64,000 nt of DNA from the NCBI RefSeq assembly GCF_000003815.2, contig NC_049979.1, positions 8,768,985 through 8,832,984 on the forward strand. Direction: 5' to 3'. The stretch is from Branchiostoma floridae (lineage: Eukaryota > Chordata > Leptocardii > Amphioxiformes > Branchiostomatidae). A model generated the notes under the pieces. It did not search any database. It had not been told where the DNA came from and saw nothing but the letters and a program-made list of their open reading frames with translations. Positions within the stretch are counted from its first letter, which is position 1. Every line of letters begins with the position of its first letter. Shown here in pieces: positions 1-64,000 of this stretch. The translations under genes were made by a program, and so were the position numbers.

Positions 1-3000
1 TAAAAGAACTCAGACACGGTGGCATGTATCACGACGGCTTGTGGGCAGCGGCGTCAGGGCGCCGTCATTCTGCACGTCATCGCCACGCTGTACATGTCCA
101 GGTCAGGCTGTTGTTGATATACTCGTACTGTCACAAGGTGATGGAGGAAAATTGCATAAAGAAAGACGTGAAGTAGAGCCAGGTCATAACCATCCGAATC
201 TTAACCGGAGCACAGGCAATGGGTTTGGTGCACACAGTCGCAATATATGTACCATTTTCGACAATATTGAATTAGTTTTATTTTCTTATCTGTACGATTA
301 ACTTCTTGGTTGTTTTCCATTCACTACCTGTCGGTTTCTTGATCGCTCAGATACCTACACTACCCACACTAATTGGTATATTGCAGGCGCTGGCCATTAT
401 TTGCGATGACTACTTCGTACCCGCATTGGAAAGGATCAGTGAAGGTGAGTACATGCTAGATAGACAGATCATGTCGTCACAATCATGTCACAATGATGTG
501 TAGACTGCATGTAGTGTATTGATTTATGTCACAAAAAAATATAAACCTATAGCAAACATTGCATGTTAGTTGATGTCCAAATGTAATGAAAGAACAGCAT
601 TCCAGGAGTATGTTAAAGCTGGTATCCTTAACAATACAGGTAAAGACTAGCCAAAAGGGGTCTTTTCCATTCTTCATCACACAAATTTACGCAATATCCA
701 AAAAGCTACAGAATGCCTCGTTATTTTCCACAACTCCAGCATTGCGTCTCCAGCCGGATGTGGCAGGTGCCACGTTCATGGCGGCCGGAAGTTCGGCACC
801 CGAGCTCTTCACGTCCATCTTCGGCGTCTTCGTCAGCCGAGACGACATCGGAGTGGGAACTATCGTCGGGTCGGCCGTCTTCAACCTGCTCTTCATCGTG
901 GGTCTGTGTGGGCTGTTGGTGGGAACGGTAGACTGAATTGCTCTTTAATACGTTCAGTTAGTTTCCCAATGAATCTTGCGTTCACATCGGTCCAACATGT
1001 TACCAGTAATACGAAGGACCTATGCTGACATTAGCCTTTACCGTACCTCCTGTCAAATTGAGTAAAACAAATGTAGGAAAACGGCCAAAGTAGGGAAACT
1101 TGGTTGGCGGACTGAGTTTGCTTCGAGATTTCCACTGGACCGTTGGTTAGAAATGGTACTAGTAACTCTTCTGGAAAATTTAAACCTAATTGGAAAATTC
1201 TATTTTCCAGCTATTGCGTTATGGGTATGATAACAAAGCCATCTTCAAGCACAAAGTTGATTCCTTGTAAGAACGTATACGTAGGAAGTAGTGAATCCCC
1301 CGTTATTCTCTCACCTTGATCAGGCCATCACCCTGACGCTTTGGCCCCTGCTACGGGACTGCAGTGTCTACCTCATCAGCGTGGCGGCGCTCGTCATCGT
1401 CATATACGATGAACAGGTCCACTGGTGGGTACATCGTTTTCCGTTGGCCATCTAGTCATGTCTTGTACTAAACCACAATCTGCAGTCTCAGTGACACTAC
1501 ACTTTGTTCTACTCGAGATATTCACAAATAGATTTTGTGTTGCACCACTACGACTGCTAGTACAAGATCACGGATGTTATTTTTACATACTCCCCAAAAG
1601 CAGAGGTTATGATTAGGGGGGCTAGATCTGCTGCAATCTCTTATTGGATAATGACTTTCACCATCATTGTCATTCCCAATACCATCAAACAGTGATTACG
1701 CATAGTACAATGTAGCTGCATTACTCACAAAGTCAAACCCCAACCTAACTGTAACACGACTAATACATATCCATAGAACTCCTCCGTCAAAGAATATTCT
1801 TGAAGCACAAGCATGTCTGGAACAAATTATAAAGCTGAAGTTCATAAATGAGACGTGTTTCATCGTCTTGTACGTTGCAGGTACGAGGCCTGTATCCTGG
1901 TGTGTCTCTACTTCTCGTACGTGCTGCTGATGTACTTTAATCGCCGGCTGAGTTCAGGGTTCACCCGGCGGTTCCCAGCAGCAGATGACCTCCTCCAAAC
2001 CCGCCAAACGGGACAGTACGAGAAAACGCCGCTGATCAAAACAGGTAATTCATCAATCAATCATCAATGTTTCTTCTAACTGGAATACCCTGTTGGCCTT
2101 GGCGGCTCTTTCCAGAGGTCAAGGTGGCGGTGGGAAGGCGTAATAAGTGAATAAGAAAATAACTAATGTAACAATAACTTATTATTCAATATAACAGTCC
2201 ACTTTAACGATATAGGTCTCCTACTTTCTGTGATTGTGGAGACGTCCAGGCTATCATATGAATTCTACTAACATTTTCTCATCATCATATCGCTAATCCA
2301 ATGACGTTTCTTCTGATGATTCTGTTCCGTCCGTAACATTTAGTAACATGTACTGTGAGTGGCGTTTGAGCCTTCCATTTAGGCTATCACTGAAGAATTC
2401 ACATGTAGAGCGTTCCATCAAACAAGTCACACGTCGGAGCCAGAGAAAAGAGCGCAAAATCTGTGGCCTTTGCGACAAATTTACAGAACAGTACGTATAC
2501 GTATNNNNNNNNNNNNNNNNNNNNNNNNNNNNNNNNNNNNNNNNNNNNNNNNNNNNNNNNNNNNNNNNNNNNNNNNNNNNNNNNNNNNNNNNNNNNNNNN
2601 NNNNAGGGAGATTCAGCAACTGATGGCGAAATCTGGTCCTATACCGTCCTAAACGCCCGTCAATCAAAGTTCTCCGTCACAGGAAAGACTCGAGAGGAAC
2701 GTAAGGCATACTCTCCAAGCAGAGGTTGAGTCGCGTAGATATAGTAGTAGTCGGAAAAGGAGCGCCGGTGTAATTTTTCCGACTACTACTACTAGTATAT
2801 CTACGCGACTCAACCTCTGCTTGGAGAGTACGCAAGGCACTGCTCTCCCGTGTTAGGCCCAATTCAGGGTTCGACCGGGTAGCGTTCGGAAACGAAAAAT
2901 ATAACAAAACACACTGAACGTAACAAAATTAGTCAGAAGCATAATTTGTGTACAGTATATTCCTGGGTTATTTTTCGTTTTCACAAACATACCGGTCGGG

Positions 3001-6000
3001 CCCCGTTTCGGAAATGGGACCTAAACCTTAGCATGGTTTGGCCTGCACTGACAGCGCGTTCAATAGTGACTGTACGTGGAATAAAAACAAAATGAGACAT
3101 TCTCAGAACTTTCATATACACATATCTATATGCATGGCAGCATGTTGTCTGGATCTGGCATAATCTATATCAAACTGGGTGTAATTTGCGCTCATATACA
3201 CGAAGTGACATAGCAACTTTTATAAGTTTTTTTTTTCAATCTAGTATACATGTACTACATTGTTAATTTCAGACAATAGCAAAGAAGAAGGGCAGTTCTT
3301 ACAGACGTCGCAAGTTGACGCTGTCACAACCAATTCGGAAGGAACTATCCAAGAAGAGCCGGAGTCTCCGTTGTCAGTACCGCCCGAGCCCTGGAGGAGA
3401 GTATTATGGGTTGTCGGGCTGCCTCTGACGTTACTGCTAGTGGGGACCGTGCCTGACTGCCGGAGGGACAAGTGGAAAAGTTGGTACCCTGTCAGCTTTG
3501 TCATGTCAGTCGCCTGGATAGGAGTCTTCACATACATCCTGGTCTGGATGGTCACTGTCATCGGTACGTAGACATCTGGCAAAACAACGACAGGTTTGAT
3601 GAAACTCAAATTTTACAGTTGAATGAGTGAGAAAGTTTATCTTGTCACAACCATTTCAAAAAGAAAGAACAAAACCTTGACTTGGAAAGTTTGGTTTGGA
3701 ATTCATTCTATATATCATCACTTTCTTGATCTCGAGGTCCATGGAAGACAACAAAAGCAAACAAAAACAAAACGGAAGTGTCAGGAATAAGCGAATAAGA
3801 GATTGGTCAAAAAGTTGGTTACAAGAGAACAACTATCAACATACGAGATACTAGTACTCTGGGAGCGAAGTGAGTGAACGTTAACATACAAACGTTTCCA
3901 TAACTGTGTTCCGCCTGCAGGGTTCACGGCCGGTATCCCGGATACAGTGATGGGCCTGACGCTGGTCGCCATAGGAACCAGCGTGCCTGACGCCATGTCT
4001 AGTGTCCTGGTGTCAAAGGAAGGTACGTGAACACTTGATCGGAAACTTGCATTGGACTTCGTTTTTATTTTGAAGTTTGTGAACTAGTTCTACTGTTGTC
4101 TGCTTATCTATATTAGACGACTAGGCCAAACCGTTGCTTCCATATCAAAACGCCTTTTATGATTTATTACCAAAATGAAAAATGGAGGTATTGTTTTAGG
4201 TGTGTCTGTGTGCGTGTGTGTTTTCAGATATCTGCATAACTCAAGAAGGTCTGGGTGAATGATATTGATATCTGGATAAGTCTTGGGATGATTCTAAAGA
4301 CTAACGTCAAATATGGGCGTTCAGGCAACTTTCTTTTGCAGTAAAACTTCTGGGTTTTGTTATCTTTGACCTGCTCCCGTTATGCTTACTTGTTTCATAC
4401 TCTATCGGTTTGATAACTGAACATGTTACAGTACGCCTGATGTGTTTCTAGGATTGGGAGACATGGCGGTGTCCAACGCAGTCGGCAGTAACGTGTTCGA
4501 CATCCTGGTGGGACTGGGCGTGCCGTGGTTCTTCAGGACGGTGGTGGTGCAAACAGACAGGTGAAGCGCATCGAGTCAATCATAGTCTTTCCCAAGTCTA
4601 GGTCTCACGGGCTACCATCCGATGTACATGCGGAAGCATTTCCTACCTAGAGCTCGAGCCACTACGCAAATTTTGACAAAACAAAATCCCTCCCGAGTCC
4701 CGAGGATAATCAAGTTTTTTTCTGTGCCTGATCTTAACTTCTACTCGCACCACAACAATCCTTTGATCGGCATGAGATTTTTCAATTTGTGGGTTGATTT
4801 GCTGTTTTTTCGTCCAACATACTGTTTTTAACTGAAAAGTTTGAATGGATTTTTTTATGATTTTCTTTTTGTGGGCTGCGTTTGGCTGAAGGGACAAGTG
4901 GTTAAATTTTGGAGCTTCTATGGATCTTAAAGAAATCTTGCAAGTTTGATAGTACAATTCCCATAGCAGTTTCCCGTCAAACTTTAAATTACAAGCAAAT
5001 AAGTCATTCCGCGAAGATGACCAGTGGGACCAGGACTGGAAAAACCGATTCAGAGACAACCTTTTCCACTAGGACAGACTTTTCAAATATTCGTTTACGT
5101 TCTAATTTTGTGAGCCGATTTTAATCAAGACATCCCAATGAGATATTGTGTGCCGCGCCGATGGAATACTGCCAAATCCCACTAGATGTAGACCAATCCT
5201 TTTTCTCATTTTATAATGACAAACTACTTCGTTAGGTAGGTAGGTTTAGCGGGTGCCAGTTGAATATCGGATCCACAGAATGGACAGCGGACCGCAGGGT
5301 CCCCTGAATATGCGTTATACGACCTTTTTGGGTCAATGAAAAGACTGTAACCTCCACACAGAGAAATACAAGCCCCAATGCGAACCTTAATGATAGCGCT
5401 GGGGAGACGGATAGCTGGAAAAGGCTGCCGGGATGCATTAGTGTTATTAGTTAGGCTTCAAGCGAATCGATAACAAATAGGGTTTGCCAAGGCGCGGGGT
5501 CAGTGATCCAGGCGGTTCAGTGAGTAGCTGACATATATTTATGACGATATCTATAACGTTCTCTGTAGAACATCAAGGTGTTAAGCCGCGCCGTACCTGT
5601 GATGGTCTGTGTCATTAGCCGGTATCCAGACGTTTTGTTGCTCCCGAGCTAGAAGTTAAATCGCGTAGTGATAAAAAAAACAACCTTCTTGTATATATTG
5701 CTGCCCGAAATGCCACCGAGAGCTTGCATACTCGACCAACAAGCTAACTTCCTGCCGACTTTAAGTATCATGAAGTATAAGTATCGTAACGATGTCAATG
5801 TCTAATAATTTTGTGTTATTTGACTTCTGTATAAAAGTAACGATCCCCGTTCCTCCCCAACAGCGTGGTGCCCATCCAAAGCGGTGGCCTGGTGTACTCA
5901 GCTGTCACGCTGCTGTCCACCGTGCTGATCCTGCTGTTCACCATGTGGCTGAACCGCTGGCGGCTGGACAGGAAGCTGGGCGTGATCTGCAGCTGTCTGT

Positions 6001-6083
6001 ACGCTGTCTTCATCACGCTGGCCACGCTGTACGAACTCAACGTGTTCGGAGACTTCAACCCGCCCACGTGCCCGGGAAGTTAG
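1..6083 (+). CDS. SLC24A: K+-dependent Na+/Ca2+ exchanger, SLC24A3/4/5-like (5' part missing)
   Basis: Plasma- or organelle-membrane antiporter exchanging Na+ for Ca2+ plus K+. Exons seen: about 1-101 ([14 protein letters not shown]), 387-444 ([15 protein letters not shown]), 740-927 (alpha-1 repeat, [16 protein letters not shown] and [10 protein letters not shown]), 1324-1424, 1881-2044, 3273-3563 (acidic cytosolic loop then a membrane segment), 3921-4022 (alpha-2 repeat, [10 protein letters not shown]), 4452-4560 ([17 protein letters not shown]) and 5864-6083 (last membrane helices, ending NPPTCPGS and TAG). From 387 onward all junction phases agree. Both ion-binding alpha repeats are intact. 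The N-terminal exons lie upstream of the window. The junction between the first exon and 387 does not keep frame with the obvious splice sites, so that part is uncertain. The alpha repeats resemble vertebrate NCKX3, 4 and 5 more than NCKX1/2; the exact paralogue is not decided. Confidence 0.9.
2505..2604. other. Assembly gap (100 N)
   Basis: A run of 100 N in the intron between the SLC24A exons 1881-2044 and 3273-3563. The round length suggests a gap of unknown size. Confidence 0.98.
2709..2830. mobile_element. Hairpin MITE with 9-bp target duplication
   Basis: A near-perfect palindrome. The left arm begins TACTCTCCAAGCAGAGG at 2709; the right arm ends with its reverse complement at 2830. 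The arms are about 50 bp with a spacer of under 20 bp. It is flanked by CGTAAGGCA (2700-2708) and CGCAAGGCA (2831-2839), a 9-bp direct repeat with one mismatch, which looks like a target-site duplication. No coding capacity. It lies in an SLC24A intron. Confidence 0.8.
2851..3030. repeat. About 180-bp inverted-repeat element (family F, copy 1)
   Basis: The ends are inverted copies: a left end near GTTAGGCCC...GACCGGGTAGCGTTCGG and a right end reading ACCGGTCGGGCCCCG...CCTAAACC. The AT-rich middle carries AGCATAATTTGTGTA. The same architecture recurs near 42540, 44974, 58265 and (half copy) 62432, so this is a dispersed element of the host genome. Confidence 0.7.
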
Positions 6084-8151
6084 ACACTGATGATTGACAA
6101 AGAACGTGGACGTGAACAAAGATTGTGGAAAATAGTAAAATTATGTCACTGCCATGTCAGACTGGCGTATGTTAGGAGTCTTTGTGGACCACTAACTTAA
6201 AGTGCCTTGTTAGTGTAAGCAGACCACTCGGCACCCTTGGTTGTGCCCGTAGCATTGCGACCAAACCGACTGTGTAATGCGACTTCTCCGTTGCTGTCAT
6301 GACGAGGACTACGACTAGGCTATTCGAATCGAAACCCGTGATAAGCTTTCTGCGTTAAGCTGAAATGTAAATATATAGAATCACTGATTGCAGAAACGAA
6401 AATATGCAGATGTCAAAGTAAATAGAAAGTTATATTCAGTATTTAATAAAAAGCCAATTCTTTGTTTATTAAAGTATACTCCAGTAGATCTACTGTACGA
6501 TTCTGTTCAAAATAACTTCTTGAAGGCCAATTTGCCAAATATCCCTTTAGTTCTAGAGATAGCAAAAACAAGACTGTAAAGTCGCGTCGTAGTATAGGAC
6601 ATGAAGAATTGAAAGATGGTAACCTTGAACTTTTCTGGTAGATACTACAGTAGGGCGTGGCCTCCATGGCAATCCCGGGACTCAGACAGGCGACACGGGT
6701 GGGTGCGTCACCCGATGGGGACAGGTCAGTGACAAAATACGTGACATGACAGGGACCAGAGACTTCCTTATTCTCTAAAGCAAAATGCCGGGTGTTAGAA
6801 AACGGGTCAGGTCAAGGACATTACACGATCTTCATATGGAACCTCTGCTTGAAGATTCAGTAGGAACTTCATATTCACTACGCAGACTCCATGGGCTTCC
6901 CTCGCCTACTGGTATTTCATTAAGATACTTTCCAAGTAGAGATGGGTGGGGAAAACTGTGACCATCTTCTCTTTAGATGCCCCGTTTCTTTTCGCACTCC
7001 CCACCAAGGTGCTTTCTGGTAGGTCGGTCATGCAGGAAAATATGGGACTGTCCAGTTCAGCAGCCTTGTTGTGTGTCTAATATTGAAAATATGCCACCAC
7101 AATAGGCATGAACACATTTCACACTGTCATCATTTTTCTCACCTCAAAGTTGCAATTTCTGTGTCCGTCCAACCCATTGCCACATCATTCGTCATCTTCT
7201 GTGAGAAAATATGATTTCCACCAATATCATCTGTATTCATACCTTGGTTTATATCATCTACTGCCAAGCTTTGACCAGCCTAAACTCAACAGTATGAATC
7301 CCACGCATAGTCTAGACCGATATTTTCCATATTCTGCTGCCATGTCCAACATCTGTATTCGCCTCTTAGTTGAGCTATACATATATGATGCATGGCCATA
7401 CATACATATATTGCTATACACAGATATATGATGTCAGAGGTTCAAAATTTAGTTGTTTTCCTCCCAGCATGTAGTAAACACTAGTCAATTAGAATCGCTG
7501 CGAAATATTTTGTCACGCTTCAAATATACTTGTTATTCTTTAGACTTTCATAAAAATGTTACTAAAACTTGCCACACTTTATTACTTCCTAGATAATCTA
7601 GATTTAGAGGAGGGACCAAGGGGGCTCCATCAAAACCTCCTTGGTAAGACCGAAAAATAATGTTCTTGTGTCACAACCTAGAGAAAATTCGCCAGGCCGA
7701 AATTCAAGCCTGCCGAAGGTAGTTGAGGAGTTACCAAAACAGCGGACAAGTAATTTTTGTCTCGGTCGTGTCAGAAGAACGCCAATTTCCTTTTGATCAA
7801 TAGGAAGATGGTTCATAGAAATGAAGTGTATTCTCTGGGTCAGTAGGGATTTCATGTAGATGATGCTGGTCCCGCCCCTGTGGCGCAGCACAGTCGAGTC
7901 CGGGTGTACATGTATTGTCCCTCACCATGTGATTGGTCAGACCGCATGCGTCTGTTGGAGTGCCCACTTTTAATTAAATGAGAGGACGTCCCGGGGGCGT
8001 CTCTCCGCTGACAGCCCATTACCTACTTAGCAGTGGACGGGTCTTTCTGACACAGCGCGCCGATCTGGGGAGACGCTGAGGACGGAATACTGCTGGAAGC
8101 GCGAGCTGTCAGAGACAGTTTCCAAACACATCATCACGTTCCTGTCTGACA
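6084..8151. other. SLC24A 3' UTR and intergenic spacer
   Basis: Begins with the SLC24A 3' UTR. The first AATAAA polyadenylation signal is at 6445-6450, 362 bases after the stop. Beyond it I see only short unsupported reading frames and no recognisable exon, RNA gene or repeat. The end should include the 5' UTR and promoter of the PAN-domain gene, but no clear TATA box was found. Confidence 0.6.
6445..6450 (+). other. Polyadenylation signal of SLC24A gene
   Basis: AATAAA on the plus strand in an AT-rich stretch downstream of the TAG at 6081-6083; the first such hexamer after the stop. Confidence 0.5.
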
Positions 8152-11100
8152 ATGACGCTGGTCTTTGTGCTGGTCATCTGCAGTGCGGTCGCCTTGGAAA
8201 CGTGGGGTATGCTATATTGTCGTTTTGTTTTGCATTATTAGCTATAAATGTTCTGTGTGCTCGGACACGACCACAAAAGTGGTGGTTCGGCAGTCCAAGA
8301 CACCTGTGCTAACGAAAAATGATGGCGTGAAACATGAATTTCGGCATCACGGATCTCGCTGCATCTTTTGTGTCAGCCCCACCCTACTGGCCTAGTCACC
8401 GGCGGGCTCCCCGGGCGGATGTGGGGGCTGGCCGTGGGTTCGGTTCTCAGGCTGAACTTGAACTCCTGATGTGATGGAATGTCAACTGTCATGATCCCTT
8501 ACCATGGTGTCTTTCCACTCAGGGAGGCATGTCGCTGTCTTTACTATCGATAAACATACGGCCGTCCACAGTAGCGCGCAAGTAAAGCGCGCTTTTGTAT
8601 TTTGGAACAGCGACAAAACATAGACGATTATATCTTTGTCATGCAAAAGTTGTAACCGCAACAGGAAAAATACTCCTGGCAACTTCTGAAATAGGTTTCC
8701 TCGTTTTGAATTGGGAGGAACGGTATCACAGACGTTATGACAGAAAAACCTTCCAGTCTTTTCATGATCTTTGCAACATAACTCAGTACAGTGGCTAACG
8801 CTGGTGACCACAAAACTGAACAGATGGCCTGGCCTAGTAGAAGCTACTTAATCGCTCTTCGCTTTAGAGGCTTAGCATTTTAACAGCTCCATAACTCAGG
8901 GGATTGATGTAAGACCTCCCAGGTCAACCAGAGTAATATACAGCACCGTCACGGCGAAATCCGCCCCTCCCGGTGGAATAGGGCGAACGATCGGGGCACA
9001 AACGGTGAAACAACCAAGTTTATCAGCTTGTCAAGGGTTGAATTCTGTAGCGTCCAAACGTTACTTACATTTAATTTTCACTTATCTTTCTTATCATATG
9101 ATCTCTTTTATTCTTATTTTTTTCGAGAAGGATATACAAAGGGAGCGCTCGATCGAACACTTTTCCAGTTAGGTGATGGAGATGTGATAAACAAGGGAGA
9201 TCTGCAGCAGGGCATTGCAGAGGACAGGAAAATGAAACATGACAATAATTTCCCCGGAGTGTTGTGTGTATTCATAATTTTGTTCTGGTAGTAATCCCCT
9301 CTAATAAAGTCCCCGTTACCAAATGTCCCCTTGCTACAAACCGGCGGTACGGATGACGTTTACGGGGATCACGGAGCACAGTTGGAGCGCCGTGCTTTTA
9401 AAAGAATGATAATTTGGAGTCGTGTCAGATAGGCGGGCCGGCTATATAGACCGAAGTGATGGGAACGGGAAGGAGACAAAAAAAAGCGGAACGGAACACA
9501 AAGAAAGCTTTTGAATTCCCAATGAGGTTTTGATAAAACTTCAATGGAAATATCAGGAATAACTGACGATAGATGATAGCCATGTCGCGACATTTGTGAA
9601 CAATATCAAAAGAAAACGACAATACGGAAATGCATGAGAGGAACGGCAATTCACGTCCATTCTCCAATCAGATCTTCAGGGGTGCGCGACGTCCTTACAA
9701 AATACGTTTAGTGATGTATATGCATACATCTCATAGTTTCAATCAATCTATAAAGGTCTTCATTCATTCACTATGAATCTATAATCCCAAAAGCATCATA
9801 ATGAGGCGGGTAGAAAAGTGTCGGACGGAGGGGCGTGTCCCCTGGGAGGCTGACGGTAACACCCACTTTAAGGACTATCAATTAAACCTAGTGTTATTCA
9901 ATGCACATTTTTCTCTACTTGTGTAATGCAGATCTGCAGATCTCCAAGCAGATGTTGGGAGTGAAAATCGTGACGTCGTCTGGCAGGATTTTTTTTACAG
10001 TCCGTAAAGAACAAAAAATGGCTTGGTATTCTAGCTCTAGTCCTCTCATCTGATCGCTTCCCTGTAGGATTTTGTATCAGAAAACCCAACCGGTTAGGAA
10101 TCCCAACATCTGCTTGGGATTTAGATCTGGGCATTACTGTAAATGCATTTAAGTTCGCGGAGATTTAATTTCGCGGTAGCAGGTAAAATGACTTTTCGCG
10201 GTAACACCATAGACTGCAGTCTAATACCATAATAGAAAATAAAAACATTAATCCACCGCGAACATTTTAAACTGCGTTGTACATCAACGGTTCACACGAT
10301 TTTCAGTCCACAACAAAGGTTTCATTTATTCGACTCCCACTGACTGATTGCCGACGCAATCTAGAAATTCCATCATCTTGGTTCTAATGACTGAAAAACC
10401 TTGACTTTTACACAAAACCGTAGCAACTATAAAAGGTAGCGAACGACAGCTATACGAGTATTAAAAATGATACAAGCGGCAGTCACATTGACCCTAAGCG
10501 TAACACTAAGACAATACACGGGTGTTCCTCACTTGGATTATCCACACTATCACGATTTTGTTTGTTTTTCCCCTCTTGAACTACGCAAACGACTAGAACT
10601 TTTAACGCATGATATTCACAATGTAAGACTAGTTAGAGTCCATCCACATGCTGTGAGCATTCACGCTGTGAGCTTCCTCCTTTCCCGTCGCGGTGGTTCT
10701 TACGACGCGGTTCCCGGCGAGGTCTCACAGGTGGCTCAGTACGGTCGTGGTCGCGGTGGCATGGCCGGAGGAACTCGCGCTGACCGACCCGGAGGACTCA
10801 AGCCACGTCCCGGGGGATAGCTGAAAGCTGCATTTATAGTAACCAGCAACATGCTACACACAGAGGCCTGTGACATTTCGGTGGGCGGGTATAGTATTAG
10901 TAGGGCGGGTGGGGGTTCATGGTGTAATAACGAGGACTGATTCATCCGCGCATTACAACTGACTTGGGGTCATTTTACAGGTCAGCCCCAATAATTACCT
11001 CATACAATGTGTCACCACTCTTCTAGTTGATGTATGGCTTCGGCAACACGTCTCAGCCGAGGGTGACAGGCACACAACTTGAAATATGCATGCACTTGTA

Positions 11101-13489
11101 GATAAGAGTTAAGTGAAATAAATCGATTTCGGGTTAAATGTGGACACTCCTGACGCATTGCCAAGTAAGAAGTAATTTTAGAAATAAGTGCCTTTCCAAC
11201 GGTGCCCGTCTCCACTTCTTTAACCCATGGGCCACACAGCTAACACTGCAGCAGGGAACTAGTCAGTTGATATGTTCCCGTCTTGGTCTACAAAATATTC
11301 GTGTGCATTTCGGGTGGCATACCGAAAAGGCTGATCGTTAACATCAAAAGATATGAACCTACTTTGGTAACTACTTCATTGGATTTTATACGTACGCCCA
11401 CAATTTGTTGGAGAACCACACACATACACGTCCTTGACATCTGATCCGAGAGACAAGACAATATGATACATAAACATGCGTGGGGACTAAAACACGTAAC
11501 ATGGGTAAATTGACGACAATATCTTCACATCCATCCCGGCCGTGCAGGGGCTCCCATTCCGATCCTGCAGAAATTCGAGTGGACGCCAGGGGTCATCACT
11601 TACGGGAACGACGACCGCACGGTGGAGGATGTGGACACGGCTGACGGCTGCGCAGTCCTGTGTCTGCAGGAGAGCACGTTCATCTGCAAGTCCTTCGACT
11701 TCAGGTGAGGCTAAACTGTTAACCGTATCTCTTCAACATGTCTTGCTGTGGCCTGTATTTATCCCGGTGTGGCAAATGTGCAATGAAGGTCTTCAATCAA
11801 AGTAATAAGTAACGGTTACGACTCCTTGATATTGCGCCAAATATCTCATTTGTTTCACATCTCTAATATTATAATACACTGTCACACAACCATCCTTTCC
11901 TTGCTGTGACTAAATACTACCATATAGAAGTCAAACTCTTATAAGACGTTGAACCCTTTAAGTAGATAAGTAGAAATTTAGTTAGAAAAGCCGTCATTTC
12001 GCTTTTCATTCATTTATACATCTCGATCATTTTCCTTCTCTGTAAGTATACACGGCTTGTATCACTGTTTTTGCTTTGTTTGCAGTTAGCTTTCGGTTAT
12101 GATTTCACAGTGAAGAAAAATTCGCACAACTGTCATTGTGGCGGTCCTCTACTGAACTGCCCATCTGCACAACTTCAAGGATCATAAGATACTGCGGTAC
12201 GCCACTGGGCTACAGGCCAACCCTAACTTGATTACCTGCTGGTAACCCTGGAACGGTTCTAAGAAAAACTACGTTAAGTCCGTATGCCAGGCTTTGGACT
12301 CTAAAAGCAGTCTTAAAACTTTAAGTACATCTCTGACATAGGTCTTGTTTTTGTCTCTGCAGGTCGAAGGAGAAAGTGTGCATGTTGAGCAAGGGGAACT
12401 CCTACACGGCTGGGGTGGGGCTGCGGCTGGCTGCTGGGGCGGACCTGTACGAGGTGCTGCCGGGTGAGACACAGACCGATTCCCTGGACCTTTTGTACAT
12501 CGAATTCTCTTTGAAATCTTAGCACGCAGCATGGTGAAACTTAACTTTTCACAAAGTTTCAAGTGATGTTTGTTGTTACATGAACATTCTTTTTCTTCTT
12601 TCAACTTAATACATACATGTTACAAGATGTGTTATTAAAATAATCTGCAGAACGTATTTGAAGTTAAACGCCAATTCCTTTGGAGACCTTCACAGCTGGA
12701 ATGTGGCGTGCACAAAAACTTCTATAAACCTGTGACATATATTACCAATTCACAGATTACATCCCGACCGAAGTTCCCACCACCACGGCAAGGCCCACAG
12801 CTGCTAAGCCCACAGACCCAACCACGCCTGAAGCTGAGGGGCAGGACGACCCAAACGCCGGCGGCCTGCAGGACCAGCCAAGCGCCGTGCCCGTCTCTAC
12901 AAAACGGAATGGCGGCGAGGATAAGACTGATCAGGACAAGGAGACACAAGAAGACGGAGATATGTCCGACGGGAAGGCTAGACGGAAAGACCGCGAGGGT
13001 AGGAGGAAGAAGAAGCGGGGTAAAGAAAACGGTGAAGAGGACAACGGCGGGAAAAATGGAAGGCGCGGACGTAAGAGAGGCAGGCAGGGTAGGCGTAATG
13101 GGGAGAGAAAGAAGAATAGAAGAGGCAAGGGCAGAAATGGCGGCAACGGCAAACGACCATCCAAGAAGATGGACGTCGAAAACACAAACGACGTCACAAA
13201 GACAAGCTCACCGACGACTCCGAAAACAACCGTTCCTCCAAGGCAGACGACTCCAGATCCAGAACCCTACCACACCCCGTCCCCACTGGACAGTGACATT
13301 GACGCCACCGCGGTCGCCATGACGACGGAGATAGTGCCGTCTGACGGTGACCTGTCAGAGACTCCGAACTCTTTACGGGGTGAAGTTGACGATACCCCGG
13401 CTATGGGGGAGGGAAACACTGCTACTGCTGATGCCGGTACAGGAGACGAGCCAGGTGTAGCCGGCAACAATGCGGAAGGTCTGCCGTGA
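8152..13489 (+). CDS. Secreted PAN/apple-domain protein with basic C-terminal tail
   Basis: Coding exons 8152-8206, 11548-11704, 12363-12463 and 12756-13489; phases agree and give 348 residues. Exon 1 starts MTLVFVLVICSAVALETW, a signal peptide. Exons 2 and 3 encode one PAN/apple-like module with cysteines in CAVLCLQESTFICKSFDF and the KVCMLSKGNSYT stretch (about residues 20-100). Exon 4 begins with a Thr/Pro-rich linker, then about 100 residues of almost pure Lys/Arg/Gly/Glu (for example RRKKKRGKENGEEDNGG), then a Thr/Pro/acidic tail ending NNAEGLP. PAN modules bind proteins or carbohydrates; the basic tail would suit binding to heparan sulfate or another polyanion, which is inference. I know no named orthologue. 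Intron 1 is over 3.3 kb and holds two repeats. Confidence 0.8.
9941..10120. mobile_element. Inverted-repeat element with CCAAGCAGATGTTGGGA ends
   Basis: Left end TCTCCAAGCAGATGTTGGGA at 9941-9960; right end TCCCAACATCTGCTTGGGAT at 10101-10120. These are inverted copies of each other with about 140 bp between. The CTCCAAGCAGA terminus is shared with the hairpin at 2709-2830 and the element at 37096-37295. It lies in intron 1 of the PAN-domain gene. Confidence 0.65.
10136..10275. repeat. CGCGAA-rich dispersed repeat (copy 1)
   Basis: Contains ACTGTAAATGCATTTAAG, several TTCGCGG or CCGCGAA motifs, and the core CATAGACTGCAGTCTAATACC. A longer copy in the opposite orientation is at 48106-48315 with the same order of motifs. 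Non-coding. Confidence 0.7.
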
Positions 13490-13974
13490 GCTTGTACCTT
13501 ATCTGTAGCCTGTGCTAGGAAACTTTTTACTTATCGACATGGTGATAATTTCAAACGTTAAAAATATTTTGTTAATAGATTATGCCTTCCAGGCGGGGAA
13601 AACGAAAGAATACACTTACTTCTGTGTAACGGCCAAGAGCTGAGCTTGTTAAGGGAAGAAATTAAAGATAGACTTTCCTGCATCAAGTACTAGTACTCTA
13701 CAAGAGGAAAAATCCAGCCTCTACGACTTATTAAAGACGTAGTAGTAGTAGAAGGGAGGAAAATACCTCCTCTGATATTACTAGTAATGTATTCTACTAT
13801 GTATTGTGCAAAGTGTGCATGTAAAGTTGTACCACAATCTAGTAAAGAGATGTGACTACTCATTTGACTAGGTCTGTTTGGACTTGATTGACATTGATTT
13901 AATTACAAGCCTAAGTAGGACAGTTAAATTAACCAATTAACTTGCATTGGCCTACATGGCCGAGGTCATCGACA

Positions 13975-13980
13975 AATAAA
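13975..13980 (+). other. Polyadenylation signal of PAN-domain gene
   Basis: AATAAA about 490 bases downstream of the TGA stop at 13487-13489, in an AT-rich context. Confidence 0.5.
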
Positions 13981-14142
13981 GGAAAATTGTTCTTTTGTCA
14001 ATACCTGCTAATAGGTGGGGACTCCACTTGCTGTGTATGGCTGAAATGTGATTTGACAAATTTGTATGCTCGAATTATCACTGGTTAATGACCTGGCCAA
14101 AATAAAGGATAGATGCCTTTTCCCACGCCCATAATTAAGTAA

Positions 14143-14242
14143 NNNNNNNNNNNNNNNNNNNNNNNNNNNNNNNNNNNNNNNNNNNNNNNNNNNNNNNNNN
14201 NNNNNNNNNNNNNNNNNNNNNNNNNNNNNNNNNNNNNNNNNN
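14143..14242. other. Assembly gap (100 N)
   Basis: A run of 100 N between the two convergent genes; the real length is unknown. Confidence 0.98.
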
Positions 14243-14812
14243 GTAATCCCATGACATGAAAAGTTGATTAATTTATGTACAAGCTCAGCAACATACACTT
14301 TCCTGGGTAAAATTATGTAGATAGACATGGAAACCAACACGACTTTGCAAAAGTAGACTTATAGTTTGAAGTTTCCTTGACTGTTGTCCACAGAAACAGT
14401 CTCAAAAACATGGTTGAACGTTTAAAATACAACACAGTATGCAACTTTTTCAACACTACCTATCCTTGCATCAGTGATTTTGCATTCATGTGAGAATCAC
14501 TTGTAGCTGCCACAAAAGCTTTCAATGCAAAGATAGATCTCACTTTACTTCTGAACATGGCAGTTTTCAGTTTACAACATGGCAAGGCACATGGCTTTAT
14601 TTTCGACAATAGAAACTTTTTCTATCACTAAAACCTTGTAAGCAACAGGAACATGGCCTCAAAAGCATAACTCAGTAGGAAGAGAGTTAAGATACACAAC
14701 TGGTAGGAAGAGGGTTATGAGTCCTCAAACTCACGAAGAAGTTCCTTTATCAAACTTTGCTTTTCTTCCTTCCCCTTTCCTAACACTTCAGCTTTTGAGC
14801 ACATACATTGTA

Positions 14813-14818
14813 TTTATT
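14813..14818 (-). other. Polyadenylation signal of RBM4-like gene
   Basis: TTTATT on the plus strand, that is AATAAA on the minus strand, about 390 bases beyond the proposed stop codon. Confidence 0.4.
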
Positions 14819-15205
14819 TTTTCTTGCTGAATGTTACAGCTTGTGAAAAGCTGGCAACATCGCACAGAGCTGGTTTTCATGGTCCTGCTGACTCAGTTGT
14901 GTTGAGATCTGTGTCCAGTTTCCCATCTCTGCCTCGCAGTACTGAAGGAAATAACAAAGACATACATTCTGTATCATTGCTAACATGTATCAGAAAAACC
15001 ATCTGAATGACATTATCAATAACAAAGAAGCAGAAATTTGACTTCTTTCACCAAAATAAAACTAGAATTTCCAGGGCAAGACCTTCCTTCTCTTATAAAA
15101 TTGCCTCAAGCATTAACACATGCATCCTACCTGGACGATCATTAAGGTCCTGTAAACTCTCTGATGTTGGTGGTTCTCCATCCGACCAAGGGGGTTAAAC
15201 CAGGC

Positions 15206-18200
15206 TTACTGGGCCACCCTTCTGTCCTCTAGTCCACGTAGTAAGGATACCAACTGTGCTGATACCATGGGGGTGTCCTTCTTCAGATTTGGTCTGCAAG
15301 TGAAACAAAGAACACAAAGGTTAGGGATTGTTACCTCTTGGACCGGGTGGTCCTGCTACTAGACAGGCTGGCACAAACCGAGTTCATACAACTACTGGGA
15401 GGCAGACAGTAGATGCAAGTTTGTAACATCCCCCAAAACAGCATGAGAAGAATTCTGCGGTGTTCAAAACTTTCAAAGTTTGCTCAGGCTAGTCGAATGC
15501 TTCAGATCACCCGGTGAGAAGGGAGTTGTGATTCAGCATTTGAAGATTCCTTACAATTTTTGTTTGTTTACAATATACTGAAATTTGTATCCCATGTGAC
15601 AACCACCAGTAATACAGTTTAAAATAAAACAAAAAGTAGAAATATGTCCGCTCCAAGACGCCATTGGTAACCACCATGGAGGTAATTGGAGAATTTCACA
15701 TTTACGGTTTGTAAGGAATAAGAGGTCAAAGGAATAGAGTTATTTAGACTTCCAATGGCAGCCTGAAGGTGGTCTAATCAAGAATAAGAGGTTCTTAACA
15801 CTGCCTGCGATATGTGCAGAGGTACTGCCACGCGAGGGATAACTAACCCTGCCCGACACGACCGGGACCTGAACCTTTGCACGAGGCTTGCAGTGTTAGG
15901 TCAGAAAGCAGCTCGCAGTGTCGGTGTTAAATATACTGTATGGTAACACGTTCATCAAGCAAAGAACAACGAACGCGAGGGTCACGGTTCATGGGGTACC
16001 TGTTGCCTTGCACGCACACGAGTCCTCAGCCACCAGACGAAAATTCCTCGCCAGCATCCTCGATGAAAATTTGCCGGTTGATTCCCAGAAACCCGCAAGA
16101 AGGTTCGAATGCACTCTTCCTGCAGGTTCTGCTATAAACCCTGTTGGAGTTTCAATCTCAGGGAGAGCATTTACAATTCACAGAATGTCAACACGTGGAG
16201 CTCTTGGCTCTAGATCACTCTGGGATACTNNNNNNNNNNNNNNNNNNNNNNNNNNNNNNNNNNNNNNNNNNNNNNNNNNNNNNNNNNNNNNNNNNACATG
16301 GGAACAGAAGAAGGTGTGCCTATTGTGCTGGGTCCTAACCTGTGTTTGCTTTCAGACAGCCTGCAAGGTGCAGGGTTGACAGGTTGTCCCATGGAAGGAG
16401 AAAAGGGAAGACATGGTTACTGGTGCTGGTCTGTATTTTTTACACCCACATAGAAACCCCTTTCAACCTTTTGCCACTATGTCAAGTACCTAGTCTAACC
16501 CACTTCACATACTTAGATTTAACAATTTCATGGCTCAACATTTTACTTCTGTTTCCCCTGGTGTCATATTAGGGTTTATATTCAAGCTATCACTGAAAAT
16601 ATACTTACTACTAAGACCAGTAAAACCCTAATAGGAAAACAAGCCTAGCTTCAGCAACTTGGCTGGTGCTCAAGCTATTGTTTAAAGCCTTGATGCGGAC
16701 ATGTGAAAGCAGCAAATAAGTTACACAACAGAACCTCTGTGCAACATAGGAAGGGTGAAGCAGCAGCGGTGAGCGTGACACTTAGCCTGTTACACAGCGC
16801 AGAATCCCCTTTCTATGAATTAATTCCAACAGAGGTGACATAATTAACAGGATAAAAACTACAAAGATTTCACCACAGCTCTCCCACAACCCTCAACACC
16901 CAATGTCAGACTCAGATTAAAGACTTGGTTTTCACGCTCTTATTCTTAATCATATATTATCAATTTGTGGATATCATCAATGGTTCTTGATATAAATTTT
17001 GTCTTTGTGTCAAGTGATGCAGTTTTGGATCACTAAACAGCACCAGATTTAGCTTTTCATTAAAATTCTGCAGTAAGACAATTCCCTGCAGTGGAACAGA
17101 CTACAGACACTGAATAATCAAACATGAGCAAAACCCACCTCTCATAGTACCTGCCAAGATGACAACCAAAAGAAAAACAAAAGTATAATTAGTAACAAGG
17201 CACTTACATTTCACTGAATTCTCCTGCAGTACGATTTCAAGTGATTTTCCCTTCTTTGAAAATTATACTTGAGAATCACCTTTGTTTAACACCACCACCT
17301 CGTAAAATAACATTTCTGCAGAAGAAAACTATGTTGCTAGGATGAATCATTGTGCTACTTTTACCACCCAAATCATCCCTTCCCACCCAATTACTAGACT
17401 TACCCAGGTTCTTTTAGGCAAGGAGCCATTTCACAGTGCAATGTGACTGTCACACCCATTTACAGTTACTTCTATAAGTTTTAAGACAGTTCTTTGTATC
17501 ACCCAGCACTACCTTCAACCCTAATCATTATCTTACATTATTGTTGGGATCACTATGGTGGAGACTCACCTATCCCTGTATCTGTCATATACCGGATCCA
17601 TGTAGCGCATCCTGTAGTAATAGTCAGGAGGGGGAGGCGGCAGTCTCCGCTGCATGTAGTCTCCGTACCGATCTCCCCGGTCCCGGTCATACCCGTCATC
17701 GTACGCAGGTGGGGGTGGACCACGGCCACCGCCAACACCACCGCTAGAGGCGTAAATTAAGTCTTTAAGATACAACAGTCTCCTACTTAACTTGTGTTTT
17801 TAAGCTAGTCTCTGCTAGTTTTTCTTGTTTCAGAACTATTGATGACATTTATGTTATGATTTAAACTTTGATTTAAACAGAAAGGAATACTGGTAAGCCA
17901 AAATGTCTTTGGCGCTCCAAATGACATAGCAAGGTTTCGAGGCCACTTGCTCCTATTCCAGTTGATGTGAGTCTATGTAATAAGAAACAGAAAATCAGAT
18001 GAAGATGAGATGCCTACCCGCCCCTGCCTCTCTTCCCCCCGTCTGTAGGGCAGTCTCTGGACCAGTGGCCCATCTTGCCACATCTGTAGCACTCTCCCCG
18101 GCTCCCCTGGCCTGGTTGTGTGCGCACCTTACTCTTGGACATCTACACAAGCAACAGGGAAACACAATGAGATTACTCATCATCCTATGCTAAATCACAT

Positions 18201-19111
18201 AACACAAAAACTGTACATCAAAACAAAGATTACATCGCAAAAAGCAGTAATTTAAAAAAAAAATTATAACATATCATTCATCAATAACTCCAAAGGTTAA
18301 AAACAAAATGGTATCAAAATGCTAGATAACATAACTATGTTACATAAGGGGGCACACCCCAGTTTATTTGGGGTTTCAAATGGTGGCGGCACACCCTGAA
18401 GTCTAGCGACCATCTCTTCCAGGGAATTATCCTGAAACAAATAGCTGGTTATGGGGTGAGAGGATATTCCTTCAGCTACAACACCAACTGAGTTTCTATC
18501 CTTCAACTTCTTTAATTTTGAAAAAATTATAGGGAAAAACCATTATTTTCATGTCAAAAATGATGCACAAAATCGGGCATTTTCGCATTGGATAAAACAG
18601 ATGAAGCAGATTTTTCCGGCAAGCACGACTGATACTGCCAGAAAGAGGAAAGTCTAAAGAGTAATCCAGCCAATTATGAAGAAAATTCTAGTACTACTGT
18701 ACACTGTACCTCAACAGTGATTCTTGTTCCCATCCATTCAGTGTTGGTCAACGCCTTGATGGCATCATTAGCATCCTGCTCATTATCCATATGCTGCAAC
18801 AAAAATGACATACATGATGAAACACTTTCAAATCGATTTTTTATGGAGAGAAGTACTACTTTTCATACATGAAGACATGACATTGCTTGTGATATGTTGA
18901 AAACTGTAGACACAGACTATTCTATCATCTTTTCAGATAATCTTTAAATCTGCACTGATCTGGAATATGGATTCTGTAATCAACTTACCACAAAGCCATA
19001 GTTCTTGATAATGTCACACTCATTTACTTTGCCGAATTTCTCGAACAAGTCCTGCAAGTCTTTCTTCCGAGCAGGCTGTGGCACATTTCCCACATATAAC
19101 TTGGTCGTCAT
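15206..19111 (-). CDS. RBM4/lark-like RNA-binding protein, one RRM plus CCHC zinc knuckle
   Basis: Coding exons in transcript order: 19111-18989, 18793-18710, 18142-18018, 17743-17570, 15293-15206; phases agree and give 197 residues. RRM: RNP2-like [11 protein letters not shown] near residue 4 and RNP1-like KNYGFVHM at the exon 1/2 junction. Zinc knuckle [14 protein letters not shown] in exon 3. Then a Gly/Pro-rich region and a Tyr/Arg/Asp-rich stretch ([17 protein letters not shown]). The [15 protein letters not shown] signature and the knuckle place it with RBM4/lark, which regulate splicing and translation. Family members usually have two RRMs; only one is seen here, which also resembles SRSF3/7. 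The last exon is supported by phase and a stop codon only. A 66-N gap and the long 17570-15293 intron could hide another exon. A 5' UTR exon with donor lies at about 20019. Confidence 0.85.
16230..16295. other. Assembly gap (66 N)
   Basis: A run of 66 N in the last intron of the RBM4-like gene. Confidence 0.98.
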
Positions 19112-20018
19112 CTCACCTGTGAAGACAAACAAAATATAACCATGAATTCAGTGACAGTTTGTATGTGTTTCACTTACAGTATTATATCAGAAGCAATTGA
19201 GGCAATGAGGCTACAGTAATGTATGAATTCTTTTAATCCGACCATATTGCAGCAACTCCTTTTTGTTGCAAAGCAGTCTGTGTTCGGTGTAAGCCATATT
19301 TCTATAATGTCTGATGGTTTGCCAGGAGACTTTTTACCATGGTGGATTTGAAACTACCCATGTTATCACACATAAAAAGGTTTAGACTAAATGACTGCTA
19401 CAAAGGTAGATTTTTTGGTACATTTCCTTTAGACTTTCACTGAAAACACATTGTTTAATTTTTTATCTGCTCCATTATAAAGTAAGGGAATGATTCAAAA
19501 TCAATCAAATGATACTTGACTTGACTCAAGTGATACACTTGACTTGATAGAGTAATTTAGTAATCTACTGGGGGTACAAACTGAAAGGATTGATGCTGCT
19601 ATACATTCAAGATCTGACTCTAGACACCATTCAGACAATGTCAATATTTGATGGTTGCAGCTAAACAAGCTAGTCTTCTTGGTGATCAAGTAACTATTAT
19701 AAATGCTGTTGACTTTTTGCACATGAGACAGTGTTGCATGATGGGAGATCAGGGGATTAGCATGTCAAAGCTGCCCTGCGCCTGCAGCACCTGCTCGTGT
19801 GTTTCACACAAAATTTACGCTTTATTCGTGTCCGAGAACATCATTCGCATCAACATCCATGTAAGACATCTCATACGCTCAGCTCATATACTAGTACATC
19901 TGCAACAGGGACCGACGAGCGGGCACAGCGTGCAGCGCCACGGGACGCCGTATATGTCTCACGAATTTTGACACAAACCCTGACACACACAAAGACGGTC
20001 TCACTTTCAACACCTCAC

Positions 20019-20738
20019 CTTTGCTACTGTTCCGCCCAGGGAATGGCCTACCACGGTTGAACGACATCCTACCTTCTGTGGAAGCGCGGAATGCTTAAGA
20101 ATGCCTGAACTACCCCTTACACCGCGAAAAAAAACGCGAAAATTCCCCTGAAGCAAACCCTTTCCACACTCGCTAGACTCGGCAAAATGGCGGTACTGCT
20201 AACCACGTGACATTGGGAGGCAAGCAGATCATCTAGTTAAAGTACTTCTGATTGGTCCAATTTTCAACAAATTTCCTGAACCATTCCTGTTGACCAATCA
20301 CGTGTAAGGTAACAGAATAGTAGTGTAGAATATACCATCCAAAGAGTAATTAGGAATTAGACCTGTTCATTAAAAATTGCTCATATGAGCCATCTAATCA
20401 TTCTACTGCATACATCACGTATGTATTGAACTAAATTCTGTTAAGAGTACCTCAAATAATATTGTTGTTTTCAGTGTATGGTATGTAAGGTGTACACTAG
20501 AAATTATCTTCCCTATGATATGAATGTAGCATTCTAAAATGGCTGTCTGAAAACCATAGTAACCTGTGTAATCGATCTAGTCCACTTCGTATCTGTACAG
20601 CAAATCCGCCAGTATTTCCCTCTGTCAAGGCAGAAACTCTCTGTGTGTGAATATCAAGATCGACAGAAACTTATTGTGTTCTCCCAAGGACATTATCGTT
20701 CATATAACGTCCTTCATTCTCCTGAATCTGACGCAGAC
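20019..20738. promoter_or_regulatory. Shared 5' region between RBM4-like gene and DNAAF4
   Basis: On the minus strand a splice donor GTGAGG (20018-20013) follows AGCAAAG, which fits a non-coding first exon of the RBM4-like gene from 20019 upward; the start codon is in the next exon (acceptor at 19117). The two genes are head-to-head with about 600 bp between this exon and the DNAAF4 start, so a bidirectional promoter is plausible. No TATA box is evident. The DNAAF4 frame is open upstream to 20643, adding 32 unsupported codons. Confidence 0.5.
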
Positions 20739-22031
20739 ATGCCGATCACCGTGAAAGACTACACTTGGGAAGAGACTGAGACGTCTGTGTTCATCACAGT
20801 CCCGCTCAAGGGCGTACAGGCGAGGAAGACAGATATATTCTCCACAGACAAATACATCAAGGTGAACTACCCTCCCTACTTGTTTGAGGTTGACCTGTTC
20901 GCACCCGTGGTGGATGATAAAAGCACGGCTCAGGTGGGAAATGGCACAGTCGTCTTCAAGCTTGTCAAGAAAGACCCCGGTATCTGGACCCAGCTTGCAG
21001 CGTCTGATGCTGGTGACAAGAAAGCTATGATAGAGAAGAGAGAGAAGGAGATTGAGAAGGCGCAACAGAGAGCAGAAGAACAAAAGAAAGCTGCAGCAGA
21101 ACGGAAGAGACAGGAACAGAAGTACGCACTTCGTGAGCAGATGAGACTAGAGGAAGAGGAAAGGAGAAGGGTTGAAAATGCAAAGAAAGCTGAGCGTGAG
21201 CAGGCGATGACTGAGCTGGAAACTTGGAAACAGCAGCAAGTTCAGAGTGAAATTATTAAGAGGGATGAGAATCAAGTCAAGCCTGAGAAACTAGAGCGAA
21301 GAAATGAGGTGGCTAAAGAGGAAGGGCAGAAGCTACCAGTCAGTGCACATACAGCGCAAAAGATTGAACCTGCCAAAAAAAAGGAGCAGACTGCTAAAAG
21401 TAAGTTGTCCATGTTTGATGATGATGATGCCAACATTCCAGCTATCAGGTCCAAAGGGAAGATTGAGGTTTCCTTTACACCAAGGGTCTTCCCAACCCCT
21501 GTGAGGGAATCTAAGCTTCATGAGGAGGAGGAGTGGCTGAAGAAGCAGACAGAAGCCATGCGGGCTGCTGAGATCGATGATCCAAACTTAAGTGAGGAAG
21601 AGAAAAATCCCCTGTGGCTGAAGGAAAAGGGCGACGGATTTTACAAGTCTGGGAACGTCCTTGCCGCCGTGAATGCATACTCACAAGCTATCCGAATGGA
21701 CAGTAAGATGCCAGCTCTCTATTCCAATAGAGCTGCCTGTCACCTGCAGATCAGGAACTTTCACAAAGCTGCGCAGGACAGCTCTCGGGCACTGGAGCTG
21801 TTGACCCCTCCTGTACCTGCGAACGCAGCAGCCAGGTGTAAAGCCCACGTGAGGAGAGGCACGTCTCTCTGTCAGCTGGAGATGTATGTTGAAGGTTTGA
21901 TGGACTATGAAGCAGCACTGAAAATTGATCCCAAGAATGAGACTCTTGCACAAGATGCTGAAAGAATTCGGCAAATCATACAGGGTAGCACTGGCAAGAA
22001 TGACAATGACGCATTAGAATCATTAGATTAG
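20739..22031 (+). CDS. DNAAF4: Dynein axonemal assembly factor 4 (DYX1C1), single exon
   Basis: Cytoplasmic co-chaperone that works with HSP90/HSP70-type chaperones to pre-assemble the dynein arms of motile cilia. The 430-residue frame starts MPITVKDYTWEETETSVF, matching the vertebrate N-terminus (I chose this ATG over the in-frame one at 20643). Residues 1-90 form a CS (p23-like) domain; about 105-190 is a Lys/Glu/Arg/Gln-rich coiled coil with the QKYALREQMRLEEEERRR stretch typical of the family; about 285-410 is a TPR block (NPLWLKEKGDGFYKSGN, AVNAYSQAIRMD, ALYSNRAACHLQ). Length matches human DYX1C1 (420). No splice sites interrupt it, although the human gene has many exons. AATAAA follows at 22289-22294. 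Confidence 0.96.
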   Translation: MPITVKDYTWEETETSVFITVPLKGVQARKTDIFSTDKYIKVNYPPYLFEVDLFAPVVDDKSTAQVGNGTVVFKLVKKDPGIWTQLAASDAGDKKAMIEKREKEIEKAQQRAEEQKKAAAERKRQEQKYALREQMRLEEEERRRVENAKKAEREQAMTELETWKQQQVQSEIIKRDENQVKPEKLERRNEVAKEEGQKLPVSAHTAQKIEPAKKKEQTAKSKLSMFDDDDANIPAIRSKGKIEVSFTPRVFPTPVRESKLHEEEEWLKKQTEAMRAAEIDDPNLSEEEKNPLWLKEKGDGFYKSGNVLAAVNAYSQAIRMDSKMPALYSNRAACHLQIRNFHKAAQDSSRALELLTPPVPANAAARCKAHVRRGTSLCQLEMYVEGLMDYEAALKIDPKNETLAQDAERIRQIIQGSTGKNDNDALESLD

Positions 22032-23230
22032 AGCAGAAACCGTTTGTTTGTTTGCTGACCCATTTACGGGACCTGGTATGATTTGTAAGCCAAAATTTCT
22101 GATATGTTTCCAACAAATAGGTTTGATTAAAATTTTGAATTTTTTTTACTCTGTAACACATTCCAAAATTGCATCGGATAGACTAGTATTGAATGGCATG
22201 TTAATGCATTTATTAGAATGATTTACATATTAAGGCCTTTTTTATATGAATTCATGTCATGAAGTTGAAAAATCAGTTCATTTGTCAAAATAAATTTTTT
22301 CAGCCAGTAGCTGAATTTTTAGCATTTGTGGTATGATTTCGTGTTTTGTATGATCACTGTATTTGTAAGAAGTGCAGGACCTGTCACCTTCACTCATTGC
22401 TGAAATACTTTTAGTAAAGTACTGTAGATAGGTAGTATCCAGATTTCCTGACTGCCTTTGTCTATTTGAGGTTTGCTTTTCTTGTCTGAACTTAAGTCTA
22501 GAGTAGATTATAGGTAAATTTTCTAAACTATAGAGTGATAAACTGATAATGTCTCCCTCTTGTATAACTTTTATCATTCATAGAATTGTACATTCATCCC
22601 TCAGAGTTATTATCATTAAAGTTTCAACTTTGGCAACTTCCCAGTAGTAAGTAAAGTTCTTGTTCCAATCATCAAAATACTGAACAGTACACATGAGTGC
22701 AGTCTTGGTATATCACTAGCCATGCAAAAAGTGTGGTTAATGCTTTCTCTTATCAATTTCAAATCAGTTGTATGACATCTTTGGGGACAGCAAAAGCTGT
22801 TCAAATCAAACCCAAAGTTTAACTCCACTCTTCAAGCAGATGTGAGGTCACAGTGGGGAGGAGAACTGTAACATGTTCCAGATATTTCACTTCACTAGTT
22901 TTACTTTGTTTAACATCAGGCCATGTTGATTGTATGGATAACATCCTCTGGGAACCCCAAAACTGATGCGAGAGTGAAAATAAAAAGTTTCTCCCCAGAT
23001 ATGTGGGTGGTATCGTCTGGCATGATTCATTTCATTGAAGGGGAAAAATACTTATCGCGGACCTTTTACTCATCAAATTACTGACATTTGTCTTATTGTA
23101 GAATCACCTTTCAAAAGATGCTTTGTTTAATAATTTGTAAGAAAAATTTTGTCTTCATATTAAGTACAGTAAAATTCAAAAGTATTTCACTACACTGCTG
23201 GTCACCTATCTCAAAGTGTGATAATCCAAA
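22032..23230. other. DNAAF4 3' UTR and spacer before UTP25
   Basis: AT-rich. A polyadenylation signal AATAAA is at 22289-22294, with ATTAAA near 22615. No exon, RNA gene or repeat recognised. The UTP25 promoter must lie just upstream of 23231. Confidence 0.55.
22289..22294 (+). other. Polyadenylation signal of DNAAF4
   Basis: AATAAA 258 bases downstream of the TAG stop. Confidence 0.5.
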
Positions 23231-26200
23231 ATGGCGCGTGGTCGTGGTGGAAGAGGAGGCCGCCGACGAGAAGATAGACAGAAAGCGAAGCAACGACAAA
23301 TAAACAGGGCTCTGAAGTTATCAGAGATTAACTCTAAAGCTAGATATCAACAGGAAGAGTATCTACGCCGCAGACAGCAAGCAGAAAAGTAAGGATCGGT
23401 GATGGAAAACAGTGCCTGTGTCACATGGGGAGGGGGGCGTAGAACAACATGCTTGCGCTTGCACGTGTTTCAGAAATAATTTCTGATTTTTCACAACAAT
23501 TTGTTGTCCACAGCGATGCCCGAACAAATTAGCGAACTTTCCCTTATCATTTACTTGCTAAGACTGCTCTCGTTGTATTTGCACGTTTTCCCAAACTGTA
23601 CGAACAAGTAGGCCAAAAAGCGTGAAATTATTCGGGTAAACAAATATATAAACATAATGTTTGTCAACACGCAACAAGAGCGGTTCAAACCGGAATTTCA
23701 ATGTTGTTCCTGTCCGAAGATAATTCTTAATCTATAATTAGAAGCAAGGAAATTGTGCAGTGGGGCTTGAAAATAGATAAAACACCTATCGGTTAAGGTA
23801 TGCTATATCATAATGCTATATCAAAATGTTGAATGATTTTTTTGTGTGTGAAAATAAAATAACTCTCACAATGTTTACAGAGATGCACTGAAGAAAGCAC
23901 AGGGAGAATCAAGTCAACAGTCAAGACCAGATAAGGTTTCAATACATTTTGCTATCATTAGTATGCGACCCTGTAATTGCAGTAGTAACACTATACTGCT
24001 TTGCATGAGTCATGTGCAGGGTGTGGTGAATCATATATAAAGAAAGTAGTGATGGATCTTCATGGGGGCAATTTCGTTTGACTTGACTTGATGTTTATTG
24101 TGTTTTATAAAACTTGATTTGATAACATATGAATGAACTATGAATTATAAAAAATCATAAATTAATACAATAATTGGTATTGCCTATCATTGTTATTGGT
24201 TATTGGGTGGGCCGACTACTCACTCTTTGCAGCCAGGGGCTGAATTGCGAGGAGCTTACAATAGGCGGGGCTATATTGCAAGGGTCTGGAGCGAGCTGCC
24301 ATTCGGCGCCACTCAGGTGACCTCAATACGACTGTCGCAAGTGTCTGGAGCGAGCTGCCATTCGGCGCCACTCAGGTGACCTCAATACGACAGTAATTGC
24401 CCCAGGTGCGGCCAAGGTACTGTAGGTTTTGAACCGCTCACACCGCACCATCGCACATGTGGCGGGTTCTTTTACGCGCCCGGGGTATGGCTCTCCCCAG
24501 ACACGGGACCTCCATTTAACGTCCTATCCGAGGGACAACTGATTTTCACTTGAGTAAAGTGAGGAAAGTTCGTGTAAAGTGCCTTTCCCAGGGGCACAAG
24601 ATCGGCAGCACGGCAGGCGGATTCGATCCCGCAACCTCTCGGTCACGAGGCGAACATAATACCACGCGGTCCCAATCATTAGATTTGACTTTATGATTTT
24701 TGGAGGTCAATACCTCGATGATAGAAATTAAAGTGAAGTAATGTTTTGCAGAATGATGAAGCATCATCATCATCATCCAGTGAGAGTGAAGATGAGAGGC
24801 AGACAGCGTATGATCTCCTAGTAACATCACTCCAGTCAAACAGAGATCAGAGCTCCTCTGAAGAGATCTCAGAATCTGAGGAGGAGGAGGAGGAGGAGAA
24901 GGATAGTGTACAGGAGGAGGAGGATGACATTGAAAGTGATGAAGACATTGAAGAGGAAGAGGGTGATGCTGAAGATGTCAGTACTGACAATGAGGAGGAG
25001 GAAGCTATTCCTGAGGACCAATCCACTGAAGAAGAAAAAACTCTAAAGGGAAAGAAGAGGAAAAAAGAAGATGATGGACAAGATGGAATCCTAGAGCAAA
25101 GGAAGATAAAAAAGAAGCTTAAAGCGACAAAAGAACAAGAAGACAGGGAGGAGCAAGAGAAGGAAGGACAGTGGTCTTCAGATGGAGAAAGTGAGGGAGA
25201 TGACCTCGAAGAAGAAAAGTCCACGACTGGAAAAGGTAATACTATGTTCCACTTTTACTTTGTCACAGTTTGTAGTATTTATCTTCAGAAAAGATTAAAC
25301 ATTTTGTTTTGTATCACTTTCGCAAAGTCTTCTTATAGATATCTTCACACAGTAACAATTTAGCCACAGGAAAGAGTTACAGGTCAATGTTGCATACTGA
25401 CTCATGGTACTGGGTATACTGTGCTTGTTCCTTACGCTGCAGACCCGTTTTGGCATCATCTGACCACTGAACTGCAGGAAGACCAGGTAGACAAGCTGGG
25501 GAAGCAGAGCAACTGGACGAGGAAGGAGGCAATGGTTTGTGTTTTGATAGATTGCATAGGTCTAGTCACTATTACAATATTGTGTGTGATGCACTTACTT
25601 ACTTGTATTTTACTTGTTGTTGTGAAGTTAGTGTTAAGATAGGTAAAAAAAAGTTTTAGGACTCCATATTTTTTGTACTCAATTTGTTTTGTAAATGCTG
25701 TTTCAATACTTTCTCTCAATATTGGAAACTTTCTTACTTACTCACAACATGCTCTCTGCTATGACAGCTGTAGCTATATAATAATGCAGTACCCCAGACC
25801 TAATCAAACCAAACTTTTGTAAGAATGCCCACCCCTCATTCATAGGTGTATGATGTGATTATATCCTGCAGTGGAAAGGTCTCGGCAGACTTGTGCACAC
25901 CTTCTGTACAGAGGTTCCCAATAGCAGCATCACTGTCAACAAGGACAGCATCAACAAAATGAATGTAAGCATTGTTGACCATATATTTCTTGTACAGTAA
26001 AATCCATTGATAGATGTCCTTTCTTCCCTTTAAAGATATCTCTGATTAAAGAATGATTTCACATCACTGCAAGTTGGTGATTGATAGCTGATGTAATTGA
26101 ACACACAAATAAGATGAGGCGCAGATACAAGAACGGCACTGTTTGGTTCAATGTAAAATTTAATGTCAGACTCTTCTGTCATGTTTGCATTTTTCAAAAA

Positions 26201-29200
26201 AATCTGTAAATAGACTGACAGCGTCTTTTTTACTTATGAACAGGTTAAGGGACTTCTCTGTACTAACTGGATTGATGTGAATGGAGCAGACAGTCAGAAA
26301 AATGCAGAGGAAGTAAAATCGTCATCAGACGGTTGGTTTGTCAGATTGTTTTTTGAGCATCATACAATTATATTATGGACATTGCCTTACACATTTACCT
26401 ACCTTTAACAAATTGGAGCTCGGTATGAAGAATAAAGGAATTGTGAAGGCTTTTTTCATATGACTTTAGTAACTTAAAGGCAGGCTATCATCTTGGCAAT
26501 GAGAGTCACGGCCATCCATGCAATCAGCACGCTTGGGTGATGATGATCATTATCATTATCTCAGTACTGTAGAAAGATAAGCACTATAAGTCAGTACACT
26601 TTTCATACATGCATTCCTGTGTTGTGTAAAAAAACCGTCTTTGTTTTTATGTCACTTTTACAAACCCATAGCATCTGCAGTTGTAGTCCTTTTAACATCA
26701 ACGCTTTCATGAAGACCACATTGCTGTTTTATGATATTGTTGTCTAGGTGAGTTCACAGCAAGGCAGAGGGAGCTGTTTTCACTGATGCACGGATACAAG
26801 GTAGTTACGCATTGTATAACATTGTATGAACTGTTTTTCCATTTCTGAGTTGACATCAGCTTTGATTCCATAGTCAATGAAGTTTTAGTGAAGTCAATGA
26901 AGTTTGTGAAAATTTTTCGCCAGTGTCTTTCTCACATATACAAATCCTCACTTCCATTTGCAGGACCTGTACTACTCAGAGAGAACACACCGAAATGGAG
27001 AGGAGTTGAGAAAGCTGTACTGCCTACATGCCCTAAACCATGTGCTGAAGTATGTAACTTAGTTTGCTAGTATGAACACTTTGTGAGTCACATTCTTTAT
27101 GAAGCAAATCTTAGTGCTACAAACTTACATACTATTTTAGACCTGTTGTGATGAAATACCTTTCACATTTATACAGGACTCGAAGTGTGGTAACAAGACA
27201 CAATACCAAGCTGAAACTTGGGGCAGAAGTTGATCCAGACTCAGAGTAAGTTCTTGTTTGCATAGTTACAACCAGCATTCAAGTATGACTAGCATACATT
27301 GTAGATGCCGCTTCAAAGATACACGTAAGTCCACTTTGAAATGCAGCCATCTAGACACACCTGGCTTGTGGGAACAAAGCCTTCAGCTTAGGGAACAAAT
27401 ACATGTCATTGCAAAGACGGGTCAATAGTGACCGCTCAAGTCGCTAAAATTAAGTTACCATTGACAAATCAAGAATTACAGTACAGTCAAACCTGTCTAT
27501 AGCGGCCACTCAAGGGACTGGTCAAAATTGGCCACTATAGAGAGGTGGCCACTATAGAGAATATGCTAATTAATTGACCACAAGCAATAAGTTACACATG
27601 GTTTTAGTACCCACTGATCTTTATTCACATAATACAGTACTGTACATGTACTGCAATGATTTTACACTATATGTATTAAGAAAACAAAAGCTATAAAAAG
27701 TTTTAAATGTTCTACAGTTGATATTGTCTGAAGAGACCGGTATCGTCATATTTCTTTGATCTTTCGTCTTGTATCCTTTGATACTTCGCCGTCCGTGTGT
27801 TCCCTCCCGCGTTCACACGTCAGGTTCGCCCATTATGCTAATGTGGTACTCACAAGAAAAGTCTCGTCATTTTAGACTTATCTCTTAATAAATGTAAGAA
27901 TAAAATCCACCATAGTCTGAAGTTCATATCATTTTGTCTTTGTAACAATTCATTTAGAAAGTTTTTGTGATAAAAATTAACCTAAGCGATAGTGTATTAG
28001 AACGTAACTTTAACGCAATTTACCTCTGTAATATTGGTGTCGTCTATTGACCTTATATGACCTCGCTTGTCGGCGGGTATGGGTAGCGCCAGTTTACGAA
28101 GTTTTGTTTTGAAAATAAATCAAAGACGATACGGCAGCTGTATATGGCCGAACGCGTGCCGAAACATAGATCAGCGGTCCGCGTGGCCGTAATCGGCAGT
28201 GTTTTTGTACCTGCGGGACCGGAAATCGTGTGGCCGTGGCCGCGTTGGACAGGTGGCCGCTAAGCCTATTTCTTAATCATTACGAATCCAAGGGACCGAC
28301 AAAAAGTGGCCACTATGGGCAGGTGGCCGTTATGCAAAGGTGGCCGCTAATACAGGTTTGACTGTACCTGTTAAATTTTTTTACCTGTTGCAGTGAGTAC
28401 CAGGACCAGGGACTGACCAGGCCGAAGGTCCTGCTGGTGGTCCCCTTCAGAGAAGCAGCGCTCAGAACTGTACACATCATCACCCAGCTCATGAGGAGAC
28501 CAGACGGGAAGGTACATGTTTAGATGATTGCCTCTTTTGAATGGAAATATTTTGTATTTATCAATTGAGAAGCTATTGCTCCTGCCAAACACTCAAATGG
28601 TTTGAAGAAAATAGCTACAGTAAACAGGCGATCACTATAGGCAGAATTGTTAATGCTTGGATCAACGTCATTAGTACAGATTAGATTGCTCAGACAACTT
28701 GATATTGTGGTTAACTTGTCACTTAACATTTCCTTTTGTTTCCTTAAATGAACGTCTTAATCAATATAAAGTCTTGTTTCTGCAGCCTGTAGAAGTGATG
28801 AACAAGAAGAGATTCCAGGATGAATATTCCGAGATAGAACATGCTCCTCCAAAAGTCCCCCTTCCAGGTATGTATGAGCAGGGTAAAATTGTGATTCGTA
28901 GTAGAAATTATGGGTCTCTTAGTAAGGAAGGTTGATATACTGTTTTAGTACCAAACACTGCAAACCTTAGTGATGTCAATGATCATGAGTAGTAGTCTTC
29001 ATTTTGAATTTTCTGATGACCATGTTACATTGTGTACTGTTCCTTGCTTTCCCCAGAGGATTTTGAAGCCACTTTTGCTGGAAACATTGACGACCACTTC
29101 AGGATCGGCCTGGCCGTGTCCAGACGAAACATCCGCCTGTATTCCCCATTCTACCTGTCAGACATCATCATCGCCTCTCCTCTGGGACTCAGGACAGTCA

Positions 29201-32200
29201 TCGGTGCAGAAGGGTATAAATCGAAATTTCGTCATTGTCTAAGTTCCCACTTGGCCTTTTGCAGTTGTGTTGGGTTTTACTTTTTGGTTTGATAAAGTCT
29301 TGCAGTAGGAAAATTTCTTGTTCAAGAAATCTGCAAGGTCTAGACAACATTTTTGGCAGCAATGGTGCAATGTGCCCTCTCAATCACTGCACAGTTTTTA
29401 GGGAATAGCTGACGTTTTCCACATCCGATGGTAGATTTTTAGACAGAAGATACTAGTACACTGGACTCTCTTTTGATTTTAAATTTGGAATCCTTTTGGC
29501 AATCCACAAAGTCATTGACAGTGGGACACCAGCCTTGCTGAACAGAAGAGCTGTCTATGATAACACAGTGCTACCATTTGCCATTCCCCAGGGAAAAGGA
29601 CAGAGACTATGACTTCCTGTCATCCATTGAAGTCCTAATCCTGGACCAGGCAGATACCTACCTCATGCAGAACTGGGAGCACATACAGGTAACTACTAGT
29701 ATGTACCAGATCTGAAGTAATACAGAGATAGGTGGGACATTGTTGGATGTCTGTAGCTTTGGTTTATCAAGATGGTGCTCCTCAGATCTTAAGATTTTCT
29801 TTTATGTCATACCTGTGACGCGAAAATGTTGGATACGGGTGTTCCGGACCGGGTGATAACTTCCGTATCAGACCGGCTCTAAGTTGTATCACACTGGCTC
29901 CATTTGAATAAATCAAACTGTTTCGAGCGGGACGAGTGCGGTGCCATCGAAAGTTTGAATACCTGATTCGGACGTTGGAACATTACAACACTTTTTGTTC
30001 GAGGGCACCAAATTTGTTCAACTTCTGGCGCATTTCGCATCAAAACAGGGGTTTTCTCAGGTGGGTATGACATGAAAAAAATCCCTCCCACAGGTCGGAT
30101 CACCCTCCGGCCGTCGGGCTGGTACCTGGTCTAGGTGAATACAGAACATGCTCTATCCTTGTTTTGTAACCTTTTCTTCTTTTTGATATCACCTCCCAAC
30201 AGCACCTGATGCAGCACATGCACCTGCAGCCGAAGGAGACACATGAGACAGACTTCTCCAGGGTCAGGATATGGTACCTGAATGGATGGTGAGCATCTAT
30301 ATGCTCACGTTGCATAAACCTTAGGACACTGATTCCATATGTTAGAATAGAGGTCATGATCTGGCAGGATCAGCGATGCTACCGGTAGATCTAGAGATCG
30401 GGATCAGAGTCCCTGTTGACAGAGATCATGATCAGAATCCCTGCCACTTTATCAATACAATCATTGAGCCATAGATTACATGAAAAGCAAGACGAACTCT
30501 GCATTTGAGATTTGATTTAGTAGTATGCTAAATGTGATCAGTATACAAATAATTGACGGAATTGTAGACCTGATGTTCCTTGATCAAATTCTTTTGAAAG
30601 TGAAAGTGAAGGAATAGAAGGGGTTTGAAGAAATGAACTAGTACATGTATGTAACAGATGTTTATCTATATAAATGAATGAAGTATTTTACACCATGTAT
30701 TTCAGGGCCAAGTACTACAGACAGACCCTGATCTTCAGCAGCATCACCAGTCCAGAGATCAATGCCATCTTCAACAAACAATGTCACAATATCCTTATTC
30801 AAGTTCACATCATGCAAGCTGCTTATGACTTCCATCTGCTACAGACCTACAAGTATAAGGCTGTACAAGGAAAATTGCCTGGCAGTCCATTAATCCACAG
30901 CATTTTATTTCTGAACTGTTGAACTGTTATTGTTATCATACTTAAATTTATCATACTTAAAGTGGTCACTACAAACAGGAACCTATGATTGCCTGTGTCA
31001 GTGGGAAAAATCATCTAAGGGACTTCCAAAAAGTAGAGGTTTTGTCTCACTCCTTCGATACACTTCCTCGTTTGTGTTCCTCCTTGACTAGCCAACATTA
31101 TTCAGGTAAGGTGCAGGTGTCCAACCCCCCCACTAGGGGAACCATATGCCAGGTGGCCCTTCAGCTGCCGCAGGTGTTCCGACGGGTGGAGTGCTCTTCC
31201 TTCACACAAGCAGCGGATGCAAGATTCAACTTCTTCGTCTCCCAGGTATACGACTATTTTTTTTTTCATTGTACAGCAAAGTGATGTTTTGGTGTACAGG
31301 CCTAATATCAGAACGCACAATGTAATATGTTGTAGTGTTTTGTAATATGTTGTATTACGTTTGAAGTGTTACAAATGTTGACATTGATGTGCAATTTTAG
31401 TCAGAGACAAACTATTAGAAAAAAAAGCTGTAAAGATATCAGTTGATCAACTTGTAAAGATCCAAGTTATTTGCATACATTTTGTCTTGGTTGCATCAGA
31501 TCACTTATGTATGAAATGGTATGTTGAATACATGTGGTATGGTACTGTTGATACTTTTGCATATGTATGTTTAGTACTGCATAATGATCAATCATTCAAT
31601 ATTTAGAAGGTTCTGGAGTTTGGCTTTTGAAGATGTGGAATGATGATGTATTGATACACCATGAATCATGAAGTCACACAATCTGTTTCCTTGGTTAGTG
31701 ATAAACCCTGAATGTTTCCTGTCCACTTCTGTAGATCCTACCCCAGATTAAAGATGGAAACATGCAGCGCACCCTGTTCTTTATCCCCTCCTACTTTGAC
31801 TTTGTGAGGATCAGAAATTTCTTCAGACAAGAGGATATCACCTTTGCACAGATCTGCGAGTAAGTGTGAAACTTCCGTTTTCTCATTTAATCTGTCATTA
31901 TAAGGTCAGCTTGTCACTTCTTTCCTTGAAGTCAAATTACAGCAGTCTTTTAGTGAGGAAACTACATTTGTACTAGTAAATGGATGGATCCAACTATGGT
32001 AAGAAAAGTTGTTCTGTCTTACAAAAGATGATGGACATCTGTCGTTGTAGACTTGTTGCTATCCAATATTGTTGACATCGTTTTCTTTAATTTCCACCAG
32101 GTATACGACCCAGGCCAACATTTCCCGTGCTCGGCAGTACTTCCAACAGGGAGACAGACCATTCCTGCTGTTTACTGAGAGATTCCACTTTTTCAGAAGG

Positions 32201-32837
32201 CAAGTTCTAAAATGAGTTCTCCAAAGATATGCTGGCCTACGTACATGTCATATACATGTACCTCAGTCTTTATTTCACTGTGAGAAGAAATCTGTTTGGT
32301 TTTGATAGAGGTAAAGTGTATTTCCGAAATTACCTCTATACTAGAGTAGAAGCCAGTTACTAGTAATTGCACAATGGATTAACGCACACTTCTGCGGTCC
32401 AACTGGATAACTTTGCATTATTGCACCAGCCGGATAATTACGCGAATTATGCTGGCAAATAGGCTGTGCAATTAAACGGATTCTACTGTATAACTTTAAT
32501 CTCACTTGCACACTTATCATCATTTTTGACATGAAAGCCTAAATGAAAATACGGAATTTAAACTCCTCCTGTTTGCCATTTACCCTGCAGGTACAGGATA
32601 AAAGGCATCCGCAGCCTGGTGTTCTACGAGCTCCCGCTCTTCCCACACTTCTACAGCGAGCTGTGCAACATGCTGGAGGCAGGCGGCGAGGAGGGGGTGT
32701 TGGACAGGACCTGTACGGTGCTGTACACCAAGTACGACGCACAGAGACTTGCCGCTGTGGTGGGCGCCAGCCGGTGTGGACACATGATCACCTCCGGAAA
32801 GAGTGTCCACATGTTTGTGACAGGGGAGCAAGGGTAG
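23231..32837 (+). CDS. UTP25: U3 small nucleolar RNA-associated protein 25 (Def/DIEXF)
   Basis: Nucleolar small-subunit processome protein for 18S rRNA maturation; its core resembles an inactive DEAD-box helicase. Nineteen coding exons with consistent phases, 806 residues: 23231-23388, 23881-23935, 24752-25235, 25443-25534, 25872-25964, 26244-26331, 26748-26800, 26964-27049, 27177-27245, 28394-28511, 28786-28867, 29057-29213, 29592-29688, 30203-30288, 30706-30788, 31097-31245, 31735-31859, 32101-32199, 32591-32837. Starts [18 protein letters not shown]; exon 3 is the usual acidic Ser/Glu stretch. Conserved blocks include [23 protein letters not shown] (helicase motif II place), [49 protein letters not shown] and ends FVTGEQG. 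Introns carry a SINE (24060-24680) and a DNA transposon (27482-28366). Two introns use non-GT donors, listed separately. Exon 1 of any alternative start was not sought further upstream. Confidence 0.96.
24060..24680 (-). mobile_element. tRNA-derived SINE in UTP25 intron
   Basis: On the minus strand the head (from about 24680) reads GGGACCGCGTGGTATTA then, about 35 bases on, GCGGGATCGAATCC, resembling a tRNA A box and B box of a pol III promoter. A body follows with CCCCTGGGAAAGGCACTTTA. The far end is AT-rich. It sits antisense in the UTP25 intron 23936-24751. The limit near 24060 is approximate. Confidence 0.7.
24284..24391. repeat. Two-copy 59-bp tandem duplication inside the SINE
   Basis: Two identical 49-base blocks starting GTCTGGAGCGAGCTGCCATT lie at 24284-24332 and 24343-24391, joined by ten bases, so the period is 59. 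Confidence 0.9.
27482..28366. mobile_element. DNA transposon (non-autonomous) with TACAGTCAAACCTGT inverted ends
   Basis: Terminal inverted repeats TACAGTCAAACCTGT (27482-27496) and ACAGGTTTGACTGTA (28352-28366). Subterminal GGCCACTATAGAGAGGTGGCC-type repeats are found at both ends, as GGCCGCTATG-like variants on the right. About 885 bp and no long reading frame. The outermost TA may be the target duplication. It lies in the UTP25 intron 27246-28393, with its right end 27 bases from the acceptor of the next exon. Fragments of the same family are at 53866-53904 and 63207-63350. Confidence 0.8.
30789..31096 (+). other. U12-type AT-AC intron of UTP25
   Basis: The intron begins ATATCCTT (30789-30796), the exact U12 AT-AC donor consensus, has TCCTTGAC (31081-31088) as a U12 branch-point match, and ends in AC (31095-31096). 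Using these borders the exons join in phase and give CHNYSGKVQV, which fits the conserved UTP25 sequence; no GT-AG choice does so. Confidence 0.88.
32200..32590 (+). other. GC-AG intron of UTP25
   Basis: The donor reads AG|GCAAGT and the acceptor is CCCTGCAG. Joining AG with G restores Arg and continues [14 protein letters not shown], matching the family; no GT donor is present at the site. Confidence 0.85.
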
Positions 32838-34002
32838 ATGGTGTTACACATTTGTATGGTTTCCTGATCATCCATTGAAGACTAACATTAGTAACAAATC
32901 AGTAATTTTATGGCGTTCAGTAAAACTTGCATACCAAGTTGAAATAGCTTTTATTATTATTTTTACCAGCCACAGACATAATGCTAATATGATTTATTAT
33001 ATATACAACCGCAGACATAATGCCAGGCACGGCTGCCATGTCACTGCACTGCAGTGCAGGTATTCAAAGTGATCAGGACAGCAGGCAGGCATGCATCTAG
33101 ATGTACATCATTACATGTAATGAAAAACAAGTGCATCAATGTGCGTGGTGAACAATTTCTAACTTTGAATACTGTTGCATTCCCTTTGGTTGGTAGAGTG
33201 CCATGTGTATAATTAGGAATGCAGCTGTCTGATGAATATTTTAGTGTTGCTGTGTGACCCTGTAGTTTTGGATAGAATGTAACATTATTTTTTTCTACAC
33301 CTTTACTTAGTTATTTAACTGAGTGCATTTAGCCCATGTTGGGCATGGATATGCAATAAAGATCATTGTTGTTGTTATATGGGGTTACTGGTGAGTCTCC
33401 TCTCACCCAGCACTGAAAACTCTGTCTTGTTAACATTTTGTCATGTCACCACTACATACATTGTAATATTCAAGGGTCACTGAGAGAGCTGCCCTGGTAA
33501 AGAAAACAGATCGTGGTTGTCCATCGTGTCCGATGCTGACTTCTGCGTGCCCTCCTCTCTCATCTGTTGTGCACTCGCAGGTGGCTCAGGAGTCCGATTC
33601 TGGACCTGCAGGGTCGTCCGCACTGCTCACAGCTGAACTGGGGCTGACTCTGCTGCCTGGTCACTGCTGCTGCTGCCGCTGCTTTGCGTCTGTTTCTGGC
33701 CTCTTCAATATTTGTTCTACGAGTCTTTTCGAGGTTTTCCTGTGCAAGCCTCGTTAGCGAACGCCAGCCACTTGGCTAAGTAAATAAATAATATTCTGTA
33801 CAAAGTCTGTCATGTATCTATATCAGAAGTTTTGTACAGTGCATTCGTATTAGGCAACACAGCACTTTTCCACCACATTAAGAGATTTCACTGAGATTCA
33901 TAGCCTGGTAAGTTCCCTTATCTATTGAAGCTTGTGTGTCTGGTACATGTGAGGCTTAAGATCTTCATATACACAATCTTTCTGACTTTCTCTAAGAAAA
34001 GT
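32838..34002. other. UTP25 3' UTR and tail-to-tail spacer
   Basis: UTP25 probably ends after AATAAA at 33355-33360. From there to 34002 lies the 3' UTR of the minus-strand TSP1 membrane protein gene. No other exon or repeat seen. Confidence 0.5.
33355..33360 (+). other. Polyadenylation signal of UTP25
   Basis: ATGCAATAAAGATC, with AATAAA about 520 bases after the stop, followed by a GT-rich stretch. Confidence 0.55.
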
Positions 34003-37000
34003 CTATGTACTGACTGGTACAGGTGGTGCAGAGGCAAAAGGGCTTTGGTAACGAGAGTCAAAATCAGGGTTGTAGGCACTGTTGCTATAGCAGTTCTTTG
34101 AGGCTGGGGAGGCTGTTTGCCGGGTGTCACTTTGGCCCTTCCTGCAGTAGCAGCAGCAGCAGATAGCCACAGTGGTGATGAGGAAGATGACAACTCCTGC
34201 ACCAAGCCCGCCATAGAGAACCCAGGGTATATCAGTAGAACGTTCTGCAAAGCAAACTTCATGTTCACTTCATGCAAAGTTCATGAGGACATATAACGAT
34301 GAGAGGACATATAACGATAACACTATTTCATGTTGCTGAAAAAGGTTTAAAGTTAGATTTTTTAGAATCATTGAACTCTGTTGTACATGTACATCCTGGA
34401 GTGAAAATGTGTCTCTTCTAGTTCTCGAGCCCACAGGGTCTGGCAATCCATGGGTCCATTGCTTGGTACTTTCATTCAGACTACTAACTAGGACATAGTA
34501 CTACCCACAAAAAGAGAAGTGTTTCAACTTCAAGCAAGAGTCCGTAGTACACAAAAGTTCGTGAAGTAATTATGGTATTTGCGGTATGGGCTTGTGTATT
34601 TGATACCCTCTTTACTGGGAATAACAGCTTTCTTGAAACCTGTTTCCATTTATGTCCAGGTAGTTGTTTATTATAACACCAGGCAGAGTAGTAACAATCT
34701 CTGTAGGAGAGTAGCTTTATGTCATTCCTGGGCCGCAATAACATTCGATACGGGTGTTCCGAACTTAGTGATAGTTGATAATACCGACTGACTTGGGTTT
34801 AGCTTTTGGGGTCCTGAAATCCTTTCAGAACAGGCAAAAAAATGCTATGCATTCTTTACATCCACCAAGTACAGTTTGAGGAGGGGGGCAGTTATAGTTG
34901 CAGTAATTATAGGGATGTCAGAATTTCAGTCAAAGCGAGAGCGGGAGGCACTCCATAGCATTACCTTGTTGGTGGGCAGACATGCCCTGTTTCTGACATG
35001 TATGGGAGAATACACATATCTGTTACAGGCATTTGTTGCATGCATGATAGTTGCATACTGTTTTTGACTGAGGTATTGGGAATAGAACAGGGGGTTCTAT
35101 TTGTTCGATATGGCATTCTACGGGAACAGTCCGATCCATTCTCCAAAACCTGAGAATACTGCTTTGTAATCCAAAATTGCTTTGCATTATCGGGACCTCA
35201 ATAACTACCCATGGGAATGTAGCATTAGTTCAGCCATACCTGGTGAAGGTGGCTTCCCTTGTGAAGGTGTCTTGCCTTGTGAAGGTGTCGTCCCTTGTGA
35301 AGGTGTCTTACCGTGTGAAGGTGTTCCTTGTCCGGGAGCATTGATGTCATAGATGATGTCAGCTGTGTGGTTACCCTGGAAACCAGTGAAGTACTTGACC
35401 ATGACTGCACTGTTGCTGTCCCGATCGTACAGATGGATGTTTCCTCCAGCTGTGGCCTGCAGGAGGATTTGTATCCTTGGAAATAGAAATGAAAAATTGA
35501 GAATGTACTTACTCTAACAGTGACTGAAAAATAACTGTTGTGTGAGAACAAACATAACCATCCGAATTTTGTACTAAAAAAGTAAAAGGTTAAAGACAAA
35601 TTTAGTACAATTCCAACACTTTCCTCTACTGTGTCAATCTGCTAAACGTTGTAAGTAGTTTCATGCCTGCAGTGCAGAAGTCAAGCATGTAGCAAAGACT
35701 GATGGTGAACCATTGAAGAATGAATCAGCATTACCCTTGTCCATGTGAGACAGGCCAGTCGAGTGAGATGACCTCCTCACAGGTGAACATGTCCTGTTCG
35801 GGATTATCTGCTGTTGCTGTGCCTATGGCTGTGCTGCAGGTTGTCGTCGCAGAAGCAGAAATCTGAAAGTTCTCTGGAGGAATAACAGTTTTTCCTTAAA
35901 TGGATACACAATCGTCATGTAAACTTTAGTTCAAATGATTTCAAATTTGTCTCAGAAGCAAATGAAATCTGATGGCAACAGATTTGAACAACAAGATGGT
36001 CAATGGGGTTCTCACCATTTTGCAGTGATACTACAATACTTGCTGCTGTGATGCCGAGAGCCATGCTTTTAACATAGACTGGCAGAGTAGGAAGGGAGTC
36101 TGGCTGGAAGGTCGCAGTCCACTTCACCCTGATCCGTTCAACTTGGGTCATGTTGAAGTAACCTGCATCACCATCCTCAATGGATTGGCTGCAACTGCCT
36201 GGGATCAAACATGGAAACTTGAGGATTAGAATACTGTTGGTTATGAAAGAGGAAAAAAATGGAGTGGTACAAAAGTAATATATCTTATCCCTCGTAGCAG
36301 TCCACTGTAACTTCAAATCAATTAACAACGGGAATAAAAGATGGAAATAGAAATAGAAATAGACAAGGAGAACTTTACCAAGACAGACATTACCTTTTAC
36401 AGTGCCAAGCTCATTGTTTCCTGTTAGTTCATAGGAACAATCACGAAAAGCTGGAGCTTGCTGAACTGGAACGAAGAAAAAAAATCAACTTATAGAACTT
36501 CTGAAGTTCAAACCTGAATCAGGTAGATAGGGCTTATCTGTTGATATGTCACACTATCATGCACGTTTTACACGTTTTATGTATGATTAAGCTTAGGGCG
36601 AATTCTAGCATGTATTAACTTTGAGTCCCCCAGCTGCGTTGCTGAAACAAGTACTAAGTACATGTTTGATACCAAACGGCTACTTGAGCAGGTTAAAAAG
36701 TTAGCCATGATTCAACCTGGTTGCTTCCTTGCACTGAGATTTTTACAGGTAGTAAAAAAGACAACCCACCTGTGCGACAGTGGGGACCTCCGAAGCCAGG
36801 TGCGCAGGTGCAGGATTGAACACCTGCGGGACATGTCCCCGGGTAACAGCTGTTGCTGTCCTCACGCCACGAACAGGCCTCTGGAAAACATGTCCTAACA
36901 TATCGAAAAACGTTATACCAAGGGTCGCTCTTATTACACTTTCCCCGTACGTGGAGCTTTGTATAGATAGTTTTCCGCATTTTTCATGGATCTCACCGCT

Positions 37001-38494
37001 ATCAATCTTCGGTATTACGCAATACATCAGTATCGTGCAGGTGGATTTTCGGTCTAGCGTATTTTCTCGGAAAACTTAAATATCAACATGAATGTTAATC
37101 TCCAAGCAGNNNNNNNNNNNNNNNNNNNNNNNNNNNNNNNNNNNNNNNNNNNNNNNNNNNNNNNNNNNNNNNNNNNNNNNNNNNNNNNNNNNNNNNNNNN
37201 NNNNNNNNNGCGAAGAATAAACTCCTCTGCCAGCTAAACTCCTTCCCCAGCTTATGTTACTGTCTTAAACTACCGCAGAATCTGCTTGGAGATTACATGA
37301 ATGCATCCCAAAGCTATACATTCATTTATTCTGTTTAATCTACTTTGATTAATCCGGGAGATGTAGAACTTGACAATTAAGTTGTTGCCATAAATCACGC
37401 GCGTGCGCGTGCATGCTTACGTCTGCATCTTGTCCCCAGGTTATCGTACGCCTGTCCCCTGACGCCGTAATCCCCGTCACACCGCCCGCACTGCTGGTTA
37501 CTGCCGTGACTACAGCTCAGGCTGGCGCAGTGGCTGATGGGGGTACAGGCTAGGACAACACCAGAAATGTTTTACATTCTTCAGCTGACCGTGTGTCACA
37601 CACACATTCAAGACGATACAATCGGTTTTAAGTAACACTGCAATGATTGAACTCCCAATATTTCACAATTTTCCACTGATAAAAAATTGCCATATTGACG
37701 GTATGGAAAACGTCTCGGATGAAACCGTGACTAAATCTAAATATTTACAAATATTTAATCGTTAACCAATAGTAAACGCTTCAAATGAAAGCGGCCATTC
37801 TCCGTTGTGAACCCCCTTCCGTCATATTAAGTTAGAATGAGCTCATTACATGTTAATTTATCATCACAAAGAATCAGTTCTGATCAAAGGCTGGGACTTG
37901 GATTTCTTTGAACAACGCACTTGAACTGAGAGCGTCCTTTTTTACACTTTTATAACACACTGCTTTGTGCAAAATTGTTTCCAGTTGACAAGTATTACTT
38001 TTTAGGCTCAGCCTTGATCCTATTTTATGTATATATTGTTTATGAATCATTTATGAATTATCTATGGATTATGTTACAGATTCTAGGTTCTTTCATAGAT
38101 TTTTATCGCTATCAGTGCTCTCAGATAAGTAACAGCCACCCTTACCTGAGTCACAGCAGGTGTTCCAGAAGTCACCTGCGCACGCACAGTGAGAGGCAAA
38201 AGGAGTGCCGCCATTAAAGCAGAACCGGTTGCACGGCTCCGTCTGTGAGCTTGGCCCTGCGCAGCCAATCCCGCCGTGCAGAGGGAGTTGGGCGACCCAC
38301 CTGGTCCGGGTCCTGGTGCCAGAGTTCCCGCAGGGGGCAGAACAGCCGCCCCAGCTGCCCCACGGGCCCCAGACACAGTTGACGGGAGGGGTCCGCCTTC
38401 TCCGACGCCGACGCCGGACCCCTTCAGAAGGCCCCATCAGCAGCAACAGCAGCAGCAGAATGATGACAAAACGCGTTTCGGTTTTCGGGGTCAT
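34003..38494 (-). CDS. Single-pass membrane protein with TSP1 and EGF-like modules
   Basis: Exons in transcript order: 38494-38146, 37549-37421, 36880-36770, 36465-36394, 36198-36016, 35873-35735, 35475-35240, 34244-34003; phases agree and give 486 residues. Signal peptide [20 protein letters not shown] (ATG at 38494 chosen because TTTTTCAG just upstream looks like an acceptor). Then eight Arg, a thrombospondin type 1 repeat (WGPWGSWGGCSAPCG), a Cys-rich segment, an EGF-like module (CPAGVQSCTCAPGFGGPHC), about 200 residues with few cysteines that I cannot assign, a Ser/Pro/Gly hexapeptide repeat, a membrane helix (VLYGGLGAGVVIFLITTVAI) followed by CCCCYC, and a cytoplasmic tail of about 50 residues. 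TSP1 and EGF modules suggest adhesion or matrix binding at the cell surface. A further exon could be hidden by the gap at 37110-37209. Confidence 0.8.
35243..35332 (-). repeat. Coding 18-bp tandem repeat, five units
   Basis: Five 18-base units, each beginning GTGAAGGTG on the plus strand. On the minus strand they encode TPSQGK-type hexapeptides just before the membrane helix of the TSP1 protein, probably a glycosylated stalk. Confidence 0.9.
37096..37295. mobile_element. Inverted-repeat element with TAATCTCCAAGCAG ends, containing a gap
   Basis: Left end TAATCTCCAAGCAG (37096-37109) meets a 100-N gap; right end CTGCTTGGAGATTA (37282-37295) is its exact inverse. The terminus matches the elements at 2709-2830 and 9941-10120. 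It lies in an intron of the TSP1 gene. Confidence 0.7.
37110..37209. other. Assembly gap (100 N)
   Basis: A run of 100 N directly after the left terminus of an inverted-repeat element, as expected where a hairpin blocks assembly. Confidence 0.98.
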
Positions 38495-40983
38495 TTCAGC
38501 TGAAAAAATGATGGTCATTCACAAATTGTTGTGGAATGCAGATAATTGAAATATAAATTCTCTTGTTCCATGTCTCTTCAAATCTAATGTCCAAGGTGTA
38601 CACTATCAGTTTTCTAGGTACAGTACGTAAGTTTTCAACGTTATTGTTACAGCGCGAGGGCTGTTTCGGGTAGGATGGCTACTGAAGAGTTTTGATAGTT
38701 TGTCTTAAGTTCTAGTACTTCACTTTGAGTAATGTAAAACTGCAGCACTACAAACAGATTTGTATATACCTTTAGATATCACAACTCCCATAATGTAGAA
38801 AAAGGCAAATATGTCAAGGACTGCTTTGCTATCAGAAGAAACTAATGATTAGCCTACTCCATTATAACACTATATCAAAGAATTATGTTAGCCCTTAAGG
38901 TTATGTAAACTAGGATGTTAAGTTTTATGCTATACTTCTATTTTGTATTTTGTGTAATAGCTGTTGCCATACATTGCACCATGTACAATTGTCGCGCAAT
39001 AAAGTTCTCTTTACTATGTCAGAGTTCTTTCTTTAAGTGCCTGACAAAATGATATCAAGAACAGAAAAATGCAAACTAATGTTTACATTTTTCTCGGACA
39101 CTCCTTTCGACCAGTTGCTGTCTTTGGTAAGCTCGGCGCAATGCCTACTTAAACTGCTTCAACTTGAACCACCAATTATCTATTTAATTGTAGCCTAGTC
39201 TTACTAAGTAAACTTTCTTCTGCTACTAATTGAATTGATCAGGCCCTTGGCAGTGATAGTCTGTGTACACAGGCTATAATTCATAGCCATGCTACGCTGC
39301 CATTAAGGCCCCTTTCGTATAAAATAAAAAGAGACAGAAACCGTGGCACACAAAATGAGAACTAACGTCAACAGTACAGCCGCCCTCCAAAACTCTCGCT
39401 CGATTCAAGGTGAAGGGGATTTCACCACTTCCTCTTTCTACTTGTGTTAATAGAACTGACATTGGGGACGGCCCACACGTTCGCAACACAAAAGAAGATT
39501 CGTCTTGTATAAAGCATATATCCAATAAAGAAGAGCCATTTTTTTTAGGAAATTCGAAAAAGTGTGAGTGTTCCTGTTGGCCCCTACAGCACAATGAAAA
39601 CATTGCTGCCAAGACTCAATTTGCGGATTGAATAGATTTGTATCTATCATAGGCGTATATCTTCTGACATTGTGAACACAAGGGCCCTGATTAGGTCGGC
39701 TCGTTTCTTTTGTTCGAAACTATGTGCTCTGACAGCATGTCTGCGTGGCGCAGTAGCAGTACTCAGAGTCTGGGAAAAGCTTCTTCCAAACAAGGATACA
39801 TATTCCATTACCAGTGACGGCACCTTGTACTTACCAAAGGGTTTTGAGATGCCCTCTTGTGACCACGGGAGTGGATATCTAATTAGGCCAAGATAGGTCA
39901 AATCCAACGGTTCTGCAATGTATCCAGCGCGAAGGTGACGTGTTACACCAATACAAATGGTGGTTAGCCATACCCTGAGGTTCAGATACCACCAATGTGT
40001 CAAAGTTGAAAGTATTACTTGTTTTCACTGAGAAAATTTCAAAGGGCAGAGAAATCATCTCGCGGAAAAGCTCGTCTGTACAGCCTGGAATATATAGAAT
40101 AGATGACGTGTTTTGTTTGGACCATACTATGCTTGTTACTAGGTAACTAGACTTCATTTGAATTTAGTAGTATCAACCAATAGCTGGTGAGAGCAGCTTT
40201 GAATAATTGATAGAGCGTCAAGTTTGAACTGAGTCAGACACTACCTAGTCTCTACCTGACCAGACTCCGGATCGCTGTTAAATCGTAGAAATGGAACAAA
40301 TAGAGGAGTAAGCGGGGTCTCTAGTAGATTGTAGTAATCACTCTTAGTTCCGCATCTAACCGTAATCATTCTGAACCATTATGTATAGTTGGACATCATA
40401 TTACATGTATATCATATGCATCAGATATAGTACAGTTCAGACCTGGCTTGAAATAGCACAAGCCACTTACAAACAACGACGCATACAGAGAAATCGAATG
40501 GCTTGCCTGGCATTTCATGATTATAGTATACGCTAATTTAGACGCTAATTTAGACGCAAGGGCACTGAAACAGCCAAATTCTTCATTTACACAAGTACAT
40601 CTATATTGGTTCATTCTTGTCTTCATAAACTGTTAACGTTTACAATACGTGAGTTAGTAAAATCGCTTCGCTTCAGTTCTGTCGAAAGTTATACTTCATG
40701 TCAGGCCACACTGACTTGATCGTACGGATAACTTGATCCGCGGGCGCATCAGTTTTTGTTCTTTTACGAAAGACAAAACAAAAACGCTGTAAATCGTATC
40801 GAGAACGTGACATAACCCATCTACGGCCGGCCAAGTCGACAGATAACTTTGGGCCATTTCTAATATTTTTCCAAGGAATTTGATAAAAGTCTTAAGGTCC
40901 CAGCTGATGAGTGCAGCTTTTCCGGTAATCTGGTCACTTTGCCTAGCCACTTACACAGGAATTCAGCCCTACAACTGTCAACT
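38495..40983. other. Spacer between two minus-strand genes
   Basis: Holds the 5' UTR and promoter of the TSP1 gene and the 3' UTR of the SLC51A-like gene. AATAAA occurs on the plus strand at about 38998. Several short reading frames in all frames match nothing I know and have no exon context. No repeat recognised. Confidence 0.5.
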
Positions 40984-43900
40984 CTACATCATCATATAAA
41001 AGATCAGGTTCTCCGCCAGAGGCTCGATCTCCTCCGTCACCACCGGGAGGGACTTGGCGGCCCGTAACCTGCGCGGCTCGGGAGGGGTGCACTGCACCGC
41101 CTTGTCTTCCGTCACGGCGGGCGGAGGGAAGGGCAGGTCGGGGCGGCGGTACAAGGCACGGGCCAGGAAACTCAACAGGAACATCTCCACTATCAGGACG
41201 TAGGCGTACAGTACTGAAAATGGAAGGTTCGAAGATTTGTATTTTTCACACGACACGAAAAGATCTGAGTCAATAAAAGTGAAACAGCACATTTGTTTAT
41301 ATCATGCAATGCTATGAACAGAGGGACGAAAACGAACACTTGGAATGCATTCTATTTTGCAGTTATCATACTTCAAGGAATTTGAAATTCAATTTGTCTC
41401 GTCAACGGATTGAGATGAGAGCAAACAAAACACAGAAATGATGCAGACATTGCATTTCTACTACATGCAAATATAAAACTGACCCTCAAACTAGGACTGA
41501 CTCTAATACTACTGCAGAAAGTCATTTCACATACCGTTTCCTCGTGAAACGGAAGTGAAGGGTGGTGTACAGACGGCTATCCCGGCGGAGGACAGAGCCA
41601 CGATGATGTTCTTCTGAACCGTCACCAGCACCAGGGGCAGGAGCACACACACTAACTTACCCTTCAGCATAGCCTGGGACACACATACATTCCCGGAAGA
41701 TTTGTTATAGGTTTACAAAATGCCGTAACTCTGCAGGTTGGTCATCCTCATACTCAGAGTAGAACCTGTGCCTTAGAGTTCTGGAACGGGGGTTCGACTC
41801 TGCTTAGGAGAATGACTTTGGTCAATAGTGGTTATTTCAATATCGTCATGATGTAGATGAGAGAAATTGACAGGAGACGCAATTTATCTATGCTAGCTGG
41901 CCTCTGATGTTCTCGCGCTTTTGAAAACGTTATAAGACCTGAGCGGTTCAAGAGACATTTCAATTATTTTGACGACATCGGCATCATTATACGTCAAGAT
42001 GATACTTCGTCAAATTCGATCGAATTTCACTACCGTATCTGGCAGTTTGTCTATTTCTCGTTGATTTTTATTTTCATTTTTGACGCAGCCACCCGACAGT
42101 ACTACCTTAAAGAACTGGAGGTCTGAATGATAGTACCATGACAGCATAACTGCAAAGGTAAGAATGTTTCAAGTCACACTTAAGAGTGATCTAGGATCCA
42201 AAATGTATTTCGACCAGTGCCGTACCTGTGGCATGTACGGATCCGCTGCCCGTACGAAGAACACCAGCCCGCTCAGGGCGCACAGGAAGGACAGGACCAG
42301 GGCCACCGCGCACAGGACGAAGATGGGGGAGGACGCCTGGAGAAGGAGAACATCGCCATGTACGTGTAGATGTTTCAACACGTACCTTACTCAGGCAAGA
42401 AACAGCCATTATCATAACTAATACTGTAGTAATATCATCTGTTGTGTCCTAACCAATTAGGCCATTCAACATCAAACGATGTGGAGATTGTCTAAGTAGT
42501 GCAATGATGCAGCTGTTTGAAGGAGAATGGTAGACAAGCCGGGGGTTCATTTCCAAACCGGCACCGGGCCGGGCAGTTTGCGGGAAAGAAAATATGATAT
42601 ATAAAAGATAAAAAGAAAACGTCAAAGAAGTATAATTCATGTGCATTATTTTTGCATATTCCATGATATAAACTTCTATCTTTGGTTTCTACGAACAGCC
42701 CAGACCGGGTCATAGCATTAGCTTGTTGTCATGTTTGCAGACAGTTATAATTATACATTCACGCCCAATAAGAATAAGAACGGAACCAGCAATCTTTTTC
42801 TAGCGTTCTGCTGAGGAAGAAATTGTCCCACCGTGCCTGGGGTGTGCCTGTCGTCAGTGTACATGACAGCGGAGATGTACGTGAAGAGCGGCCGGACAAA
42901 AACGCCCTGGAGGACGAGCAGCTTCATTTTCCTCAGGAGCCGTCTGAAATTAAGGATTCGCCAACAAGGCGCTTTACGATCTTCTGTTATGAGGTACTTT
43001 TACTAGCAAGTGGCTAGTGGCGTGTGTTTACTTCTGTTTCTCAATGGTAACCACGTAATACGACCCGAAGACCTCTTCAATGTTACGAGGTACATGTACA
43101 TAGACAGGCAAAGAACATGGTTCCTTTATAAATAAGAAGTATTATGAATGATGAGTCGAGCAGAATGAGTGACTTGGGACTAAATGACCGAACAGGAGAA
43201 GTGTTACTAAGGCTGCTCGAGAACATTTTTCAACAGCGGGGCTTGTCAGTGTTTCGAGTAGACCAGATATACACCTATACATGTCCAGAGTCAAACCTGA
43301 CCGTGTGAGAGTTTTCCTGGGGATACAGACGCAGCAGCAGCAAGGCGGCATGTTGAGTGCCACCGGGATGGCTGACAGCGTCTTCACCATCCTTGCAGCG
43401 CCGCCCATGTAGTCTGTGACCAGCAAGGGCAGCTGGTATACACCCACTGCCAGAGCGCTGCACGGGGAAGGGTAGACAATATTACTAAAATATGAAACCT
43501 ACATACACGTGACAAGCATACACGCGGACAAAGATTTATGGCGTTACACATAACTGGGGCCTAAAGCATTTGACCACCACTGAACTCACATGTTGAGGGC
43601 AAACTCGTTGATAAGGGTGGTCCTGGGAGCCAACAACGTCGTCATACACGTCACAGCTACCACCTAGTGAGAAAATAGATGAATCTGTCATTAAGTTTTA
43701 GAGTTAGAATTTAAATACGAATATTCATATGTTATATTGTTCTTCAATCTTCATTCACTGTTTTGCTGTTATTTGCAATTAGGCTTCCGGTAAAAACTCA
43801 GTGCAATTGCCATCAAGTTATGGTCTTGATTTTATGAGAGGACACCACACAGCTTCATCACACTGTTGTTTTATTAATATTCCTAAATGGACAAGTGAAT

Positions 43901-45879
43901 CTTATATATGAAAGGCTGTATATTATATCTTTCCGATTCTCACTGGCTTTCAGAATAGATGTAGAGGATGAGCAGATTGTTGGTCCACCTAGCTAGAAGT
44001 GCTGATATTGTGACTTGCAAATTGGTCTTAGTATAAAATGGACTGTTAAATTGTTATAGTTTGTCTTATTGTGCAGGGGAATGTCTTTAACATGTTTGAC
44101 TTACAGGATAGATGGAGAGAATGAGTAGATTGTTGGCCCGCCTATGAGCGTTGATATTGTGACTTGGTTTCATTGTACCATGCAGTTGTTTTAGTTTATA
44201 TTACTATGCAGATGAGTACAGAGGAATTTGCATTGGCTTACAGGATAGATGGAGAGGATGAGCAGGATTTTGGTCCGCCTGGGGGCGCTGCTGTACCGTC
44301 GCCAGAGGAAGACGGTCTCCTCCAGGAACAGGAGGAGTACGATGAGCGTGAAGCCTCCCGCTGTGCCGTACAGCACCAGCTCGATCGTACCCACCTCTGC
44401 AATAATGTATGGAAACTTTATTTGTAAGTTCATGCACGGAGGTAGCCTAGGTATCATCCGGATAGTAGTTGGTCCGATGTTTATTATACATTTATTATAC
44501 ACTATATGCAGTTGCTTCCTTGTAGAAGGGAACACATGGGAGCGAACTACTCTCCGGATGGTACCCAGGCTAGCACGGAGGCTTATTGCATGCTAGAAAC
44601 ATAGGGGTCATACATGCGACAATGAACAGTGCGTGATAAACATTATTGAAGAAAGAGGCTGTGTGCAGACAGGCTGGGTTTGACTTCTGACTTGGAAACA
44701 GAAGAAGGCAACGAGCCCAACTTTTTGTTATAATTGTGGGTTCTGTGAATTTGATTTTGACTTTTTATTAGTCCGTGAATATGCAAAGTTGTGGCCTGTA
44801 ACTGTGACTTCTTTAAACACTTTGGTTTGTTCGATGAGCACTGATGATAAAGGGGTTACTTGTGATGCAGAAAACATTCGACAAAACCCTTCAAGTTCGA
44901 CTTAGCGACTGGTGAACTGATTGTCTGACTTTGCTGCCAGCTTGATGAAGTAAAACACAACTGCGCGTTATGCCACGGTCACGTTTTCAAATCGGGCCTG
45001 GCCGGGTGTTTATCAAAGAAATATACGCGAATTATGATCACGACTAGTTTTTGAACGGTTTGACGCCCTTTATTTAATTCTCTTCGTTCCCGAAAGCTGC
45101 CCGACCGGGCTCCGGTTTTTAAATGTGACCGCGGCAAAACTGTTTATAAGTCACTGCAGGGTCAGACATTGATAGAGCGCGGTGTAGGTCTGTACATGAC
45201 CTTGTCGTGGCGAATCAGCTGTTTCTATCGTTCAGGGGTGACCCATTTTACTTCTGTGTGGGACGATTACAACGACTGCTTATGAGATCATATACACGTC
45301 GACAACATACCGCATCATATCAGTGTATATATGTAAAGTTATGTAATGCAACCGACTTGGCACCCGCTTGTGTGCTTGCAGTAACCTCTTCAAGGTTAAT
45401 AAAATAAATCACTGCACTTCCTCAGTCAAACAGGTCCCAGTCGTGACGTGAAGGACATCTCTATAACAGGGGGACCCATAAAATGGGCTAAATGTACACA
45501 GATACCAAATTTAAGCTTCCACGCAGGGTGCCGTCCGATGGAGAGCCAGGGATTCCCAAACGGTTATGTTATCAGAACGTTCTTTCTGTTCTTTATCATA
45601 TGGAAAGTTGGGAAAGTAGTGATGCATCTATCTAAACACAAACGTCATATGATAACATGTGAAAAGGTAGTTGTAGTGTACATGTATATGTAGTAGTGCA
45701 CGGATATGGTATCAAACTGTGCCAAGCGGTCCTGACAGCGTATGTTAGTTGGCTTCGTTCTCAAAATCCACATTGGACACACTGGAAAAGAAAAATGACG
45801 GATAACAAACATGTAAGTCCCACACACCTGCAAGTGCCTCCCGTGAGTACAGCAGGTCGCCCGTGCAGTTGCTTGCCAT
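40984..45879 (-). CDS. SLC51A: Organic solute transporter subunit alpha-like (SLC51A)
   Basis: Multi-pass membrane subunit of the bile acid/steroid transporter OST alpha-beta. Exons in transcript order: 45879-45828, 44396-44242, 43663-43590, 43457-43302, 42943-42832, 42336-42226, 41673-41535, 41213-40984; all phases agree, giving 342 residues (human OST alpha is 340). Starts MASNCTGDLLYSREALA; the first helix follows, then LFLEETVFLWRRY and RTKILLILSIYPVVAV. The family's cysteine run is present as MPPCCCCVCIP, followed by a basic segment RRLLRKMKLLVLQG. Seven helices in total fit the family. The C-terminal tail is cytosolic and Pro/Glu-rich. The partner beta subunit is not in this window. Lancelet OST alpha relatives may carry substrates other than bile acids. 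The intron 43664-44241 contains duplicated copies of the preceding exon's end. Confidence 0.9.
42540..42715. repeat. Inverted-repeat element (family F, copy 2)
   Basis: GGGTTCATTTCCAAACCGGC and GGGCCGGGCAGTTTGCGGG at the left; an AT-rich core with TAATTCATGTGCATTATTTT; CAGCCCAGACCGGGTCAT at the right. Same layout as the copy at 2851-3030. Lies in an SLC51A-like intron. Confidence 0.55.
43941..44260. repeat. Three tandem copies of an exon end plus its splice donor
   Basis: Related blocks start at about 43941, 44094 and 44231. Each contains CAGRATAGATGKAGAGRATG followed by AG(C/T)AG-ATT-TTGG. The third is the real 3' end of the SLC51A-like exon 44396-44242. The first two are diverged copies inside the next intron, spaced about 153 and 137 bases. 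Copy 2 keeps a good donor (CCTGTAAGTC on the minus strand); copy 1 has lost GT. Confidence 0.75.
44974..45136. repeat. Inverted-repeat element (family F, copy 3)
   Basis: Left end TGCCACGGTCACGTTTTC with CGGGCCTGGCCGGGTG; right end CCCGACCGGGCTCCGG with AAATGTGACCGCGGCA, its diverged inverse. Lies in the first intron of the SLC51A-like gene. Confidence 0.65.
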
Positions 45880-46667
45880 GGCTGTGCGTAAATCAGCGCG
45901 ACGCGAAGCTGTTGTTGCTCAGGGGTATTAAAAGCGATAGGACCGGTCCCTGAACGACCCGAGGCCAGGGACCGACCATGTAACCGTTAAGGGGTGTAGC
46001 CATGGACTCGGACAAATTGATGGCTTGCGCATCATTAATGAACGAGCCCAGCTGGATGAGTCCTTAGCACATCAATGGATGAATGGACTGCATGCAGCCG
46101 ACGAAATGGTTGAACCTAACTGCCATGACATAGAGAGCACCTGAAGACGGGAAGTTACAGAACGCTCGGTGTAACCAATGTTCGCCCTTCCCCGTCATCT
46201 CCCGGTTTCCAGCTCGGCTTGACCAGGCTGGCTGTCCCGTACAAGTCGGTCCGACGTCTCGGTGTGGCTGCCGGGGAATGTACAGCCGTGATGACATCGA
46301 TGCGACACAACAGTGCTGTACAATATTGTGGTTGACAGCCTCATTTGTCAGTGAAACCAGAGAAGTCGTTATCAGCTTAAGAGTTGGAAAATGGAAACTT
46401 TCATATAGCAATGTAAGGGACTAGTGCAGTTGGAGGCTAAACATGATAGTCCGTGCTATGTATCATAATACATGTTATCATGTAGACTAGTTATGATCGT
46501 TGCAATAATCCAATTCATTTCGTAACTTTCTAAGTAATGCCAGAAAATTGTAGCTTTATTTGACTTTATTACCTGTTACTTTCTTGATGTTGTTCAAATA
46601 GAATAAAATAAAAGCCTAGACCTAACCAAATAAACAGAAAGTTCCCTGGTAAAGGAGCTCAGCCGCC

Positions 46668-46829
46668 ATGGAGAGATTAGCTGTTGAACTTGATACCAGT
46701 GGAAACAATGGTCTTCTTCACGAGCACAACAATCCGTTGCACGATCGCAATCCTGAAACCGAGCTGTGTGCCGGCCATCAGCGGCCGGTCCCCTGTATCG
46801 TGTGTAACCTCGGCAGATGCAGTGCCTAA
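46668..46829 (+). CDS. Hypothetical 53-residue small open frame
   Basis: ATG in a near-perfect Kozak context (AGCCGCCATGG). The short product starts MERLAVELDTSGNNG and ends with a Cys-rich stretch CAGHQRPVPCIVCNLGRC. I do not recognise it. There is no neighbouring exon evidence. It could be chance, an upstream open frame of a transcript, or a first exon. Low confidence. Confidence 0.2.
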   Translation: MERLAVELDTSGNNGLLHEHNNPLHDRNPETELCAGHQRPVPCIVCNLGRCSA

Positions 46830-48105
46830 TTTTGGAGCGCTCGCGCCCCTGGCGCTAAGTGGATCCCTTCTTCATATAAATAAGGTGTCTGGGCCGCCAT
46901 ACAGAGATTTTCCAGATATCAGATACCATAGCAAGCACAGGGTTACTGTAAACACGAGCGCTTTGTTGGTGTGCAGCCTACGTAGGCGCCGGCATATCTG
47001 GACAAGAGACGCCTTAATTTCACCGTTTTGCTATGAATGCTATGGTGATTACGTAGTAATAGCTACTCTTGTTCCTGTGGTTGACGTTTTTCGCGTAAGT
47101 CGTTGTAACCAAGGGTTGCAGACAATAGTGAGCAGATTGCCTCTACTCGCAATACGTCGAAGAAGGTTAAACACCGATTACACAGTACAAACGTCACTCA
47201 AGTAACTGGCAAGCTTTGTAAACGGTCAAAGGTTTCAGAAAGCATCCACTATCAGTTGTCAGCGGCTGAAAATAATCTTTGTTGCGCAATAAAGATTGCG
47301 CAACAACGAAACTGAACCCGGGTCGGCCTTAATTACAAGGGTAAAGGTCATACACCTGTCGGCAGTGTTTCTAAAGCTTCCGGTAGTCAAACCAAGCTAA
47401 ATGCAATGGAGAGCGGAGATATAGAAAATGTTGCGTTGTATTGTTCACAGTCACAATCTACTTTCAGGGCAGAGTGTCTACATTATTCGCAACCAATGTC
47501 TTAAAAGCTATTTTCTTAACCTTTGACCTCGATGAGGTCATCCAGCCACCTGTTTTCAGTGTTGATTGTTCAATGTGACAATGACGTCAGGGTATTCCCC
47601 AACTTTTGACGTGGCGCAGCGTATATTTAGCGTGGATGACACCGGGGCATTTCCACAGTTTCGTTCTGGCGCAGTTTGTATTCAGTCCGGACTGAGATCG
47701 GTTATATTCAGCACCTGAGGAAGAGCGGTACGTCTTGCAAGGTAATAGACTTTGTTCTGGTGTCAGTTTACAGTTCTCTTAGTTCACTGTCATTATTCAG
47801 TGAAGCCAAAGGCTACGTTAGATTCAAGGCTTCAAATACAAAGTGGCTAACGTTACAAGGCTATTCAAAGTATCAGTATTTACTGCAGAAACAGAGTAAC
47901 TGTAACGTAGGGATATGTGACACAATATTGAACTAAAAATATTCAATATCTACTACGACTGACAGTCATGTGGGTGTGCAATTACCAACAGTATCGTCAG
48001 TAATAACCACCACCAGCCTTCGGTATGTTGCAATCAAATTAAAACTCAGCTAATTGGCATTCTTTCACTACATAAATCGTGTGGCTGCATGCAGAACGCT
48101 ATCAC

Positions 48106-48315
48106 AGTAAATGCAGAAATGTTCGCGATGGATCAATGTTCGCGGTTTTCGCGGTGACCACTTCACCGCGAACTTAAAACCACCGCGAATACTTCTCTAT
48201 TATGGTATTAGACTGCAGTCTATGGTGTTACCGCGAACTTAAATCCACCGCGAAAAGTCCTTTTTCCCGCTACCGCGAAATTAAATCCCCGCGAACTTAA
48301 ATGCATTTACAGTAT
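48106..48315. repeat. CGCGAA-rich dispersed repeat (copy 2)
   Basis: About ten CGCGAA or TTCGCG motifs, the core GACTGCAGTCTATGGTG, and the end CTTAAATGCATTTACAGTA. It is the longer, inverted counterpart of 10136-10275. Confidence 0.75.
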
Positions 48316-48584
48316 TTGATTCACGACCCTTACTTTACTAGCAATCATAACGCCTCTTGAATACACCGAGAAAGGATTGCACCGTCACGCTGACGGTACG
48401 CACACGTGGACCCGTGACGGCGCATATTTGGGGGCGTTTGACAGACCTGTAAATAACATAATCTACGCAGCGTCACGGAGATGTTTTAGTAAACGCATGT
48501 GACTTTTGGATAGCCAAACCTGTGAAACCATGGCCATGTATGACTACAGTACCAACGTTACGGTTTTCACACTTTACAGATAAA

Positions 48585-51231
48585 ATGTCTGACATCTACT
48601 CCACGCTGTGGGCTCTCGACCATACCCGCCTGGAGAGAGGGGTTGACTATGACGTAAACCTATGCGTACGTATGGCTTTTACCCGAAGAGAAATTTATTT
48701 CTTGTCAATTATATCTTTAAATACAGCCTCATTGGCTTCAATTTGATTTGAACTCTATAACTTTTTAATTGTATAAAGGATTGAAGATTTATTACCATGT
48801 ATTCATGTGGCATCGTTTCTTTGCATTTTTTTCATTGTCTTTGCAGTCCTTGGAAACATGTACCTTGCACTATTGCGTAATTCTGTTTTATAATTTTGAT
48901 GTAGGGTGACAAACTGTTCCCCTTTGTGAAACAACGCAAGTTGGAAAGTATCCCAACTTATGAAGGTAAGCACAATCGAAACACTGGCTCCGAGAAAAGT
49001 CTGGTGGTGACGTCTCTCCAAAATAATCCTGTAGGTTTCATGGAAAATATGCCGTCTAATTGTGGACGTTAGCTTGTTGTAACGTTACTGTATACATGTA
49101 CACGTACGTGTGAAACATACAACAGACTGTATGGACTCCAGGAAACTTTATGGTGATGTATCACTTTAACACATAAATGGAGATTTTGATAAAACCAAAC
49201 CTAACCCTTGCCCATGAAAATGAACATATCCAATGCTGGTCAATGTCGACAGAAATATCCATGCATTTTACTGTGTGTGTAGCCTTTCTGAGGTTGCTGG
49301 ACAACTATACAGCTGACGTCAACCAACCAGAGCATGTGACACAGAAGGAACAGAACGAGGCCAGGGCGTTCCTGAACCGTTGCCTGGAGACCGAGGTGAT
49401 GCAGGAGGCACATTCCTTCTTGGCTGATGAAGGTAAGGTCATCAGATTCATGAAAATTTAGTCCTTTGATCCGAAACAACTGAGACTTCCTGTAATTTAG
49501 GTATGACTTATCACCTAAGCTTGGACGGATGGACATGAGCCGTCAGTCAGTCATTATAGAAATGGCCGTAGGTTCAGCCGAGATGTTACAACTCGTCATC
49601 CTTTTTGGATCAAGGTCACGTCAATATGCTACTTACCAACAGAGCTCAACGATCCTCAACTTTCCGGCAAATATCATCCATCTGTTTTCTATTCCATCAT
49701 TTACTTTTTCCAGGATGTGTGCCTGAAAGTAAAAAGGGGTTCAAGGACGTGTTATACAAGATGTGGTTCACACCCTACACCAGGACTCACAACGACAGGG
49801 CCCAGCGGTAAGTGTCTGTGCATGTGATGTACTAGTAGGTAGTAGGACCAATCGTGGCCGCCAAACTGCAGTTACTCAAGCAACTGGATATGATTTTGGA
49901 AACTTGATGTGTCACTTGATGTTTTACTTGTTTTGCTTTTTCCTTACACTGAAAGGTTATTTGTAGTACCAACTGTCACTGCCACAGACACAAGTAAGAT
50001 TGATGCACCATTATTAAAAGTACAACTTTCATCAACAGTTCATCCTCGGCATTTGAGCACACCTTTGTGGGAGAGACCCGCTGTGGTCACGTGATCGGTT
50101 TCCACAACTGGCTCCGTCTCTACAGCGAGGAGCGCCAGGGAAACATCCGACACAAGGGCTGCAGGGTGAGTTATCATACTGTCCTCTAAGCTTATTCTGT
50201 TTTAGATACGATTAAGCTACTAGTTTATATCTACGCTGCAAGTATGATATGTCTATATGGTTCGTGCATGTCCCCATCTCAGTGCTGCGACTGCGACGAC
50301 CGCATCATCCTCACCATTGACTTCGACTGGAAGGGCAAGAGCAAGACCAGGGACAGTTTCTTCGTCGGCACGAGCCCGGAGTTTGAGTTGGCCTTGTACA
50401 CCGTCTGTTTCCTGGCTGGGGACGGAGCGAAGACCGAGGTCGTCCTCGGGGGAGAGAGAGTCACAATCGCCACTTATAAACTGAACGGACAGATCGGGTC
50501 TTGCTATCCGATCCTGCAGGTCAGTTTTAGGGATTATTTCACTTTTAGATATCTTTCACGGTAGTTTAAGGACGGCAGCATGCGACTTTATATGTATCGG
50601 TTTTCCGTTGCATGCAGCATGTATGTAGTATTCTATCACATTGCATTGGCGTATGCAGGGTACTTCTCGCAAACACTTGTACATTACATTGGATTGAAGC
50701 CAGTTTCGATTAGTGTGGTAAAGACATCCATATGGTGGTGACATGACAATGTAGTTAGTGAACAAATTTATTTAAACTATCATTTTTTTATTATGTTTTA
50801 CAGCAACAAGATCAATCTGACACGGAATCTGATACCGAGGTAAGAATTTCCAATATTCCGGGAATCTGCTATTCTTTTTGTTTCTTTATACAGTTAGTTC
50901 CACAGTTGATCAGTTACGTAAGTACACCATCCATATACTAGTAGTTTTCTTGAATATATCCCATGTATTCCTGGACCCCTAGGATGACAGCGCTGACAAC
51001 CCAATGCTTGCTGAAGGCCTGGACTTCTTGGAGTACCTTGAAGACCAGGACATCGGTCCAGAGATGGGGAAGAGAAGGCTGAAGGGGATCTACGAGGACG
51101 ACTACACGGAGTCGTGCGGGAGGAGGTCCGGCACGCCCTTCTCACAGGTCCTGCGTACTCTCAAGTGGAACGACAAGGTGGAGATCTACATCAACAACGA
51201 TGGGGTAGACATCGTCAACATCTTGGAGTAA
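48585..51231 (+). CDS. XendoU/ENDOU-type endoribonuclease with C-terminal extension
   Basis: EndoU family enzymes cut RNA at uridines and leave 2',3'-cyclic phosphates. Exons 48585-48665, 48905-48965, 49283-49432, 49714-49807, 50039-50165, 50283-50519, 50804-50839 and 50983-51231; phases agree, 344 residues. N-terminal family signature LWALDHTRLERGVDYDVNL, then LFPFVKQRKL. Catalytic region about residues 133-153: FEHTFVGETRCGHVIGFHNW, with the expected His pair. The core ends ATYKLNGQIGSCYPIL near residue 250. A 12-codon exon and a last exon add about 95 residues: an acidic linker and a segment SCGRRSGTPFSQVLRTLKW that I cannot assign. No signal peptide is seen with this start; an upstream exon is possible because TTTACAG precedes the ATG. 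A polyadenylation signal is at 51918. Confidence 0.88.
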
Positions 51232-52402
51232 AGCTATAAAGACCATAGATTAGTGGTTTTGCTTTCCTCAAGTTTGTGTGGTTGGTACAGTCGTCTGAAA
51301 TCAATAAGGTTGATACTTCATAGTAATCTAAATGGAAATGGCACTATTCTACTCAATTGTCGTTGTAAATATAGGTGTAGAATTTATGCAAATTTGGCGT
51401 ATTTATTCTTGCTTTGGTGGACCGTGAATATGGGTACAATCCGCAGATATCATAGGGAGCAGTTCTAAGGTAATCGGGTAGATGTCGCTTTCGAGTAGCC
51501 CAAATCTGACAGACTTCACAGGATCGATATCATGTTATGAGTACGTACAAAGTGCGTGGGAATTCAGCAGGTGATGTTGGTTTTTGTGTAAGAGGATGTG
51601 GAATTATGGAATGGACCGTGGCCCGGTGTGAGTGATTGTAAATCACCTATTGATGAAATGGACAAACAGTGGAAAATAAGTCTAGAAAGATACCGATATC
51701 ATGTTGGGCGAATGTCCAACAATATCCACACAGGAAAATAACACCTGCGTCAATCCTTTATATCTTATCAAATCTGTTGTGCGTCATCCCTGAGTAAAGT
51801 CTGTTAGTATGTTTTACTTGTGTCAGGATATGTTACTGTTCTATTTACCTACGCCAGGAACGTGTTATTGTCGCTTTTCAACAAGAGTGATGTAACGATG
51901 ACAATAGCAATCTGGGAAATAAAGTATCAAGTCAACCAAAAATATTCAATTGTTTTTATTGCTTTTATTTAGATTTAAGATATAAGAACATTGTTTCTAA
52001 ATCCTTGTATGAGTAATAACATATGCATAGCTAGCTGATATGACTCATATATGAATGACGTCCCAAAAATAAAAAATACAATTGTAACAACGATTTTACT
52101 GACGATTCCTACATGTCTAGTCTAGTCTCCAAGAAAGGGAGAAAACGGAGTTTCCAATGACGTCAGACATGATAAGAAAATGACCGCAGTCATACGTATG
52201 GACGCCATGAAGGAATTCAAATGGAATCATCATATTTACATGCACTAAATTTGTTTACATCACATGTATACCACACCCTCTGTTGATAGTTCCAAGCCTC
52301 GAGAACATAAAAAGCGGATGGTCTACTACAGGTGGCACTTTTGTGACTGCGTACGTGACCCACTAGTATACTTATCGATCTGATCAACTCATTCAGAGGA
52401 AG
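51232..52402. other. 3' UTR of ENDOU-like gene and promoter region of the next gene
   Basis: AATAAA at 51918-51923 probably ends the ENDOU-like transcript. Just before the CUB-protease start there is CATAAAAAG near 52307, a possible TATA-like element about 95 bases upstream of the ATG. Nothing else recognised. Confidence 0.5.
51918..51923 (+). other. Polyadenylation signal of ENDOU-like gene
   Basis: GGGAAATAAAGTATC, about 690 bases after the TAA stop; a textbook AATAAA. Confidence 0.55.
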
Positions 52403-53865
52403 ATGTTAACTGCATTTTTCCTACTCGCCGTGTTAACCTCTTCGTGTGAGTATACATGTTTTGACTTATTGTTAAATTTTGTTAACCCCTCAGCAATAGT
52501 CTCGTCAATACATTATTTCTTTACGGTGTAAAGACTGGCTTAAATTTAAAAAAAAAATAACCTAAACTGTAGATAACATTGCTGGCATCAAGTGACAGCA
52601 ATAAAGATCGAGGACATCTTCATATAAAACCTGTAAGTTGGATGGAAATTGGATTATTACAAGCGCCAAATTATTCCAGCCAAACTATACATGGTAACAG
52701 AGCGATGTCAATATGTCTTTGTGCCTACAGCGTAAAGCCTAGCATCTCCAAAAGCCTCATCACCAAAGCTTAGCTACTTTCCCTATTCATTTATTTGCAA
52801 TGACAGGTGCATGGCATAAGGAAATGAATTCAGATTCAGTATACACATGCAGCTGCAATCATTGTTTCCCGTTTCAGCTGATGCCCAGTCCGTCTGTGAG
52901 CACCCCGCCAACCTGACATCCGACAGCGGCCAGTTCTCCAGCCCGGGATACCCAGATAACTATCCCATCAACACGCAGTGTTCATGGAGCATAACTGTGC
53001 CGGACGGGAAGCTCGTGAGGATCTCGTTCCTGAACTTTGACCTAGAAGACGACTCTGGGTGTGGGTACGACTCCCTGGTTATCCATGACGGGGACAGCAC
53101 ACTTGACTACAGACTCCTGAGCGCCTGTGGAAGCAATGTGAGTTCAGTTGAACCAATATGTCATCTTTCGACCGTAAAATGTCTTCGTAATTGGTTGAAC
53201 AATCAGCGTCACAAGAAATTTAATGTTAATTTACATTTCAAAAGTTGTCGTCTTTACCAGGTACCAATCTGATATATATTGATAGATGCCGCTACATTTA
53301 CTGTCACAAGAAGTAAACTGTTTGACGTTATATTTCTAGATTCCGCGGCCCACAGTTTCCTCAACAAACACCGTTCTCGTCGTGTTCACGTCAGACGGGT
53401 CAATCACCAAAGCCGGCTTTTCCGTTGTCTTCACATCCGAAGATGCACCAGGTGAATGTTCGGCATACTGCACTTCTGTGTTCATATACCAACTGTTTAC
53501 GTAGTTTGAATGTTTCTCTATAGTATAACTTTACTTATATAAAGATAGAAAATCGCGACCTCTTGGTACTTTTTTCAGCAACCTGTGGACCTGACGAATT
53601 CACCTGCATGACTGGTACCTGCGTAAACGTCAACGCAACATGTGATGGCGTCAACGACTGCGGAGATAACAGTGACGAGTACACATGTGGTATGTACGTC
53701 ATGGCACTACCAAAGTACAGTAGTAAATGTGATGATGGCAAGATGGTAACTATTGCCGTGTATAGATATTACAACATCTGTACTAGGTGTACTGTCAAGT
53801 AGAAGTGGTCCCATTAGTTCACATTTATCGTGGGATAACCTATATCCGTTGTATTTAGGGAAATC

Positions 53866-53904
53866 GTTATGCAAAGGTGGCCGCTAGTACAGGTTTGACT
53901 GTAT
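53866..53904. repeat. Right-end fragment of the TACAGTCAAACC transposon family
   Basis: GTTATGCAAAGGTGGCCGCT then ACAGGTTTGACTGTA; almost identical to the right end of the element at 27482-28366. It lies 21 bases before the acceptor of the protease exon 53926-54112. Confidence 0.8.
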
Positions 53905-55630
53905 GACGTTTCTCTTGCTTGCCAGGTGAAGGCCAGTGCGGCATGACGCCCATTCCGCCCGTGTTTCCCGCCAGTCGGATCGTGGGCGGGTCGGAGGCCT
54001 ACCCGGGCAGCTGGCCGTGGCAGGTGGACGTGCGGCGCCGAGGCGGGCACATCTGCGGGGCCGCGCTGATCCACAGACAGTGGGTGCTGAGTGCCGCACA
54101 TTGTTTCCAGAGGTGAGCACATAGCCTCTACCAGGCTCCGCGGATCACTGGACAAATAGTGGAAATTGGCCAGTGCGCAGTATGCTAGGGGAGTCGGTCG
54201 TCGGTGTAGGGTCCAATAGGCGAACCATTGACTCTATGGCCCGTAAACTTCACTCTATTTCTACTATCTGTCCAGCGATCTACGGAGGCTGGTAGAGGTT
54301 TGAAGTCGTGCCCACTTGTACATAAACTTCACCTAGAAAGGACTACGCTACAGCCAGATATTGGGCTGGAAGGTCCTGACGCCTCTGACTACCTCTCCGA
54401 TAGGTACTCACAGAAAACCAGGCTATCGGAAAGTGTTACGATCTCCCACCTGGTTGGAGATCAGAGGACAATGGTTGTAAAAAAAGATTTAAAATACACT
54501 ATCTCCTACCGTTCCTAAAACAGCCTTCTTTACATGTACATTTTGTCGCTGATTTTCCTTTTCCTTTCCTGCCTTCAGCAAAGAGCTGAGCATGTACACC
54601 TTCATCCTTGGGAAGTATCACAAGTTCGCCACGGACGCCACGGAGCAGGTCTTCCGCCCCGCCGTCATCATCAAACACCATGACTACGATGTACGGTGCT
54701 TATGGCTTACCTAGGCTGATAGAATAAAGACAAAAGTAGACATCTGAGTGCTATTCCTCAAGAAAACATATATTACACACGTAAGATAGAAATGACTTTA
54801 CTCTAAGATACATGTCGGTGTGGTATTTGGATGAGCCTTTGATTTCCATATCCCGTGTGTCCTCTTCTACCAAATGTAACATCACCGTTTATACAGAGGC
54901 AGAAAAGTAGTCATCACAACTAGCAAGATGACGAATTGAACGAATGCAAAAATGTTGGAGATGTATACCCTGTAACTGTTTTCTTTTTTTTCGTTTCCTT
55001 CAGTGGCGCACATCAGACAACGACATCGCGTTGATCAAGTTGGCCACCCCGGCCACCCTGACGCCGTACGTACAGCCTGTCTGCCTCCCCGAGACCGACC
55101 CCAAGGCCGGGCAGCTCACCGTGGCCACGGGGTGGGGATACACACAGGGTACGGTTAGAACATGGCGGCAAACCGGACTGCAATAGCACACATATCACTG
55201 CCTTTCGATCGTTCGTGTCTATGCCATATCTATTCATCTCAGCTAAGTTTGGTCATTAATTCAAGTGAGTTATCAATGACATTGTTGTCAAAGCGAACAA
55301 CCTCAAAATTATTTTTCGTCCTTAAAATGTCAGGAAGATATCACGGAAATTAAAGCGCCATAATATGGACATAGGCACAACAAAACACTTGGAATGACAG
55401 GAGTTTCTATTTTCTTGGTAAGATAATGATGGACATTATCCTCTGAGGTAATCATTTAGCTGATACTTACAAATTACTAAACTATATATCTACATTTCTC
55501 ATATCACGTTCGCAGGTACTGGTGGGGATGACGTGTTGAAGCAGGTCCTGTTGCCGGTAGTGAAGACCAGTAAGTGTAACTCCACCTCCATGCACGATGG
55601 CAGCATCACGGAGAACATGCTGTGTGCCGG

Positions 55631-56775
55631 TGTGACAGCGATCTCGCCCCCCCGTGATCTCGCCCCCCCCCCGGGGGCGAAATCACTAGCGATCTCGCCC
55701 CCCCGGGGCGAAATCACTAGCGATCTCGCCCTCCCCGGCTAGTGATCTCGCCCCCCTACCTCGCCCCCCTTTAGCGATTTCGCCCCCCCCCCCAAAAAAA
55801 ACGGGTTTACATGACATTTTAGAAGTTGATTGGTATAAATCACAAAATGCAGTTTCAGAATGATATAAGTACGCGAGTTTGATACATAACTCCATTCATA
55901 GTATCAATATTAACGTAATTACATGGTAATAAGATAGTTGAACTTGTTTCAGACAAGGAGGGTTGGGTCCCTTGTATTCCAATTATTGCATATACCTGAG
56001 TCTTGACATAAGATTATTTCATTGTATTCACCTGTCCTCAAGCAACCTATATATCTCCAATATGAAGTCTCTACCATGAAGTGACCACAAAATAACTATG
56101 TAATGTCTTTATTAATTATGCAAATATTAGGTATTAATTAGAATAACGCACATTTTGGTATATGCACCTGGCCAAGGGATATCTTCACCTCCAACATGAC
56201 TGTTTTTTCTAGTATCTAGGAACTGATGCATTTACCCGTGTTTCTTAAGACTGGTACTTTACCAGTGTTTGTGTAGCATTTAGCAACAGCTATATCAACT
56301 TGCGCGTAGATAGTGTTTATAATGAGAAACTATTATTCACGTGTGTTTTTGTTAGTGCTTTGGAAATGTTTCCAGCACAAGAAAGAAAACACTGTGACAA
56401 ATTGAAAACATATAGCTGACGTACCATACCATAGACGGTGTTGATTTATACGTTCGCAGTAGCACTGTTTTTATGCCACCTCAGCTGCAAAAATTGTCTT
56501 TTTCATTTCAATGTTATGTTTGCACCGAACAATATAGTATCGACTTTCGAGGTATGACATCTTACGGTACGGTAATAAGGTGCCATATAGGTACCAGGTA
56601 ACACACCATATACATTACTCCCCAGGTGCAGTATAGTGCCAGGTAGCGCACCTGTAATATGTAGTAACCAGCTGCTTTTGGGGGGGGGGGCGAAAACGCT
56701 AAAGGGGGGCGAAAACGCTAGTGATCTCGCCCCCCGGGGGGGCGAGATCACAGGGGGGGCGAGATCGCTGTCACA
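55631..56775. mobile_element. 1145-bp inverted-repeat transposon inside a protease exon
   Basis: Begins TGTGACAGCGATCTCGCC (55631) and ends with its exact reverse complement at 56775. Both sides carry CCGG (55627-55630 and 56776-56779), so the target duplication is 4 bp. Removing the element and one CCGG restores MLCAG-YQEG in frame. Subterminal regions are arrays of GATCTCGCCCCCC and GGGGGGCGAGATC modules mixed with GCGAAATCACTAGC. The middle is AT-rich with no reading frame of note, so it is non-autonomous. TGTNR ends and a 4-bp duplication are features reported for Ginger-type transposons; that assignment is tentative. Confidence 0.9.
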
Positions 56776-57212
56776 CCGGGTACCAGGAGGGGCAGCAGGA
56801 CACGTGTGATGTAAAGATCAAATACGTTTTCATTCCCAACAGAGCTCTCTACAAAAATACTGTCACTTTTGACAGGATTCTTTTAAGATGCTTGTGATTC
56901 TTAAAGTGGTCATACCTTTAAATTTTGTGACCACCTGTCTACTTTGACCGTTTTCCTCAAGTCCCACGAGTGATTATTGAACAGGCAGGGATTTTCTAGA
57001 ACTTCGAAGTTTTAGTTAATTCTGTGCTGACATCTTTCCAGGGAGACAGTGGCGGACCGCTCGTGTATCCTGACAACACGGACCAAACATGGCGCCTCGC
57101 CGGGCTCACCAGCTGGGGTAGCGTGCCGTGTGCAGCGAGCATGCGCCCTGGCGTGTACACGCGCGTCACCAGGTACCTCCAATGGATACAGGAGAAAATG
57201 GCAGCTTACTGA

Positions 57213-57847
57213 ATACCATCACGATGGACATTTTGCCACTAGGCTTTCATCCGTTGCCATCATTCACCGTTTCCCGACTTAAATTGTAGGGTAAAAGCGC
57301 AAATGCCGACTATTTAACACGATCAGTGGGAAAGAATCGACTCATATTGTTGGTAATAGGTTATAACAGATACACAACATCTACATAGCAAGAAACGTAC
57401 CTTGATCTAACTTTAATAATTTTATATAAACACAAAGTAATGCCGATGCCCACACTTTTCAGTATAAGCAGTGATGACAATGTAAGTCTCTGTATTGTCT
57501 TATTCGTTGGTGAACAAATTAAAGTGTACAGTATATCTTTCCGTAAGCACCAGTTTTTATTGTCATTCATTCCATTCTACATTCGATAAGTCTGTTATGA
57601 AATTAGCATGAAGTGCTTTACTTCTTCGTGCGGTGCACAAATATCCGCCAAAAGGAAACGCTAATATTTACAACTCGGATATGTCATTGTTTATTTGCGT
57701 GTAATGCTCACCGTTTGAAATTGGGCAACAAAGTTAGCAACGAGAAAAACAAAACAAGAGATCGTTCATTACAACAGTTAAATTTCTGTCTAAACGTTAA
57801 ACGTGACAATTTTCACGCGCACTTCTCAAGACAGAAGAATATACTTT
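57213..57847. other. Convergent 3' UTRs of the two protease genes
   Basis: ATTAAA at 57518-57523 could end the plus-strand protease. TTTATT at 57556-57561 (AATAAA on minus) could end the kringle protease, about 290 bases past its stop. The two transcripts would end almost back to back. No other content seen. Confidence 0.5.
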
Positions 57848-60800
57848 TTAGTTATTCTTGATGACGTTGTAGATCCAGTCCGGATACATGGCCACGTTTG
57901 TGTAGACGCCGGGTTTCTTGGGGCTCCCGCACGGGCTCGGGCCCCAGCTCACCAGCCCAGCTAGATACCAGCTTCCGTCGGGACGGCGGCATGCCAACGG
58001 GCCTCCGCTGTCACCCTGCACACGTAAACAGGTTACCATTGTGACTATTTGTACAAGACAGAACTAATGTGTGCGTACATCGCGAAAACACCGTCAAAGC
58101 AAACACTTTACATAAGATACGTTATGTAAGTCATGACCTTTAAAATGACGCATATCTTATAAACAAAATGATACCCCAATTCATGTTTTACCTGAAATCA
58201 AGTGTTAGTTTTAATCTTACTGGTATTTAGCAGCCACTTAGTTCTAGTTAACTCTCAACTAGGGTAAGGCTTAGGTCACAATTCCCATCTCGGGGCCCGC
58301 CCGGGTAGCTTTCGGAAACAAAAAAATATAATATAAATGACAACGAAAGACACAGAACGTAAAGAAAATAGTCATGAGCATAATTTGTGTATATTCCTTG
58401 ATAAACACTTTTATTTTTCGTTTCCGCAAACATCCCGGCCGGGGCCCGGTTTGTAAATGTGACCTAGGCCTTAGTGGGGTGGCATAGCTGAGCCTGAGCA
58501 TAGCTTCATGTTCTCTGGTCCTGATATGTGCTATTAGATATTTAAAAATCCCTCCACAAATCCATAATATCATCCAAAATATCATCGAAACCAAACACTT
58601 ATTTCAACTTTAAGAGAAATCTCTGAGACAGAAGTAGAGCTGCCTACGTTACAAGAGTCCACTCCGCCCTCCTCGTAGCCTGCACAGACGTTACTGTCGG
58701 TGAAGGCCAGCCCGTTGAGGTGGTCTGCATCGTTACACGTGGTCATGTCCACCACGGGAACCTTCCCCTGCTGCAGGCTGTCAGCCAAGTGGCCATCGTC
58801 TGGACAAAATCCACGACAACTTTATATATAAGTACGTATGCCGATAGCTAGAACTATCACTGTGCTGTACGGAAAAAACATGTTGGTATCACTCCAGTCT
58901 CCATACTTCTTATTATCAATATTGTTCATGACTGTCCATTGTCACTATGTTTATACCATGTACTTGCAATTAGTCCTCGGGCACGAACTTGCAAATAAAC
59001 TTATTATTATTATACTAACCTTCTGTGTAATGACACGGCGCAGCATTCGTTACTTTAGAGACTTTTTTTAAATCGCCCGAAAACTAAAATTAGAACGACC
59101 ATCGTGCTTGAGCTGCAGCTGGTCGAAGAATCAATGTTCCGTTTACTTGTCCGCGCAGTCACAGTGTCCAGCCGTAACAAAAACTACATGATGAATTTGC
59201 TTCTTCAACACATCAAGGGGTTCTGTAATGCCACATGTAGGCTCACCTGTGGCTCCTGTACAGAGTGCAACAGAATATGCAGATCATGGAGTGGGCTCCT
59301 GAGCCACATCAAACAGGAGCCACAACAGAGTTCGACCTTCCAGAGACGCACAGATGGTCTTCTGAGACCGGACTGCCAAAGGAGAAGAACTCTCACCTGT
59401 GGCTCCCCACCCCGTGGTGTAACAGAACGTCCCGGCTGCAGGCTCGCTGTCTGGCAGACAGACCACGCCGACGTGGTCGTTCAGCTCTGCGGACCGCGAC
59501 AGCTTCAGCAGCGCGATGTCGTTGTCCAGTCCGTTCGTGTAGCCCTCGTGCTGGAACACCTGCTCCACCGGGATGTCCTGCTGGAAGGGGTCGGCGGTTT
59601 GACGGCGGTGGGCCCCGAGGTACACCGTGAACAGCGCGGCATCCACACTGGAGGGGTTGATATTAGCAAGTCACATCACAAAGTTATGATCACATAATCT
59701 GCACATAGCGTGTTGTTAGTGACAGGATCACTGTCGATGAAACTCTTTTGTATTTTCCTCATCTAAATTTAACTGTCAATGACACGACGTTACACTCGCT
59801 CATCAGATACAGACATTCATATTATCTTAACTCCTAAAACCTTTTTACCCTGAATCTGGCATGTTCCTTACCCGTCCACACAGTGTCCAGCCGTGACAGC
59901 CCAACGGGGGTGGACGAGGGCTCCCCCGCACACATGCCAGCGGCCTGTCCCCTGTCTTAAGGATACCTGGGCAAAAAACATGGCGATCAATCAACACTAG
60001 CCCTAGTAGCTCGTCGCATGTGATTGTAGATTATACATCGACCTAATGACTACTACGGATAATTTCCCTAACTTGTAGATTAGTTTTTTTTTTACTAGCT
60101 ACGTGTCGATGGCGTTTTTAAAAGGCTCGGTCTCGCTGACCGTATGTACCTGCCATGGCCAGCTGCCAGGGACGGCCTCGGTACCGCCAACCACCCGCGA
60201 CATGGCCGGGCTGATGGCGGGGGTGCCGCAGGTCTCCTGTCCCAGGGTGATCTCTGTGATGCACAGGACAAAATTGCCAGGTTACACATGCGTATATTGC
60301 GCATTAGCAGCAGAAGGTAATCAGTTGATAGAACAGAGGTTTATTCCTAGGTATAGACATGAAAAACCCTGCCTGTGCCAAGCCTGCAAGGACAAGCGTT
60401 GCAAGGACAGGCATTCATAAGTTCTTCTAAACAAATGGCTCCTCTCCCGGAAAACAATTTGCACGAGAATGCTTCGTAATTAAGGGATAAATTATTGCTG
60501 AAGATCCTTACCACATTTTGGGATGTCGCAATACTGCCATCTGTAGACGCTGTCCTGTACGTAGCACCAGGGCCGCTGGTCCCCGTCCGGATTGCGGCAG
60601 TAGTTCCGGTCGAGTTGCACGTCGGGATAGCTCATGTAGTTCACCCAAGGCTGACAGGGCAGGCCCCACCGGGTGGTGGACACCGTGCCTTTGTAGTTAG
60701 CGCCGTTACCAATCGTGCATACTAAGTCTAGAAAAGATTTATTGCATTAGTTTCTATCAAACTTATTAATGTCTCGCTCTGCCAAATATTGGCCAAATAC

Positions 60801-62130
60801 TAATAGCCAGATACATGTAGCACATTCAAAGGAGTTGGAGTACAGCAATCTCCGATTCCCGATTGTTGCCTGGCGCCTCTCTCTGGCTAGTTTTTACTAT
60901 TTTACCCTTTGAGTGACTATCATTTATGTTGCCATATCTATTTGGTTGGGTTTTCAGTGCGACAGACGAGTATACAATGACTGTATGGCAATGTATAATT
61001 AAGCAAATGTTGTTAATCTGTCGGCATCGACGATGACCAGGGACATCACGTTGTCCTAGCCTGTCAGGAACGGTGTATCCTGCTGCGGCTGATGAGTCCG
61101 ATGTGATGCAAATATGATGCAGCTCACGGTTTTAACATGAATGCTAGTAGACACAGAAACATTAGCACAAACTTTAAAAGTGATCTGCTATTCCTTGGGA
61201 AAGTACAAGATGGAAATTACTGTATGTTATAGCTACATCCAAATATTGTTCATTAAAGTCAATGGTTGATTAGTGATTGCCAATGCGAAACTGGAGATTT
61301 ATTCGGTTGGCACCTAAGACAATTAGGTTGTTGTGCACAAAAGGCTGATTGATCAATTGGCCAACATATGCAGCATAAGGTTCCAAAGCCGGTTAGCTGG
61401 ACAATTTTTCACTGGCTCACCGCACGACTGTATGTCGCAGTCCTCCCATCTGACAGCGCTGTCGGTGGTATAGCACCAGGGGTTGGTGTGGTTGTCCGGG
61501 TTCCTGCAGTAGTTGTCCCGCAGGTCGGCCTGGGGCTTGCTCTCGGGGGTGATGGCGTGTTGGTGGGGCAGCTGGCTGTCCCATCGCTGGCACTCCCTCC
61601 CCGACATCGTGCGGTTGGTGTCACCGCGGTAGGCGCTACCGAGATAACATTCTGTATCCAAACAGACATTAAAATTAATGCAACTCACAAGAACATATAT
61701 AAACTCAATAAACTCATTGTAGAGGCATCTATATGCTTTGCTTTCTGTGAAAACCTCAACGATTATATAGTATAGAGTTGCGTTTCAACTGCCCAACAGG
61801 TTTCCTCAGTCATACAGAAAGGCTTAAAACACCAAATTGTATGTCTGTTCAATTTCGCGTCCCTTCAGCCATTAGTGTGACTTAAGGTGTGTATTTTGAA
61901 AACTTTTCTTGATTGCAAAAAACGTTGTACCCAAATCAAAATTATGTAACAGCTGTGGCGTCTTGGAGCTAGTAAACCACACCAAGAAGGTTAAAAAAAG
62001 GACATGAAGAAAAGTATTTGTCATGAATATTGAATATAACAATAGAATCCACAAAAGTGTACCCACCTCCAGCCACTGAAGCGCCAATTCCTAACGAAAC
62101 AATAAAAACTACACTAGAGATCATTTTCAT
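57848..62130 (-). CDS. Two-kringle trypsin-like serine protease
   Basis: Secreted protease of plasminogen/tPA-like layout. Exons in transcript order: 62130-62067, 61651-61421, 60727-60512, 60253-60150, 59966-59872, 59647-59397, 58799-58648, 58015-57848; phases agree, 426 residues. Signal peptide [20 protein letters not shown]. Kringle 1 ([20 protein letters not shown] to [10 protein letters not shown]) and kringle 2 ([19 protein letters not shown] to WQYCDIPKC). Activation site SRVVGGTE; catalytic His in TAGHC (Gly in place of the usual Ala), Asp in DNDIALLKL, Ser in GDSGGP. The Asp of VDSCN points to cleavage after Arg/Lys. Vertebrate relatives act in fibrinolysis or growth-factor activation; the substrate here is unknown. 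The intron 58800-59396 holds a copy of the preceding exon's end and donor at 59241-59256. Confidence 0.93.
58265..58474. repeat. Inverted-repeat element (family F, copy 4)
   Basis: Left TAAGGCTTAGGTCACA with CGGGGCCCGCCCGGG; right CCCGGCCGGGGCCCGG with TGTGACCTAGGCCTTA, its inverse. The core has GAGCATAATTTGTGTATATT as in the copy at 2851. Lies in an intron of the kringle protease. Confidence 0.75.
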
Positions 62131-64000
62131 CAAGTTCTTGTCAGAGCGTCCACTGAGCCTTTTCCTATCAAATACCATGTACTATGTTAACCATGTTAGG
62201 TAATGCCATCGTATTGACTTGTATAATAAGCGGACACTTGTGCCTACAGAATCTAGTACGCAACGCAAACATTATTAGCAGGATATTACGTCCTGTTGTT
62301 TATGTAACTTAGTGCTATATTTGTGCCATTTAAATGTGGTGCGTATTGATCAAGGATAAGGCGAATGGGGGTCTGGCCTCGCCGTCCAGACGTCAGACTG
62401 TGTGCCTATAGACTTGCCTGCTTGCCTTCATGCTACGGTCACATTTCCAGCCCTGCCGGGATTTTTGTCGAAACGAAAAATGTTTATTAAGGAATATGCA
62501 CAGATTATGAACACTAGAAAGGCCGACATTTGCTTAAGAGCAAATACAGCATATTTCAGCCATACCCGTTCCCACGCAACATTGGACTGTTCCAAATCAC
62601 CCCTGCGCAAAAATGGAACATCCTCTTAACAGTACATTATCCCCCAAAGTGGACTGGTATTGTGAATTGATTCCAGGTAAAAACAGAGCTTGCTTCTATT
62701 TTTCAGAAAATGACAATAATCACACCTTCCATTCAGAAACTTTTCATCATGACTGAAAATTGTTGAATGACTTCATGTAATGTCATTAACAATTTTCAGT
62801 ACGATAACTAGGTGTAAGTTTAAAAAAGTATAAGCTCCTTGTGATGTGGGTACATTTATTATTGCAGTGAACTTTTTTTATTCAAGTAGGGCATACGATT
62901 TAATAATTATCAAGCAGGTGCAGGTACTGTAGGAGCGTTTGTTTTCTTCAAGCTGTAAAACTGTTAAACTGTTTTACTTTGTATGCAATCAGCCATCGAG
63001 CCTATTCTTATTTTAGTTTAACAACTTCCTGCCAGACCCGGAAGATACGATTGAACCTTGTTCGAGGATTTATTTTCGTCTGTCTGGTCAGTCTGTTCAT
63101 ACCCTGGCGCTGAGAGTGTTTTATTGGGCTGAAACTCTGGCAGTTTAAAGTTACTTACAATTTAAATGTTCAAAGTTTATGTCAAACAACAACAGCACTA
63201 GGAAATGTGGCCACTATAGACAGGTGGTCACTATAGAGAAAATGCTGATCTATTGACTAGGAGCCATACGTTACACATGATTTCAGTACACTGATCATTA
63301 ATCATATAAACATTGCACAGGTAAGCCAATTGTTTAGATGTACAATTAAGTTCAAATAATTCTGAAGAGAAATATTGATGAGAAAATAATCATTTTCGCC
63401 ACTGTCTAACTTATAATTACGTATCAAAACTAAACGCAGATTTTCTAACTAACGCACCTTTCGCCGACTTCATCAAAGGACCGCCGGCTATCAATCAAAC
63501 ACGGCTGTTGATTAGACTTAGAGTTTCAAACAGTCATGTGCTGTGTGCCAGTTGACAGCAAACTTCATGCTACGTGATGTTTTACATTGCTTGGACCTTC
63601 TTTCCTACAGCGGTGCTTCTACAAAATATTTAGACTGTAACACTGAGTCCCACATGTTTTATAGAATAGAATTTGACGCAGAACAGCGTTTTTTGCTGGG
63701 TATTTTTCTTGAAACATGTCCGTGGGAATATCAGCGAGGCGGCGACGTAGGGATATCAGACCGTCAACAAAAGTCGCACGGCGGCTAAAGGCGCAGCGAA
63801 GATACTAGCGCTATAAATAAGCGCTTCAACTAAGGATGGCAACCCGTACAATATTTTTGTATACTGTTGAACTAAGTAAAGTTTGTTGTTTATGAGGTTT
63901 TAGTTGTCTTTGAAGCTTTGACCCGAAATATAAGTCAAACTGCTGAAGAGAAGTAAGTGACTGCTACGATTATCGTAGATATGGCCCTAAAAAAACTGAT
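62131..64000. other. Promoter region of kringle protease and spacer with repeat fragments
   Basis: Holds a half copy of repeat family F (about 62432-62515, GGTCACATTTCCAGCC... AAGGAATATGCACA) and a left-end fragment of the TACAGTCAAACC transposon (63207-63350, GTGGCCACTATAGACAGG). GCTATAAATAAG at about 63811 resembles a TATA box for a gene starting beyond the window. No exon recognised. Confidence 0.5.
63207..63350. repeat. Left-end fragment of the TACAGTCAAACC transposon family
   Basis: GTGGCCACTATAGACAGGTG, then GTTACACATGATTTCAGTA; aligns with the first 150 bases of the element at 27482, minus the terminal repeat. Confidence 0.7.

Follow-up and report, generated by a model that had tools for sequence, protein, structure and literature searches.

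The window, a 64,000-nucleotide stretch of the Branchiostoma floridae genome, carries a protease gene that a Pfam scan of its exon pieces identifies as the CUB-LDLa-trypsin type, and one trypsin exon of this gene is interrupted by a transposon. The features at the locus are the following.

~52.4 kb to 57.2 kb, plus strand: protease gene, with a signal-peptide-like start read by eye
52820..53802, plus strand: CUB and LDL-receptor class A exons in the 5' part of the gene (the scanned stretch, not exact exon borders)
53926..54112, plus strand: trypsin exon 1, with IVGG and AAHC (open frame, Pfam Trypsin, splice borders)
54579..54690, plus strand: trypsin exon 2 (open frame and splice borders; outside the Pfam scan)
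55004..55148, plus strand: trypsin exon 3, with DNDIAL (open frame, Pfam Trypsin, splice borders)
55516..56810, plus strand: host exon, the fourth trypsin exon, with the insert (acceptor and donor read; Pfam on the 5' part)
55627..55630, plus strand: CCGG target-site duplication, left copy
55631..56775, plus strand: non-autonomous DNA transposon of 1,145 bp, TGTGACAG...CTGTCACA (the same boundaries recur in relatives elsewhere in the genome)
55631..55703, plus strand: left terminal inverted repeat
55740..55742, plus strand: premature TAG stop within the element
56704..56775, minus strand: right terminal inverted repeat
56776..56779, plus strand: CCGG target-site duplication, right copy
57042..57212, plus strand: trypsin exon 5, carrying GDSGGP and, past the premature stop, the native stop codon (open frame, Pfam Trypsin, borders)
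58640..58840, minus strand: homologous exon of the neighbouring protease gene, uninterrupted (open frame, splice borders)

Over profile positions 1-80 of 110, the 5' stretch matches Pfam CUB (E 2.8e-19); it also matches Ldl_recept_a (E 2.7e-12). All five trypsin exons are open and bordered by AG and GT, and Pfam Trypsin was found in all four that were scanned, including the 5' part of the host exon (E 6.7e-5), which measures 146 nt when the insert is subtracted. Comparison of trypsin exon 1 with solved structures places it in the general trypsin family only, with matches to chymotrypsin, TMPRSS6, plasminogen and others. The neighbouring minus-strand gene (57848-61784) has an apparent pair of kringle domains, read by eye, and an apparently uninterrupted trypsin domain; upstream of the insertion point, its homologous exon shares 13 identities in 35 positions with the host exon. 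An intron of the host gene holds another dispersed inverted-repeat element (~54116-54298), with ends like CCTCTACCAGGCTCC.

The original prediction, made from the sequence, was that a transposon with exact inverted arms and a CCGG duplication lies at 55627..56779. Inspection of the ends bears this out, where the outermost 27 nt of the two sides (55627-55653; 56753-56779) are 100% complementary, CCGG stands on either side and hundreds of relatives are found in the genome. Counting the CCGG in, the imperfect inverted repeat has a left arm of 77 nt and a right arm of 76 nt, and the two are 91% alike. Within the window, the 18-nt end occurs at these two sites alone when up to 3 mismatches are allowed, with 0.04 occurrences expected. 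Both termini are C-rich and filled with GATCTCGCC repeats, which on the left extend to ~55800; the left 170 bases are 67% GC versus 36% for the AT-rich body. When folded as single-stranded DNA, the termini are more stable than any of 200 shuffles (left 150 nt, z = -6.1; right 120 nt, z = -3.8), a property that follows from the GATCTCGCC repeats themselves. Stop-to-stop frames touching the element reach at most 104 aa and are thus too short for a transposase. Neither AATAAA nor ATTAAA occurs on the sense strand between 55500 and 57060.

The insertion point is the Gly codon of MLCAG/YQEG, and the CCGG duplication within this codon run is exact on both sides of the window copy, as had been claimed. 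It had likewise been proposed that excision would restore the reading frame and the trypsin motif. Joining the flanks by script gives MLCAGYQEGQQDTCD in frame, where the sequence reads ...SITENMLCAGYQEGQQDTCD up to the GT donor at 56811 and GDSGGP follows on the next exon; the corresponding exon of the neighbouring paralogue is uninterrupted. As assembled, MLCAG is followed by 36 element-encoded residues and then by the stop, which lies after the exons for His and Asp and ahead of the exon for Ser, in keeping with the predicted loss of the catalytic serine exon. The His/Asp/Ser triad therefore falls within one open coding sequence when the flanks are joined and not as assembled. The gain in length, 1,149 nt, is divisible by three, so the damage comes from the element's stop codons and not from a shift of frame. 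The inserted-at CCGG overlaps the codon of what we take to be Gly184 in chymotrypsin numbering, and the residues lost past the stop are presumably Asp189 and Ser195.

To place the element among its relatives, the genome (513 Mb, 431 contigs) was searched. Exact matches to the terminal GGTGTGACAGCGATYTCGCC number 685 (351 forward, 334 reverse), versus 0 on either strand for the reversed control. The 39 relatives scored alongside the window copy are 93-98% identical to it (40 of 919 candidates scored). An alignment of 30 copies, which are the best matches and not a random sample, gives a mean pairwise body difference of 1.8% and a minimum of 0.46%; for 55 copies restricted to 950-1250 bp, the corresponding values are 2.4% and 0.24%.

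The original prediction named no kind of transposon. Ginger1 fits best because the CCGG duplication, the TGTGA ends and the repeat length all match. Ginger1 elements are described as having 4-bp CCGG duplications, TGTNR ends and repeats of 40-270 bp (PMC2836005). The element here has TGTGA at both ends and repeats of 77/76 nt with the CCGG included, and CCGG flanks the window copy and most of the family, standing on both sides in 32 of 49 copies that were not picked for CAGG. According to the same published description, B. floridae itself holds a single autonomous Ginger1 copy with a 77-bp repeat and a few non-autonomous ones. This copy, Ginger1-1_BF (ABEP01037661.1), resembles the present element in species, in the repeat length tabulated for it, in its CCGG duplication and in its TGTNR start; it differs in that no transposase is found here, and the "a few" non-autonomous copies of that description contrast with the 685 exact ends counted above (PMC2836005). 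We therefore regard a non-autonomous Ginger1-type element as the somewhat favoured assignment.

The defining mark of Ginger1 is a transposase with a Gypsy-type integrase (H2C2, DDE, GPY/F), encoded by the element or by a partner. Neither the window copy nor, on reading by eye, the longer end pairs L037-L041 and L087 showed a frame of this kind. These longer pairs span 1.6-4.4 kb and hold N runs (L037, L040, L087), inserts or no evident transposase; reading by eye also covered the one-ended loci L072, L078, L081, L082 and L085, as well as part of L080. In L039, a 3.25-kb copy, a frame lies ~0.5-0.85 kb in, where there is no match to the window copy. This frame resembles what we take to be a mariner DNA-binding region and probably belongs to a nested insertion. 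Like MITEs and other non-autonomous inverted-repeat elements, the family codes for no protein, has inverted repeats, is present in many copies and has diverged little. MITEs are usually shorter, however, and 1.1 kb is long for one; unlike MITEs, the present element sets a GC-rich end around an AT-rich body.

The asymmetry of many junctions led us to weigh a different kind of element. In the 49-copy set, which omits L041 because it occupies the same place as L030 and of which 20 (less one duplicate) were fetched as paired exact GG-bearing ends, CAGG read towards the element stands on one side in 14 copies and on both sides in 3, or 17 in total. The 3 double-CAGG copies compare with ~2.0 expected for independent ends (9 and 11 of 49). 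CAGG is present at 20 of the 98 ends in this set and at 85 of 685 ends genome-wide. Because left and right disagree, a plain 4-bp duplication fails to predict the CAGG junctions. Hydra Ginger1 elements are reported with CCGT/ACGG duplication variants, in contrast to the CAGG variants here (PMC2836005).

An element that is not Ginger1 would account for such asymmetry if its true ends were GGTGTGACAG...CTGTCACACC and it inserted bluntly, without duplication, between C[C/A] and [G/T]G, in which case the CCGG duplication would be illusory. The precedent is Spy, which is described as targeting AAATTT without duplication (PMC4482050). Several tallies agree with blunt insertion. Among the 30 best copies, which were fetched without regard to the junction, GG adjoins the element at 59 of 59 ends, and the third base is C in 47 cases and A in the other 12; GG likewise stands at 124 of 124 ends of 62 distinct copies, many of them fetched with GG- or CAGG-containing patterns. 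A matching 4-bp duplication is missing from 30 of these 62, some of which had been selected for their CAGG, with one-ended loci left out.

The empty copies of a target repeat point the other way. The element lands repeatedly in this high-copy repeat, for which the pattern GGGTACNNGTACAGAAA returns 2,561 exact-pattern sites, mostly with CCGG within the palindrome GTACCGGTAC. In a tally of 100 of these sites, each located on contig C1 and matched by a pattern that fixes the outer C and G, the count is 79 CCGG, 10 CTGG, 8 CCAG, one each of CGGG, CAGG and CCCG, and 0 CATG. Among the filled sites of the repeat, by contrast, four copies have CA..TG junctions (L020, L047, L087, L088) and a fifth CA..GG (L074), where L074, L087 and L088 were fetched for CAGG. 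That is to say, the empty target at the repeat sites is not the two outer flanks joined with no base shared, and the favoured repeat holds CCGG in its empty copies where Spy, of the Spy/PHIS transposons, uses AAATTT without duplication (PMC4482050). The 81 filled junctions after GGGTAC carry C in 67, A in 13, G in 1 and T in 0. Thus A is enriched at filled junctions (13/81 versus 1/100 empty sites, p = 1.4e-4) and T is depleted (0/81 versus 10/100, p = 0.002), p values that are rough because the filled set includes sites outside the repeat and some end pairs of one copy. Junctions and sites were counted by eye. The A excess and lack of T make it look as if the targets are intact CCGG. On these empty-site and filled-junction counts, we consider the zero-duplication reading unlikely.

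We read the A of CAGG, from the junction sequences, as a change made at integration. A is commoner after TA (12/33 versus 8/65, p = 0.008, in the 49-copy set). A heritable end variant was considered and rejected, where nearest-neighbour concordance among copies is about that of shuffled labels (left 0.64 versus 0.57, p = 0.32; right 0.53 versus 0.58, p = 0.74; n = 55). Tentatively, and with more doubt than confidence, we propose that each integration can alter its own target duplication from CCGG to CAGG, at ~1 junction in 8 across the genome, at either end and without inheritance. If so, CAGG would be a built-in signature of end closing by the transposase or by gap repair, with retention of a few donor-flank bases or biased misinsertion as candidate routes, and it would explain some apparently defective duplications. 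This junction oddity is the part of the analysis most likely to interest a specialist, and the family puts hundreds of junctions on offer for the study of Ginger1-type integration.

To date the insertion, the window copy was compared with the majority of the 30 aligned copies, from which it departs at 8 of 860 bases. Two of these changes are private, one is common to one other copy and five are common to seven or eight others; the window copy also has one private single-base gap. With a lancelet mutation rate of 5.89e-9 per base and generation, as given in a published estimate alongside an Ne of ~1.7 million (PMC12862219), two private changes correspond to ~0.39 million generations, with a Poisson range of 0.05-1.4 million. 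This figure dates the divergence from the closest copy in the sample, is based on one copy against 29 of several hundred relatives, and may exceed the insertion's own age. Two average alleles are 2Ne, or 3.4 million generations, apart. On the allele-age scale of lancelets, the insertion is recent as far as its sequence divergence tells. The original prediction of a young insertion thus stands in its conclusion, on the strength of the private substitutions; its own argument, the undamaged host exon, is the poorer one. That a young non-autonomous transposon breaks this protease we regard as almost certain.

If the insertion is recent, an intact allele should still segregate, and intact and broken alleles probably coexist. 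With the upstream flank (1.6 kb of host gene) as query, no second or empty allele turned up in the genome among the 40 scored of 285 candidates; of at least 71 matches within those 40, nearly all are short ones to the two arms of the intron repeat, on both strands. The predicted polymorphism comes from the dating. The interrupted state, being the only one met in the assembly by this upstream-flank search, would also agree with a fixed insertion in a dying pseudogene in place of a polymorphic null. The trypsin exons, however, show no further damage and the divergence of the insert is very low, and fixation appears quite unlikely.

Splicing could in principle make the insert harmless, where the element would be removed as an intron and the gene would remain functional. 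The host sequence has a native GTAAGT (55570), and acceptor-like AGs occur at several places inside and past the element. No GT..AG pair is flush with the element, however, use of the 55570 donor would lose the part of the exon ahead of MLCAG, and skipping of the host exon would shift the frame because that exon is 146 nt without the insert. We reject removal by splicing on these donor and acceptor positions and on exon length, and consider a functional spliced gene very unlikely. Least credible of all is an assembly artefact in which an element from elsewhere was misjoined into the exon, since both junctions are exact to the base, the ends are those of the family, each side has its CCGG and no N run falls in the window copy, although loci of relatives (e.g. 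L037, L040, L083, L086, L087) do hold such runs and C-rich ends may assemble poorly.

Taken together, a non-autonomous cut-and-paste transposon would have entered a CCGG in the Gly codon and duplicated it, mobilised in trans, most likely by a Ginger1-type (Gypsy-integrase-like) transposase. The truncated product would keep CUB, LDLa, His and Asp, end in 36 foreign residues and be without Asp189 and Ser195. Because the stop precedes the last exon junction by ~1.07 kb, nonsense-mediated decay of the message is predicted. We infer from the coding sequence that the broken allele would act as a null allele with nonsense-mediated decay and that protease activity would be lost. The explanation as a whole, a recent Ginger1-type-mobilised insertion giving a truncated protease allele that coexists with an intact one, is likely in our view. 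The kind of event is ordinary, and this is a well-resolved insertional mutation. It offers a clean natural knock-out of a single gene in a highly polymorphic chordate, and so is directly genotypable and usable to probe the role of the protease and the persistence of such alleles.

Two minor observations concern the surroundings. N runs occur at the copy-bearing loci L037, L040, L063, L066, L070, L073, L081-L083 and L085-L087, with 100-3,740 bases where counted, and their presence at many copy loci suggests that the C-rich ends may break assembly or that some stretches are withheld. Elsewhere in the window, 24278-24391 holds a 59-bp unit in 1.9 repeats with a 98% match.
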